This document shows positions 1-53,514 of a stretch of 53,514 bases of DNA, piece after piece. The notes under the pieces are model-generated. The model ran no database searches and was not told the DNA's origin. It saw only the letters and a list, made by a program, of their open reading frames with translations. Each line of letters opens with the position of its first letter. The stretch's first letter is position 1. This DNA is from Saprospiraceae bacterium (lineage in GTDB: Bacteria > Bacteroidota > Bacteroidia > Chitinophagales > Saprospiraceae): contig JAHDBH010000012.1 of the NCBI GenBank assembly GCA_020630495.1, positions 1,306 through 54,819 on the forward strand. Reading direction: 5' to 3'. Both the position numbers and the translations under genes were made by a program.

Positions 1-1476
1 TACCTCATGCAAGGTGTGAATGACTGGCAGAAAAGCTTTGAGAAAATCGGATTTAGCAATGCTATCATCGCTAAGGAAGCGCCTACACCAGAGGAAGATC
101 CTGAGTGGAGTCCAGAGGATGCTCGCTACTCCGTCATACGATATATCACCACAGATATCCAGAATGCTCAGGGTCCACACGTGCACGATCCGCGTACGGG
201 CGAGATCCTAGAAAGCGATATCATGTGGTATCACAATGTGATGAATCTGCTGCGCAATTGGTATTTTGTGCAGACAGCCGCTATCAATAAGGACGCGCAG
301 TCTGCTAAGTTTGACGATGATGTGATGGGAGAGCTGATCAGATTTGTGGCCGCTCATGAGGTCGGCCATACGCTAGGACTGCCTCACAATATGGGATCCA
401 GCGTAGCTTACCCCGTAGACTCTCTCAGGTCTGCAAGCTTCACGTGCCGAATGGGCGGCACAGCACCGAGTATCATGGACTACGCACGATTTAATTATAT
501 AGCACAGCCTGAAGACGGTGTGACTTGCCTGTATCCTGGCATAGGTCCATACGATCACTGGTCCATCGCTTACGGCTACAAGCCCATCCCTGATGCTAAG
601 GACTGGCAAGATGAAAAATCGACACTGCATCAGTGGGTACTTGAGAAGGCCGGAGATCCGATCTATCGATATGGTGCTCAGACATTTGACCCAGCGGATC
701 CCACAGCGCAGACGGAAGATCTAGGGGATGACGCTATACGCGCCAGCACATACGGCATCATGAATCTCAAGCGTATCATGCCCGAGTTGCAGGATTGGGC
801 GACCACAGACGGCGAGGACTACTCCGATCTCAGCGAGCTCTATGGCAATGTGTTGGGACAGTTTGGCCGCTACATGCGTCACGTAAGGACTAATATAGGT
901 GGTGTGTATGACTACAAAAAGCGCTCTGACGAAGAGGGCCAGATCTACACGCACGTAGAAAAGCAGAAGCAGAAAGCAGCGCACGATTATATCCAGCAAG
1001 AGCTATTCCAGACCCCTGAGTGGATGATCGATAAGGACATCCTGGCGCGTATAGAAAACGGTGGTATGACCAGCAGGCTATCTCGCTTACAGCTCTCTAG
1101 CCTTCGCTCTATGCTATCAGAAAGACGATTGCTACGTATGATCGAGAATGAGACGATGAATGGTAATACCGCTTATGCCCCACTCGATTATCTCCAAGAT
1201 CTGAGTGATGGAATCTGGTCAGAGCTCGGCTCAGGCAGCTCGATTGACACTTATAGAAGGAATCTGCAGCGCCAGCATATAGAGGAGCTCGGCAAGCTCG
1301 TCAATACGCAGAACAGCACCTATAATCTAAGCGATACCAAGGCGCTCGCGAGAGCATCGCTCACCAGTCTAGACAGGCAGCTCCAGCGCGCAGAAGGATC
1401 GGCATCTGGCCTGAAGGGCGCACATATTAGTGATGCCCGTGCACGGATAAAAATGATACTTGACCCAAAGAGCTAG
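1..1476 (+). CDS. Zinc-dependent metalloprotease (DUF5117/DUF4953 type), 5' end outside window
   Basis: The reading frame is open from base 1, so the gene starts before the window and only about 491 C-terminal codons are seen. Codons 119-130 carry the extended zinc motif HExxHxLGLxHN (His119, Glu120, His123, His129 region), followed by a Met at about codon 159 in an 'IMDYARFNY' segment that resembles the Met-turn of metzincin-like proteases. This combination is typical of the large secreted zinc-dependent metalloproteases of Bacteroidota that carry DUF5117 and DUF4953 domains. The protein is probably periplasmic or secreted, but its signal peptide lies outside the window. The substrate is unknown. 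A small membrane protein gene follows one base after the stop codon. Confidence 0.85.
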   Translation, partial: YLMQGVNDWQKSFEKIGFSNAIIAKEAPTPEEDPEWSPEDARYSVIRYITTDIQNAQGPHVHDPRTGEILESDIMWYHNVMNLLRNWYFVQTAAINKDAQSAKFDDDVMGELIRFVAAHEVGHTLGLPHNMGSSVAYPVDSLRSASFTCRMGGTAPSIMDYARFNYIAQPEDGVTCLYPGIGPYDHWSIAYGYKPIPDAKDWQDEKSTLHQWVLEKAGDPIYRYGAQTFDPADPTAQTEDLGDDAIRASTYGIMNLKRIMPELQDWATTDGEDYSDLSELYGNVLGQFGRYMRHVRTNIGGVYDYKKRSDEEGQIYTHVEKQKQKAAHDYIQQELFQTPEWMIDKDILARIENGGMTSRLSRLQLSSLRSMLSERRLLRMIENETMNGNTAYAPLDYLQDLSDGIWSELGSGSSIDTYRRNLQRQHIEELGKLVNTQNSTYNLSDTKALARASLTSLDRQLQRAEGSASGLKGAHISDARARIKMILDPKS

Positions 1477-1477
1477 T

Positions 1478-1684
1478 ATGAATAAAGGACTTATAAGTGT
1501 CATTGGATTTTTGCTATTTCTGCTGGGCGGACTTAGCTTGGTCTTATCCTTGATAGGTGTGAACTTGACTTATCTGCGATGGCTAGAAAATCTCGGCCTT
1601 CTGTGGAGCTTCTTGATTAAAATCCTTATGATCGTCACGGGAATAGCGATGGTGTATGTGAGTCGCATGGGGCCTGATGAGTAG
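1478..1684 (+). CDS. Small two-helix membrane protein
   Basis: A 68-residue protein with two hydrophobic segments (about residues 5-27 and 44-62) separated by a short loop with one Arg and one Glu. I chose the ATG at 1478, one base after the metalloprotease stop. An ATG at 1460 is in frame but would overlap the upstream gene and add a polar stretch before the first helix. The tight spacing suggests co-transcription with the protease. I do not recognise the family; no function can be read from the sequence. Confidence 0.6.
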   Translation: MNKGLISVIGFLLFLLGGLSLVLSLIGVNLTYLRWLENLGLLWSFLIKILMIVTGIAMVYVSRMGPDE

Positions 1685-1893
1685 TACTCAGTATGGCCTA
1701 TGAAGATAATAGTCAGCCTGGTATAAGTGATGCAGTAGATCGACACTGCGACATGTAGGCACAGTCAGTCGCGGTCGAGTGATGACCTCTTGTTCGCCTT
1801 GCATCGGCTAGGGTCTATGAGAGATCCATAGATGTATTTCGATACTCGGCATTTGTCATTGCTAAGCCTCGATGTGTGCGATATCGCGGCGCC

Positions 1894-4362
1894 CTAAAAT
1901 GCTTCCTTTACTCCTACTCTATATGTCCAGCCGCCTTCTGCCTGGTCACCTTGGCTGTATACAGCGTCGATTTCAAAAATCCGGAATACGCTAAACCCTA
2001 CATCACGTAGTCCAAAATTAATTTCTCCATAGTCTCCACGTTCTCGGGTGGATAATGCAGCTGCACCTGCCCCAAAGGTCCACTTGAGCTTTCGCAGTAG
2101 AGGAATCTTATCCGCAATGAATCCATTAAATGAGTGCTGATAATGAATATCAAAGGCCTGAGATGAAGTGCTATATGCATAAAACGGCAAGGCATAAAAA
2201 TGTGCTACGTTGCGAAAACGTGTGAATTTACTTTTGGTCCCTAGGAAATGATGATAATCTACAAATGATCTAGGTGTGTCGCCAAGAAAGTCTGCGTATC
2301 TACCAAAATATCGTCCATCTCCTACGAGACCAAAACCTACGCGCCCGCTCAGAGTGAGGCTATAATTAAGCGCAAGTGCATCTCCGAGCTCCACATCAAT
2401 CTCCGGATAGTAGTGAGCACGTACAGCAAGAGTAACACGCGGCCAGTCACTACCGAGATATCTTATCCTATCTGGCAGTGTCTCAAAGGATTCTTCTGGC
2501 AACCATCCGAGCACAGCTCTCGCAGTGACTGCTCGTGTTCCAGGCAAATCTAAGCTACCTTGATCTACTGCGGGATGATCCATGACATTGGGCTCAAAGG
2601 TCTCATCCTTCCTTCCTATACTCCAATCCGTGGTGGACTTTAATTCTGACCGATCTTCGTATCGTAAGCCTATGGATCCTCTCCAACTAGGCGCTAAGAC
2701 TCTAAAGTAGTTGGCATAGATGAACTCAGCCTCATACACACGCCAAAGATTGACCTTGTAGAGCAAGCTAGAAAAAGTATTAAATTGCTCATCAACTGGC
2801 TCAGCTCTATTAAACTGAAAGACCTCTCTGCCTATACCGGCTTGCAGCCTACCGTAGCGCTTTCTGTCTTTTCTGAGGTAAAACTCCAAGCTACCTCTAA
2901 ATTTTTTATCTGAGAAGCCGTATTCTAATCTAGGACTTATAACTCGACGGTAGCCATCATCCCGATACTTATAAAAATCAAGTTCCAAGCCTATATTCAC
3001 GCCCTGTACAGTATTGTACTGAGCCGCTTCTAGAGGTGCCCTTATATTCCAGCCATTTTTCTCGTAGCTGTTACTATAGGAATAGCCGGCAATAAGGTGG
3101 ATAGGAACAAATCGATTATTCTTTTTATCCAGGCTATCCAGGTATGGCTTGGATTCCCAGAGGCGGCGCAGGCTATCTTTCTTCACATAGTCCTTTACTT
3201 CTGTATCGAGAAGTGGAATAGGTCTGATATCTTTCCAGTGCACATCCTCAGACTTGATGGCGTCTGCCTCTATGCGGACTGCTTCTCGATCACCCTGAAG
3301 TGTAGCTGGATCTAGGTCACGATAATTATTATAGATGGAGGTGAAAATACCCTCAGCATTAAAGCCCATCAATCCCATACCAAATATCAGCTGCTGATCC
3401 ATCCTGTGCCAGGCGGATAGCTGTGGGATATAGGCATAGTTTTGCCGAATCCGCATGGTATCTATGATAGCGCTATTCACAGCCTTGGACGTGACGTAGA
3501 GGTCTACATTCTTGACAGCGTAATCCTCATCATATATATAGATGACTCCGGCACAAGTAGGATTTTCTGGCCGCTTGGAGATTACTTGGATCTTATAGAT
3601 CTTTTTATCCTCTAGGAATGTACTTCCTAGTAGACTATATCGATAATATGCCATGGCCCCGTCAGCTACGGGAGAGACTATATCCCGCTGGAGCTCTATC
3701 AGATTGTCATAGATATTAAAGTCCGTATATATAGCTCGATTAAAACTCACGCCCTGGTCCTCACCGCTCACAATACTGCTGTGGATAATTTCTTTATTGA
3801 CAGAACTGCTGACATAGTGATAGGTGCTTGCTGTCTCGGACAGATATAATATGCCTTGTCGATTACTGTCGAGTATACCTGCCATATCCCCTACTTCTTG
3901 GCCAAACATCTTTTCTGGAGCGTCTGTGAGACTTATATTTCCTTTGATGTATACGTCTGTAGTGTAAGGACTCATAGCATCCAGAAAATCACCACGGCGT
4001 GCAATCACTTCACGCATGATACGGTAAGCTGGATCCTCAGCATCGGCCGCTATGACTACTTCGTCGAGGCTGATCTGCTCTGATGTCAATACCACACTAT
4101 GATCATATGGAGCTTGCGTAAGGACGATAGTACGTCGCTCTGACTGATAGCCCAGATACTCTACTATGATCTGATAGGTACCTGGATCTAGGTATAGTTC
4201 GTAATAGCCTTCTGCATTAGCTGACGTACCACTAGAAGTGCCTTCTACATAGATATGAGCGTAAGGCAGCACCTGTCCCGATACGTCCTTGACTGTGCCG
4301 CGGATCTGAGCTGACAAGTGCATCGCAAAGAACATACACAATAGGAATAGAACATTTCTCAT
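1894..4362 (-). CDS. DUF5686 family outer-membrane protein with carboxypeptidase-like regulatory domain
   Basis: 822 residues. Residues 1-19 form a signal peptide ending in HLSAQ. Residues 20 to about 100 form a carboxypeptidase-regulatory-like beta-sandwich ('IRGTVKDVSGQVLPYAHIYV'), as in the N-termini of SusC/TonB-type proteins. The rest matches the DUF5686 family: a 'DPAYRIMREVIARR' segment, then alternating aromatic/polar strands up to a C-terminal strand ending in Phe, suggesting an outer-membrane barrel. The start at 4362 is preferred over an in-frame ATG at 4416, because it puts the signal peptide at the N-terminus and because a CACCTTTA element lies exactly 4 bases upstream. The gene is divergent from the hydrolase at 4482. 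The function of the family is not established to my knowledge. Confidence 0.8.
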   Translation of the reverse strand: MRNVLFLLCMFFAMHLSAQIRGTVKDVSGQVLPYAHIYVEGTSSGTSANAEGYYELYLDPGTYQIIVEYLGYQSERRTIVLTQAPYDHSVVLTSEQISLDEVVIAADAEDPAYRIMREVIARRGDFLDAMSPYTTDVYIKGNISLTDAPEKMFGQEVGDMAGILDSNRQGILYLSETASTYHYVSSSVNKEIIHSSIVSGEDQGVSFNRAIYTDFNIYDNLIELQRDIVSPVADGAMAYYRYSLLGSTFLEDKKIYKIQVISKRPENPTCAGVIYIYDEDYAVKNVDLYVTSKAVNSAIIDTMRIRQNYAYIPQLSAWHRMDQQLIFGMGLMGFNAEGIFTSIYNNYRDLDPATLQGDREAVRIEADAIKSEDVHWKDIRPIPLLDTEVKDYVKKDSLRRLWESKPYLDSLDKKNNRFVPIHLIAGYSYSNSYEKNGWNIRAPLEAAQYNTVQGVNIGLELDFYKYRDDGYRRVISPRLEYGFSDKKFRGSLEFYLRKDRKRYGRLQAGIGREVFQFNRAEPVDEQFNTFSSLLYKVNLWRVYEAEFIYANYFRVLAPSWRGSIGLRYEDRSELKSTTDWSIGRKDETFEPNVMDHPAVDQGSLDLPGTRAVTARAVLGWLPEESFETLPDRIRYLGSDWPRVTLAVRAHYYPEIDVELGDALALNYSLTLSGRVGFGLVGDGRYFGRYADFLGDTPRSFVDYHHFLGTKSKFTRFRNVAHFYALPFYAYSTSSQAFDIHYQHSFNGFIADKIPLLRKLKWTFGAGAAALSTRERGDYGEINFGLRDVGFSVFRIFEIDAVYSQGDQAEGGWTYRVGVKEAF

Positions 4363-4366
4363 ACCA

Positions 4367-4374
4367 TAAAGGTG
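4367..4374 (-). promoter_or_regulatory. -7-like element CACCTTTA, 4 nt from start codon
   Basis: On the minus strand CACCTTTA is followed by TGGT and then the ATG at 4362. It has one mismatch (C for T) to TAnnTTTN, in the position seen at other apparently leaderless genes of this window. Confidence 0.4.
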
Positions 4375-4469
4375 GTCTAAATGCTTGATACGGTTATGTT
4401 CAATTGACATCAGCATCTATGACGGATAAGTGACTAGCAATGTTACGTGACGATTGCCAGTGCACACAC

Positions 4470-4477
4470 TACCTTTA
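4470..4477 (+). promoter_or_regulatory. -7-like element TACCTTTA, 4 nt from start codon
   Basis: TACCTTTA is followed by TTGA and then the ATG at 4482. This matches the Bacteroidota TAnnTTTG type except for the last base, and would put transcription start at or beside the ATG. No clear TTG is found 17-23 bases upstream. Confidence 0.5.
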
Positions 4478-4481
4478 TTGA

Positions 4482-5495
4482 ATGAGAAAGCGATACGTTG
4501 TACTCATATCACTTGCAGCGTGTCTAGTCCTCCTCCTCATGTTTTTATCAACAAGCAGCCTATCCAAAAGTCAAAAGAACACCTTGCACGAGGTGATGTC
4601 GGACACGACTGAGTATAGTCCATACCTCGGGAAGGTAGCTATTGCAACTACGGCTGACTCAATTAAGATCTGGTATGAGTCTGTAGGTAATCCAGACGAT
4701 CCTGCCGTGCTACTCATCATGGGTCACAGCTTCACGGCTCTACATTGGCCCAACTATTTTGTAGAAGCTCTAGTCGATGCTGGATATCGTGTGATTCGCT
4801 TTGATAATCGCGGTGTGGGTCTGAGTAGTCGACTGCTACGATGGAAGAAGTCAGAGGCCTACTCTACTCAGGACATGGCAGGTGATGCGATTGCCATATT
4901 GGATGACTTGCAGATTGACAAGGCGCACATAGTAGGCGTATCCATGGGTGGGCTCATAGCGCAAGACCTGGGTTTGGATTTTCCCGAAAGGGTAAAAACT
5001 CTTACTCTTGCCATGACGACGGGAGAGCTCTTTGGCAAAGGGCTGAGTAAGCCTAGTGCCTATTTTATCAGCAGCGTACTGAAGATCATGGCGCAATCCC
5101 GCGGTAAGATGACTCGAAAGACTTCACCAACTATCAATGTCGCTTTTGCCAATGTGCTTAACCGCAAACGTGTAGATGTAGAGACGCGGGCTCTTGCAAA
5201 AAATGCGCTGTACGAATATGATCATAGAGGTGGCTGGACATTTTCTGCTGCGGCCCAGCATACCGAGGCAATGAAGCTGCGCGGAGGAAGATGGGATGAG
5301 CTTGCGAGTTTAGAAACACCCACGCTCATAGTGCACGGTGATCGCGATCCGATCTTTGGTGTAGATCATGCCAAGCGACTTCACCAAAATATACCTGGGA
5401 GCAAGCTTGTCATAGTCGATAGCCTAGGTCACTATCTACCGCAGGCGAGAAATTCTGATCTCGTTGATCCTTTAATCCAGCATTTTAATGAGTAA
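4482..5495 (+). CDS. Alpha/beta hydrolase, membrane-anchored or exported
   Basis: 337 residues. An N-terminal hydrophobic segment (about 5-26) follows a basic MRKR start, so the protein is a signal-anchored or exported enzyme. The catalytic triad of the alpha/beta hydrolase fold is visible: nucleophile Ser154 in GVSMGG, Asp287/289 in HGDRDP, and His317 in GHYLPQ. The 'LLIMGHSFTALHWP' segment, then 'FDNRGVGLSS', matches the group that includes aclacinomycin methylesterase-like and other ester hydrolases. The substrate cannot be inferred. It is a single gene, divergent from the DUF5686 gene. Confidence 0.85.
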   Translation: MRKRYVVLISLAACLVLLLMFLSTSSLSKSQKNTLHEVMSDTTEYSPYLGKVAIATTADSIKIWYESVGNPDDPAVLLIMGHSFTALHWPNYFVEALVDAGYRVIRFDNRGVGLSSRLLRWKKSEAYSTQDMAGDAIAILDDLQIDKAHIVGVSMGGLIAQDLGLDFPERVKTLTLAMTTGELFGKGLSKPSAYFISSVLKIMAQSRGKMTRKTSPTINVAFANVLNRKRVDVETRALAKNALYEYDHRGGWTFSAAAQHTEAMKLRGGRWDELASLETPTLIVHGDRDPIFGVDHAKRLHQNIPGSKLVIVDSLGHYLPQARNSDLVDPLIQHFNE

Positions 5496-5588
5496 TTGGT
5501 CTATCTCAAGTTGTACTCACACCTCACTGAAAAGAACCAGCGCGATGTCAATTGGGTCTGGATGAAATTCTTTCCGGCTTATTGATTG

Positions 5589-5596
5589 TAATTTTC
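5589..5596 (+). promoter_or_regulatory. -7-like element TAATTTTC, 4 nt from GTG start
   Basis: TAATTTTC is followed by CTGT and then the GTG at 5601. The TAA at 5589-5591 is also an in-frame stop, so translation of the downstream gene cannot start further upstream. Confidence 0.45.
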
Positions 5597-5600
5597 CTGT

Positions 5601-7667
5601 GTGAAACACCTATTGCTGGTATGTAATGTGCTGATGTTCATTTGCGCGAAAGCGCAGATCGACGAAGACATAGGCACCCCAGTCGACATCGAAGAAACGC
5701 TCGAACTAGAAGATGGTCAGACCGACTTCGCCTACGACAACATCCTAGAATATCAAGATTTCCTGCAGAGAAATCCCCTTGACATCAATCGAGTCACCGT
5801 AGAGGAGTTGCTGCCTCTAGGATGGATCAGTGAGCGTCAAGCCCGAGCGATCGTGGATCACCGCATCTATGCTGGCGACTATATTTCTCTGCTGGAGCTG
5901 CAGGCTATCCCAAGTATCTCCACACAGGAAGCTGCTCGATTATCACAGATCTTGACCATTCGTGGCGGCGGTGAATCGCTTCTGCCCACAGTATGGGAGC
6001 GAATAAAGACGGGAGAGAATCAGCTCTTTCTACGCTATACACGAATCCTTGAAGACCAACAAGGATTTGTACCTGACGAGAACGGTGAGACGGCATTTGA
6101 GGGTAACGCAGATAAGCTCTACCTGAGATATCGACACAGATTTGGAAATAATCTCAGCTATGGTGTGACGGCAGAGAAGGATGCTGGAGAGGCATTTTTT
6201 CGAGGTAGTAATCCAGAGGGATTTGACTTTTACTCAGCGCACCTGTGGTGGAAGTCACCTGGAAATCGTGTAAAGCAGGTGGCGCTAGGTGATTTTGTGA
6301 TCAGTATTGGCGAAGGGCTCATAATCCATAGCGACTTTGGCTATGGCAAGAGTGGATTTGTAAAGGATGTGAAGAAGAGCTTTCGCAAAATGCGTCCCTA
6401 CACTTCGATCACAGAAAGCAACTTCCTGAGAGGGGCTGCTATCCAGTATCAACTAGCCGAGCGCCTAGAGCTAACCGCCTTTGCTTCTTATCGAAGGCAG
6501 GATGGAAACTTAGTCATACAAGATAGTCTGGATCAAACTCAGAACTTTTTCAGCAGTCTACAGATCAGTGGTTTGCATCGCACCAAGTCTGAAATCGAGG
6601 ACAAGGGTGCCGTACGCTACCTCACCGCTGGTGGCCATATCGAGTATGAACATAAGCGTGGATATGTAGGCGTCACAGCAATGATGAATCGATTTGATCC
6701 TGGAATTCAGCGCGGGGATTCTCCTTACGTGCGATACGACTTTAGCGGAGAGCAGCTCTGGAACTACGGATTTAATTATAGCTATTTCCTTGGTAGTCTT
6801 CATCTCTTTGGTGAACTGGCATCAGCGAATCCTGGCGGATTGGCTATAGCGCAGGGGGTTGTGAGTTCGCTTGATACCAAGCTTGACCTCGCTCTCTTTT
6901 ACCGTCGATATGATCGCGATTACAACAGCTACTGGGCTAATGGACTTGCTGAAAGCAGTCGTACCACCAATGAAGAAGGTATATACGCTGGCATAGAGTA
7001 CTATCCTGCTTACGGCTGGCATATACAGGCGTATGCAGATCTGTGGAGTCATGAGTGGCTCCGATTTAGAATAGACGCTCCCAGCACGGGACGTGAGCAA
7101 CATCTACGAGTAGCATATAAAAAGAGACGCAAATACGAGGTCTATATGCGCTATCGATCAGAAGAAAAGTACCGTACAGAAAATGTAGAGGGGATCGCCA
7201 TAGACAGGATATTTCCTACACGCAGAAATCAACTGCGACTGAATGTGGACTATACGATCATACCCTCTTTACGATTGCGCAATCGGATCGACTTCACATG
7301 GTGGCGCGTAGAGGGAGTGGAGCAAGAGAATGGATTCATGGTATTCCAAGATATCATATACAAGCCACTAGGAAGTGCCTTTTCTGCGACGGCTCGCTAC
7401 GCTTTGTTTGACACGGATGGATTTGACAGCAGGATCTATGCGTTTGAGAATGATCTGATTTACAATTTTTCTGTACCTCCCTATTTTGGTGTAGGTCGGC
7501 GCTATTATGTGAATTTGAGATATAAGTTGACCCGTCAGCTGACTGTTGAGGGTCGCGTAAGTCAGTGGAAGTATAGTGATCGTGATGAGATTAGTAGTGG
7601 AGTGATGCGGATAGCTGGAGATCGGCGTACGGAGGTGAAGTTTCAGGTGAGGTATGCGTTTGATTGA
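5601..7667 (+). CDS. Helix-hairpin-helix protein with predicted outer-membrane barrel
   Basis: 688 residues starting with GTG. An in-frame TAA at 5589 rules out an earlier start, and the next ATG would cut the signal peptide (residues 1-19, ending ICAKAQ). Residues 60-118 hold ComEA-like helix-hairpin-helix repeats ('PLDINRVTVEELLPLGWISERQA' region, then a second copy around 93-118). The remainder is a long series of alternating aromatic/charged beta strands ending in 'VRYAFD', consistent with an outer-membrane barrel. In Bacteroidota such HhH-barrel proteins are usually annotated only as helix-hairpin-helix proteins. The role is unknown; the HhH unit may bind DNA or protein in the periplasm (inference). 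Confidence 0.75.
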   Translation: MKHLLLVCNVLMFICAKAQIDEDIGTPVDIEETLELEDGQTDFAYDNILEYQDFLQRNPLDINRVTVEELLPLGWISERQARAIVDHRIYAGDYISLLELQAIPSISTQEAARLSQILTIRGGGESLLPTVWERIKTGENQLFLRYTRILEDQQGFVPDENGETAFEGNADKLYLRYRHRFGNNLSYGVTAEKDAGEAFFRGSNPEGFDFYSAHLWWKSPGNRVKQVALGDFVISIGEGLIIHSDFGYGKSGFVKDVKKSFRKMRPYTSITESNFLRGAAIQYQLAERLELTAFASYRRQDGNLVIQDSLDQTQNFFSSLQISGLHRTKSEIEDKGAVRYLTAGGHIEYEHKRGYVGVTAMMNRFDPGIQRGDSPYVRYDFSGEQLWNYGFNYSYFLGSLHLFGELASANPGGLAIAQGVVSSLDTKLDLALFYRRYDRDYNSYWANGLAESSRTTNEEGIYAGIEYYPAYGWHIQAYADLWSHEWLRFRIDAPSTGREQHLRVAYKKRRKYEVYMRYRSEEKYRTENVEGIAIDRIFPTRRNQLRLNVDYTIIPSLRLRNRIDFTWWRVEGVEQENGFMVFQDIIYKPLGSAFSATARYALFDTDGFDSRIYAFENDLIYNFSVPPYFGVGRRYYVNLRYKLTRQLTVEGRVSQWKYSDRDEISSGVMRIAGDRRTEVKFQVRYAFD
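5639..5655 (+). repeat. CATTT mini-hairpin copy 1
   Basis: CATTT, stem GCGC/GCGC, loop GAAA. It lies on the coding strand, at the signal-peptide end of the HhH protein gene (codons for ICAKA). Confidence 0.75.
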
Positions 7668-7685
7668 GGTCGTTTGGTCAAATTT

Positions 7686-7708
7686 TTACATTTTACTGTA
7701 AAATGTAA
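7686..7708. promoter_or_regulatory. Perfect 23-bp palindrome, candidate operator
   Basis: Two 11-bp arms (TTACATTTTAC and its exact complement) flank one central T. It lies 18 bases upstream of the winged-helix/phosphoribosyltransferase gene and just upstream of that gene's -7-like element. It is therefore well placed for a dimeric repressor, possibly the product of the gene itself (inference). Confidence 0.6.
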
Positions 7709-7714
7709 TTTATA

Positions 7715-7722
7715 TATCTTTA
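7715..7722 (+). promoter_or_regulatory. -7-like element TATCTTTA, 4 nt from start codon
   Basis: TATCTTTA is followed by CCCC and then the ATG at 7727. The region where the -33 element should fall is covered by the 23-bp palindrome, so a bound repressor would block it. Confidence 0.5.
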
Positions 7723-7726
7723 CCCC

Positions 7727-8728
7727 ATGAACACACCAACCGCACACTCCCAAATCCTGGCCCTCCTCCATAAACACCATACCCTACGCCCCATACACAT
7801 CCAAAAACTTACCGGCCTCTCCAGACAGCGCATTCACTCCATCCTCAAAGCTCTCGTACAATCGCAAGTAGCTATCAAGAAAGGTATGGCACCGCGCACA
7901 TACTACTCTCTCAGCAAACCTGGTAGCAGATCTTCCGAAACCGTGTTGCAGCTCACAAGCGCTCAGAGAGAATCCCTTACTACAGAGTTCATTCTTATCA
8001 AGAAAGAAGGACACCAAGTTACAGGGCAAGCAGCCGTGTGCGAATACGCTTATGAGCACAATCTTGACCCGCAAAAAGTCGCTGAAGAATTTCTACAAGA
8101 TAGGGCCCAAGCAGCTCCTAACGACCCTGAGGAAAACGATCACTTAGTAGAACTGCTAGAAGAAAAAAAAGCTGTGAAGGCTGGGACACTGACTCACTAC
8201 AACTTCGCAGATTACAAGGAAACTCGACGATTCGGCGCCACAGCTCTTGCTCAGCGCCTGTGTGCCGCCAAATCAAGCCAAAATCTGGTGATGCAAGTAG
8301 AGATCTTCAAGAAAATCGAAGAGCAGATTCACGCATTCATAGATGAATGTATGATAGATGCTGTGGCTTTTGTACCGAGTAGCACCGCCGCAGGAAAGAC
8401 ATTTATGCGCGAGTGGAAAGAGTATCTTGACCTTCCCTTTCCCCACATCAATCTCGTCCATCCTAGTAATGGTGACAATGTGCCCCAGAGCGCGATTTCC
8501 ATGACCACGCACAAGACAGCAAATGCCGAGCAAAATATGGCCATCGACGATCACCGTTGCTACACACATGTACTCCTCCTGGATGATACTGTGCTTACTG
8601 GCGCAACTCTCCAGAGTACCGCCGCCGCCCTACTCGATCAGGGTCGCACGCAGCAGGTATCAGCCTTTGCTATCATTCACAAGCAGACTCCAAGTCAATC
8701 CTTTGGACAAAGAGCAGAAAATCAGTAG
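7727..8728 (+). CDS. Winged-helix / phosphoribosyltransferase-domain regulator
   Basis: 333 residues. Residues 5-65 read as a winged helix-turn-helix: three helices with recognition segment 'LSRQRIHSILKAL', then a basic wing 'KKGMAPRTYYSLSK'. Residues of about 180-325 form a phosphoribosyltransferase-like domain with the PRPP-loop sequence VLLLDDTVLTGAT (Asp286, Asp287, Thr291, Gly292, Thr294). The order wHTH then PRTase is the architecture of the Gram-positive purine regulator PurR, although I see no close sequence similarity. It may sense PRPP or a nucleotide and control nearby genes (inference). The perfect palindrome in front of the gene suggests autoregulation. An alternative is a salvage-type PRTase fused to a DNA-binding domain. 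Confidence 0.65.
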   Translation: MNTPTAHSQILALLHKHHTLRPIHIQKLTGLSRQRIHSILKALVQSQVAIKKGMAPRTYYSLSKPGSRSSETVLQLTSAQRESLTTEFILIKKEGHQVTGQAAVCEYAYEHNLDPQKVAEEFLQDRAQAAPNDPEENDHLVELLEEKKAVKAGTLTHYNFADYKETRRFGATALAQRLCAAKSSQNLVMQVEIFKKIEEQIHAFIDECMIDAVAFVPSSTAAGKTFMREWKEYLDLPFPHINLVHPSNGDNVPQSAISMTTHKTANAEQNMAIDDHRCYTHVLLLDDTVLTGATLQSTAAALLDQGRTQQVSAFAIIHKQTPSQSFGQRAENQ

Positions 8729-8772
8729 GCTACGCATATGTTTCCTTAGGATTTCCTCTCGCAAGAGGGCAT

Positions 8773-8811
8773 AAAAAAAGGAAAGACATATGCTCCCACA
8801 TGTCTTTCCTT
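8773..8811 (-). terminator. Rho-independent terminator for the Nudix gene
   Basis: A perfect 12-bp stem (AAGGAAAGACAT at 8778-8789 with its complement at 8800-8811) encloses a 10-nt loop. On the minus strand it is followed by a run of T (8779-8773), so it serves the Nudix gene ending at 8935. Confidence 0.75.
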
Positions 8812-8818
8812 AAAACCT

Positions 8819-8890
8819 TTAACCTAAAACACAGCCGAAAGGTATAGCTAATTTTGGTTAAGACATAGAATTTTTAATTTTTTTTGAAAT
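8819..8890 (+). terminator. Possible weak terminator for the wHTH-PRTase gene
   Basis: TTAACC followed by AAAA (8819-8829, one bulged T) can pair with TTTTGGTTAA (8852-8861). T-rich sequence follows at 8870-8885. The loop is long and the T tract begins about 10 bases after the stem, so this is only a candidate. Confidence 0.3.
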
Positions 8891-8934
8891 AAAGTTCACC
8901 CATTGAGTCATTTGGCCGCCTCAGGCCCTACACA

Positions 8935-9555
8935 TCACTCCCCATCACCCATGTACCAGCCCATGACACGGAGGATACTCGCATAGATAGGGCGCTTTCG
9001 CGCAAATGCTGCCGCATCCATCCACAGCGCCTCCTCTATACCCTCTTCTTGCTGACCCACTAGCTCCGTCATCGCACCTGAAAAGCGATACCAATGCGTC
9101 TTCTTCAGGACACGGCGATCCTTGCTATCCCTGTAGACATGATAGGTGCTTCCCAGCTTAGCCTCTATGCTCAGCAGTTCTAGACCTATCTCCTCTGTGA
9201 TCTCTCTACGAGCTGCAGGTTTCTTCTTTTCGCCCGTCTCTATCTTGCCTTTCGGTAGATCCCACACACCATGTCGCTTGATGACAGCGATCTTTCCCTC
9301 AGCCTCTACCACGCCACCCGCTGCACGCAGAAATCGAAACAGCCCCTTAAAATCAGCATACATACTCTTCACATCCTCGTCCCAGAGGATGACCCGCTTC
9401 ACATTGGGTGATTTCTCCAGGAGATCAATGTAATTATGGAGTTGCTTGACCTTGCCTTGGTAGCGGATGCAGAGGTCATTAGGTTGTTGATATGTGTTCA
9501 TCTCACGTCCTGTACAGAGCAAGAGTTGAGAGTCATTAAAGTAGATGTTGTACAT
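8935..9555 (-). CDS. Nudix hydrolase
   Basis: 206 residues. Residues 103-125 form a complete Nudix box (GKIETG..E.......REITEEIGL, i.e. Gx5Ex7REUxEExGU), so the protein should hydrolyse a nucleoside-diphosphate-linked substrate with a divalent metal. The N-terminal ~75 residues form an extra domain seen in Bacteroidota members. I chose the ATG at 9555 ('MYNIYFNDSQ') because a start at 9636 would run through pyrE. It is divergent from pyrE with 25 bp between starts, and is followed by a strong terminator. It contains a CATTT mini-hairpin. The substrate is not predictable from the box alone. Confidence 0.88.
   Translation of the reverse strand: MYNIYFNDSQLLLCTGREMNTYQQPNDLCIRYQGKVKQLHNYIDLLEKSPNVKRVILWDEDVKSMYADFKGLFRFLRAAGGVVEAEGKIAVIKRHGVWDLPKGKIETGEKKKPAARREITEEIGLELLSIEAKLGSTYHVYRDSKDRRVLKKTHWYRFSGAMTELVGQQEEGIEEALWMDAAAFARKRPIYASILRVMGWYMGDGE
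8992..9008 (-). repeat. CATTT mini-hairpin copy 2
   Basis: On the minus strand: CATTT, stem GCGC/GCGC, loop GAAA. It is identical to copy 1 but read in another frame (codons for FARKR in the Nudix gene). Confidence 0.75.
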
Positions 9556-9558
9556 TTG
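9551..9558 (+). promoter_or_regulatory. -7 element TACATTTG for pyrE
   Basis: An exact TAnnTTTG match lies 22 bases before the pyrE TTG start. It overlaps the start codon of the divergent Nudix gene (9553-9555). No convincing -33 element is seen. Confidence 0.4.
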
Positions 9559-9580
9559 AACTAAGCGATAAAGAGGGCCA

Positions 9581-10216
9581 TTGGAATCAAAAAACAGCAA
9601 AGAAATAGCAGCAGGACTACTGCAAATAGGTGCCATAAAGTTACAAGTAGATCAGCCCTTCATCTGGGCAAGCGGATGGAAATCCCCGATATACTGCGAT
9701 AATCGTATGTCACTCAGTCACCCAGCTCTGCGAGATCTCATCAAGCGAAGTTTTCTTGAGTACATTGACGACCATCAGCTCACCGCAGATGTCATCGCCG
9801 GAGTAGCCACAGGAGGCGTTCCCTACGGTGCATTGATAGCTGATGAGGCAGATCTGCCCTTCGTCTATGTGCGCAGTCAGAGCAAAGGCCACGGCAGACA
9901 GAATACTGTAGAAGGGGATCTACAATCTGGTCAGAAGTGCGTGGTCATAGAAGACCTCGTATCCACAGGCGCCAGCAGCATGAAAGCAGTAGTCTCCCTC
10001 AGAGAAGCTGGAGCTGTGGTCACTGATACCATTAGCATATTCACCTACGGATTTGATCAATCAGGAGTACTATTCCAGAATGGAGACTGCTCACTGCACA
10101 GCCTTGTACACTACGACGATATGATTACCGAGGCCCACCGCTTAGACTACATCAAGCCTGATCAGATCAAGGAACTCAAACAATGGCGCCAGTCGCCATC
10201 ATCGTGGAAGGCATAG
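9581..10216 (+). CDS. pyrE: Orotate phosphoribosyltransferase
   Basis: 211 residues. It converts orotate and PRPP to orotidine 5'-phosphate in de novo pyrimidine synthesis (cytosol). The PRPP loop VVIEDLVSTGAS is at 121-132 (acidic pair Glu124/Asp125). The catalytic flexible loop 'SKGHGRQN' at about 101-108 supplies Lys102 and His104. 'FIWASGWKSPIYCDNR' near residues 27-42 is the usual family signature. The start codon is TTG: an in-frame TAA lies at 9569-9571 and there is no ATG or GTG before the conserved region. It may share regulation with the wHTH-PRTase gene two genes upstream (inference). Confidence 0.95.
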   Translation: MESKNSKEIAAGLLQIGAIKLQVDQPFIWASGWKSPIYCDNRMSLSHPALRDLIKRSFLEYIDDHQLTADVIAGVATGGVPYGALIADEADLPFVYVRSQSKGHGRQNTVEGDLQSGQKCVVIEDLVSTGASSMKAVVSLREAGAVVTDTISIFTYGFDQSGVLFQNGDCSLHSLVHYDDMITEAHRLDYIKPDQIKELKQWRQSPSSWKA

Positions 10217-10221
10217 CTGCC

Positions 10222-10229
10222 TACCTTTA
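10222..10229 (+). promoter_or_regulatory. -7-like element TACCTTTA upstream of the M42 peptidase gene
   Basis: It lies inside the 49-bp gap between pyrE and the M42 gene, 36 bases before its ATG, and would give a leadered transcript. This could be a separate promoter or chance. Confidence 0.3.
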
Positions 10230-10265
10230 CCTCACACTACTAGCCTCACTCTACAAGCGCAAGAT

Positions 10266-11348
10266 ATGGCCTCAGCAGCTGACAAAAAAGCAGAAAAATT
10301 TTTACACGATTACTTTAGCAACGCCGCCCCCACTGGATACGAAAGCAGCGGTCAGCGTATATGGCTTGACTATATGGCCGATTACTCTGATGAGTGGTTT
10401 ATAGACAACTACGGCTCCGCATGCGCCATCATCAATCCAGGCCAAGACTATAAGGTCGTCATAGAAGCACACGCTGACGAGATCTCCTGGTATGTCAATT
10501 ACATCACGGACAAAGGCTTTATCTACGTAGTCCGCAATGGTGGGTCAGATCATATCATCGCCCCCAGCAAGAAAGTCAATATCCACACCAAAAATGGATT
10601 CGTAGAAGGTGTCTTCGGATGGCCTGCAATCCACACCAGACGTGGCGAAAAAGCTAAGCTCTCTCCCAAGACAGAAAATATCTTCATCGATGTAGGCGCT
10701 ACTAGCAAACAAGAGGTCCTGGATATGGGCATCCACATAGGATCCGTCATCACCTATCCAGACGAACTCTGGATGCTCAATGATAGATACTATTGTGGTA
10801 GAGCACTTGACAATAAGATGGGTGGCTATTGCATCTCCCAAGTGGCGAGAAAGCTCACAGAAAACAAAGACAAACTGCCCTACTCTCTCTATGTCGTCAA
10901 TGCTGTACAGGAAGAGATAGGCCTGCGCGGAGCGCAGATGATTGCTGAGACTATTCAGCCAGATGTCGCCATCGTCACTGATGTTACGCATGACACGCAT
11001 ACACCCATGATCGATCTTAAGATACAGGGCGACATCAAGTGCGGCCTTGGCCCTTGTCTGGCGCATGCACCAGCCGTACAGACTAAGCTCCTAGAGCTCA
11101 TCATAGCGGCAGCCGAGGACAAGAAGATAGATTTTCAGCATCGAGCCACCTCGCGATCTACAGGAACTGATACCGATGCATTTGCTTACTCTAATCAAGG
11201 TGTACCCTCTGCCCTTATATCCCTTCCGCTGCGGTACATGCATACTACAGTAGAGATGGCCGATAAGAAAGATGTAGTAGGAGTCACAGATCTCATCTAT
11301 GAGTCTCTTCTCCGTATAGAGAATGGCCATGACTTCAGATATTTCTAG
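10266..11348 (+). CDS. M42 family metallo-aminopeptidase
   Basis: 360 residues. The dinuclear-metal ligands of the M42 (glutamyl aminopeptidase / FrvX-like) family are in place: His69 and Asp71 in EAHADE, Asp182 in RALDNKMGG, Glu216/Glu217 in VQEEIGLRG, Asp239 in IVTDVTH, and a C-terminal His in RYMHTTVE (about 328). The protein has no signal peptide, so it is a cytosolic peptidase. The gene is 49 bp after pyrE on the same strand and may be co-transcribed or use the TACCTTTA element in the gap. Full length for the family. Confidence 0.92.
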   Translation: MASAADKKAEKFLHDYFSNAAPTGYESSGQRIWLDYMADYSDEWFIDNYGSACAIINPGQDYKVVIEAHADEISWYVNYITDKGFIYVVRNGGSDHIIAPSKKVNIHTKNGFVEGVFGWPAIHTRRGEKAKLSPKTENIFIDVGATSKQEVLDMGIHIGSVITYPDELWMLNDRYYCGRALDNKMGGYCISQVARKLTENKDKLPYSLYVVNAVQEEIGLRGAQMIAETIQPDVAIVTDVTHDTHTPMIDLKIQGDIKCGLGPCLAHAPAVQTKLLELIIAAAEDKKIDFQHRATSRSTGTDTDAFAYSNQGVPSALISLPLRYMHTTVEMADKKDVVGVTDLIYESLLRIENGHDFRYF

Positions 11349-11392
11349 CCATCACATCTCCAGATCAGCTCAGTCTTTGGGATCATCTAGCG

Positions 11393-12220
11393 ATGTCACA
11401 GATCATCGTAAGCTGTGGAGCAGCAGCTCTATACACCTCTACTCAGCTGGCAGTCGCGCATAGCGCGGATCTGCGGATGACGGCGGCCGTAGCCGCAGCT
11501 ACATGGATGATGTATTGCGCCCATAGGTGGATAGGGCTGCGCCTGCATCCTGAGATCAAAGACATTCCAAGATTTCACTATGTGGCCTCTAGATCAGTCT
11601 TGTTTTTATCAGGAGCCATCCTTTGTGGACTCTATCTTTTAGTCAGTACTCCTCACATGATCAGGACATTGGGATGGCCCTCTTTGCTTGGCCCAGTAAT
11701 GATCAGTGCCCTCTATAGTCTACCTGTCATTGGATCCAGAAGACTCAGAGATCTACCCTACATCAAGATCTTTGTCATAGCAGCTATATGGACTTGGATT
11801 ACTGTTCTTTGGCCTCTTGCTGGACAGTCATTTGCGCACGTGTGGTCCCTCGCGGCGGCATGTTGCCTTTTTATTATCGCTATTACGATACCATTTGATA
11901 TCAGAGACCAGCTCGTGGATCAATTGAGCAAACTACCCACGCTCGTCACAGTACTGGGCCCCGAGAGTGCTAAGCGACTCGCCGCAGGCCTTCTACTGAT
12001 TGCTGGGGCACTGATTCTGTATTCCTACACACGAGAGATTGTATCGCTGGACTATGCACTTGCCTTACTGATTACTTATGTCATCAGTTGGAGACTTATC
12101 GTAGCAGCTGATCAGACACGGCCTGAGAGATATTATAGTGGCCATATAGATGGAGTCATGACCATCCCGCTCATTGCTTATTTCCTCATTTCTGCACTTC
12201 TAGACATGCTACCCATGTAG
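11393..12220 (+). CDS. UbiA-like polytopic membrane protein
   Basis: 275 residues with about seven or eight hydrophobic helices. The segment 'ALYSLPVIGSRRLRDLPYIKIFVIA' and the later 'IPFDIRDQLVDQ' resemble the second half of UbiA prenyltransferases, where an Asp-rich loop binds prenyl diphosphate. The first Asp-rich motif (NDxxDxxxD) is not seen; its place holds 'MMYCAHRWIGLRLHP'. It may therefore be a degenerate family member with an unknown substrate. It sits 44 bp downstream of the M42 gene on the same strand and converges on trmD. Confidence 0.6.
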   Translation: MSQIIVSCGAAALYTSTQLAVAHSADLRMTAAVAAATWMMYCAHRWIGLRLHPEIKDIPRFHYVASRSVLFLSGAILCGLYLLVSTPHMIRTLGWPSLLGPVMISALYSLPVIGSRRLRDLPYIKIFVIAAIWTWITVLWPLAGQSFAHVWSLAAACCLFIIAITIPFDIRDQLVDQLSKLPTLVTVLGPESAKRLAAGLLLIAGALILYSYTREIVSLDYALALLITYVISWRLIVAADQTRPERYYSGHIDGVMTIPLIAYFLISALLDMLPM

Positions 12221-12257
12221 CATGTGGGAGCAGATCTCATATGCGAGACATCGCCCT

Positions 12258-12932
12258 CTAGTCCAGTAGATCAGGCCTACGGACCCTAGTGCGCTCCTCA
12301 GCTTTCTGCTGTCGCCACGCCTCGATCTTTGCATCATGACCACTGAGAAGTACAGGAGGCACTTTGTGCCCGTTCCACACTTCCGGTCTGGTGTAGACAG
12401 GTGGTGCCAATAGTCCATCCTGAAACGAGTCGCTAAGAGCACTCGTCTCATCATTGAGCACTCCAGGTAGTAGTCGACCTATGCTATCTATTACTACCGC
12501 TGCAGGCAATTCGCCACCGCTCAGGACATAGTCCCCTATGCTGATCTCACGTGTGATATAGGTCTCGCGGATTCGCTCATCTATTCCCTTGTAGTGGCCT
12601 GCTATGAGCATGAGATTACTCCGTAGACTGAGCTCATTGGCCATGGCTTGATCATAGCGAGTACCGTCCGGCGTCATGAATATAATCTCGTCATATTCCC
12701 TCTCACTCTGCAGTGACTCTATACAGGCCGCCAGAGGCTCACACATCATCACCATACCACTACCACCGCCATACTGGTAGTCGTCTATGCGCCGATAATT
12801 GCCTATACCATAGTCGCGCAGGTCCACCAGCTCTACTTGTAGCAGGCCTCGATCCTGTGCGCGCTGCATCATGCTGTGAGCAAGCGAACTCTCCAGCAGT
12901 GCCGGGATCGCCGCCACTACGGTGATATGCAT
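12258..12932 (-). CDS. trmD: tRNA (guanine-37-N1)-methyltransferase
   Basis: 224 residues. It methylates G37 of tRNAs using S-adenosylmethionine. SPOUT/TrmD signatures are visible: 'DDYQYGGGSGMVM' near 50-62, 'GHYKGIDERI', and 'SIGDYVLSGGELPA' forming the trefoil-knot cofactor site. I chose the ATG at 12932, whose A overlaps the TGA of the upstream FKBP gene (TGATG), implying translational coupling. A GTG directly before it is a less likely start. It is the last gene of an M20 peptidase-FKBP-trmD unit. Confidence 0.95.
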   Translation of the reverse strand: MHITVVAAIPALLESSLAHSMMQRAQDRGLLQVELVDLRDYGIGNYRRIDDYQYGGGSGMVMMCEPLAACIESLQSEREYDEIIFMTPDGTRYDQAMANELSLRSNLMLIAGHYKGIDERIRETYITREISIGDYVLSGGELPAAVVIDSIGRLLPGVLNDETSALSDSFQDGLLAPPVYTRPEVWNGHKVPPVLLSGHDAKIEAWRQQKAEERTRVRRPDLLD

Positions 12933-13552
12933 CACAATATATCCAGCAGTGTAATTTCAAATATCAGCGTAGCCCCAGGAGGTATCTGATCTCCTGCACC
13001 TTGCTCTCCGTAGGCTAGATGACTAGGTATGATCACTTTGCGCTTCTCACCTACCTTCATATCCTGCAGTGTCTCCTGCCATCCCTGGATGACCTGTGTC
13101 ACGCCAAATTCTGCGGGCTGCCCACGCTGCACGCTACTGTCAAATACCTCTCCATCCACAGTAGTCCCGTGATAGTGTACGCGGACCTTGTCCTTGGCCT
13201 CTGGTATCATACCACTGCCCTCCTCAAGGATGACATATTGCATGCCACTAGCTGTCTTTTTCATTCCTTCCATAGTCTCTTGTTGTTTCATATACGCAGC
13301 ACCTGCAGCTTTCTGGTCATCACTCACAGCTGCTTGGCTGCGCTGATGCATCTGTGAAAATAGCTGACCTGCCTCCTGCTTTGACATGATCGCACTTCCA
13401 GCGGCAGTCCAGCTGTCACCTATCGCCTGCTTCACGTAGTCATGATCCACTTGCTTGTGGATTCCCTTGCTCTTAAGATCTTCTGCTATCAGCAGCCCCA
13501 CGGCATAGCCTGTGCGCTGCTCTTCAGTCCATGTTGATATATCGGTGCTCAT
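12932..13552 (-). CDS. FKBP-type peptidyl-prolyl isomerase (FklB/Mip-like)
   Basis: 206 residues. The N-terminal ~100 residues are helical and resemble the dimerisation domain of FkpA/Mip/FklB proteins. Residues of about 115-206 form the FKBP domain ('VRVHYHGTTVDGEVFDSS', 'VIQGWQETLQDMKVGEKRKVIIPSHLAYGEQG', 'IPPGATLIFEITLLDI'). No signal peptide is present, so it should act as a cytosolic prolyl isomerase/chaperone. It starts 3 bp after the M20 peptidase stop and overlaps trmD by one base. Confidence 0.9.
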   Translation of the reverse strand: MSTDISTWTEEQRTGYAVGLLIAEDLKSKGIHKQVDHDYVKQAIGDSWTAAGSAIMSKQEAGQLFSQMHQRSQAAVSDDQKAAGAAYMKQQETMEGMKKTASGMQYVILEEGSGMIPEAKDKVRVHYHGTTVDGEVFDSSVQRGQPAEFGVTQVIQGWQETLQDMKVGEKRKVIIPSHLAYGEQGAGDQIPPGATLIFEITLLDIL

Positions 13553-13555
13553 AGA

Positions 13556-14926
13556 TTATGCTTTCAGTTTGCTGTAGTGATGATAGAAATACGGTATGGT
13601 CTCTATACCGCGATGAAAATTAAAGATGCCGTACTTTTCATTGGGCGAGTGGATATTATCCGAGTCTAGACCAAATCCCATCAAGACAGTCTTTACGCCC
13701 AGTATTGACTCAAATAATGCGACTATGGGTATACTTCCTCCACCTCTGGCGGGTATAGGCTTTCGCCCAAATGTCTCTTCCATAGCCAGCGCTGCGGCCT
13801 GATACTCCGGCGTGTCTGTAGGTGTCACTGCGGCCTCACCTCCATGATGTGGCTTCACTTCTACGCGTACGCCATCTGGAGCAATACTCTCAAAGTGCTT
13901 CTTGAACATCTCCGTGATCTCATCACTCGACTGATCTGGCACTAGCCGCATACTGATCTTGGCATAGGCCTTGCTCGGGAGCACCGTCTTGGCGCCTTCA
14001 CCCGTGTAGCCACCCCACATGCCATTGACATCTAGCGTAGGTCGTATGCTGGCGCGCTCCAGTGTCGTGTAACCTTTCTCTCCAGCAACGGTCGCTATGT
14101 CGAGGTCGCGCTCATACTCGTCTCTATCCCATGGAGCGTCATTCATCGCCTTGCGATCTGCTGTAGATACCGTCTGTACCTTATCATAGAATCCTGGGAT
14201 GGTGATATGACCATCATCATCCTTCAGACTGGCAATCATCTCGCACAGGGCATTGATCGGATTGGCCACTGCTCCGCCGTACGTACCTGAGTGAAGATCA
14301 CGATTAGGTCCAGTGACCTCTACCTCCACGTAGCTCAGACCGCGCAGACCTACTGTGATAGATGGTGTATCATTAGCGATGATACTGGTATCTGACACGA
14401 GGACTACATCACAGCGAAGCCTGTCCTGCTGATCCCGTAGAAAATCCTCAAGATTATCAGATCCTACCTCTTCCTCACCCTCAAATACAAATTTCACATT
14501 GCAAGGCAACTCACCTGCACTCATCATCGCCTGGAAGGCTTTCACATGCATATACATCTGTCCCTTGTCATCACAGGCTCCCCGCGCATAGATGTTGCCA
14601 TCTTTGATCACAGGCTCAAAGGGTGGCGAGTCCCATAGCTCCATCGGATCTGGTGGTTGCACATCATAGTGACCATAGACTAGGACTGTGGGGAGTGATG
14701 CATCTATGATGCGGTCACCATAGACTATGGGATGCCCAGGCGTCTCCATGATCTCTACATTTTGCCCTCCGGCCTCAGTCAGCTGCTTAGACACCCACTC
14801 AGCCGCACGACGTACATCGCCTTTATATTTTTGGTCAGCGCTCACGCTGGGGATCTTGAGAAATTCGATGAGCTCGTCTACCATCTCATCCTTGTGCGAG
14901 TGGATGTAATCTTGTGTAGCTTTCAT
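13556..14926 (-). CDS. M20 family dipeptidase
   Basis: 456 residues. The metal ligands of M20 peptidases are visible: His86 in VYGHYDVQP, Asp119/120 in GACDDKGQ, the Glu cluster at 151-153 in EGEEEVGS, and a downstream 'SDTSI' Asp. The 'LHSGTYGG' dimerisation-domain sequence and the C-terminal 'SDNIHSPNEKYG' histidine complete the pattern. This is the non-specific dipeptidase/carnosinase-like branch, and it is cytosolic. The ATG at 14926 is preferred to one at 14998, because homologues start near 'MKATQDYIHSH' and the extra 24 residues are basic and unlike the family. It is the first gene of the peptidase-FKBP-trmD operon; a GACCTTTG (-7-like) lies about 27 bases upstream. Confidence 0.9.
   Translation of the reverse strand: MKATQDYIHSHKDEMVDELIEFLKIPSVSADQKYKGDVRRAAEWVSKQLTEAGGQNVEIMETPGHPIVYGDRIIDASLPTVLVYGHYDVQPPDPMELWDSPPFEPVIKDGNIYARGACDDKGQMYMHVKAFQAMMSAGELPCNVKFVFEGEEEVGSDNLEDFLRDQQDRLRCDVVLVSDTSIIANDTPSITVGLRGLSYVEVEVTGPNRDLHSGTYGGAVANPINALCEMIASLKDDDGHITIPGFYDKVQTVSTADRKAMNDAPWDRDEYERDLDIATVAGEKGYTTLERASIRPTLDVNGMWGGYTGEGAKTVLPSKAYAKISMRLVPDQSSDEITEMFKKHFESIAPDGVRVEVKPHHGGEAAVTPTDTPEYQAAALAMEETFGRKPIPARGGGSIPIVALFESILGVKTVLMGFGLDSDNIHSPNEKYGIFNFHRGIETIPYFYHHYSKLKA
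13757..13773 (-). repeat. CATTT mini-hairpin copy 3 (G-U outer pair)
   Basis: On the minus strand: CATTT, stem GGGC/GCCT (outer G-T/U wobble), loop GAAA. It lies on the coding strand of the M20 peptidase gene. Confidence 0.6.
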
Positions 14927-15045
14927 GGCTTTCTTCTTGTTGTGAATTGGCCGCAAAGGTCGTAGTTTTCGATTCACTTGGTGGGGGCTTGCCGCCAAAA
15001 GTCTCCGAGCTCCTGCATCTCAGCATGCAGCATGAGCAGAGCACG

Positions 15046-15062
15046 CATTTGACTGACAAGTC
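15046..15062 (+). repeat. CATTT mini-hairpin copy 4 (intergenic)
   Basis: CATTT, stem GACT/AGTC, loop GACA. With copy 5 it forms a direct repeat of 19 identical bases (through AGTCAC), 67 bp apart, in the 224-bp gap upstream of the M20 peptidase gene. Confidence 0.7.
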
Positions 15063-15112
15063 ACTCCCTTTACCTAAGCAGATATATGACCTCGATCAAT
15101 AAGCTCAGAGGA

Positions 15113-15129
15113 CATTTGACTGACAAGTC
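15113..15129 (+). repeat. CATTT mini-hairpin copy 5 (intergenic)
   Basis: CATTT, stem GACT/AGTC, loop GACA, in the same orientation as copy 4. It lies 22 bp downstream (minus direction) of the cdaA stop. Confidence 0.7.
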
Positions 15130-15150
15130 ACGCCACCACCAGAGTACATA

Positions 15151-15963
15151 TCACTCCGTGATATGATAATTGCGCGTGATGACTTCCTTGAGCTCAGGAC
15201 GACTGCCGATCTTGCGCAGTTCACCATTTATCGCATAGCTGATATCACCAGTTTCCTCAGAGACTACGAGCGAGACCACCTTGCTATTCTCGGAGATACC
15301 GATGGCCGCTCTGTGTCGGAGCCCATAGGTCGTAGCCAGCTTCGTGTTTTCTGATACAGGCATCACGGCGCTGGCCGAGTGGATTCTATCTTTTACGATA
15401 ATTACCGCCCCGTCATGCAAGGGACTGTCTTTCATGAATATACTCTCCAGCAGCGCCTCCGAGATCTGTGCATCAAGCACCACACCACTATTGTCATAGA
15501 GCCCTATCTTCTGATCTCCACTCAGTACGATGAGCATTCCTGTACGCGATTTGCTGAGGCGCATCATACTATTAGTGATGGCATCGATGATCTCATCAGA
15601 CTCGGTCATCACGGCTGTGCTCTTAGGAAATAGACGCTTGAGAAATGTGTTCTGTCCCTTCATCGTGGTATTGCCCACATACAATAGGAAGCGGCGGATC
15701 TCTGGCTGAAAGATGATCACCACGATCAGCACACCCACACTCATAAATGCTCCTAGGATATTACTGAGCAGCGGCATCTCCAGCCACTTCACGATCCACC
15801 ATACGCTGTAGAGAATCACGATACCGATGAAGATATTAAAAGCTATGCCTCCTCTCAGCAACTTGTACAGCTGGTACACCAGAAATATCGCGATCAGTAG
15901 ATCGATGAGATTCACTACACCTACCTCGTAATTGCCTACCATGAAGAGTGATATCGCCCCCAT
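15151..15963 (-). CDS. cdaA: Diadenylate cyclase (c-di-AMP synthase), CdaA type
   Basis: 270 residues. Three N-terminal hydrophobic helices (about 15-95) are followed by a DisA_N catalytic domain with both hallmark motifs: DGA at 184-186 ('LHDGAVIIV') and RHR at 216-218 ('LRHRAAIGI'). It condenses two ATP to cyclic di-AMP at the inner membrane. This messenger usually controls potassium/osmotic balance and envelope homeostasis. The start codon follows the stop of the prolyl oligopeptidase gene with no gap, so the two are almost certainly co-transcribed. Confidence 0.93.
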   Translation of the reverse strand: MGAISLFMVGNYEVGVVNLIDLLIAIFLVYQLYKLLRGGIAFNIFIGIVILYSVWWIVKWLEMPLLSNILGAFMSVGVLIVVIIFQPEIRRFLLYVGNTTMKGQNTFLKRLFPKSTAVMTESDEIIDAITNSMMRLSKSRTGMLIVLSGDQKIGLYDNSGVVLDAQISEALLESIFMKDSPLHDGAVIIVKDRIHSASAVMPVSENTKLATTYGLRHRAAIGISENSKVVSLVVSEETGDISYAINGELRKIGSRPELKEVITRNYHITE

Positions 15964-18108
15964 CTATCCCTTGATATCGTATCTGAGACTCTCGTCCATA
16001 TGATAAAACATAAAGCTGTAGACATCAGCCGCCTCAGCAATGACCTTGTCCGTAGGCTTACCAGCACCATGACCCGCGCTCTTCTCTATCCTGATCAGTA
16101 CGGGGGCATCCCCTTGCTGCTGAGACTGTAGCTCACTGGCAAATTTGAAACTGTGAGCCGGTACCACCCTATCATCATGGTCTGCGGTCATCACCATTGT
16201 AGCTGGATAGTCAGCTGGCTTCACATTGTGCAGAGGGCTGTATGCCTTGAGATACTGATAAGCCTCTGGATCTTCGCTCAGTCCATAGTCTGTAGCCCAT
16301 GCCCGCCCTATGGTAAACTCATGGTAGCGCAGCATGTCAAGTACGCCCACACGCGGTATCGCCACAGCATACAGATCTGGTCTCTGTGTCATGCATGCCC
16401 CCACGAGTAGACCTCCATTGGACCCGCCCTCTATAGCGAGCTTATCCGAGCTGGTGTAACCCTCGCTGATGAGAAATTCACCAGCAGCTATGAAATCATC
16501 AAATACATTCTGCTTTCTCTCCAATGTCCCCTGCTCGTGCCAGTCGCTCCCGTATTCTCCGCCACCACGGATATTAGCCACGGCATAGATGCCATCATTT
16601 TCTAGGAGAGGCAATCGCGTGATAGAGAAACTAGGCAGTATAGAGATATTAAATCCGCCATAAGCATAGAGCAGCGTAGGTCGCTTACCATCCATCTTGA
16701 GTCCTTTACGATGAGTAATAAACATGGGCACCTTGGTACCGTCCTTACTCGTGTACCACAGCTGCTCCGTCACATATTCCTCTGGATCAAAGTCAACTGT
16801 GGGACGCTTAAATACAGTACTCTCACCTGAGCTCATGTCATACTTGTAGATGGTACTAGGCGTAGTGAAAGAGGTAAAAGAATAGAAACTGATATCCTCG
16901 TCTTTTTTGCCAGAGAACCCTCCTACTGTACCTATACCTGGCAGCTCCACCTCGCTGTGCATACTTCCATCATAGTTGTATACACGCACCTGCGTACTTG
17001 CGTCCTTGAGGAAGCGAGTGACTAGCTTGCCTCCTACCACAGAGATACCCTGGAGAGGCTCCTCCTGCTCAGGGATGATGTCCTGCCACGCTGATCGTGC
17101 GGGCTTATCAGGATCTATGGCCACGAGTCGCTTGCGACTGGCACCATCATTAGTCTGTACATAGAGCTTGCCATCGATATGATCTACTACATTGTAATCA
17201 TGCTCAAAGTCGTCATTGATCACAAGCAACTCACTATCTGGATCATCTGTGGGGCGATAGTGCAACATGTTGCCGCTCGTATTTTTCCAGGTGCTCACGA
17301 CGAGATACTTTCCATCCTCGGTCACACCTACATTGAAGCCATGATCTGGATGCTTAGGATCCTCGTGTACTAGCTTATCATCGGACTGCTCGGTGCCTGC
17401 TCTGTGATAGTAGACCTGCTGATTCTGATTGCGACCGCTAAGAGCTTGATCATCCGTGGGCTCTGGATAGCGACTGTAGTAGAATCCGTCTTCGTACCAC
17501 GCCATACCGCTAAATTTGATCCACTCCAGCTTTTCGTCTAGCATCTCTCCCGTACTGAGATCCTTGATGTAAGCAGTTCGCCAATCAGATCCACCCTCTG
17601 AGACAAGGTAACTAAAATAGCGGCCGTCTTTGCTAAATGCGAGACCCGCCAGTGACGAAGTCCCGTCATCACTCAGCGTATTAGGATCTAGAAATACTTC
17701 GGGCTCCGCGTCTAGATCATCTTGCACGTACATCACACTTTGATTCTGCAAGCCATCATTTTTAAAGAAGTAGTACTTGCCACCTTCCTTAAAGGGTGAT
17801 CCGTATTTCTCGTAGTTCCATACTTCTGTGAGTCGCTCACGTAGAGCATCTCTGTAACTAATCTGGTCCAGATAATCGTATGTCACCTTATTTTGTCGAT
17901 CCACCCAGTCCATGGTTTCCTCACTATTATCATCCTCAAGCCATCTATAGGGGTCAGCGACTTCCTCACCATGATAGATGTCCACTATACTGGTATCCTT
18001 GCGTGTATCAGGATAGGTCACTGGATCGATGGGAGCATTCATAGAAGAGGGTTCGGTGGATTGGCAAGCTATAAGGAGTAGAGGTAAAGAATAAATAAGG
18101 TATTTCAT
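15964..18108 (-). CDS. Prolyl oligopeptidase family serine peptidase (S9A), lipoprotein
   Basis: 714 residues. Residues 1-15 form a lipoprotein signal with lipobox LLIAC (Cys15), so the mature enzyme is membrane-anchored and faces the periplasm. The N-terminal beta-propeller begins with the family segment 'DPYRWLEDDNSEETMDWV'. The C-terminal alpha/beta hydrolase domain carries Ser563 in GGSNGG, Asp646 in HDDRVVP, and His680 in AGHGAG. It cleaves after proline in short peptides. A TACCTTTA element (18151-18158) lies 42 bases upstream. It abuts cdaA directly. Confidence 0.93.
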   Translation of the reverse strand: MKYLIYSLPLLLIACQSTEPSSMNAPIDPVTYPDTRKDTSIVDIYHGEEVADPYRWLEDDNSEETMDWVDRQNKVTYDYLDQISYRDALRERLTEVWNYEKYGSPFKEGGKYYFFKNDGLQNQSVMYVQDDLDAEPEVFLDPNTLSDDGTSSLAGLAFSKDGRYFSYLVSEGGSDWRTAYIKDLSTGEMLDEKLEWIKFSGMAWYEDGFYYSRYPEPTDDQALSGRNQNQQVYYHRAGTEQSDDKLVHEDPKHPDHGFNVGVTEDGKYLVVSTWKNTSGNMLHYRPTDDPDSELLVINDDFEHDYNVVDHIDGKLYVQTNDGASRKRLVAIDPDKPARSAWQDIIPEQEEPLQGISVVGGKLVTRFLKDASTQVRVYNYDGSMHSEVELPGIGTVGGFSGKKDEDISFYSFTSFTTPSTIYKYDMSSGESTVFKRPTVDFDPEEYVTEQLWYTSKDGTKVPMFITHRKGLKMDGKRPTLLYAYGGFNISILPSFSITRLPLLENDGIYAVANIRGGGEYGSDWHEQGTLERKQNVFDDFIAAGEFLISEGYTSSDKLAIEGGSNGGLLVGACMTQRPDLYAVAIPRVGVLDMLRYHEFTIGRAWATDYGLSEDPEAYQYLKAYSPLHNVKPADYPATMVMTADHDDRVVPAHSFKFASELQSQQQGDAPVLIRIEKSAGHGAGKPTDKVIAEAADVYSFMFYHMDESLRYDIKG

Positions 18109-18150
18109 AGTGGCTGTGATCTATCTGACCATATCGTAGAGGTCAGAGTC

Positions 18151-18158
18151 TAAAGGTA
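18151..18158 (-). promoter_or_regulatory. -7-like element TACCTTTA for the prolyl oligopeptidase-cdaA unit
   Basis: On the minus strand it ends 42 bases before the ATG at 18108, giving a leadered transcript. It is in the divergent region shared with the gene at 18220. Confidence 0.35.
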
Positions 18159-18207
18159 AAATAATTGACACCCGCCGCACCATATACCTCTATGTATTAC
18201 ATATGTG

Positions 18208-18215
18208 TAATTTTA
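18208..18215 (+). promoter_or_regulatory. -7-like element TAATTTTA, 4 nt from start codon
   Basis: TAATTTTA is followed by GGAT and then the ATG at 18220, so it belongs to the apparently leaderless set. Confidence 0.5.
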
Positions 18216-18219
18216 GGAT

Positions 18220-19614
18220 ATGAAAACCCTGTTTACCCTTCTCTTACTTGGCTGTGGCGTGAGCGCTTTCGCGCAAATGGACAGCCTTGCATACATCAAC
18301 TGGATATCCAAAGCTGATCCCGCAGAAGTCACTCAGCTCCTCAGTGAGTCCACAGAAGAATTTGCCCTGCGCCAGTACAGATTCATGTCTGGGTGGGAAC
18401 AGACACTACGCCGCGACTACCTGGAAGCTAAAGAATCACTGCGAAGTGAAGAAGTCCGATCAGATGCCGAAATGCGCAGCAAGACCAAGATGCGTGTGGA
18501 GTCGCTACGCGAGCAATGGACTCCTGCTAGCGAACTCTTATCAGCTACCAGAGAAGTCTATCTCAGTCGGGAGGGCGCCACCTTGCCATCTGTACCTAGC
18601 ATACCCCAAGACGACATAGCTGACAGTGCTCCTCGGCCCTCTAGCGCTGACAGACCGTCTACCACATCTCCATCCAGCACTACCACTTCACCAACTCGCA
18701 GGGAGACAACGACCAGCCCGACTGGTGGTAAATCTGCTGCACAGCGCTCACGTGAAATGGAGGCTCAGAAAGAGAAAGAAAAAGAAATGCTTGCTGAGCA
18801 ACAAAGGAAGGAGGAAATGAAGCGAAAGCAAGAAGCAGAGCTAGAGCAACAAGAGGCTAAGCTCAGAGCTGAAAAACGGCAAGCAGAACTACTTGCTCAG
18901 CAAGAACGAGAAGCAAAAGAAAAAGCCGACATGGCTCAGTCTCGCTCAGAGGCGCAGCGCTCGACATCGCGTAGAGATCCTCCGCGCAAGCCCTCACGCA
19001 GCAAGAAAAAGAAAAAGGCCACTAAGGAAAGACCCGCATCAGCCCCCAATAACTCCAGACCTACAACCACTCGTAGAACTACGAGTGCAGTAAGTAACAC
19101 GCAGCCCAGCCTCAGCTCTGCCACCCCCGCAGGGATCGGGTCTGTGTGCGACTGGAGCGATGCATCACAGTGCACATCAAGTGAAGAGGTCATCCTTCTA
19201 TATGATCCTACTGGCACAGGCGACCTGTACAGTCAATACTATGTAGAGATCAGCAGCCAACTCAAGCTAGTCAATGATCAAGTAATACTTAGCTACACGA
19301 TCATGCTCGAAGATGTGCCTATGGCGGGAGATTACTCCCCACTACCAGCTGGAAGTCAAGTAAATCTCAGATTGCTCGGCGCACAGATGCTTTCACTCAC
19401 CACCAGAGCTACGAGCAGCCCATCGGCCATATCCAATGGGAAGATAGAATATAGCTTTCAGTGCTTTCTCAGCGCAGATGAAGCTGCGATATTCCAGACA
19501 AGTATGCTGGATGGCCTAGAAGTCATTTGGCCGAAAGGCCCCCAAGTCTTCCCTATCCAAAACTCCGACATCTACAAAAGACAGCTAGAATGCCAGATGA
19601 AATGCAAGGGATAA
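18220..19614 (+). CDS. Secreted protein with coiled-coil linker, unknown function
   Basis: 464 residues, not recognised. Residues 1-19 form a signal peptide ending AFAQ. A helical domain spans about 20-125. A Ser/Thr/Pro-rich stretch follows (about 130-185), then a highly charged helix rich in Glu, Lys and Gln (about 185-250) that should form a coiled coil. A basic linker leads to a C-terminal domain of about 155 residues with four Cys (CDWSDASQC near its start, CFL and CQMKC near the end), probably disulfide-linked in the periplasm. miaE starts 2 bp later, so the two share a transcript, though no functional link is obvious. It carries mini-hairpin copies near both ends. Confidence 0.7.
   Translation: MKTLFTLLLLGCGVSAFAQMDSLAYINWISKADPAEVTQLLSESTEEFALRQYRFMSGWEQTLRRDYLEAKESLRSEEVRSDAEMRSKTKMRVESLREQWTPASELLSATREVYLSREGATLPSVPSIPQDDIADSAPRPSSADRPSTTSPSSTTTSPTRRETTTSPTGGKSAAQRSREMEAQKEKEKEMLAEQQRKEEMKRKQEAELEQQEAKLRAEKRQAELLAQQEREAKEKADMAQSRSEAQRSTSRRDPPRKPSRSKKKKKATKERPASAPNNSRPTTTRRTTSAVSNTQPSLSSATPAGIGSVCDWSDASQCTSSEEVILLYDPTGTGDLYSQYYVEISSQLKLVNDQVILSYTIMLEDVPMAGDYSPLPAGSQVNLRLLGAQMLSLTTRATSSPSAISNGKIEYSFQCFLSADEAAIFQTSMLDGLEVIWPKGPQVFPIQNSDIYKRQLECQMKCKG
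18263..18279 (-). repeat. CATTT mini-hairpin copy 6
   Basis: On the minus strand: CATTT, stem GCGC/GCGC, loop GAAA. It is the same 17-mer as copies 1 and 2 but antisense to its gene (codons for SAFAQM at the signal-peptide end). Confidence 0.75.
19524..19540 (+). repeat. CATTT mini-hairpin copy 7
   Basis: CATTT, stem GGCC/GGCC, loop GAAA. It is on the coding strand (codons for IWPKG), 74 bases before the stop of the coiled-coil protein gene. Confidence 0.75.
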
Positions 19615-19616
19615 AA

Positions 19617-20198
19617 ATGCTCGGTCTCAAACTGCCGACTGATCCGCGATGGGTCAATCTGGCTGAGATGGACCTGCAGGAGATCCTCACAGATCATGCT
19701 TACTGCGAGCAGAAAGCTGCTACCACTTGCATCTCCATCATCCAGAAATTTCCAGACAGAAAGCGTCTCGTGAGAGAGCTGGCACCCATCGTCACAGAAG
19801 AGTGGGGTCACTTCAGACTAGTGCTACAAGAACTGGATCGTAGAGACCTTGACCTCGGGCCGCAGCGAAAGGATATGTACGTGAATGATCTCATGAATTT
19901 CATGATCAAAGACGGTGGCCCTACAGGCCGACTCGTAGAGCGTCTCTTGGTGTCTGCACTGATCGAAGCTCGCAGCTGTGAGCGATTCAGATTGCTCTCG
20001 CTGCATCTTACAGAAGAGCGCATGCGCGAATTTTATCACCACTTCATGGTCAGTGAAGCTGGGCACTATCGCCTATTTATCGATCTAGCAAAGCACTATG
20101 GAGATGAAGCACAGGTGATGAAGCGATGGCAAGAATATCTCGATCATGAAATCACCATCCTGGAGTCACTCGATGTCCGAGGCGATAGGATGCACTAG
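19617..20198 (+). CDS. miaE: tRNA 2-methylthio-N6-isopentenyladenosine-37 hydroxylase
   Basis: 193 residues. It is a non-haem diiron monooxygenase that hydroxylates the isopentenyl group of ms2i6A37 in tRNA. The carboxylate/His ligands of the ferritin-like fold are visible: Glu31 (CEQKA), Glu62 and His65 (EEWGHF), Glu117 (IEARSCERF), Glu147 and His150 (SEAGHYRLF). I chose the ATG at 19617 ('MLGLKLPTDPRWV'), 2 bp after the upstream stop; earlier in-frame ATGs lie inside the upstream gene. Its stop codon overlaps the stop of the convergent gene in the shared bases CTAG. Confidence 0.92.
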   Translation: MLGLKLPTDPRWVNLAEMDLQEILTDHAYCEQKAATTCISIIQKFPDRKRLVRELAPIVTEEWGHFRLVLQELDRRDLDLGPQRKDMYVNDLMNFMIKDGGPTGRLVERLLVSALIEARSCERFRLLSLHLTEERMREFYHHFMVSEAGHYRLFIDLAKHYGDEAQVMKRWQEYLDHEITILESLDVRGDRMH

Positions 20199-20563
20199 CC
20201 TGTCATCCATCCCTCCCGTCGGTAGATCTCTACACCTCGCTCTATTAATGCCTTCAAGTCGTCTTTCTCTACCTTGGCAGGCTTGAGATGAAAGCAAGTC
20301 TTACCCTTGAGCTGAGATCGCAATCCCTCTGCTATAAAGCTGAAATCGTCGGGATGCGTATAGAGCGGGAAAAAGTAAAATCTCACGTCCTTGGGCTTCT
20401 TCATGATGGTAGCAAAGTACATTCCCTCTACCTTCTTCTTGCCTTGCATGGTGGGTATAGTCCCACGCACTTGATAGCTTTCGCCAGAGTCCTTTTCTAC
20501 GTGAAATGAAGCATCGTAGGAAGCAAGCATATCACGGATGTCTGTGTAGAGCGTATCAATCAT
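20195..20563 (-). CDS. Conserved hypothetical protein
   Basis: 122 residues, alpha/beta, with no signal peptide or membrane segment. The strand-rich part ('GMYFATIMKKPKDVRFYFFPLYTHPDDF') is followed by 'LKGKTCFHLKPAKVEKDDLKALIERGVEIYRREGW', which looks like small DUF1801/YdhG-type proteins of unknown function. That assignment is weak. The ATG at 20563 is chosen over one at 20626 because a TATATTTA element lies 5 bases upstream and the longer N-terminus would run into the terminator hairpin of the next gene. It converges on miaE. Confidence 0.6.
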   Translation of the reverse strand: MIDTLYTDIRDMLASYDASFHVEKDSGESYQVRGTIPTMQGKKKVEGMYFATIMKKPKDVRFYFFPLYTHPDDFSFIAEGLRSQLKGKTCFHLKPAKVEKDDLKALIERGVEIYRREGWMTG

Positions 20564-20568
20564 GTATA

Positions 20569-20576
20569 TAAATATA
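20569..20576 (-). promoter_or_regulatory. -7-like element TATATTTA, 5 nt from start codon
   Basis: On the minus strand TATATTTA is followed by TATAC and then the ATG at 20563. A TTG lies 23 bases upstream, within the 17-23 spacing reported for Flavobacterium promoters. Confidence 0.45.
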
Positions 20577-20604
20577 GGCGTCTCCCAGCAGTCAATAAAC
20601 AAAG

Positions 20605-20634
20605 ACGTCCTGGTACCGTAAGGCACCAGGACGT
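20605..20634 (-). terminator. Strong hairpin terminator after the SPOR protein gene
   Basis: Arms ACGTCCTGGT (20605-20614) and ACCAGGACGT (20625-20634) form 10 perfect pairs, then one mismatch and two more C-G pairs around a GTAA-type tetraloop. On the minus strand T-rich sequence (CTTTGTTTATTG) follows. It lies 22 bp after the stop at 20657. Confidence 0.7.
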
Positions 20635-20656
20635 ATATCTCACTATATATCTGTGT

Positions 20657-23254
20657 CTACTTGACGTATCTCAATATTCCGTTGTCATCTGTGACTATAC
20701 GCGCATCATTAAATCCTCGCGACTTTACCGTAGCTAGTTTCTGCTGAGCGTCTTGTAAGCTTGATAGATTGCCTAGGATCATCACGGTATACTCATTGCT
20801 ATTCCACTGCTCCACTGTACCTAGATCACTGACTTTATTCGTGTCAAACCACTTGATGTCTGAGTAGGCAGCTAGGCGAATCTTGTACACTTTGCCGTCA
20901 CTGTAAGTCGTAGTAGTGGTGCCGCTTGTGTAAGCAGGAGTACTTGTGGTGCTCGATGTATGACTCATAGTAGTGCTAGTCGCTGAGCTGCTGTGTGTAC
21001 TTGCTGCAGTAGTGCTAGCGCTTGGTTTACTGTAGCTTCCGCTGGTGTAATCCTGCGTACCTACTGTGCTCGTATTGACAGCCCTGAAATCAGATCCATT
21101 ACTAGATACGATGAATGCATCCGCATAGCCACGTGCTTTGAGGCGATCAAGTGTCTGAGCAGCTTTTTCACGAGCAACAAATTTTCCGATCCTTATTTTG
21201 GTCATACCACGCTCATCATGACTATATACAGTGCCGTACACATCAAGATGTGTGTAATTATCAAGCTGTGAGCTGTACTGATCAAATGCTGCCACCTGCA
21301 CCGTATAAAACTGCGAGGCGTCTGCGTAGCTCGTGGTAGCAGTCTCTGTATAGCTACTAGTAGTAGGTGATGTAGTCGTGGTACTCGTCACCACGTCATA
21401 TATGCTAGTGCTGCTAGCGCTATTCGGTGAGCTTACAGTAGTACTGCCGTAGCTCGTGGTATTGGAGTAGCTATAGTTGCTCTCTGTATCTCTTACAAGT
21501 GTCACGGTCTTCTTACCATCGGCATTGACATAGCCATCTGCGAGTTTCACGATGGCCCTGAGATAGCCTGGTGCCGAGACACTGACTTTGCAGTCACGCG
21601 ATGTACTCACAGTTGCTTTACCATATTCATTAGTGGTAGCTCCAGACTCACCACACTCAGACATATCTACACGAGCATCCTTGATACGGTTACCTGTCTT
21701 GTCCTGTACGATGAGTATGATGTCTTTGTCTAGCACCTGTACCAGATGCTGAGGACGTGAAGTTGCACTTGGTTCATTACTTGATGATCTGGATGTCACA
21801 GTAGGAGCCGTAGCTCGTGGTATAGGCGTGACAGATGTACCCGCAGACGATGAGGAGCTAGACATCACTGCGGTAGATGTCACTGCGGTAGATGTCACTA
21901 CCTCGCCAGCTGCAGGACCAGAGACGGATGGCTTAGTCTGTACTTGTGAGAGCGACTGACGAGCTTGCAAGCGCTGCTGAGTCGATACGGCAGCTAGTGG
22001 CATGTCCGTACTAGAATAGAGATATAGATCTTCAGCTCCATAGCCACCTGGTCGATTGCTCACGTAGACGGAGCGATCTGCAGATAGCGGTGTATAGGAG
22101 TAGTCATCTAGTGGTGAGTTGATAGCTGCGCCGAGATTTCTTACAGGCATCCACTCGTCCCCTTCTTTCTCTGCCTTAAATATATCCATACCACCAAGGC
22201 CAAAGTGCCAGTCCGAACTAAAATAGAGAGTTCCGCCATCGACCTGTGGTGTTACTTCATTTCCCGCTGTGTTGATTGCTGGCCCAAGGTTTACAGGCTC
22301 TGACCATCCTGTGGCAGTCCTTACACTTTCGTATAGATCGTAGTTGCCGTATCCACCTGGGCGATTACTCGCAAATGTGATCTTGGTACCATCTGCGGAT
22401 ATATGTGGATAGTTATTGCTGTACTGGCTGCTATTGTGCGACCATGGCTGTATATCCGTCCAGTCACCAGCAGTACTGAGCGATGCAGTGTAGAGACCCA
22501 CACCAGATTCACTGCCGTCGATCTGGCGCACGCCTTGCTGATAAAAGTTCTTAGCGAATACGACCAAAGACGCATCCTCCGCAATACTGAATGGACTACT
22601 ATGCTGTGGATAAGCTTGAGTGACAGCTGGCGTACTTGGCATGGTGCGCTCTGTGAGACCATTCACATCTACCACAAAGTGATTACTGGACTCAGCACTA
22701 TTTGCTAAGCTCTTAGCTGTCTGGGTGTTCCACTTGACATCCTTCCTAAAAGATGAATACACGAGCTGATCATCATGCACTACAGGAGAGAAATCTGCCG
22801 AGCGACTATTGATCTGCAGGCTGGTCGACTGCCCTACGGCACTAGCACCAGCGAGCTCCCTTGCTCTATCACAGCTCAGTAGATAGTGGCTTGCGATATA
22901 CGCTTGCTCGCCAGTGACCATAGCGTAGATCTGCTGAGCGTCTACATATCGCTCCTGAGCTTTGAGACTGTGGCCATAAGCTAAGAGATGTTCGGCATCG
23001 AGCTGTCCCTGAGCAAGCGCTTTAGAAAACCACTTGACTGCGTCAAAGTGCTCATTGATCTGAGCATGCGCCAGCGCAAGCTGTATCATAGCTTCTTGGT
23101 GTGATGGATCATTTTGTATGATCTCCATGTAGCCAGGAATGGCGAGATCATATGCTCCTAGCTCCATTTGCTTGTTGACTCTCTGAAGCGAGGTCTGTGC
23201 TGACACACAGAAAGAGCTGCATAGCAGCGCACATAGTAGAATTGCCTTAGTCAT
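20657..23254 (-). CDS. TPR / PD40 beta-propeller / SPOR-domain envelope protein
   Basis: 865 residues. Signal peptide 1-19 (ends VSAQ), TPR-like helices about 22-135, then a PD40/WD40-like propeller about 155-420 with 'ADGTKITFASNRPGGYGNYDLYES'-type blades. A Ser/Thr-rich linker follows, then a carboxypeptidase-regulatory-like domain about 508-575, another Ser/Thr linker, and two SPOR domains (about 650-720 and 790-862) that would bind denuded peptidoglycan glycans. The order resembles the T9SS protein PorE and related OmpA-family proteins, but here SPOR domains replace OmpA. It is probably periplasmic and cell-wall attached. It has a clear TTG-N21-TATATTTG promoter and a strong terminator, so it is monocistronic. 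Confidence 0.82.
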   Translation of the reverse strand: MTKAILLCALLCSSFCVSAQTSLQRVNKQMELGAYDLAIPGYMEIIQNDPSHQEAMIQLALAHAQINEHFDAVKWFSKALAQGQLDAEHLLAYGHSLKAQERYVDAQQIYAMVTGEQAYIASHYLLSCDRARELAGASAVGQSTSLQINSRSADFSPVVHDDQLVYSSFRKDVKWNTQTAKSLANSAESSNHFVVDVNGLTERTMPSTPAVTQAYPQHSSPFSIAEDASLVVFAKNFYQQGVRQIDGSESGVGLYTASLSTAGDWTDIQPWSHNSSQYSNNYPHISADGTKITFASNRPGGYGNYDLYESVRTATGWSEPVNLGPAINTAGNEVTPQVDGGTLYFSSDWHFGLGGMDIFKAEKEGDEWMPVRNLGAAINSPLDDYSYTPLSADRSVYVSNRPGGYGAEDLYLYSSTDMPLAAVSTQQRLQARQSLSQVQTKPSVSGPAAGEVVTSTAVTSTAVMSSSSSSAGTSVTPIPRATAPTVTSRSSSNEPSATSRPQHLVQVLDKDIILIVQDKTGNRIKDARVDMSECGESGATTNEYGKATVSTSRDCKVSVSAPGYLRAIVKLADGYVNADGKKTVTLVRDTESNYSYSNTTSYGSTTVSSPNSASSTSIYDVVTSTTTTSPTTSSYTETATTSYADASQFYTVQVAAFDQYSSQLDNYTHLDVYGTVYSHDERGMTKIRIGKFVAREKAAQTLDRLKARGYADAFIVSSNGSDFRAVNTSTVGTQDYTSGSYSKPSASTTAASTHSSSATSTTMSHTSSTTSTPAYTSGTTTTTYSDGKVYKIRLAAYSDIKWFDTNKVSDLGTVEQWNSNEYTVMILGNLSSLQDAQQKLATVKSRGFNDARIVTDDNGILRYVK
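21865..21899. repeat. In-frame tandem 15-bp repeat
   Basis: Two full copies of TCACTGCGGTAGATG (21865-21879, 21880-21894) and a partial third lie in the Ser/Thr linker of the SPOR protein (residues TSTAV repeated). It is likely a slippage-prone linker expansion. Confidence 0.7.
22361..22377 (-). repeat. CATTT mini-hairpin copy 8
   Basis: On the minus strand: CATTT, stem GCGA/TCGC, loop GTAA. It is on the coding strand of the SPOR protein gene, in a beta-propeller blade. Confidence 0.65.
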
Positions 23255-23280
23255 GTCTTCGATTTATATATTAGACATAA

Positions 23281-23312
23281 CAAATATATGAAAGTAACTA
23301 GTACACTGACAA
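23281..23312 (-). promoter_or_regulatory. Promoter TTG-N21-TATATTTG of the SPOR protein gene
   Basis: On the minus strand TTG (23312-23310) is followed after 21 bases by TATATTTG (23288-23281), an exact match to the Bacteroidota -33/-7 pattern. The -7 ends 26 bases before the ATG at 23254. Confidence 0.65.
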
Positions 23313-23337
23313 CTAAATATTACATTTTTTTATAATA

Positions 23338-24309
23338 TCATGATCTTCTCGACATCAGGAACACAATCGCAGCTCCTAGAAGCGCACAGACTAGTACGAT
23401 CGCCGTGTGGGGGCTGCCCATCAGGTAATCTCCAGGAAGCACGAGTTTCTCGCTGAGCACCTTCATCTCTGAGAGCTCCGTAGAAGCCAGCCCCACGGTA
23501 TAGGGCAGTTCCTCTCCGCTGTCATTCATCAGCAGCACGGCATTGCGCCAGGGCCAAATCTTGTAGAGTGATCCGAGCACAAACCCCGTCATCAGTGCAA
23601 GCATGGGATCTCTATATGTCTGAAAAGCCCATGACACCACTCGTGAAAAGATCACCAGGCCCAGCAGGCATCCTACGGCAAAGAATATGATGATCTGCAG
23701 CTGCTCCATCTGCTGCGTCTCCACAAATCCTCTCAGCGCTCCGAGAACCGTGGCGTACAGACCCAGAATCAATAGCATAAAGCTGCCACTGACACCAGGA
23801 AGGATGAGAGCACTGATAGCGATCATACCACAGATGATCAAGTAGAGCGGATGACTACTTCCCTGTACAGGACTCAGTGTACACACTAGCAGGGCAATTG
23901 CCACGCCAGCGATGAGCAGAAGTATCTGCCCAAGCTTCCATGCACTGACTGTAGATGCTATGTATACAGCACTAGCCGCTATCAGGCCAAAGAAAAATGC
24001 CCATAGATACTCAGGGAATCTCTCGAGTAATTCTGTGATGGTAAAGACGCTTACACCTATACCTACGATCATGCCTCCTCCGAGAGCCAAGAGAAAACTA
24101 CCATCAATCTTAGTCCACAGCTCCTTCCATCTGCCTCTCACTAGTAGACTTATACAGCTCAGATCAACTGCTGAGATAGCGAGCAAGAGACGCTCATAGA
24201 TACCAGTCACAAATGCAATGGTACCTCCTGATACTCCTGGAATGGCCTCAGCGATTCCCATAGCCATCCCTCGTAGTGCTATCCCTAGCGTGCTGCTTGA
24301 TCCTATCAT
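23338..24309 (-). CDS. DUF368 polyprenyl-phosphate transporter
   Basis: 323 residues with about nine hydrophobic helices. The duplicated DUF368 signature is clear: 'GMAMGIAEAIPGVSGGTIAFVTGIYERLL' near the N-terminus and 'SALILPGVSGSFMLLILGLYATVL' in the middle. DUF368 proteins (PopT) were shown in 2022 to return undecaprenyl phosphate from the outer to the inner leaflet of the cytoplasmic membrane. The window also encodes UppP, the preceding step in carrier recycling. The gene has its own exact TAGCTTTG element 4 bases before the ATG. Confidence 0.88.
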   Translation of the reverse strand: MIGSSSTLGIALRGMAMGIAEAIPGVSGGTIAFVTGIYERLLLAISAVDLSCISLLVRGRWKELWTKIDGSFLLALGGGMIVGIGVSVFTITELLERFPEYLWAFFFGLIAASAVYIASTVSAWKLGQILLLIAGVAIALLVCTLSPVQGSSHPLYLIICGMIAISALILPGVSGSFMLLILGLYATVLGALRGFVETQQMEQLQIIIFFAVGCLLGLVIFSRVVSWAFQTYRDPMLALMTGFVLGSLYKIWPWRNAVLLMNDSGEELPYTVGLASTELSEMKVLSEKLVLPGDYLMGSPHTAIVLVCALLGAAIVFLMSRRS

Positions 24310-24313
24310 GCTA

Positions 24314-24321
24314 CAAAGCTA
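24314..24321 (-). promoter_or_regulatory. -7 element TAGCTTTG, 4 nt from start codon
   Basis: On the minus strand an exact TAnnTTTG is followed by TAGC and then the ATG at 24309. A TTG lies 17 bases upstream of it. This is the best single example of the leaderless arrangement. Confidence 0.6.
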
Positions 24322-24453
24322 CTGTCTGAGCTCGCGTACAAGATACGTCGATGCATTTATCTCTTCCAGCGATAATGAAGCCTATGGGATCCGACGGCAG
24401 ACTATTATCATCAGAGCAAACTATGAGTCTCGCAAGCTCTCATCTGCCACGGT

Positions 24454-25683
24454 CTACTCACCACCGTGTGCCCTACCCTTAGGATCGCCCTGCTGGAAAT
24501 CTTTGCTCCACTCTTCGGCTTGAGCTTTGAGTAAGTCGTAGTTGACCTCACCATCCAGATCTGGCTGACCTGCATCTACCCATGCTGTGAACCACACACT
24601 CCCGATAGACTGTACGCTCTGTCTCATACGACGCTCTACCATACCTCTCATAGCCTCCGCATACTTACGCGTAAATCCTTCGCACTGAGTCCGCACCACG
24701 CGATCCAGACGATTCTCGAAGCAGTAGATTTCATCTTGCGACAAGGATGCTCGCACCCGCTTTTCTACAAGCAGCACACTATCCAGATAGCTGTGTGAAG
24801 TGAGGACTATATCCCAGTAGTACTCACGGGGATTTTCTATGTACTCAGCCTTGCCCACCAGGAAGTCGTATTCTTCTGCTGCCATGAGCTCAGGTATACG
24901 CGACTCCCAGAAGGCATGTATCCCTATCTGATTGGTCATGGCTCCGTTGTAATTCTCTGTAGTATGTAGAGGGACATGTGCATCGCCCACATAGTGACCC
25001 ATATCTGCAGAGATCTGAAGTATGCGATCTACATCACCTGCTTCAAAAGCTCTGGTCAGTCGGCGCTGATATCTCTCTAGATGGTAAGGGAGGATTCCAT
25101 ATTCGCTAAATCGGTCTACGACGATCAGCTCCGTAAATTCCGTACTGATCGTAGGGAATAATTGTAAGGCATCAAATCGCCACACCTCTTCATAGTACTC
25201 GCGCTGCACTTCCTTTCCAAAAAATGCGTGATATGCCGCGCTATCAACCTTGAAACTATGCCCATCCTGTACCCATTGATAGATACCATTACCGCCCATG
25301 CGATTCTGATAAGTGAGCTGAAGCGTATCACCACTAGACATAGGAAAGTACAAGTCGCTATATCTAGCTATGGCATCAGAGAAGTTGCGCGGAACATTAT
25401 CAAACGGAGCCACACCCCAGTGATCTATATCGATATAGTGCCGCACAGCCTCATGCTTTGTCGCATAGCGGCGCTTATCTGGATCCACAGCATGCTCCGA
25501 GATGAATCCGATGTGCCGCTTATAGAAACCTATAATCTCTGGCGGTAGGGTGAATACCGCATACTTATTGATCTCGCGATGCCCATAGAAGCCCCAATCA
25601 TCCACTTGAGTAGCGGCAATGCTCATCATCAGGACTGTGCATAGCAAGATGGGGCGAGTGAAGAATGACTGTTTATAATTCAC
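24454..25683 (-). CDS. S1/P1 nuclease or zinc-dependent phospholipase C-like protein
   Basis: 409 residues, exported (hydrophobic N-terminal segment about 10-25). The zinc-site pattern of the S1/P1 nuclease superfamily is visible: 'WGFYGHREINKYAV' (Trp and His near the mature N-terminus), 'RHYIDID', then 'ADMGHYVGDAHVPLHTTENYNG' and 'IHAFWES' carrying the His/Asp ligands. It should hydrolyse phosphodiester bonds in the periplasm, in nucleic acid or phospholipid; the sequence does not decide which. It starts with GTG at 25683, overlapping the TGA of the TfoX-like gene by 4 bases (GTGA), so translation is probably coupled. Confidence 0.78.
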   Translation of the reverse strand: MNYKQSFFTRPILLCTVLMMSIAATQVDDWGFYGHREINKYAVFTLPPEIIGFYKRHIGFISEHAVDPDKRRYATKHEAVRHYIDIDHWGVAPFDNVPRNFSDAIARYSDLYFPMSSGDTLQLTYQNRMGGNGIYQWVQDGHSFKVDSAAYHAFFGKEVQREYYEEVWRFDALQLFPTISTEFTELIVVDRFSEYGILPYHLERYQRRLTRAFEAGDVDRILQISADMGHYVGDAHVPLHTTENYNGAMTNQIGIHAFWESRIPELMAAEEYDFLVGKAEYIENPREYYWDIVLTSHSYLDSVLLVEKRVRASLSQDEIYCFENRLDRVVRTQCEGFTRKYAEAMRGMVERRMRQSVQSIGSVWFTAWVDAGQPDLDGEVNYDLLKAQAEEWSKDFQQGDPKGRAHGGE

Positions 25684-26054
25684 TTTGATCGAGACGATTT
25701 CTTCGTTTTTCTTTTTTTACTAGACTTGGCGATCGGATTATACGCTATACAATGGTCTAGTAGTGCTCCTACGACTTCTTCATTTTCCATCATATCATTC
25801 TCGATGCGGACAAAACCTGTCATCTTTCGACCACCGTGTATCACTTGTTCCACACCATCTATAGCCACACTGTCATCCACTCTCTCTGGTCCTACACGCA
25901 ACATCACTCCACCACCAAATGTGCCGCAAAACATCTTCTCATCCACAAGAAAACACACACCACCAAACATCCGCTTTTCTGTCCACTCAACGGAGCGAAT
26001 GAGCATGAGATCACGCAACTGCTCTAGGACAAATGGATCTTGTGAAGTAGCCAT
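25680..26054 (-). CDS. TfoX N-terminal domain protein
   Basis: 124 residues. It matches the TfoX_N fold: 'EKRMFGGVCFLVDEKMFCGTFGGGVMLRVG' and 'GRKMTGFVRIENDMMENEEVVGALL'. A basic Lys/Arg/Ser tail follows. In gamma-proteobacteria TfoX controls competence, but stand-alone TfoX_N proteins are widespread and mostly uncharacterised, so no competence role should be assumed. The gene overlaps the nuclease-like gene by 4 bases. Confidence 0.8.
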   Translation of the reverse strand: MATSQDPFVLEQLRDLMLIRSVEWTEKRMFGGVCFLVDEKMFCGTFGGGVMLRVGPERVDDSVAIDGVEQVIHGGRKMTGFVRIENDMMENEEVVGALLDHCIAYNPIAKSSKKRKTKKSSRSK

Positions 26055-26140
26055 ATAGATGGTGAAGATACAATGAGTCTCAGGGTATGGATACTCCGTG
26101 AAAAGTCTTTAAGAAAATATATGCTAGCCTATACAGTAGC

Positions 26141-27103
26141 CTATCGCAAAAAGAACTCCTGACTCTGAAACATCTTCTGGAATACTGGCATCTGGACTAG
26201 TAAAAAATCGCCCTGACTAGTACCTACATACATGCGCTCTACCTTGCTAAATCCATCATCCAATTGCGCTATAGGATGGAAGGACGCGCGGTGGGTATCT
26301 TGATCAGTTGTGGCATACTCCAGCAAAGCAAAGGGTATCAAGGATAGAAAAGAATCTCTGTTGATCTTATCATTATGATATGCTTCAGCGACAGGCTCGG
26401 TAAAGTCATCGAGATAGGACATCACCACTGATGCATCTACTTTTTGCTTTTCTCCATCTGACTGTAGATAGTAGGAGCTGCCTTGCTTGCGGATATCAAA
26501 TCCCTTGCCCTGCTGCTTAGGATAGATCAGACGCACCATCGTGATGTCCTCGGGATCTTCTTGGATGAGGTGTCGATCTCTCCAGTCTTCATTATCCATC
26601 AGGAATCTGTATTTTAACCCACCATTCCAGTAGGGCAAGTGCATCACATATGGCTGATCTGACCCCTCCATGATGAAGTGGGTTCCACTCTCGTCATTAG
26701 TCATCCCTCCTACATAGAAAGTCTTGATGTTTCTATCAGCAGAGTCATAGAGCTCTACCTTGATACCGTTTTTGGCCATGTCTCTGGTGATGCTTTCTAG
26801 AGCAGCTTTGGGAGGTATGTACTTCATTTCCACATTTTCGATCACCTCCAATACGTTTTTGACAGCTCCCTGGCGAGCAACGTACTTGTCATTGAGCAAC
26901 CATCCAGAACCATCACGGGTCAGCGTGGTGGTCTTTCCGCTCCTATCAGCGATAAATATCTTATGCACTTGGGATATATTCTCTACAGCAAAGTGCCTGT
27001 CCGCTCCGAGCTCACTGGACGCAGACCCGTCATCTGTAAATAATACGTAGTAGGCGCCTGCGGCCAGCGCTAGGATTACAAGTATGGTCAAAAATGGCTT
27101 CAT
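26141..27103 (-). CDS. DUF4340 domain protein, Gld ABC-transporter partner
   Basis: 320 residues. One N-terminal membrane anchor (about 4-21) precedes a periplasmic DUF4340 domain that begins with 'ENISQVHKIFIADRSGKTTTLTRDG' and contains 'TFYVGGMTNDESGTHFIM'. DUF4340 proteins are commonly encoded next to GldG-type ABC auxiliary proteins. Here the start overlaps the gldG stop by 4 bases (ATGA), making it the last gene of gldA-gldF-gldG-DUF4340. A periplasmic accessory role to the transporter is an inference from position. Confidence 0.8.
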   Translation of the reverse strand: MKPFLTILVILALAAGAYYVLFTDDGSASSELGADRHFAVENISQVHKIFIADRSGKTTTLTRDGSGWLLNDKYVARQGAVKNVLEVIENVEMKYIPPKAALESITRDMAKNGIKVELYDSADRNIKTFYVGGMTNDESGTHFIMEGSDQPYVMHLPYWNGGLKYRFLMDNEDWRDRHLIQEDPEDITMVRLIYPKQQGKGFDIRKQGSSYYLQSDGEKQKVDASVVMSYLDDFTEPVAEAYHNDKINRDSFLSLIPFALLEYATTDQDTHRASFHPIAQLDDGFSKVERMYVGTSQGDFLLVQMPVFQKMFQSQEFFLR

Positions 27104-28791
27104 CGGACAGTGTATTTGCGTCGTCTATAGACATGAAAGCCCCAGCTCAGGAGCAGAAAGAGTGATAATGGTAGCAGGATATTTATAAGTTGCCACTTTA
27201 GCTTTTCCTCATTGGATTTTACGGGATCTAAGAGTCGGAGTTTCATCTCTTTTTTACGAGATTCCATGATACCTCGCTCATCTACCATGTAGTCAATCGC
27301 ATTGATGATAAAGTCACGGTTGCCACCGAATACAAAATTCTCCCACTTGTTAAATCCCATCGCGGTAAATTCCCTCGTGCGACTATTGTATAGACTCTTA
27401 CTTATATCCCCATCCGTAATGACGAGCACCTTGGCATCGCTGCTGCGCGACTTGAATTCGTTTCCCAGTTTCTTCATCGTCTCCTGCAGATCAGCAGGTA
27501 CTCGATTTTCGTAAGCGGAGACAAATTCTCCTTCGATCAGCCAAGCTGTGGTCTGCATACCCTGATCAAATTTGCTTGCATCTGGCTGCTTGTGCGCCAT
27601 GTCAAAGCTCAGACGCATGGGATATCTCTGTATGCGTGTATAGGGCGAGGTCTGCATGAGGGCAGTCTTTCTCAACGTCCCTTTTGTCTTCAGTGTATCT
27701 ACCGTACCAGCAAATTTCAGATTGATCCGATCTAGCTGAGAGGAGATCGGATGATCAGGCATCCCGTGCACTAGTGGATGATAAAACCACGGGAACAGTT
27801 GCATATCTGGCTGACCACCCACCTGGCCTACCTGGAGTGGAATCCTAGTACACTCTAGGTCAAGTATCAGATCGGCATTTGGGCGAAAGCCCTGTCTGCT
27901 CCACAGATAGTCCAGTCCTAGATCACGCTGCTGTGGAATATAATTAGGGTACTTAGCGATGCTGTCCAGATTGACATCTAGCGCATCTACGAGCCACATG
28001 ATATTGCCACCATTCATGAGATACTGATCTATCAGAAACTTATCACGCTCACTGAATGCGCCTCTAGGATCAGCCACGAGCAATACATCAATCTCAGGCG
28101 ATATGGCTACCAGACTGTCGAGGGATGCGTGCGCCGTATTGTAAAATCGCCTCAGCTCCTGCTCTAGTGCTGCAGACTGCTGCTTGGTCAATTCGCCATG
28201 ACCCTGTAGAAACAGGACATTGGGCTTGCTGTAGGCGAGCAGGTGCTGGATAGAGTTAGCAAATTTGTATTCTAGCAGAGCTGCACTATTGTTGAGAATG
28301 ACTTCCTGCGGCTGTCCTGGTGCTTGACTCTCCAGCAGGTTTACGTGCGCCTTCCTAGAACCGTAGGATATCATGGCATAGGGAAAGATGCGCTGCTCCT
28401 TACTACTAGCACCGTCAGATACCATGAGCCTCACAGGTGGCATTCCATCTGCCATCATCTCTTGGATAATAGAAGCCTGCTGCTCGGGAGTACCATCGAG
28501 CGGATCAGAGAAGCGATATTCTATATTGGGATTGAGCTTGTGAAACTGGCGCATCAACTGCGCGACTTCTCGGCGCAGCCTTCTGAAGCCAGCTGGAAAT
28601 TCCTCTCCATCAAGAAATATCTGGATGAAGATCACGTCATCGACTCCCTGCAGCAATTTCTCAGACTGCTCAGTGAGGGTAAAGCGCTGATCTGATGTAA
28701 GATCCCACTGGACAAAAAAGCGACTCGATATGATATTGACACATACCAGTACAAAGACCCAGATTACGATACGTAGGACAGTAGACTTCAT
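27100..28791 (-). CDS. gldG: Gliding-motility ABC transporter auxiliary protein GldG
   Basis: 563 residues. An N-terminal membrane helix (about 5-25) is followed by the GldG signature 'RFTLTEQSEKLLQGVDDVIFIQIFLDG', a large periplasmic ABC_transp_aux region ('VLFLQGHGELTKQQS', 'YLMNGGNIMWLVDAL'), and a C-terminal membrane helix ('LLPLSLFLLLSWGFHVY'). With GldA and GldF it forms an ABC transporter needed for gliding in Flavobacterium johnsoniae. The start is 3 bp after the gldF stop, and the stop overlaps the DUF4340 start. Confidence 0.9.
   Translation of the reverse strand: MKSTVLRIVIWVFVLVCVNIISSRFFVQWDLTSDQRFTLTEQSEKLLQGVDDVIFIQIFLDGEEFPAGFRRLRREVAQLMRQFHKLNPNIEYRFSDPLDGTPEQQASIIQEMMADGMPPVRLMVSDGASSKEQRIFPYAMISYGSRKAHVNLLESQAPGQPQEVILNNSAALLEYKFANSIQHLLAYSKPNVLFLQGHGELTKQQSAALEQELRRFYNTAHASLDSLVAISPEIDVLLVADPRGAFSERDKFLIDQYLMNGGNIMWLVDALDVNLDSIAKYPNYIPQQRDLGLDYLWSRQGFRPNADLILDLECTRIPLQVGQVGGQPDMQLFPWFYHPLVHGMPDHPISSQLDRINLKFAGTVDTLKTKGTLRKTALMQTSPYTRIQRYPMRLSFDMAHKQPDASKFDQGMQTTAWLIEGEFVSAYENRVPADLQETMKKLGNEFKSRSSDAKVLVITDGDISKSLYNSRTREFTAMGFNKWENFVFGGNRDFIINAIDYMVDERGIMESRKKEMKLRLLDPVKSNEEKLKWQLINILLPLSLFLLLSWGFHVYRRRKYTVR
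27876..27892 (+). repeat. CATTT mini-hairpin copy 9
   Basis: CATTT, stem GGGC/GCCC, loop GAAA. It is antisense to gldG (codons for GFRPNA on the other strand). Confidence 0.75.
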
Positions 28792-28794
28792 GGG

Positions 28795-29535
28795 CTAGAC
28801 GGATCTGTGTTTGACCCGCGTGATGACGGCATGACTGATGACAAGAAATAAGGTAATGATGCTCAGAAAATACAGCACATCGCGACTATCTATGAGCCCT
28901 CGACTCATACTACGATAGTGACTATCCATCCCGAGCTGCTCGATCAAGCTATCCATACCTCCAAAAAAGATAGGCAGCTTACTGATGTACAGAAACGAAT
29001 AGTAAAACACAAAACACAGCAAACTACCTAGGATAAAAGCAATGATCTGATTGCGACTCAATGTGCTACTCAGTAGCCCTATGGCCACAAATCCACCAGA
29101 GAGAAGAAGCAATCCTGCGTAAGATCCTATGGCTGCTCCCATATCTACATTGCCCACTGGCGATGCTAGAAGGTAAATCGTCACCAGGTATAGCAGCGTC
29201 GGCAACAGCGCTATCACCACTAGGATGAGACAGGCAAAGTACTTGCCCAGCACGATATTCCAGTCCGTAAGAGGCTTGGTAGATAGCCACTCTATTGTCC
29301 CAGTCTGTATCTCCTCCGAGAAGGCACGCATGGTCAGTGCAGGTATCAAAAACATAAAGATCAGTGGAGCAATCTCAAAGAGCTGATCCAGTCCTGCGTA
29401 GCGATATACCAGGATGCTCGTATCCTGAAACACCCAGAGAAAAAGTCCCATGATCACCAGAAATACGGTAATCACCAGGATGCCTATGGCTGATCCAAAA
29501 AACGAATTGAGCTCTTTTTTCAATACTGCAATCAT
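28795..29535 (-). CDS. gldF: Gliding-motility ABC transporter permease GldF
   Basis: 246 residues with six membrane helices. It starts with 'MIAVLKKELNSFFGSAIGILVI' and carries the ABC-2 permease segment 'AFSEEIQTGTIEWLSTKPL' after the second helix, both typical of GldF. The ATG at 29535 overlaps the gldA stop by 4 bases (ATGA); an in-frame ATG at 29670 lies inside gldA and adds a basic stretch unlike the family. It is the transmembrane part of the GldA-GldF-GldG complex. Confidence 0.9.
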   Translation of the reverse strand: MIAVLKKELNSFFGSAIGILVITVFLVIMGLFLWVFQDTSILVYRYAGLDQLFEIAPLIFMFLIPALTMRAFSEEIQTGTIEWLSTKPLTDWNIVLGKYFACLILVVIALLPTLLYLVTIYLLASPVGNVDMGAAIGSYAGLLLLSGGFVAIGLLSSTLSRNQIIAFILGSLLCFVFYYSFLYISKLPIFFGGMDSLIEQLGMDSHYRSMSRGLIDSRDVLYFLSIITLFLVISHAVITRVKHRSV

Positions 29536-30443
29536 GAAGCCGAGGTGAGTTGTTGGAAGAGATCTTCGACCGTAGTAGATTCTTTGTAGAGCTGCTCTAG
29601 TACGATGTCTTGCTCGGCGCAGTAGCGGAATATGGAGGCGCCTGATGTGGTCCCTTTCGGGAAAATGCATCTGTACTCCCCGCGCGCGACTCTGTCCATC
29701 CGTAAGATATCTGGCAATTTCTCTAGCAGACTAGCTCGCGCATCATCTGCCGCGTGTACGCGATAGACTTCTTCCTCACGTAAGATATTGGGTAGGTCAT
29801 CTATCTGGCAATCTGCTACCAGATTTCCCTGATGGATGATGAGTACTCTATCACAGAGCGCCTGCACCTCCTGCATGATGTGTGAAGAAAATATGACCGT
29901 CTTCTTCTCTCCTATCCTCTTGATGAGTTGACGGATCTCTACGAGCTGATTGGGATCAAGCCCTGATGTGGGCTCATCTAGGATAAGCACCTCAGGATCG
30001 TGGAGCATAGCCTGAGCCAATCCCACTCGCTGTCGATATCCTTTGGAAAGCTGACCGATACGCTTGTTTTGTTCAGGCACGAGTCCCGTCATTTCTATCA
30101 TGTCCGCTACGCGAGCCTTCTTACGATCTAGCCCGTGGACACTGGCACACATGAGGAGAAACTCATGGACATACATCTCTTTGTACAGCGGATTGTGCTC
30201 AGGGAGATACCCTAGGTGACGGCGTACCTCTACGGGCTCAGTCAGTATGTCGTGGCCGCATACGGAGGCAGATCCAGACGTAGGAGGCAAGAAGCAGCTC
30301 AGCATCTTCATCGTAGTAGACTTTCCAGCACCATTGGGACCTAGAAAACCCACGATCTCCGAGCTCTCAATCTTGAAGCTGAGATCATTGACGGCGATCT
30401 GATCACCATATTCTTTGTGAAGGGATGTAAGCTCTACTGACAT
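29532..30443 (-). CDS. gldA: Gliding-motility ABC transporter ATPase GldA
   Basis: 303 residues. ABC ATPase motifs are complete: Walker A GPNGAGKST at 35-43, signature LSKGYRQ at 132-138, and Walker B VLILDEP at 152-158 with the catalytic Glu. The C-terminal ~80 residues match the extra domain of GldA-type ATPases. It powers the GldF/GldG transporter at the inner membrane. It is first in gldA-gldF-gldG-DUF4340 and lies 28 bp after truB, so it may be read through from the truB unit. Confidence 0.9.
   Translation of the reverse strand: MSVELTSLHKEYGDQIAVNDLSFKIESSEIVGFLGPNGAGKSTTMKMLSCFLPPTSGSASVCGHDILTEPVEVRRHLGYLPEHNPLYKEMYVHEFLLMCASVHGLDRKKARVADMIEMTGLVPEQNKRIGQLSKGYRQRVGLAQAMLHDPEVLILDEPTSGLDPNQLVEIRQLIKRIGEKKTVIFSSHIMQEVQALCDRVLIIHQGNLVADCQIDDLPNILREEEVYRVHAADDARASLLEKLPDILRMDRVARGEYRCIFPKGTTSGASIFRYCAEQDIVLEQLYKESTTVEDLFQQLTSAS
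29651..29667 (-). repeat. CATTT mini-hairpin copy 10
   Basis: On the minus strand: CATTT, stem TCCC/GGGA, loop GAAA. It is on the coding strand of gldA (codons for CIFPKG). Confidence 0.75.
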
Positions 30444-30471
30444 AGCTGCCTTTCCATAACGATTAGCTGAT

Positions 30472-31167
30472 CTATTTGTTGGTCTGTGGATTGCGGATGA
30501 TGGCTAGCATCTCTTCCATAGTGTAAGCATCTTCTAGGCGATAATCACCTATAGATGTGCGGCGTAGTGAACTGAGGTATGCCCCAGAGCCGAGCAGCTG
30601 ACCGAGATCATGTGCTAGACTCCTGATATATGTACCCTTACTCACTACCGAGCTGAAGGATAGCTCGCGACCACGCAGCTCGTGCAGACTAAACTCATGT
30701 ATGATGACAGGCCGTGCTTCCATCTTGATATCGCCCTTAGCTCGAGCTACTTTATAGGCGGGTACACCATCTTTCTTTATGGCTGAGTAGATGGGCGGTA
30801 CTTGATCTATAGATCCAGTCAGCTCCTGCGCACACTGCTGTGCGCTTGCTAGCGTGATATGGCTGGTATCACATATATTTTCTTCAGGAAGCTCGGCATC
30901 ATACGACGCCGTGGTAGCGCCTAGTCGGATGGTTCCATCATATCCCTTGTCTAGCCCCTGCAAGTGATGAAGTTCTTTTGTCTTTTTTCCGGTGGCGATG
31001 AGGAGTAGGCCCGTAGCCAAGGGATCGAGCGTGCCACTATGTCCTATCTTGACCTTCTTGACGCCTAGAGCATGCCGTAGCGCTCCGCGCAGCTTAGCAC
31101 ATACGTCAAAGGACGTCCAGCCCATAGGCTTATCAATAAGGAGTAATTCGCCAGCTAGGTAGTCCAT
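30472..31167 (-). CDS. truB: tRNA pseudouridine-55 synthase
   Basis: 231 residues. It isomerises U55 in the T-loop of tRNAs. The catalytic Asp48 is in [14 protein letters not shown], preceded by the family start '[14 protein letters not shown]', and later '[20 protein letters not shown]' and '[14 protein letters not shown]' are typical. It is shorter than the E. coli enzyme because it lacks a C-terminal PUA domain, which is common in Bacteroidota. It begins one base after the uppP stop. Confidence 0.95.
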
Positions 31168-31168
31168 A

Positions 31169-31960
31169 TCAGTTTCTTATCCAAAGGATCATGGCTAGAG
31201 TGCCCACGATCATACAGTATAGACCAAAGTATCTGAGCTTACTATTCTCTACCCATCTTATCATGAGTCGGCATGCGACGATCCCTGTCACGAGTGCAGA
31301 TACAAATCCCACACCCATACTGAGATCGACATTTGAGGCACTCAGATCGCCGGAGAGCAAGTCCTTAGCTATCTTACCAAATATCAGCGGCAGTACCATC
31401 AAAAACGAAAACCTGGCGGCTGCATCTCGCTTCACTCCAGCTATGAGGGCTGTGGAAATCGTAGCCCCACTGCGCGATATACCTGGTAGAAGTGCGCACA
31501 TCTGGGCTATTCCCATGATAAGCGAAGATGACATAGAGATTTCCTTGAGATTGTCCCAATCTCTATCGGCTATCCACAGCAGGGCTGCCGTGATCCATAG
31601 ACATATACTTACGAGCCATAGCTTCTGGTCAAATAAGCTATCCAGCGCATCCTCAAAGAAATATCCTACCAGAGCCGCAGGTATCATTGACACTATGATA
31701 TATCCTATGAGCTTATAACTGCCAGACCTGTGACTCGGCGCGAGATCCTTAAGCATAGCGACTATATCTCGTCGGAGTACAATCATGGTACTCAGCGCTG
31801 TCGCAAAGTGCAGTACTACACTCATGGTGACACTCTGCTGTCCGACATTTTCGGAGTTGAGCAAGTGCTCCGCGATCTCCAGATGACCGCTACTACTTAC
31901 TGGCAAGAACTCAGTCAATCCCTGGACTACACCCAGGATGATGGCTTTGAGGATGTCCAC
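31169..31960 (-). CDS. uppP: Undecaprenyl-diphosphate phosphatase
   Basis: 263 residues with about eight membrane helices. Both UppP/BacA signatures are visible: 'GVVQGLTEFLPVSSSGHLEI' near the N-terminus (catalytic Glu) and 'LLPGISRSGATIS' in the middle (Ser/Arg). It dephosphorylates undecaprenyl diphosphate so that the lipid carrier can be reused for cell-wall synthesis. The start codon is GTG at 31960, 8 bp after the DUF3098 stop. DUF368 elsewhere in this window would act on its product. Confidence 0.94.
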   Translation of the reverse strand: MDILKAIILGVVQGLTEFLPVSSSGHLEIAEHLLNSENVGQQSVTMSVVLHFATALSTMIVLRRDIVAMLKDLAPSHRSGSYKLIGYIIVSMIPAALVGYFFEDALDSLFDQKLWLVSICLWITAALLWIADRDWDNLKEISMSSSLIMGIAQMCALLPGISRSGATISTALIAGVKRDAAARFSFLMVLPLIFGKIAKDLLSGDLSASNVDLSMGVGFVSALVTGIVACRLMIRWVENSKLRYFGLYCMIVGTLAMILWIRN

Positions 31961-31968
31961 GTGATGGA

Positions 31969-32337
31969 CTATCTAGGACGAGTGAAGATCGCATAGATCT
32001 CTACGCCAAACCCAATGAGAATGACCAGCGGAGCTAGTGTGATGCGGCGCGCACTGTAGATGACATCAGGCTCCCAAGTATTAGGATCTGGTTGACGGCC
32101 GCCACTCATGAGCACTAGCCCTATGACGATAAGTACAAAACCCAACAGCATAAACATATAGCTGCGCTTCCCAAATATGAATTCTGACTGCAGTCGCCGC
32201 TCCTTGCCCTTGGGTTTGAGGCCGCCTTTGTATCTTGACTTAGTAGGTTTGACGCGTTTTTGGTCGTCCCCAGTCTTAGCTACCTTGACGGTCTTGGTGG
32301 TCTTTACTACCTTAGTTTTGTTATCGGATGAACTCAT
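31969..32337 (-). CDS. DUF3098 membrane protein
   Basis: 122 residues. A long basic, Lys/Thr-rich N-terminal tail (about 1-50) precedes 'SEFIFGKRSYMFMLLGFVLIVIGLVLMSGG' and a second C-terminal helix, the DUF3098 pattern. The ATG at 32337 gives the usual start; an in-frame ATG at 32391 is less likely. In many Bacteroidota the order is ftsX-DUF3098-uppP-truB. Here no ftsX precedes it; instead a secreted-protein gene runs in the opposite direction. The function is unknown. Confidence 0.82.
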   Translation of the reverse strand: MSSSDNKTKVVKTTKTVKVAKTGDDQKRVKPTKSRYKGGLKPKGKERRLQSEFIFGKRSYMFMLLGFVLIVIGLVLMSGGRQPDPNTWEPDVIYSARRITLAPLVILIGFGVEIYAIFTRPR

Positions 32338-32435
32338 TCTGGGCGATTTAATCATCAACTCTGTGTACACAAAGCTGAGAGCATATGGCAACTTCTGTGA
32401 ATGTATTAGGGTTTATTAACGACACGCTTAACGCT

Positions 32436-33011
32436 ATGCAGTACAAAAGTATGACTTTCCTGATCATCTTCCTTGTAGTCACCAGCGTGCTACAGGCGCA
32501 ACACTCCGTGATCAATCCTTCCTTTGAGGGCGAGCCTCAAGATGCCACAGTGCCCCAAGGGTGGCTCATCTGCGCTCCAGGATCCACACCAGATATATTA
32601 CCTGGCGTATGGGGTGTGTACAACGAGGTCATGGATGGTGACACCTATATAGGCCTCATCACCCGACCAGATGGTAGCTATGAGAGTATAGGTCAGCGTC
32701 TCTCAGCTCCGCTGGTAGCCGAGAAGTGCTATCAGACTTCCATCATGCTAGCTCATAGCAGCACCTATACGGGATATAATAATCCTATCAAGCTTCGCAT
32801 CTGGCTTGGTAAGACGCACTGTGACAGGGCCCAGCTCATCCTGGAAAGTGACTACATTGACTCTCAGGACTGGGTACCGCACAAGGTGAAGTTTACCGCA
32901 GAAGGCGCGTATCCCTATATCATCCTCGAGGCATATCATCCTAGAGGCAAGATCATGGGAAATATACTATTGGATCAGCTGGGGGTGATCTACGACTGTG
33001 ATAGGACCTGA
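32436..33011 (+). CDS. Secreted protein with 'PSFEG' beta-sandwich domain
   Basis: 191 residues from the ATG at 32436 (in-frame ATGs at 32385 and 32451 are alternatives). A signal peptide ends near VLQAQ, and the mature part opens with 'SVINPSFEG'. This opening is typical of galactose-binding-like N-terminal domains found in secreted and OmpA-family proteins of Bacteroidota. Conserved features are a Trp-Leu-Ile-Cys segment and a C-terminal 'ILLDQLGVIYDC' strand. There is no C-terminal sorting or OmpA domain, so the protein is a stand-alone domain. It is divergent from DUF3098 and abuts the convergent GWxTD gene with no gap. Confidence 0.65.
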   Translation: MQYKSMTFLIIFLVVTSVLQAQHSVINPSFEGEPQDATVPQGWLICAPGSTPDILPGVWGVYNEVMDGDTYIGLITRPDGSYESIGQRLSAPLVAEKCYQTSIMLAHSSTYTGYNNPIKLRIWLGKTHCDRAQLILESDYIDSQDWVPHKVKFTAEGAYPYIILEAYHPRGKIMGNILLDQLGVIYDCDRT

Positions 33012-34436
33012 TTATAGATCCTCAAACATCTTGACGGCCATGCGATAGACGCCCTCGCTCACTTCACGGGGATCGTGATAGTTGCTCCCTTCAAACTCTG
33101 TAGGGACCAGGCTGTAGAGCTGCTTTTGCCAATTAGGATTGTTGCGTTCATTGATAGCATTGCTGTGGAGCAGCAAGAAAGAGCGCTCATCCAAGCTCGG
33201 ATTGTAAAACAGAAACTTGACACCGATCTGTCCTGTGGCGGGAAACTGATTGTATACCCATATCTCATACGGTGGAGCGCTGATCTCTTCACTCATGGGA
33301 AAGATATCTGTGGGTGAACCATACTTCAAGTAGATGTATCCGCGATCCGTCTCATAGCCTTTGAGTGCGCCCACTCCATAGACTTTGTCCAGATCTGTGC
33401 ACATCTTATGATAGGCCGCGTAAGCGGTGTCTGGCTGCGACGCATTCACCCCACTCCAGAAACTATAGAGAAACACACGCGCTGATTTATCCTCTTGCTC
33501 ATCGATCATCTTCTGTACAGTCGGGTGGAATTTATTGGGTAGCAGCGGCATGATGGATTTGAGGCTGTACCAGAGTTCGGAGCTTTCTAGCCTTCCGGCA
33601 AATGTCTCCATGAGATCTATATGATTATCGTCACTTTGTAATCTGCCTAGCACAGAAAAATCTTGAGCTTCACACTGTATCTCACGTTTGCTTCCGTCCT
33701 TGAGGCACACATAAAAGCTGTAATCTCCACCAGATATGGATGCCAGCTCCATCGTGAGCAAGACAGTTTCACTGGCCAAGTTTCCAAGGCGCTTGTAGCT
33801 CCTAGTCACGATATCCTCAGACCCTAGCTCCTTGATGCCATATTCGAGAAAGTAGGTCTCAGACGTATCTTCCAGATGATAGAACTCAGAGTACGCTATC
33901 AGATGCGACATATCTGGTGGTATGATCTCATATGGAAGTAATTCCATGAGCATCCCGTTTTTGGCCGACAGGGCATCACTCCCTTGAGTCACATTCTGTA
34001 AGAGCGCAGGCCTGCTCATTACAGGCTGGTTATGAGCTCCATCGATAAGGCTGAGCTTATCTATGACGGTCTGTCCTACACTGGGGTCGTAGGTATCATT
34101 CCAGCTGAGTTCCAGATCATAGTCACCCGCAGGCAATACATAGCGCTTGATATCAAAGTAATCCGCGTCTCGCTGAGAACTCTCGTGACTCAGTGTGATC
34201 TTGTCATAAGTGATGATCTCACCTGACTGAGTAAACACGATCAGAAGATCTATAGCCTGCCTGTACACACTATCAGAGACTACACTATCTATCACAGCTT
34301 TTCCAGGTACATAGACGTGCAGTTCTGCGTAGGATGAACTGCCTTGCAGGTAAGGTATGGCGGTCATCCCCACCGACTGCGCCACGAGCGATGACGACCA
34401 GATGCACAGCCATAGGAAGCAGCTAGCCTTCCACAT
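33012..34436 (-). CDS. GWxTD domain protein
   Basis: 474 residues. It has a signal peptide (1-19, ends SLVAQ), a central beta-rich region of about 300 residues, and a C-terminal GWxTD domain. The naming motif appears as GYETD in 'GALKGYETDRGYIYLKYGSPTDIF', followed by 'APPYEIWVYNQF'. GWxTD domains occur in secreted proteins of Bacteroidota and other phyla and have no settled function. The start overlaps the upstream lipoprotein gene by 14 bases. Confidence 0.8.
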   Translation of the reverse strand: MWKASCFLWLCIWSSSLVAQSVGMTAIPYLQGSSSYAELHVYVPGKAVIDSVVSDSVYRQAIDLLIVFTQSGEIITYDKITLSHESSQRDADYFDIKRYVLPAGDYDLELSWNDTYDPSVGQTVIDKLSLIDGAHNQPVMSRPALLQNVTQGSDALSAKNGMLMELLPYEIIPPDMSHLIAYSEFYHLEDTSETYFLEYGIKELGSEDIVTRSYKRLGNLASETVLLTMELASISGGDYSFYVCLKDGSKREIQCEAQDFSVLGRLQSDDNHIDLMETFAGRLESSELWYSLKSIMPLLPNKFHPTVQKMIDEQEDKSARVFLYSFWSGVNASQPDTAYAAYHKMCTDLDKVYGVGALKGYETDRGYIYLKYGSPTDIFPMSEEISAPPYEIWVYNQFPATGQIGVKFLFYNPSLDERSFLLLHSNAINERNNPNWQKQLYSLVPTEFEGSNYHDPREVSEGVYRMAVKMFEDL

Positions 34437-34824
34437 CCAGTGAGGGTATTTCCTCCTTTTCAGGACGCTTGAGCAAAAAGGTAAACTGGGTTTTCTTCAT
34501 CGTCATAGCCAGCTGGAGAGATGTATCTGTCTGAGCCACTATACGATACCTGATCTCTGGGATCTCCTGTACGATGTAGTCGTCTTCTAGTGTAAATGGA
34601 CTGCTGCGCACAGAACCAAGGATATCTGTCTCCATGCTCTGCTGTTCCAGATCAAAGTTAAAGATTGCTCCATCCACTGTGCGCGTGACTTTATTTCCTC
34701 TCGTCGCCGAGGCAACCACCCATTCGCCATCGATGAGCTGCTCCTCCGTAAGAGCAGAATCTTTTTGACAACTAGCAAGGAGCAGGACGACGCTCAGAGA
34801 GAATAGTATGAGACCTTTATTCAT
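34423..34824 (-). CDS. Small lipocalin-like lipoprotein
   Basis: 133 residues from the ATG at 34824. Signal and lipobox LLASC (Cys19) indicate a lipoprotein. The remainder is a small beta-barrel-like region opening with 'LIDGEWVVASATRGNKV' and containing 'TSLQLAMTMKKTQFTFLLKRP', the pattern of lipocalin-like domains in Bacteroidota. The ATG overlaps the phosphoesterase stop by 4 bases (ATGA). The earlier in-frame start at 34893 would lie inside that gene. Confidence 0.72.
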   Translation of the reverse strand: MNKGLILFSLSVVLLLASCQKDSALTEEQLIDGEWVVASATRGNKVTRTVDGAIFNFDLEQQSMETDILGSVRSSPFTLEDDYIVQEIPEIRYRIVAQTDTSLQLAMTMKKTQFTFLLKRPEKEEIPSLDVEG

Positions 34825-36053
34825 ATTGATTTTGTGAGGGTAAGGACTGATATTTCTGCCAAGATACCGATTCTTCCGGGATAGCCTAGGCATCCTAGAC
34901 CGCGATTAACATATAGATTTTGTCTATTCTCAGCATACAGTCCTGCCCACTCTTTGTAAGCCAGTTTTACAGGACTCCACTTGAGGAAGCCAGGGATCTC
35001 TATACCAAACTGCATACCGTGCGTGTGTCCACTCAGCGTGAGCGCTATGTCCGTGAACTTATCCAAGATGTGCTCGCGCCAGTAGCTCGGATCATGGGAC
35101 ATGAGAATCTTGAGATCTGCAGATTCTGCTCCTGGATAGGCACGAGATATATCACCATAGTTGCGGAAGTATGGTTTGGAGCTAGCATTCTCCATACCTA
35201 TAAGACTGAGCGTACTGTCTCCCACCTGTATGGCAACATTCTCATCGCGCAGCAGCTTCCACCCCATATCAGCTTGATGCTGAACGAGTCGGTCTAGATT
35301 AGCCGCTTTGTCCCAGTCTGGTGCGCGATCTCTGTGATAGTCGCCATAGTCGTGATTGCCAAGGATGCTATATACCCCGTACTTGGCCCTTAGTCCGGAG
35401 AATGCTTCCATATATGGCTCTATCTCCTCTGCTACTTCATTGACCAGATCACCCGTAAATAGTATCAAGTCGGGCTCCTCCTCATTGATCCTCTCCACTA
35501 CATCATAGATTGGCTCCGTACGATTAAATGTGCCACTATGAATATCAGAGATCTGAATGATCTTCAAGCCTTCCATGCTCTCAGGAAGTCCAGCGATAGG
35601 GACTCTGACGCGATACTTCTTAAAATTGTAAAGATTGCGCAGCATCCCGTATGTCATGATGACGAGCGGAAACATGGCCAAGACAGATCCAGCATAGTAA
35701 AAGAATCTACTGCGATCATGCCTGCCTATGGATAGGTCCATCTTGCCAAAGAGCCATACCACTAAGCGCCTCAGATCGTCTATCAGCAGTAAGGAACAAA
35801 ACAGCATCAGTGCCATCATCCATATCATGAAAAAGCTAAATAGGTATCGCCTCAGACTGTCACTACCCACATCCCAGTCTAGATACAATGCTAGGACCAT
35901 GGCTACAGAAAATATACAACCCAGAGCGTACAGTACCTTTATGAAGAGAGGCAAGATACCTGACTGCTCAGCATGCACAGAGGATATGACTCTCCAGCCA
36001 TAGACCTCAAGTCCAAGTATCACGATCCAAAATATGATTCCTCCCAATCTCAC
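34821..36053 (-). CDS. Membrane-anchored metallophosphoesterase
   Basis: 410 residues. Four N-terminal hydrophobic helices (about 1-140) precede a calcineurin-like phosphoesterase domain with all motifs: 'QISDIHSG', 'FTGDLVN', 'LGNHDYGDY', 'LMSHDPSYW', 'LSGHTHGMQFG'. This is the YaeI/YkuE-like branch of membrane metallophosphoesterases; the substrate is unknown (phosphate ester or lipid pyrophosphate). The start codon is GTG at 36053. First gene of a three-gene unit with the lipoprotein and the GWxTD protein, each overlapping the next. Confidence 0.85.
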   Translation of the reverse strand: MRLGGIIFWIVILGLEVYGWRVISSVHAEQSGILPLFIKVLYALGCIFSVAMVLALYLDWDVGSDSLRRYLFSFFMIWMMALMLFCSLLLIDDLRRLVVWLFGKMDLSIGRHDRSRFFYYAGSVLAMFPLVIMTYGMLRNLYNFKKYRVRVPIAGLPESMEGLKIIQISDIHSGTFNRTEPIYDVVERINEEEPDLILFTGDLVNEVAEEIEPYMEAFSGLRAKYGVYSILGNHDYGDYHRDRAPDWDKAANLDRLVQHQADMGWKLLRDENVAIQVGDSTLSLIGMENASSKPYFRNYGDISRAYPGAESADLKILMSHDPSYWREHILDKFTDIALTLSGHTHGMQFGIEIPGFLKWSPVKLAYKEWAGLYAENRQNLYVNRGLGCLGYPGRIGILAEISVLTLTKSI

Positions 36054-36105
36054 AATGATTTGTAAGTAGAAGTAACTCTTTAGGCCTGATGATAGTTTAT
36101 ACTCT

Positions 36106-37806
36106 ATGATTTCTCTCCCACTCTTACTTTCCTACCCTCGCTTGGCTCTGGCTGTTGTACTCCTATGTACAGCCACACTTGCCTCATGTCAAGAGAGCCC
36201 AGCGCCTTATGACTTTCACAAGTACTATAGATTCTCGCAGGCTGATACGCTTCGGGGTGCGATGAGTCCGCTCAGGGACTGCTATGACGTGGGTTACTAC
36301 CGACTAGAAGTGAAGGTAGATCCTGTGAGTAAGAGTATAGAGGGTCGAGTTGGCATTTTCGCGAAAGCGACCAGGCCCTTCTCTCGCTTGCAGCTAGATC
36401 TCTTCCCTGAGATGAAGATCAAGTCGATCAAATATCAAGGTAAGAAACTGAGGTATGAGCGTCAGCATGCGGCAGTGTTTGTGGATTTTCCTCAAGATGT
36501 CAAGGGTTCTTTCTCTCTGGAAGTGAGCTATGCAGGTACGCCGATTGTCGCCGAATTTGCTCCTTGGGACGGCGGATTTGTGTGGGCGGAGGATGATGAC
36601 GGCAATCCATGGATAGGCATAGCCTGCGAAGGCATGGGCGCAAGCTCGTGGTGGCCCAATAAAGATCACCTGTCAGACGAGCCTGACAGTATGGACATCA
36701 TCGCTGAGGTTCCCGCAGGTCTGGTCTGTGTGTCCAATGGCGATCTCATGAACGTCCAGGAAAATAGTAAGACCACGAGCTACCACTGGAAAGTAGACTA
36801 CCCTATCAATAACTACAACGTCACACTCAATATCGCCGATTATGTCCACTTCAGCGACACACTAGCTGCTGAGGACGGCGAGATGTTACCACTTGACTAC
36901 TATGTCCTCAGAGCCAATGAGGAAAAAGCTAAGGCTCACTTTGAGCAGACGGCGGGCGTACTTGAGGCATTTGAGCACTGGTTTGGTCCTTATCCGTTTT
37001 GGGAAGATGGATTTGCGTTAGTGGAGACACCATACCTCGGGATGGAGCATCAATCAGCTATAGCCTATGGTAATAACTACAAGCGCGGCTATCTAGGTCG
37101 GCTCAAGCCTGATGAACTAGACTTTGACTATATCATCGTCCATGAAGCTGGGCACGAATGGTGGGGAAATAGCGTCAGCTGCAATGACCACGCGGAGATG
37201 TGGATCCATGAGTCGTACACCACCTACATGGAGGCGCTGTATGTAGAGTATCATCATGGATATGATATGGCTCTCCGCTATCTAGGGCATCAGAAAGGGC
37301 AGATCGCTAATCGGCAACCCATCGTAGGACCAATGCATGTCAACTTTGGCGGATGGAGAAGCAGCGATCACTATTACAAGGGCGCTTGGGTGCTGCACTC
37401 GATGAGGCACAGTCTTCCAGAAGGAAAGGACTGGCGCGCGTACTTACAAGCTCTTTATCAGGAGTTTCAGATGGGCTTTGCGGATACAAAAGACATTGTG
37501 GCATTTAGCTCTGCGTATCTTGGTCGCGATTACGAGCCATTCTTCAGACAGTATCTGTACCATCAGGACATCCCAGTATTCCAGTATCATACAGAGAAGC
37601 GTGGAGATGATCTCGTACTCTCCTACCGCTGGGAGTGCTTTCACCAGGATTTTGCTATGGACTTTCAGGTGATGGTCGCTGAGCAAAATCACCGCATATC
37701 TCCTACATCAGAATGGCAAGAAATACTCCTTGACAATGCTGCGGATGCGGAGCTAGTCCTGAGAGATGATCTATATCTGGTAGACAAAGAGAAAGTGCGG
37801 AGATAA
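36106..37806 (+). CDS. M1 family metallopeptidase, lipoprotein
   Basis: 566 residues. It has a signal peptide with lipobox TLASC, then the M1 N-terminal beta domain and the catalytic domain: zinc ligands His346, His350 and Glu369 in HEAGHEWWGN...WIHESY (HExxH-x18-E). The exopeptidase-type motif reads GMEHQSA in place of GxMEN, as in several Bacteroidota members. It is shorter than classical aminopeptidase N because the large C-terminal helical domain is absent. It probably trims peptides in the periplasm. A TAGTTTAT element (one mismatch) lies 5 bases before the ATG. Confidence 0.92.
   Translation: MISLPLLLSYPRLALAVVLLCTATLASCQESPAPYDFHKYYRFSQADTLRGAMSPLRDCYDVGYYRLEVKVDPVSKSIEGRVGIFAKATRPFSRLQLDLFPEMKIKSIKYQGKKLRYERQHAAVFVDFPQDVKGSFSLEVSYAGTPIVAEFAPWDGGFVWAEDDDGNPWIGIACEGMGASSWWPNKDHLSDEPDSMDIIAEVPAGLVCVSNGDLMNVQENSKTTSYHWKVDYPINNYNVTLNIADYVHFSDTLAAEDGEMLPLDYYVLRANEEKAKAHFEQTAGVLEAFEHWFGPYPFWEDGFALVETPYLGMEHQSAIAYGNNYKRGYLGRLKPDELDFDYIIVHEAGHEWWGNSVSCNDHAEMWIHESYTTYMEALYVEYHHGYDMALRYLGHQKGQIANRQPIVGPMHVNFGGWRSSDHYYKGAWVLHSMRHSLPEGKDWRAYLQALYQEFQMGFADTKDIVAFSSAYLGRDYEPFFRQYLYHQDIPVFQYHTEKRGDDLVLSYRWECFHQDFAMDFQVMVAEQNHRISPTSEWQEILLDNAADAELVLRDDLYLVDKEKVRR
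36354..36370 (+). repeat. CATTT mini-hairpin copy 11
   Basis: CATTT, stem TCGC/GCGA, loop GAAA. It is on the coding strand of the M1 peptidase gene (codons for IFAKA). Confidence 0.75.
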
Positions 37807-37853
37807 TACGTTAAGGTGCTCAGTATCTGACGCTTGATGGGAGATAATCTCCC

Positions 37854-37861
37854 TATCATTA
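37854..37861 (+). promoter_or_regulatory. -7-like element TATCATTA, 4 nt from start codon
   Basis: TATCATTA (one mismatch to TATCTTTA) is followed by CATC and then the ATG at 37866. Confidence 0.35.
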
Positions 37862-37865
37862 CATC

Positions 37866-40800
37866 ATGATCCGATCTCTACGCACATCTCTCAGTATCCT
37901 GTCTTGCCTATTGTCAGTCGTCGCCTGGTCTCAGTGTGAGCCCACGCAAGTACTCACCAGCAATGCTGATAGCCTAGTAGTCGTCTGTCCTGGCGATGGG
38001 CAGAGTGACTTGGTAGAGTTTTCTAGCTCAGAGACGGGTGTAGCTTCCTTTGACTTTATCCTTACGGATGGTAGCGGTGAGGTCATTACTATCCTTCCAG
38101 TTCCAGCGATTGACTTTGATGGTTTTCCCACGGGTAGATGTCGTGTCTATGGCGTGTCCTATGACGGCGATCTCACCGCACCACCAGGAGAAGATATCTC
38201 GCAGATCAGTAGCAGCGGATCCTGTGCCGTACTCTCGGACAACTTTGTAGAAATCATCAAGGAGATTCCAGTGGCAGGCCTCATCACAGAGCGTCAGGGC
38301 CTGGACATCTATGACATCTGCGCTGGAGATGGACTTACGGATACCCTCTATCTCATGACCGCAGATCCTACCCGAGGCATCGTAGAGTATCTGCATATGC
38401 GTGGCGACGTGATACTCGACATCTATGATACGGATCGCATCGAAGCAGATGAGTTTTCTATGGGTCTCACCACTATCAGAACGCTCGCATACAGCGGTGA
38501 ACTAACGATAGCGCCTGGGGATACGATCGGGCTAGACACATTTATGCTGAGTACAGATTGCTTTAGCCTCAGCCCCAATGCACTGCAGATCAGTACTACT
38601 AGAGTCAGTGCAGGAGTCATCACGGATGATCGCGGAAGGTCACCCATATATGCGTGCATAGCTAATGATGTCGCAGATGACTTTCGCTTGGTGAGTTCTG
38701 ATAGCCTTGCTACTATGCGCTATGTGATTACCAATCTAGATAGCATAGTGACGGAAATACTACCAGCTGATTCCATCAGCCTTGACGACCGCCCTGCTGG
38801 GAAGTGTCTCCTCTGGGGTATAGACGTGACCACAGGACTATCTATAGATGTGGGTGACCATGTCATGGATGCGCCTTCTGTCTCCTGCGCTGATGTATCT
38901 GATCAAGCTCTAGAAGTCATCAAAGGACAGCCAGTAGCTCCCGTCATGAGAGATGGCTTGGGCAGAGCTATATCTGAAGCTTGCCCAGGTGATGGCAGTC
39001 CTGATCTGGTAGAGTTTCAAAGCATCGTGGAGCAAAACGGATTCTTACAGATCATCATCACTACTCTTGATGGTCTCATCATAGGATTACCATCGCGACA
39101 GAGTGCGGACTTTGAGCGATTGGGCGCTGGCGAGTGCCGCGTGTATGGATTATCTTACACAGGTGAGCACCTATTGCGTATAGGGACCTTTCTGGATCCA
39201 GACGCCGTACTGTCCACAGACTGCTATGAACTGAGTGAAAATTTTGTGCGTGTCATCCGTACCAGGCTCGATGGTGGAACCGTATTTTCTCAGCCAGATA
39301 GCGCGGTACAGGTCTTCAGCTGTCCACAAGACGGTGATGCCGATCTGATAGATCTTGCAAGCACCACGGAGTCAGATGCTTCCTACAGTTATATCTTGGT
39401 TCGCGATCAAGTATACATAGGTCAACTAGAAGAATTAGGCTCAGATCTCGACACGCTCAGTCCAGGTGACTGCCGCATCTACGGTGTCTCACACATAGGA
39501 TCTCTGACCATCCAGCCAGGAGATACGATACTCAGCATGGATGGACAGCTGATAGCACCTATCGCCGTAGTCTGCTCAGAACTATCTGACAATCATATCG
39601 CAGTCCGTAAAGAGTCGGTAGATGGTGGTAGATTAAGCTCTAGTCTGGGTGATGACACAGCTTTTCTGTGTACGGAGTCTGGTGGAATTCCCTTCGTAGT
39701 ATTTGACACAGACAGCGCCTCTTCAGGCCCTTACGCTCTACTCCTGCTTGACCCTGATGATCGTGTGGTGGCGATCTCAGATGCCCTGATCATAGACATC
39801 CGAGAGATACCACCAGGCGACTGTCGTGTGCGAGGTGTGAGCTATACCGGTGCGCTCCTGACCGCTCCAGGAGATCTCATAGATGATAGTAGCGTGCTCA
39901 GTAGCGGATGCTACGATCTATCACGCAATGAAGTACGCATACAGAAAGGAACCGCAGAAGGCGGAGAAGTATTCTTCTCAGACAGCTCAGAAGTATTCAC
40001 CGCCTGCAACGGGGATGGTAGGCCTGACCTCACAGGGTTCATCAATACTGGAGGCTCCAATCTTAACTATGCTTATCTACTAGCAGATAACAACCTGAAA
40101 TTTCTCAATGTCATCAGCACAGACTCCGTCGATTTTGACTTGTTTCCACGAGGACAGTGCTTGATCGTAGGAGTCTCGTACAGTGGCAATCTGATAATCT
40201 CGCTGGGCGATGACATATTTGATACTGAGGTATCCGATGACTGCTTTGATCTCAGTGACAACTTTATCGTAGCCACACGTGAGGGATTTGGAGAGTTTAC
40301 TCTCACTACGACTGCCGGAGATACGGCAGCCTATGTGTGCCCGGGCGTTCCAGGAGCCACCGAAGTGAGCTTTCTTATAGACAATCCAGACGGCTCTGAG
40401 ACTCTCCTACTCACAGATGAGACTGGACTGATCACAGCGATGGCAGATGATGGGGTATTGCTATTGGATCCAGCCCTTCCGGGCAAATGCTACGCTCAGA
40501 GCCTCTATTACAATGGAGCGCTCAGAGCAGAAGTAGGGATGCTCCTAGACACGATAGAGGACCTGTCATCCAGATGCTTCGCTCTCAGCACCAATCGTGT
40601 GCCGATCTTCAAAGAGGCACCAGAAATCAGTACAGTCACTGCTGAGGATGGCAAAGATGTCGTGATCATATGTCCTGGAGATGGTAGACCCAATTTTCTA
40701 AACATCGTCTCCTCTGAGCCAATTCTTGCAGATTTTGCCAGCATCATCACTACTACAGATGGTATCGTACTCAATGTCTCAGCGAGAGATAGTTTTGACC

Positions 40801-42902
40801 TAGATGCCTTTCCAGTAGGGACATGCCAGATCTATGGACTCGTCTATACAGGAGACATTACCGTGACAGTCGGTAGTCAAATTGCCGACTATACCACTTA
40901 CAGTACAGATTGCTCAGACCTATCAGACAATGCCGTGGTGGTCATCAAAGAAGTACCTGAGGCCGGTGTCATCCTGCTCGGTGAAGGAGAGACCAGTACT
41001 GAGATATGCGTAGATGATGGTGCAAGTGATCTGCTGAGCTTTTCGTCTTCTCTGTCCGTGGGCTCTCAATATGCCTATGTGTTTACAGATACGGACGATG
41101 TGGTGACCGCAGTGAGCCTGGTAAGTGATGTCGATCTAGACAATGCCAATGCTGGAGACTGTCGCGTATACGGATTGGCTTACACGGGCGAGCTCATCCT
41201 CAGCATAGGGGACGACCTGCGCAGCGGGTCTGAGTACTCCACCGATTGCTCAAGCCTTACAGAAAACTTTGTAGCTATCCAGAAGACGAGCACTCGTCCT
41301 AGCAGGATTTCTGCGACTGTGGGAGACAGTGTATTCTATAGTTGCGTCACTGGGAGTGATACACTCTTTTTAGACATAGAAGGTGGTGATGGCCCATCGA
41401 GTGCTGTGGTGATAGTGGATATAGCTGGTAGGATCATAGACATCATAGAAGGTACGGGCCCCATAGTGTTTACTGATCTAGCGGCTGATAGATACCGAGT
41501 ACATCAACTCTACTATTCTGGAAATCTATCTATAGAAGTAAACGACATACTGGATCCCACTGCAGATCTGAGTGAGCTCTGTCACAGCCTCAGTGAGAAT
41601 AGCATTGATCTTATCAGAGCCGAGGCTGATGGTGGCTCTCTATCCTACGAGGGAGTCACAGATACGGCTGCGATTTGCTCTGTGACGGATGCCCTGATTC
41701 GCTTAGATCTGGGAGACGCCTCACCACTCAGCTATGCCTTAGTATTTACTAATGCTTCTGGTCGAGTACTGGCAGTCTACGATGGACGTACGGATATACC
41801 TTCAGAATCCCTTGGCCATGGTGTCTATGGCATCACTGGCGTGAGCTACAGCGGAAGACTGCTTGTGAGACCTGGTGACAACATCATCGGCGCTCAGATA
41901 GCCACGGGCTGCGCAGATCGTGCAACGGAAAGGATCTGGCTTGATCTCAGTGTACCGCGTACGAGCGCGCCTCTGCTCGGCGGTGCGGATAGCGTACGAC
42001 TATGTACACCAGCAGCCACAGACACACTGCGACTTGAGATAGATTACCAGACAGACCTGACACTCAGCCTTCTACTCGTGGATGCTTCAGGTACTGTCAG
42101 AGGCATAGTCGACCGCGATTATCTCCTTGGAAGCGATCTGGAAGGTGCTGACCAGTGGAGTATCTACAGCGTCTCTCACAGAGATGCACTCACTATAAGC
42201 GTAGGTGAGCCACTTGTAGCCCTTGATACAGAAGCCAGCTGTGCTGTACGCTCTCTAGAGCCTCTTTCACTAGGTGTGGCATCCATACAGGCTGGCAACA
42301 TTAGTCTCCTAGATGGCGGCGATGATGTGACTATATGCGTGGCTGACGACGATGTGGATCTCGTCCGATTTACTACTACAAGTACCAGTACTGGACCATA
42401 CAGCTACATCGTGACAGATACCGATGGTGTTATCCGTGGATTTAGTTTTGGAAGCTCATTCCTGTTTAATGATGATGAAGCTGGCGAATGTCGCGTCTAT
42501 GGAATTGCTCATGACATCAATGTCATCAGTGTCACCATAGGATCTTTACTATCTGAAAACGATTTTGGTACAGACTGTCTCGAGCTCACAGACAACTTTG
42601 TGACGGTGCGCAAGGTAAGGAGTGGGACTGCGTGTACTAACTCTGTAAGGAATACTGCTGAACTTAGCAATGATCTATCAGTCTACCCTAATCCAGGATC
42701 GGGAATGATCACAATAACTTGGCCATATGCTGAGATCATCTCAGAGTACATGATCTACGACCAAACTAGAAAAGCAGTTACTCGTGGTACACTCCCGAGC
42801 CAGCGCTCCTCCGTAGATCTGAGCGACTTGCAGCCAGGAATTTACTATCTGCGAGTAACCAATGCGCTAGGAACAGGTATAAAGAAACTCGTAAGGGAGT
42901 GA
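37866..42902 (+). CDS. Giant secreted repeat protein with T9SS C-terminal sorting domain
   Basis: 1678 residues. A signal peptide (about 1-22) is followed by 14 consecutive units of about 110-115 residues, starting at Cys41 and ending near residue 1597. A typical unit reads: Cys + GDG + acidic/hydrophobic strand, 'YxYIxTDxxG', an acidic 'DxD' stretch, GxCRVYGxSYTGxL, 'xGDxI', then 'TDCxxLSxNFVxxxK'. Most units have three Cys; units 11-13 lose the middle one (the RYRVHQ, VYGITG and QWSIYS versions). Residues 1597-1678 form a type A T9SS sorting domain ('VYPNPGSGMITI' to 'KKLVRE'). It is probably a surface adhesin or matrix protein exported by the type IX system; the ligand is unknown. Confidence 0.85.
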   Translation: MIRSLRTSLSILSCLLSVVAWSQCEPTQVLTSNADSLVVVCPGDGQSDLVEFSSSETGVASFDFILTDGSGEVITILPVPAIDFDGFPTGRCRVYGVSYDGDLTAPPGEDISQISSSGSCAVLSDNFVEIIKEIPVAGLITERQGLDIYDICAGDGLTDTLYLMTADPTRGIVEYLHMRGDVILDIYDTDRIEADEFSMGLTTIRTLAYSGELTIAPGDTIGLDTFMLSTDCFSLSPNALQISTTRVSAGVITDDRGRSPIYACIANDVADDFRLVSSDSLATMRYVITNLDSIVTEILPADSISLDDRPAGKCLLWGIDVTTGLSIDVGDHVMDAPSVSCADVSDQALEVIKGQPVAPVMRDGLGRAISEACPGDGSPDLVEFQSIVEQNGFLQIIITTLDGLIIGLPSRQSADFERLGAGECRVYGLSYTGEHLLRIGTFLDPDAVLSTDCYELSENFVRVIRTRLDGGTVFSQPDSAVQVFSCPQDGDADLIDLASTTESDASYSYILVRDQVYIGQLEELGSDLDTLSPGDCRIYGVSHIGSLTIQPGDTILSMDGQLIAPIAVVCSELSDNHIAVRKESVDGGRLSSSLGDDTAFLCTESGGIPFVVFDTDSASSGPYALLLLDPDDRVVAISDALIIDIREIPPGDCRVRGVSYTGALLTAPGDLIDDSSVLSSGCYDLSRNEVRIQKGTAEGGEVFFSDSSEVFTACNGDGRPDLTGFINTGGSNLNYAYLLADNNLKFLNVISTDSVDFDLFPRGQCLIVGVSYSGNLIISLGDDIFDTEVSDDCFDLSDNFIVATREGFGEFTLTTTAGDTAAYVCPGVPGATEVSFLIDNPDGSETLLLTDETGLITAMADDGVLLLDPALPGKCYAQSLYYNGALRAEVGMLLDTIEDLSSRCFALSTNRVPIFKEAPEISTVTAEDGKDVVIICPGDGRPNFLNIVSSEPILADFASIITTTDGIVLNVSARDSFDLDAFPVGTCQIYGLVYTGDITVTVGSQIADYTTYSTDCSDLSDNAVVVIKEVPEAGVILLGEGETSTEICVDDGASDLLSFSSSLSVGSQYAYVFTDTDDVVTAVSLVSDVDLDNANAGDCRVYGLAYTGELILSIGDDLRSGSEYSTDCSSLTENFVAIQKTSTRPSRISATVGDSVFYSCVTGSDTLFLDIEGGDGPSSAVVIVDIAGRIIDIIEGTGPIVFTDLAADRYRVHQLYYSGNLSIEVNDILDPTADLSELCHSLSENSIDLIRAEADGGSLSYEGVTDTAAICSVTDALIRLDLGDASPLSYALVFTNASGRVLAVYDGRTDIPSESLGHGVYGITGVSYSGRLLVRPGDNIIGAQIATGCADRATERIWLDLSVPRTSAPLLGGADSVRLCTPAATDTLRLEIDYQTDLTLSLLLVDASGTVRGIVDRDYLLGSDLEGADQWSIYSVSHRDALTISVGEPLVALDTEASCAVRSLEPLSLGVASIQAGNISLLDGGDDVTICVADDDVDLVRFTTTSTSTGPYSYIVTDTDGVIRGFSFGSSFLFNDDEAGECRVYGIAHDINVISVTIGSLLSENDFGTDCLELTDNFVTVRKVRSGTACTNSVRNTAELSNDLSVYPNPGSGMITITWPYAEIISEYMIYDQTRKAVTRGTLPSQRSSVDLSDLQPGIYYLRVTNALGTGIKKLVRE
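40473..40489 (-). repeat. CATTT mini-hairpin copy 12
   Basis: On the minus strand: CATTT, stem GCCC/GGGC, loop GGAA. It is antisense to the giant repeat gene and occurs in only one of its 14 units, so it is not a by-product of the protein repeat. Confidence 0.65.
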
Positions 42903-43010
42903 GGGAGCTACATCTCAGAAGAGTTGCTGGTGATTCGGTATGAGCATAGCTCTGCCAAGCCATCTTGGGGATGATGACCACATATGGCACAACAAAAAAA
43001 GCAAAGACTC

Positions 43011-43364
43011 TTAGAATTGCGTACGCTTCTCGCGGATACGGGCCTTCTTGCCTACCATCTCTCTGAGATAGTAAAGCTTAGCCCTGCGCACACGACCGCG
43101 CTTGATGACTTTCACGGCAGTGATATTGGGAGAAGATAGTGGGAAGATCCTCTCTACACCCACACCGCTGGATATCTTGCGCACGGTAAAGGTCTTAGTA
43201 GCACCTTCACCAGCGAACTTGATCACGTCACCCTTAAAATCCTGGATACGCTCTTTCTCACCCTCGCGGATTCTGTAGCTGACCACGACATTATCGCCGT
43301 AGGAGAACTTAGGTAATTCTGTAGCTTCAGTGAGCTGCTCGTGTATGTATTTGATCGGATCCAT
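43011..43364 (-). CDS. rplS: 50S ribosomal protein L19
   Basis: 117 residues, full length. L19 sits at the interface of the two ribosomal subunits. The family core is clear: '[27 protein letters not shown]', '[21 protein letters not shown]', '[22 protein letters not shown]'. An exact TAACTTTG element lies 31 bases upstream of the ATG. A run of seven T follows shortly after the stop on the minus strand, with only a weak hairpin. In many bacteria rplS follows trmD; here trmD is about 30 kb away, so the genes are separated. Confidence 0.96.
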
Positions 43365-43395
43365 GATCTCTGTATGATTTATCTCAAAAGAAGCA

Positions 43396-43403
43396 CAAAG
43401 TTA
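43396..43403 (-). promoter_or_regulatory. -7 element TAACTTTG of rplS
   Basis: An exact TAnnTTTG on the minus strand ends 31 bases before the rplS ATG. This ribosomal gene would therefore have a normal leader. It sits back to back with the accC promoter. Confidence 0.5.
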
Positions 43404-43413
43404 CGTCAAAGTA

Positions 43414-43443
43414 TTGTCTTTTCCTCATAAGTGTCTACCTTTT
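43414..43443 (+). promoter_or_regulatory. Promoter TTG-N19-TACCTTTT of accC, 4 nt from start codon
   Basis: TTG at 43414-43416 is followed after 19 bases by TACCTTTT (43436-43443), then CACG and the ATG at 43448. Both elements fit the Bacteroidota pattern, and the start codon would be at +1. Confidence 0.6.
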
Positions 43444-43447
43444 CACG

Positions 43448-44869
43448 ATGAAAAAAGTCCTAGTTGCTAATCGAGCTGAAATCGCCTGTCGTGTCATCCA
43501 TTCCTTGCAGCGGATGAACATCCAGGCTGTGGCTGTCTATTCTGATGCAGATCGCCTCGCGCCACATGTGCAGATGGCTGATGAGGCGTATCACCTAGGA
43601 CCAGCACCCTCCTCCGAGTCATACCTGCTCGCTGATAAAATCATCCAGATAGCTCTAGACTGCGGTGCCGACGCTATCCATCCTGGCTACGGATTCCTGA
43701 GCGAAAATGCCGAATTTTCAGAGGCGTGTGATGTCGCGGGCATCACATTTATAGGTCCACGAGCACACGCCATACGTGTCATGGGAAGCAAGCTTGAGTC
43801 TAAGCAGACAGTTGCGCGATATGACATACCGCTCGTACCAGGCACAGAGCACGCCATCGAAGACCGCAATGCTGCCAAAAAAATCGCCGAAGACATAGGC
43901 TACCCTATCCTCATCAAGGCCTCCGCAGGTGGCGGCGGCAAAGGCATGCGTATCGTCAATTCCTCTGAGGAGTTTGAGGAGCAGATGGATCGTGCTCAGG
44001 GCGAAGCTCGAGCGAGCTTTGGTGATGACGCTGTCTTCATAGAGAAGTACGTAGCGAGTCCTAGACATATAGAGGTACAAGTCATTGCCGACCAGCATGG
44101 CAATGTGCTTCATCTCCATGAGCGCGAGTGCAGCGTGCAGCGAAGACACCAAAAGGTAGTGGAGGAAGCACCTTCCGCAGTACTCACCCCTGCCCTGCGC
44201 GCAGAGATGGGCGCCGCTGCCGTCCAGGTAGCGCGGTCCTGTGACTATATAGGTGCAGGCACAGTGGAGTTTCTCCTTGATGAGCACCATAGATTCTACT
44301 TCCTTGAGATGAATACTCGGCTGCAAGTAGAGCATCCCGTGACAGAACTCATCACTGGTCTGGACCTCGTGGAACTGCAGGTACGAGTGGCTCGTGGCGA
44401 ACAGTTGCCACTCACACAAGATGACGTACAGCTCATAGGTCATAGCATAGAACTCAGAGTATACGCAGAAGACTCACTGCAAGACTTTGCGCCGAGCATA
44501 GGTACGCTCTATAAATACGAAGAGCCAAAAGGTCCTGGTGTGCGAGTAGATAGTGGCTATACGCAAGGTATGGAGATACCTATCTACTATGACCCTATGA
44601 TCTCTAAGCTTATCGTATACGGCGACAGCCGTGACCAGGCTATTGCCCTCATGCGACAGGCAATTAAGGAATATGACATACAAGGAGTGGAGACAACCCT
44701 AGAGTTTGGCAGGTATGTCATGGATCATGAAGCCTTTGTAAGTGGGGACTTTGACACGCACTTTGTCAAGCAGTACTATAGCCCAGAAGCAATGATAGCG
44801 CAGTATGCTGATGAGATGGAGGCCGCCGGAGCATTTGCCTCATGGCATCATAGCGAGCGATCTACATGA
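43448..44869 (+). CDS. accC: Biotin carboxylase subunit (acetyl/propionyl-CoA carboxylase type)
   Basis: 473 residues. The biotin carboxylase fold is complete: 'VLVANRAEIACRVI' start, 'IHPGYGFLSENAEF', the ATP-binding Gly-rich loop 'KASAGGGGKGMRIV' (about 158-171), 'HEREC SVQRRHQK' and the metal/bicarbonate site 'EMNTRLQVEHPVTE'. It carboxylates biotin on a carrier protein using ATP and bicarbonate. No carrier or carboxyltransferase gene is adjacent, so it cannot be decided whether it serves acetyl-CoA or propionyl-CoA carboxylase. Its 3' end overlaps the convergent regulator gene by 8 bases. Confidence 0.88.
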   Translation: MKKVLVANRAEIACRVIHSLQRMNIQAVAVYSDADRLAPHVQMADEAYHLGPAPSSESYLLADKIIQIALDCGADAIHPGYGFLSENAEFSEACDVAGITFIGPRAHAIRVMGSKLESKQTVARYDIPLVPGTEHAIEDRNAAKKIAEDIGYPILIKASAGGGGKGMRIVNSSEEFEEQMDRAQGEARASFGDDAVFIEKYVASPRHIEVQVIADQHGNVLHLHERECSVQRRHQKVVEEAPSAVLTPALRAEMGAAAVQVARSCDYIGAGTVEFLLDEHHRFYFLEMNTRLQVEHPVTELITGLDLVELQVRVARGEQLPLTQDDVQLIGHSIELRVYAEDSLQDFAPSIGTLYKYEEPKGPGVRVDSGYTQGMEIPIYYDPMISKLIVYGDSRDQAIALMRQAIKEYDIQGVETTLEFGRYVMDHEAFVSGDFDTHFVKQYYSPEAMIAQYADEMEAAGAFASWHHSERST

Positions 44870-45713
44870 GTGACGAGAAGTCATCCGCTACCAGTTCTCT
44901 CATCTTCTCTAGATCCTCAGCAGTCGTAGATGGCTGCGCTGTAATAGATGTAGGCTGAGGTGCTGGCTCGGCGTCTGCTTCGGGGATACCCTGCGCTATG
45001 GGACAGTGATCAAAGTTTCGCATAAAGCTTTCCACCACCCAGATTTCTTTCAGGTCATTATATTCTATGGCATAGCTCTGATAGAAGCTATTATCAGAGT
45101 GTACAATCAATCGACCTTCCTCGGCGAGCCTGTTGCTCACGCGCTTGATGACAACTTCTGAGCTGGTGACGAGTACGTATACGTGTTGGTCTTTGACGGA
45201 AGTCTGCCAGTACTCTGGCTCTATATAGCGAGTAATTACCCGATCATATGGCTGGATGGTCGGCTCCATACTGCGTCCTGACACGTCAAATGATCTGTAA
45301 GATCCAGATCTATAACGCATGTCTGGAAGCGAGTACGTAGGCATGTTCTCTATGAAAGCTGGATCCCGGTAGCCGCTTGTGTAGCCAGCCTGAGCGGGCT
45401 GCGGCACGTGTACGATCCGCTCCTGGTCCTGAGCATCCGTGACGATAGTGAGTACATCAAATGCCTCATGACTAGACGACTTAGTGAATAGCGGGCCACT
45501 CCCTGTGAGCAAATACACAGGACTGAGATGATATTGCTCTATGGACTTACGCAATAGCTCGAGCGGAGCATCACGCTTACCCTTGCGTATCTCGCCCAGA
45601 TTAGACGCTTGGAAACCCACACAAAGAGCAAATTGACGATAACTAGCGATGCGCTTATCCTGCAACAGCGTCTCAAGACACTCCACAAATCGCTGTGTGA
45701 CAATACTCTTCAT
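44862..45713 (-). CDS. Helix-turn-helix regulator with S24 (LexA-like) peptidase domain
   Basis: 283 residues. Residues 10-60 form an XRE-like DNA-binding domain ('YRQFALCVGFQASNLGEIRKG'). The C-terminal half is an S24/LexA-like domain with a possible Ala109-Gly110 self-cleavage bond ('PAQAGYTSGY'), catalytic Ser148 in SGRSMEPT and Lys190 in VVIKRV. A Pro/Thr-rich tail of about 45 residues follows. It resembles phage-repressor-like proteins, but nothing around it is phage-like, so it appears to be a chromosomal regulator. It has a perfect TTG-N19-TATATTTG promoter. Confidence 0.82.
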   Translation of the reverse strand: MKSIVTQRFVECLETLLQDKRIASYRQFALCVGFQASNLGEIRKGKRDAPLELLRKSIEQYHLSPVYLLTGSGPLFTKSSSHEAFDVLTIVTDAQDQERIVHVPQPAQAGYTSGYRDPAFIENMPTYSLPDMRYRSGSYRSFDVSGRSMEPTIQPYDRVITRYIEPEYWQTSVKDQHVYVLVTSSEVVIKRVSNRLAEEGRLIVHSDNSFYQSYAIEYNDLKEIWVVESFMRNFDHCPIAQGIPEADAEPAPQPTSITAQPSTTAEDLEKMRELVADDFSSLM

Positions 45714-45739
45714 ATTATAGTTTCTTACTATCTGTAAAA

Positions 45740-45769
45740 CAAATATATAAGAAATTTATAATATGTCAA
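45740..45769 (-). promoter_or_regulatory. Promoter TTG-N19-TATATTTG of the S24 regulator gene
   Basis: On the minus strand TTG (45769-45767), 19 bases, then TATATTTG (45747-45740). It ends 26 bases before the ATG at 45713, the same distance as at the SPOR protein gene. Confidence 0.7.
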
Positions 45770-45798
45770 GAAAATCACAAAACTTCTATAACTTTTTT

Positions 45799-46563
45799 CT
45801 ACTCCATCAGCTTGCCTGCTATTTGCAGCAATTCCATGTAGCTACCGCTATCAAGAGACGCTCCACCTACCAGGCCACCGTCTACATCCGTCTGAGAGAA
45901 GATTTCCTGAGCATTGGCAGGTTTTACGCTTCCGCCATATAAGATGTGTAGCTTGTCCGCAGCTTCTTTTCCGTACTTCTCAGTACAGAGGGATCTGATG
46001 TGTGCGCACATATCCTGTGCTTGCTGTGCGCTTGCAGTCTCACCCGTACCTATGGCCCATATAGGCTCATAGGCTATACATACCTGCGCAAGCTGGTCCA
46101 CGTCTAGAGGTAGTAGAGATGCCTCTAGTTGATCCTTGATGTAGTCATTCTGTGCACCAGCTTTTCTGATGTCTAGCGGTTCTCCACAGCAGTAGATGAC
46201 TTGCAGATCTGCGCTGAGGGCGTGCTTCATCTTAGCTAATATGAGTGCATCGCTTTCATGATATATCTCTCTTCTCTCGCTGTGACCCAGGATCACTCCT
46301 GTGATGCCTATGGACTTGAGCATAGCTGCACTGCTTTCTCCCGTGTAAGCACCTGATGAGGCTTCATGACAATTTTGTGCATACACATCTATCGGTGCTG
46401 TACTCTTGCGCTCGCTGATATGTAGTAGTGGCATAGCTGGTGCTATACCCGCTCTGACATTTGGATGAAAATCCTCCCCCTCTAGATCATCCCAAAATGA
46501 GGTACATGTGTCTAGCGTATGATTCATCTTCCAGTTTCCTACTACGTATATCTCACGTGCCAT
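45799..46563 (-). CDS. tpiA: Triosephosphate isomerase
   Basis: 254 residues. It interconverts dihydroxyacetone phosphate and glyceraldehyde 3-phosphate in glycolysis. The active site is complete: Asn10 and Lys12 (GNWKMN), His94 (LGHSERR), Glu166 (AYEPIWAIGTG), and the phosphate loop 'ILYGGSVKP'. It is cytosolic and full length. No clear -7 element is found directly upstream; the start is divergent from ppk1. Confidence 0.97.
   Translation of the reverse strand: MAREIYVVGNWKMNHTLDTCTSFWDDLEGEDFHPNVRAGIAPAMPLLHISERKSTAPIDVYAQNCHEASSGAYTGESSAAMLKSIGITGVILGHSERREIYHESDALILAKMKHALSADLQVIYCCGEPLDIRKAGAQNDYIKDQLEASLLPLDVDQLAQVCIAYEPIWAIGTGETASAQQAQDMCAHIRSLCTEKYGKEAADKLHILYGGSVKPANAQEIFSQTDVDGGLVGGASLDSGSYMELLQIAGKLME
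46458..46474 (+). repeat. CATTT mini-hairpin copy 13
   Basis: CATTT, stem GGAT/ATCC, loop GAAA. It is antisense to tpiA (codons for DFHPNV on the other strand). The A/T-containing stem is informative because it excludes simple GC richness as the cause. Confidence 0.75.
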
Positions 46564-46688
46564 GGTGTATTGCTTTTCTCAGTGAATAGAGTCTACGAAG
46601 CTATGCATCCTAGGAGTGAACCTGTATGCACATCACAAAATTATACCTTAGTCCATGCCTCCTATCGCACCACACGCGTCCGAGTAGA

Positions 46689-46696
46689 TATCTTTA
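46689..46696 (+). promoter_or_regulatory. -7-like element TATCTTTA, 5 nt from start codon
   Basis: TATCTTTA is followed by CGAAT and then the ATG at 46702. The octamer is identical to the element before the gene at 7727. It supports the chosen ppk1 start. Confidence 0.45.
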
Positions 46697-46701
46697 CGAA
46701 T

Positions 46702-48831
46702 ATGCTAAAATTTAGCCTCCGATCTAAGTCCCCAGACCTGCTTCCTGATATGCCCTATGAGCACAGGGATATCAGCTGGCTGAAGTTTAATTACCGAGTC
46801 CTACAAGAGGCTAAGGATCTGCAAGTACCACTGATGGAGCGCATCAAGTTCCTGGCGATCTACTCGAGCAATCTCGACGAATTTTTCAGGGTGAGGGTGG
46901 CTAATCACAGGAATATCCTGCGTGCTGGCAAGAAACCACTGAATACACTCAGTTACGATCCGCGCGAGATCCTCAAAGAAATACGCACAATACTCAATGA
47001 GCAGCTAGAGGAATTTAGCTTGATATTTCACGAGCAGATCGTACCCGCACTCAAGCAAGAGAAAATCTATATCCGCACAGCCGATCAGCTCAATCAAGAA
47101 AAGATTGAGTACATCGAGAAATACTTTGAAGATAATTGCCTGCCCTATGTACAGCCAGTGCTCTTGCTCAAGGATAAGATCCGTCCTTTCTTGACCAATG
47201 CAAGTCTCTACCTCACGCTACAGCTCCGCGATCTAGAGCGTCCCCTTGACGATAATATACGCTACGCGATCGTGAAAATTCCGAGTGAGCACCTACCCAG
47301 ATTTGTCCATCTTCCGAGCTCGGGAAAAAAGAATCATCTCATCATGCTAGATGATCTCGTACGGCACAATGTGGCTGTACTGTTCCCTGGCTACGAGGTG
47401 CTAGCAAGCTACTCTATCAAGCTCACACGCGATGCCGAGCTCTACATAGATGACGAGTATAGCGGCGATCTGGTAGAGAAAATCAAGAAGAGCATCGCTA
47501 AGCGAAGTATAGGACTCACCAGTAGGCTCGTCTATGATCGCAAGATGCCCGAGGAGATGCTGAGCTTCCTCATAGAGCAGTTTAGCCTAGATCCTCTTGA
47601 TTGCATTGCAGAGGGGCGATATCATAACAATTTTGATTTTTTTGGCTTTCCAGATTTTGGGAAAGATCATCTGAAAAATCAGCCACTTCCGCCCTTACAG
47701 GCAGGTCTCTTTGCCAATGGTCAGGCATTTTACGAGATTTCGCGTCAGGACATCCTGCTCATGTATCCCTATCACAGTTACGATCCTGTGGTGGAATTAT
47801 TTGCCCAAGCGTCCCGCGATCCACTGGTGACACATATCAAAGTCATGCAGTATCGCATAGGTAAGAAGAGTCGTATCCTGGAGCACTTGATCGATGCTGT
47901 GAAGCAAGGTAAGCAGATTACCGTGTTTATGGAGATCAAAGCGCGCTTTGACGAAGAGGAAAATCTGCGCTGGGCAGAGCGCCTAGAGCAAGCTGGCATC
48001 ACTGTGCACTACTCTTTCCCTGGGCTCAAAGTGCACAGCAAACTCGCTGTCATACGCCGTATGGAAAAAGGTACGCCTGTCAATTATTCTTACCTCAGCA
48101 CAGGAAACTTCAATGAAAACACGGCTACACTCTACAGCGACTTTGGCTTATTTACCCGTGACGAGCGCCTCGCCAGTGAAGTGATGCGCATGTTCACCTT
48201 CATAGAGACCAACAAGCGACCCAAAAAGAGCTTTGACAACTTACTCGTAGGTAATTTCAATCTGCGGGCAGATCTAGAGCAACTCATACGCGATGAGATT
48301 GCCGAGGCGGAGTCTGGTCGGCCAGCATTTATAAAGCTCAAGATGAATGCCCTCCAAGACAAGCAGATGATCTCCCTCATCTATCAAGCGGCACAAGCGG
48401 GTGTGAAAGTGGACATGATCGTGCGCGGCATATGCAGTCTCAAGCCTGGCATCCCTGGCTACAGCGACAATATCCGAGTCATATCCATAGTCGATCGCTA
48501 CCTAGAGCATGCACGCATCTACTGGTTTCACGCAGCAGGCAAGGATCTGACTTATCTGTCTTCTGCTGACTGGATGCAGAGAAATCTCTCGTACAGAATC
48601 GAGGCGGCATTTCCTATTTACGATCTTTCGATCAAAAGCCAGGTGCACAGCATCTTCAACATCCAGTTTTCTGATAATGTCAAGGCTCGCATCATAGACC
48701 ATGAGCGAGAAAACGAGTACCAGCGTACAGGTGGAGATATCGCTATGCAAAGTCAGATAGAGACCTATTACATGTATAAGCGGCTAGCAGAGCAAAAGGC
48801 TCTCGCAGAAGAGCGGGATGAGCTCCCCTAG
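46702..48831 (+). CDS. ppk1: Polyphosphate kinase 1
   Basis: 709 residues. It makes inorganic polyphosphate from ATP reversibly. PPK1 features are in order: N-terminal 'HRDISWLKFNYRVLQEAKD...PLMERIKFLAIYSSNLDEFFRVR', the middle domain, 'VMQYRIGKKSRILEHLIDA', the phosphohistidine region 'GLKVHSKLAVI' (His445), 'YLSTGNFNENTA', and the C-terminal phospholipase-D-like half. The frame is open back to 46519, but the ATG at 46702 ('MLKFSLRSK') is chosen because the conserved region starts soon after it and a -7-like element lies 5 bases upstream. Confidence 0.94.
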   Translation: MLKFSLRSKSPDLLPDMPYEHRDISWLKFNYRVLQEAKDLQVPLMERIKFLAIYSSNLDEFFRVRVANHRNILRAGKKPLNTLSYDPREILKEIRTILNEQLEEFSLIFHEQIVPALKQEKIYIRTADQLNQEKIEYIEKYFEDNCLPYVQPVLLLKDKIRPFLTNASLYLTLQLRDLERPLDDNIRYAIVKIPSEHLPRFVHLPSSGKKNHLIMLDDLVRHNVAVLFPGYEVLASYSIKLTRDAELYIDDEYSGDLVEKIKKSIAKRSIGLTSRLVYDRKMPEEMLSFLIEQFSLDPLDCIAEGRYHNNFDFFGFPDFGKDHLKNQPLPPLQAGLFANGQAFYEISRQDILLMYPYHSYDPVVELFAQASRDPLVTHIKVMQYRIGKKSRILEHLIDAVKQGKQITVFMEIKARFDEEENLRWAERLEQAGITVHYSFPGLKVHSKLAVIRRMEKGTPVNYSYLSTGNFNENTATLYSDFGLFTRDERLASEVMRMFTFIETNKRPKKSFDNLLVGNFNLRADLEQLIRDEIAEAESGRPAFIKLKMNALQDKQMISLIYQAAQAGVKVDMIVRGICSLKPGIPGYSDNIRVISIVDRYLEHARIYWFHAAGKDLTYLSSADWMQRNLSYRIEAAFPIYDLSIKSQVHSIFNIQFSDNVKARIIDHERENEYQRTGGDIAMQSQIETYYMYKRLAEQKALAEERDELP

Positions 48832-48880
48832 CAAATCCTTAAGCGGCTGCATATTCCACTTATGGTAGTCTGTCTGTGCT

Positions 48881-49813
48881 CTACTCTACGAGGCCACGCC
48901 CTTCTTTGACGATGAGTCCCTCTGCAGAGAGGTCTGTCATGAGTCTATCTAGGAGACCATTGATGAAGTCCTTGCTCTTAGCGGTGCTGTAAGACTTAGA
49001 GATATCGACATATTCATTGAGCGTGACTTTCTTGGGTATCGTAGGAAAGTAGACCAGCTCAGCCAGAGCCATACGAAGGACGATGGTATCGATGATGGCC
49101 AGCCGCTCTGCATCCCAGTTTTCCAACTTTGGCTCTATCAGTTCATCAAATAGCTTCTGATGCTTGATCGTGCTGCGCAGCAGCTCCTTACCAAAGTCCT
49201 CGGCCTCTTCATCCATAGGCTTGAGATAATCACGATGATTTCCCTCTAGAGGAAGTGCCTTGATGAGCTTCTTGATCATCCCTATGACTAAGGACTTATC
49301 CGTCTTCCAATTGGGATAATGATCCTGAACAGTCTCTTTGAAGAGTTCATGATTTCTACAATATCTAAAGAGATCTAGCAATATCTGATGATCACCTACT
49401 GTGTCGGTCTGACCGGATAGGTAGGTCGCAAATTCGTCGCTGTTTATAAATTCGCGATACATCTTCCTGATGAAATCTTTATCGAGCTTTGTCTCGAAGT
49501 CGCCATCATCTATCGCCTTCTCTAGTGTCGTAGAGCTACTCAGGGAAGTGGTAGATGAATTGGTCGCCATCTTGCTATTGAAAGTCTGATCCTCGATGGT
49601 CTTTAGATGTTTTCTCTTGCGCTTCTCCTCGTCAATCTTGGCATATTCGGCTATTCTGAGTAGAATAAATATCGCGAAATCACAGAGCTCATAAGACTGA
49701 GTTATGCTCTTATCATAGTTTTTGAGCGCATCCTTGGGGCTCAGCTCTTGATCGCGATTAAGAGCATACAGCTGCTGCAGCACTTTGATTCTTACACTTC
49801 TTCTACTCAGCAT
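48881..49813 (-). CDS. nusB: Transcription antitermination factor NusB, long Bacteroidota form
   Basis: 310 residues, about twice the size of E. coli NusB. The N-terminus 'MLSRRSVRIKVLQQLYAL' and the C-terminal half 'AERLAIIDTIVLRMALAELVYFPTIPKKVTLNEYVDISKSYSTAKSKDFINGLLDRL' (in parts) match NusB. The intervening ~130 residues are the insertion typical of Bacteroidota. It takes part in antitermination complexes on rRNA operons. It is last in a DUF1599-BT_3928 family-nusB unit, 9 bp after the preceding stop. Confidence 0.9.
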   Translation of the reverse strand: MLSRRSVRIKVLQQLYALNRDQELSPKDALKNYDKSITQSYELCDFAIFILLRIAEYAKIDEEKRKRKHLKTIEDQTFNSKMATNSSTTSLSSSTTLEKAIDDGDFETKLDKDFIRKMYREFINSDEFATYLSGQTDTVGDHQILLDLFRYCRNHELFKETVQDHYPNWKTDKSLVIGMIKKLIKALPLEGNHRDYLKPMDEEAEDFGKELLRSTIKHQKLFDELIEPKLENWDAERLAIIDTIVLRMALAELVYFPTIPKKVTLNEYVDISKSYSTAKSKDFINGLLDRLMTDLSAEGLIVKEGRGLVE

Positions 49814-49822
49814 AGCTAGGGT

Positions 49823-51310
49823 CTATTTGTTGGGGTATGAGGAGGCAAATTTTTCTGCGCTTGGCAGTTTCTTATAGTGCCATTTCTTAAGGATGATACC
49901 ATCTTTCATCAGCAGTACTCCTGGTGTAGATCTGATGATCGTCTTAAGCATGATATCATCAGCTGTGAGAAAATCGTAATCTAGATCTGCCTGCTGCTTG
50001 AGCGAAGAAAGCGCTTCTTGAGTAGCCGCACCAGCAGCACCTACTACCAGCATGCCAGATTTCTGAGCGGCCTCAGTGATGGGATTGACATGATCAACAA
50101 AAGCGCGGATCAGATCTTGATCGTAGCTGTAAGAAACCACATCTACCTCTTCTGTAATTTCCACAGTATCTCGCTGTAGGCTGTAGTCGCTGCCATCAGC
50201 TGCGGCTATGGTGTCTACGCGATATTCTGTGCGGTTTACCGTCTGTTTCTCGTAAGACTCTTGACTCTTGAGCTTAGGAATGATGATCATCATCACATAG
50301 CCCGGCTCCATGAGCAGTGCCTCCGCCTGATCATCAAGATTTTCATCTTCCAGAGCGAAGTCAGAGATCTTAGTTCTCTCCATGGTAGGCTCGCTGAGCT
50401 TATTATCTATATCCCAGTCTGCCTTGGGATACTCTTTATACTTACCTCCCATGTAGTCTGCATTGCTCATACTGACTACTTCGCCGCTAGACTTATTGGT
50501 AAGGACCCACTCTGTGATATGGACATTGCTCTGGGCTTCCATTTCCAGTCGCTTCTGCTCGCGCACGTTGACGCCCTCCTTGAAGGGTCTGAAGTCTTGG
50601 CCAGGGATGTCCCAAGCAAAGTTGCTCAGACAGTACAGGAGTATTCCCACAGCGGTGACCAAGGTCATGACTGACCGAATAGCGGGTGAAAAGAGCTGAT
50701 GCATGTCCTTGTGCTTAAACACAAAGAAAAATGCAGGTATCAAGAGGAATATATCCTTGAGAAAAGATGTCTTTGGCTCCAGCTTGATGAAGTCGCCAAA
50801 GCAACCACAATCCTGGACTTTCATATTTGCCTTATTGTGCGCTCCCCATTCACCAAATTGCCAGAAGCTTGCCTCAGCACCTACGTAGCCCGTCAGATAA
50901 GTGAAACCAGTGAGGAAGGTAAAGAATCCTACCAGCAGAAGGAATGCCCAGCTCGTCAACTTACCTCGGACACCTAGTATAAGCATCAAGCCCATCACGA
51001 TCTCTAGTACGATCATGAATACACTGAAGCCGATGGCATACTCGCTCAGCCAAGGGAACATGGGCGATAGAAAAGAAAACCACGTCCCATCAAATAGCGT
51101 CTCAAACTCTGCGAAGTACTGCTCCATCTTATAAGCAGTACCCAAGGGATCTACCGCCTTGACCCATCCACTGACGATGAAGAGGACTCCGCAATAGTTT
51201 TGCAGAAATGTCATGAGCCAAGACTTGTGCTTCTTGAACACTAGGCTGACCAGCACTGTGATGATGATGGCAGCTATGCCGATATATATAAGGAGTGTAG
51301 GTAAGGTCAT
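49823..51310 (-). CDS. BT_3928-family protein: DoxX/MauE-like membrane domain plus thioredoxin-like region
   Basis: 495 residues. Four or five helices in residues 1-225 form a DoxX/MauE-like domain with the 'DCGCFGDF' signature (Cys168, Cys170). The C-terminal part (about 320-495) resembles a redox/thioredoxin-like fold but shows no CxxC. It is found across Bacteroidota as the BT_3928 family, commonly beside DUF1599 and tpiA. MauE-like domains are associated with disulfide or methylamine-dehydrogenase maturation; the role here is inferred as envelope redox. The ATG overlaps the DUF1599 stop by 4 bases. Confidence 0.8.
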   Translation of the reverse strand: MTLPTLLIYIGIAAIIITVLVSLVFKKHKSWLMTFLQNYCGVLFIVSGWVKAVDPLGTAYKMEQYFAEFETLFDGTWFSFLSPMFPWLSEYAIGFSVFMIVLEIVMGLMLILGVRGKLTSWAFLLLVGFFTFLTGFTYLTGYVGAEASFWQFGEWGAHNKANMKVQDCGCFGDFIKLEPKTSFLKDIFLLIPAFFFVFKHKDMHQLFSPAIRSVMTLVTAVGILLYCLSNFAWDIPGQDFRPFKEGVNVREQKRLEMEAQSNVHITEWVLTNKSSGEVVSMSNADYMGGKYKEYPKADWDIDNKLSEPTMERTKISDFALEDENLDDQAEALLMEPGYVMMIIIPKLKSQESYEKQTVNRTEYRVDTIAAADGSDYSLQRDTVEITEEVDVVSYSYDQDLIRAFVDHVNPITEAAQKSGMLVVGAAGAATQEALSSLKQQADLDYDFLTADDIMLKTIIRSTPGVLLMKDGIILKKWHYKKLPSAEKFASSYPNK

Positions 51311-51852
51311 GATTCTGATATCTTGATCAGCGCAAAGACTGAATAGTTGATGATGTCCATGTAGTTAGCGTCCAGACCTTCTGATACGACAGTCTGACCG
51401 TTGTTATCCTCAATGGATTTGACGCGTAGAAGTTTCATAAGGATGAGATCTGTCATGCTTGAGATTCTCATCTCACGCCACACTTCACCATAGTCATGAT
51501 TCTTCTTACTCAGTAGTTCTCTGATGACTCCAACATGCTTGTCATATACGAGCATCAGTCGCTCTAGCGGGAAGTGTAGATCTGCCTCCTCCTGGTAGGG
51601 ATGATCGAGCTGAACGAGAGCCATGACACTATAATTGATGAGCCCTATGTAGTCATCGCGTATATCATCTCCCACGCGATTCTCGCCAGACTCCTCTATG
51701 GTGCGGATTCTCATCGCCTTGATATAGAGCTGATCAGTGAGAGAGGGCGGTCTCAGGACTCGCCATGAGCTACCGTAGTCGCTATTCTTCTGTAGGAATA
51801 ACTCTCTGCACTCACCCATGATGTCATCATACTGCTCTAGCGTCGTCTTCAC
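51307..51852 (-). CDS. DUF1599 domain protein
   Basis: 181 residues. It contains a duplicated unit: 'CRELFLQKNSDYGSSWRVLRPPSLTDQLYIKAMRIRTIEE' and later 'IRELLSKKNHDYGEVWREMRISSMTDLILMKLLRVKSIED', the DUF1599 repeat, which resembles small nucleotide-pyrophosphohydrolase-like helices. It is cytosolic. I chose the GTG at 51852, giving the usual 'MKTTLEQYDD' start and leaving 18 bases from an exact TACATTTG; TTG codons at 51873 and 51870 would lie inside that promoter element. First gene of the unit with the BT_3928-family gene and nusB. Confidence 0.8.
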   Translation of the reverse strand: MKTTLEQYDDIMGECRELFLQKNSDYGSSWRVLRPPSLTDQLYIKAMRIRTIEESGENRVGDDIRDDYIGLINYSVMALVQLDHPYQEEADLHFPLERLMLVYDKHVGVIRELLSKKNHDYGEVWREMRISSMTDLILMKLLRVKSIEDNNGQTVVSEGLDANYMDIINYSVFALIKISES

Positions 51853-51870
51853 ACTCGCTCCATTTACCAA

Positions 51871-51878
51871 CAAATGTA
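51871..51878 (-). promoter_or_regulatory. -7 element TACATTTG of the DUF1599-nusB unit
   Basis: An exact TAnnTTTG on the minus strand ends 18 bases before the GTG at 51852. It decides against the upstream TTG start codons. Confidence 0.5.
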
Positions 51879-51944
51879 GAATGATCTAATATATAATTGA
51901 CTTATATATTACGATTAAATGCTAAGTTTTCGCAATCTTGCAGC

Positions 51945-52853
51945 GTGATATACTTTGTCCTGACCATCCTCTGCTCCACGATCATCGTGGTACTGTTTAA
52001 GATGTACGCCAAGTACGAGATCCATCTACTGCTCACGATAGTCATCAACTACCTTACCTGTGTGGCTACTGGCGTGATCAGTGATCCCAGTATGATAGCA
52101 CAGCTTGATCTCTTGCACTCACCTGCTAGATGGCACCTTCTCGCTCTCGGAGTGCTGTTCATCTCTGGATTCAATATAGTAGGTCTCACCGTCAAGTACT
52201 TTGGTATGAGCCTGGCTGCAGTCTTTCAGAAATTGCCCTTTATCGCCAGCGCAGGCTATGCTATAGCTGTATACGGCGAGTCCGCAGGCTACCTCAAGGT
52301 ACTCGGTATAGTCATCTGTGTAGTAGCTGTTCTCTTCAGCTATCGACCAGCCCTGAGTCAGGGGACTGACGACCATAGATGGTGGCACTGGTTACTTCCG
52401 CTGCTCACTTTTCTCACAGGAGCTACCATCGAGACGACCTTCCTTGTCATCAAGAAAGATGGACTCTGGACGGGTGATGACTTATCAATTACTACGGTCA
52501 TCTTTGGCTTGGCGGGGGCACTGGGTATGGCCTATATGATCGCGTTGATGGCTTATCAGAGCCGCAATGAGATTTCCAGGAGGAGCCTACCAAGCGTAGG
52601 GGCAATCTGGCGATCCGTCGTGGCGGGAATTGTGCTCGGCGTTCCCAATTTTTACTCGATCTACTTTCTGGTCCGGCTATTTGATCAGGGCTACGAAGGA
52701 AGCATCATATTTCCCCTTTGCAATATAGGGGTACTCTTCCTATCTGGAGTGATAGGACTGTTGCTCTTTAAAGAGAGAATCAGTACTAAAAATGCCCTAG
52801 GCCTGTTATTGGCTGTCGGAGGCATGTCACTCATCTTGTTGGCTGGACGGTGA
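51945..52853 (+). CDS. EamA-like (DMT superfamily) transporter
   Basis: 302 residues with about ten hydrophobic helices in two five-helix halves, as in EamA-type drug/metabolite transporters. I chose the GTG at 51945 ('MIYFVLTILCSTIIVVLFK'), the usual start in Bacteroidota members. A TTG at 51897 would prepend 16 polar residues before the first helix. TAAGTTTT at 51923-51930 may be the -7 element. The substrate is unknown. Its TGA overlaps the ATG of yigZ by one base (TGATG). Confidence 0.8.
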   Translation: MIYFVLTILCSTIIVVLFKMYAKYEIHLLLTIVINYLTCVATGVISDPSMIAQLDLLHSPARWHLLALGVLFISGFNIVGLTVKYFGMSLAAVFQKLPFIASAGYAIAVYGESAGYLKVLGIVICVVAVLFSYRPALSQGTDDHRWWHWLLPLLTFLTGATIETTFLVIKKDGLWTGDDLSITTVIFGLAGALGMAYMIALMAYQSRNEISRRSLPSVGAIWRSVVAGIVLGVPNFYSIYFLVRLFDQGYEGSIIFPLCNIGVLFLSGVIGLLLFKERISTKNALGLLLAVGGMSLILLAGR

Positions 52854-53506
52854 TGGAACGGAGCTACAAGATCCTCACGGCACCAGGCCAATCCGAACTA
52901 CGCATCAAAGGAAGTAAATTTCTCGGCTTTGCTCAGCATGTGGCGAATAGAGGTGAGGCTGACCAACACCTGAGAGCCCTCCGAGAATTACACCCCAAAG
53001 CCACACACCACTGCAGCGCATGGACCATAGGACTCATGCAAGATCGACTTGAGTATTCCAGCGATGATGGTGAGCCTTCTGGCACAGCAGGCCGACCTAT
53101 CCTAGGGGCTATAAAAAGCGCTGAACTCTCCTACACAAGCGTCATATCCGTGCGCTACTACGGCGGCACCAAGCTCGGCAGCAGCGGACTCATCAAAGCC
53201 TACCGCGAATCTGCAGAACTCGCCCTCTCCCCAGATCTCATCCATGAGTCAGAGGTCCGAGCTCGCTATGCTTTCAGCTGTGATTACGAGACCATGCCCA
53301 GATTACTAGCTCATCTGGAGCGTCACAGAATCGAGCCCACAAGTAAAGAATTTGCCGACGATATGTCTCTCATCCTTGATGTCAATCCTGATGACGACCG
53401 CATGATGCGCGAGATATACGCGTGCCTGCAAAGTTGCTTTCTAGATGAGATTGATCCAAAGGTATACGAGCGGTGGCTGGGTGAAGCGTATAGGGGCTAT
53501 GTCTAG
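52853..53506 (+). CDS. yigZ: YigZ/IMPACT family protein
   Basis: 217 residues. The UPF0029 N-terminal domain is clear: 'SKFLGFAQHVANRGEADQHL', 'HHCSAWTIG', 'SSDDGEPSGTAGRPIL' (about 71-86) and 'VRYYGGTKLGSSGLIKAY'. A C-terminal DUF1949-like ferredoxin fold follows. Eukaryotic IMPACT regulates Gcn2; the bacterial role is not settled. It starts at the ATG overlapping the transporter stop (a GTG just before it is less likely), so it is translationally coupled. Confidence 0.92.
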   Translation: MERSYKILTAPGQSELRIKGSKFLGFAQHVANRGEADQHLRALRELHPKATHHCSAWTIGLMQDRLEYSSDDGEPSGTAGRPILGAIKSAELSYTSVISVRYYGGTKLGSSGLIKAYRESAELALSPDLIHESEVRARYAFSCDYETMPRLLAHLERHRIEPTSKEFADDMSLILDVNPDDDRMMREIYACLQSCFLDEIDPKVYERWLGEAYRGYV

Positions 53507-53512
53507 CAAATG
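53496..53512 (-). repeat. CATTT mini-hairpin copy 14
   Basis: On the minus strand: CATTT, stem GCTA/TAGC, loop GACA (the loop of copies 4 and 5). It spans the yigZ stop codon. Confidence 0.7.
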
Positions 53513-53514
53513 TG

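Follow-up and report, generated by a model that had tools for sequence, protein, structure and literature searches.

A stand-alone winged-helix/phosphoribosyltransferase-like protein, probably an autorepressor, with ten loci and matching orphan palindromes in one Saprospiraceae genome

We analyzed a stretch of 53,514 nucleotides from a Saprospiraceae bacterium (contig JAHDBH010000012.1), hereafter the window, which carries a gene for a protein with a winged helix (wHTH) and a phosphoribosyltransferase (PRTase)-like domain. The features of the gene and its upstream region are as follows.

7686..7708, no strand: perfect 23-bp palindrome TTACATTTTACTGTAAAATGTAA, proposed autorepressor operator (palindrome scan, simulation, paralogue comparison)
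7715..7722, + strand: −7-like element TATCTTTA, one mismatch from TAnnTTTG, with 4 bases between its end and the ATG (promoter scan)
7727..8728, + strand: wHTH-PRTase gene, 333 aa (ORF calling, homologue searches)
7739..7918, + strand: winged-helix domain, residues 5–64, with the recognition helix at about 33–45 and the wing at 49–62 (AlphaFold2 model, VIA-align; Pfam MarR_2 below cut-off)
8189..8686, + strand: PRTase-like domain, residues ~155–320, PsyrT/RqlH-ComF-like (NCBIfam, PADLOC, Foldseek, profile search)
8582..8608, + strand: PRPP-binding loop D286–T294 (DDTVLTGAT) (translation, alignment)

The ORF at 7727–8728 has the layout proposed in the initial annotation: a PRTase-like domain follows a winged helix, and its PRPP loop is intact, with D286, D287, and G292 invariant across 16 aligned homologues. 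AlphaFold2 and VIA-align agreed with the N-terminal assignment: residues 1–60 were modeled as a winged helix with pLDDT of 78–94 (blocks of ten). The model as a whole was moderate (mean pLDDT 75, pTM 0.57), with lower confidence for the PRTase-like part than for the winged helix. The VIA-align rows, which cover almost exclusively the winged helix, placed Zalpha, AspA, MarR, and ArsR domains in a tie at Z of ~10–11. Matches of the window protein were sub-threshold both in Pfam (MarR_2 at residues 4–45; Pribosyltran at residues 281–317, 0.047) and in NCBIfam (comF, PyrR, and others). In Foldseek, run with the first model, the neighbors of the C-terminal part were HPRT, PyrR, and H. pylori ComF, with E near 1e-3. 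About 50 bases past the stop codon, an inverted repeat, GGAAAGACAT...ATGTCTTTCC (8780–8809), is perhaps a terminator.

The palindrome TTACATTTTACTGTAAAATGTAA lies at 7686–7708 with 18 bases to the ATG, as originally noted. All other perfect palindromes (centre 0 or 1) of the whole window are shorter, and an 11-base arm was reached in 0/60 first-order Markov simulations of the window. Promoters of Bacteroidota consist of a −33 element and a −7 element, TAnnTTTG. Because TATCTTTA begins 12 bases ahead of the ATG, the palindrome occupies the place where the −33 contact would be, in agreement with the initial proposal. The position of the −7-like element also suggests that the mRNA of the window gene is leaderless or nearly so. 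Near-identical palindromes, with 1–3 differences from TTACATTTTACTGTAAAATGTAA, are present in the same genome at C126 (two), C256, and C198, and most other paralogues have related yet different palindromes at the equivalent place. This position is kept even in distant homologues, so the palindrome is neither unique nor unconserved. It is most likely the own operator of the window gene, and the earlier idea of an autoregulated transcription factor gains good support from these comparisons.

Searching the own genome with the protein gave 11 matches in ten loci, nine of them full-length. The eight full-length paralogues are 40–50% identical to the window protein, and the tenth locus, on C70, is a 73-residue copy of the winged helix only. 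Among 60 genomes searched, the own genome included, four had a match: besides G008 and G044, there was a weak PRTase-only match in G039. Among 298 genomes of the family, again including the own genome, four others had a full-length copy (G008, G212, G116, G170), G296 had a broken copy, and G152 a PRTase piece; 175/298 matched at E≤0.001, and nearly all of those listed were weak matches to the PRTase part, as ComF would give. At E≤1e-20, only three of 395 genomes of the phylum matched: the own genome, G465, and G502, the last with a decayed copy. This last remnant (L149) lacks the start and the middle of the gene and still keeps its promoter palindrome. One peptide pattern searched against 84,980 genomes gave two named records, both MAGs, one from the Bacteroidetes (JANYGK010000115.1) and the other from the Patescibacteria (JAMCZE010000008.1). 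Because there are few carriers among the genomes searched, the family is rare and patchy, and its expansion is seen in the own genome only, copies per genome having been scored up to 5–7 in the searches of 298 and 395 genomes. Carriage by phages or plasmids was considered and rejected: no relatives were found in IMG/VR with the one peptide pattern used, and the G116 homologue as query gave no match in plasmids. The same query gave two remote GntX-region matches in phages, and 21 stretches in IMG/VR carry the operator pattern.

We compared the upstream regions across the family. A clear palindrome precedes the start in 8/10 own-genome loci and in 8/8 homologues examined from other genomes, one of them the Patescibacteria MAG. 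When the 80 bp preceding the ATG were scored for their best palindrome, at least 9/11 arm bases were paired in 15/17 family genes (own-genome loci 8/10, other-genome homologues 7/7) versus 4/199 control genes. Against these controls, all taken from the own genome also for the homologues of other genomes, Mann-Whitney p was 2e-7 for the ten own loci and 7e-7 for the seven homologues. C275 (7/11) and C234 (8/11) score at control level; by eye, C275 has a palindrome with a wider centre. The best palindrome lies 50–52 bases before the ATG in JANYGK and G116, three tandem copies are present in G212, and in G465, the eighth homologue, TTTGACTATTGATAGTCAATAGTCAAATG abuts or extends into the start codon. 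In the Patescibacteria copy, the palindrome appears by eye to lie within a sigma-70-like promoter.

An exact TAnnTTTG was found within 60 bp before the ATG in 13/18 family genes (inside the palindrome in C261), and it starts 12–15 bases before the ATG in six of the nine other own-genome loci. Within 45 bp of the site, it is present in 7/10 own promoters versus 3.7% of random, mostly coding, 91-mers. Since the palindrome overlaps the promoter, repression rather than activation would be expected; against this, in G044, G212, G116, JANYGK, and G465, TAnnTTTG precedes the palindrome closest to the ATG or coincides with its left edge.

The divergence of the operators was compared with that of the two protein domains. 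For 14 genes, operator distance correlated with winged-helix distance (Mantel rho 0.53, p 6e-4) and with PRTase distance (rho 0.28, p 0.013); for the seven own-genome genes alone, the values were 0.49 (p 0.026) for the winged helix versus 0.34 (p 0.14) for the PRTase. In these tests operators and register were chosen by eye, and C275, C234, C70, and G465 were left out. At the level of sequence, then, the operator tracks the winged helix more closely than it does the PRTase domain. We also searched four other genomes for operator sites (G212, G044, and G465 with their own operator, and G116; G170, G008, JANYGK, and the Patescibacteria MAG were left out). All sites with 0–1 mismatch in G212 were at the gene's own promoter, with two 3-mismatch sites elsewhere; G044 had an exact site at the gene and one 3-mismatch site elsewhere; the matches in G116, whose operator is two bases off the pattern, were solely at the gene (2–3 mismatches); and the sole match in G465 was at the gene's own promoter (at most 1 mismatch). 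As good matches in G212, G044, and G465 are confined to the own promoter, a stand-alone autorepressor whose sole good target is itself fits these genomes.

A genome-wide site search showed that the window palindrome is not unique, with sites in the own genome both at family promoters and between other genes. The 11-mer TTTACNGTAAA occurs 18 times in the own genome versus 2 for the reversed control, six times at family promoters and 12 times between other genes. In 59 relatives it occurs 1–48 times each and exceeds the reversed control in 11; the ratio to the control is highest in the own genome (9), followed by 4. A 19-base pattern with ≤3 mismatches gave 51 sites versus 13 for the control. 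Fifty of these were listed and one was unlisted: eight lie at family promoters, 30 were kept as orphan sites, and 12 were dropped as probable chance matches or another type (C220 four, C70 two, six others). The 30 orphan operator-like sites lie in 13 intergenic regions outside family promoters, 'intergenic' being defined by our own ORF calling, with ORFs of ~100 aa that overlap sites in C201, C151, and C205 taken as spurious. In four of the 13 regions (C33, C54 at 25 kb, C71, and C307 at 13 kb), a single site was counted, and C301:5 and C303:33, at contig ends sharing 55 bases, may be one site.

When compared with the eight paralogue operators, 18/30 orphan sites had one unique nearest operator within 3 differences, whereas the other 12 had ties or were 4–7 differences away. 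Several paralogues have their own site type. Clear pairs with the window-type operator are C126, one C256 site, and one C198 site; with the C261 type, C301 and C303, including the outer AACATACAT; with the C111b type, sites in C201, C151, C256, and C54; and with the C307 type, C54 at 25 kb, C205, and C307 at 13 kb. Within a region, sites are alike (mean distance 3.65 vs 5.64 shuffled, p 2e-4), in part because some form tandem arrays of 90–122-bp units.

The ten genes scanned near orphan sites are mutually unrelated: RuvB, a DEAD helicase, an M36 peptidase, pyruvate kinase, thymidylate synthase, GH3, TPR, two secreted proteins, and DUF7935. In C201 (L032:313-790), five palindromes lie ~2.6 kb before a gene that resembles dnaA by eye, and in C307 at 13 kb (L073:4948-5120), four ACTTTAGTATAAAGTGTAA-like sites were seen by eye in the divergent region before the thymidylate synthase gene. 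The 46 bases that end C205 (L071) recur identically where the region before paralogue C307 begins (L025, tRNA region), which could place the C205 sites a short way upstream of the paralogue that is cognate to them. Two further kinds of palindrome were observed. C220 (L072:5250-5910) holds a tandem array of ~122-bp units, each with TTTACACCTAAGTGTAAAGTGTAA or a close form and in at least five copies by eye; this palindrome matches a second palindrome upstream of the winged-helix-only C70 fragment. Palindromes like GACTATTGATAGTCAATAGTC (0–1 mismatch) are present at C155:11033-11355 and C278:45032 (L121, L122). GACTATTGATAGTCAATAGTC is the operator of the G465 homologue, from another taxonomic family, and a matching gene was not found in the own genome.

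Several explanations of the orphan regions were tried and rejected. As dead gene copies, they gave a best tblastn E of 0.62 and blastn matches of 11–23 bases only (ten own loci against 17 intergenic regions). As RNA genes, 13 loci (C301, C33, and C71 left out) gave only two tRNAs and a TPP riboswitch in Rfam; the riboswitch (L121:1291-1380) lies upstream of an 817-aa ORF that resembles an outer-membrane receptor by eye. As ordinary promoters, TAnnTTTG was within 45 bp in 4/32 sites, compared with the family promoters and random 91-mers described above (in this count the contig-end sites C301:5 and C303:33 were omitted and four C155/C278 sites were added). As a longer mobile unit, the 400-bp flanks of genes and orphan regions share little beyond the palindromes, apart from isolated 17–18-base matches and the 46-base C205/C307 contig-end match.

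The orphan palindromes look like REP/BIME elements, and they could be a REP-like repeat family unrelated to the regulators, with an incidental likeness to the operators. They are short and intergenic, some lie in 90–122 bp tandem units, and the 12 sites without a unique near operator fit such a family. The 18 sites within 3 differences of one particular operator and the outer bases that C261 shares with C301/C303 do not. As for a REP/RAYT identity, which was rejected, the genome has a single partial Y1 transposase match (Y1_Tnp, C36), and its 1.7-kb locus is free of such palindromes. We consider an incidental likeness improbable. The orphan sites may instead regulate, hold proteins, or merely record the spread of operator DNA. 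After a limited literature search, we know of no described system that matches a ten-locus expansion with matching orphan sites, which is the surprising part of these results.

We favor, with a probability of roughly 70%, a stand-alone wHTH/PRTase-like autorepressor that expanded to ten loci with diverged protein–operator pairs and accumulated operator copies. Comparison supplies the architecture, the promoter placement, and the conservation of the palindrome; it also shows that the palindrome co-varies with the winged helix and that 18/30 orphan sites each match one particular paralogue's operator. From here we infer DNA binding, repression, a ligand, and any orphan-site effect. The window protein, related to the C-terminal half of PsyrT/RqlH and acting on its own, would bind the palindrome as a dimer via the winged helix and shut off its own leaderless promoter. 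PRPP or a nucleotide is the most likely ligand of the PRTase-like domain, whose PRPP loop is intact, and its binding would either release the protein from DNA or serve a catalytic or effector activity. That a PRTase-like domain can be a ligand switch is known from PurR (PMC8789054). The gene would have multiplied to ten loci while winged helix and operator diverged together, and therefore the paralogues would not silence each other. Operator copies would have built up in stretches between other genes, with the cognate proteins expected to bind there and be titrated. Three roles are conceivable for the PRTase domain and the extra sites: autorepression under ligand control, an effector of the toxin/defence kind, or operator repeats that spread.

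If the autorepressor reading is right, the puzzling PRTase domains of PsyrT/RqlH, ShosT, ComF, and retron III-A would gain a simple relative, encoded by a single gene and specific for a DNA sequence, with a ligand and a DNA site that are directly testable. One genome would offer a natural set of about ten protein–operator pairs for the divergence of winged-helix specificity. It would also add an unexplained class of operator-like intergenic repeats.

The initial annotation had likened the protein to PurR and suggested PRPP or nucleotide sensing, with pyrE within 1 kb. The likeness stands for the layout, but kinship with PurR and a role in pyrimidine or purine control are not supported. The sequence similarity is not significant (profile A1 against PDB: 1p4a, E 0.45; 1o57, E 0.46), and no purR model is among 19 NCBIfam rows at E≤1. 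The PurBox has a central CGAA and is paired with 16–17 bp spacing, as PMC8789054 describes. The operators of the own loci and of the homologues scored lack CGAA. Indeed, pyrE lies 0.85 kb past the stop codon (9581–10216), but an antisense NUDIX gene (8935–9636) separates it from the window gene, and neither pyrE nor another nucleotide gene was a shared neighbor among 22 neighboring proteins scanned by Pfam. At 9581–9636 the NUDIX gene and pyrE overlap at the beginnings of their ORFs (TTG for pyrE), and one start is probably further in. No sites at pur or pyr genes were seen in the regions read, and the ten site-adjacent genes scanned, one of them thymidylate synthase, show no pattern of a nucleotide-gene regulon; that candidate was rejected, and PurR membership was rejected on sequence, operators, and context. 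A PRPP-sensing metabolic regulator of pyrE or other nucleotide genes could still draw on the layout with its intact PRPP loop, on the nearby pyrE, on a nucleoside transporter beside paralogue C111a, and on the thymidylate synthase beside the C307 sites. It is unlikely, given that operators vary between paralogues and that good matches are limited to the own promoter in G212, G044, and G465.

The kinship of the PRTase part bears on another reading. The PADLOC PsyrT model matched 11/11 members of alignment A1 (best 4e-22) and the window protein over residues 7–319 at model positions 367–684 of 689 (E 1.7e-15); other models matched fewer members (Csa3 9/11, ShosT 7/11, retron PRTase_III-A up to 3/11). 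In a five-sequence search, a 16-homologue profile matched four Bacteroidota PsyrT proteins with E of 4e-7 to 1e-10. The three PsyrT alignments examined cover the PRTase region, that of L156 also the preceding stretch and that of L153 also a weak winged-helix piece. Among NCBIfam models, TIGR00201 comF was best (1.5e-4, 21.8 bits vs the cut-off of 233.55), and H. pylori ComF was third in Foldseek (E 9.9e-4, TM 0.30 by query). Judged from these alignments, the nearest relatives of the PRTase part are in the PsyrT/RqlH-ShosT-ComF group, although the similarity is remote.

These matches raise the possibility of a toxin- or defence-like effector similar to those of PsyrT, ShosT, and retron III-A, whose level would be limited by tight autorepression, with the ten loci as insulated modules. 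The patchy distribution among the 298 family and 395 phylum genomes would fit, as would decayed copies (G502, C70, G296) and diverged operators, which are consistent with gain and loss. The PRTase domain is needed for the toxicity of RqlH, according to PMC4670107, and this branch can therefore be toxic when other parts are present. However, Csa3, a wHTH regulator, likewise matches 9/11 members, so the PADLOC matches by themselves are no proof of a function in defence. The scanned neighbors are mostly housekeeping genes with no DprA among them, RVT_1 has no match in the genome, and neither IMG/VR (one peptide pattern) nor plasmids (G116 query) gave a relative. We regard such an effector as possible, yet well behind the autorepressor. 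Retron RT-DNA sequesters effectors. By analogy, PsyrT/retron III-A-like wHTH-PRTase effectors might be held inactive on scattered operators and freed by damage or degradation of the host chromosome, the chromosomal palindromes acting as a DNA 'antitoxin' or DNA sensor. This idea is highly speculative and the least probable that we considered; if true, it would be a protein–repeat partnership without transposase, reverse transcriptase, or antitoxin protein.

Our preferred autorepressor can be set beside five known systems. AspA of plasmid pNOB8, a winged-helix centromere-binding protein, is the best PDB winged-helix sequence match (E 0.014, not significant; Z 11.1), but only the winged helix, a very common fold, is in common, and other wHTH domains tie with it. 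ComF/ComFC has an N-terminal zinc finger where the window protein has a winged helix, and it binds PRPP and nucleotides with an undecided role, according to PMC9005727; the only competence-like neighbor seen is a ChlI/ComM-type gene beside the G044 homologue. In retrons of type III-A, PRTase and winged-helix proteins form one functional unit (PMC12548924). The two domains likewise occur together here, but fused in one protein, and a retron identity was rejected, as RVT_1 (PF00078) had no match in the own genome (94.6% complete; the control matched in 3/14). Bacillus PurR shares the fusion of a winged helix to a PRTase-like domain, which makes a ligand-controlled repressor plausible here, but it differs in sequence and operators, and no pur/pyr regulon was seen. 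PsyrT/RqlH, a RecQ-like helicase with a C-terminal PRTase and the toxin side of PsyrTA/RqlHI, appears to belong to the same PRTase-domain clade by remote similarity. It differs in that the window protein (333 aa) has no helicase match, and no DprA-like partner was found among the 22 neighboring proteins, a subset of neighbors, scanned by Pfam. The stretch before the reading frame in four Bacteroidota PsyrT loci scores 7–8/11, at control level, whereas the genes of the present family have their own palindromic operator.
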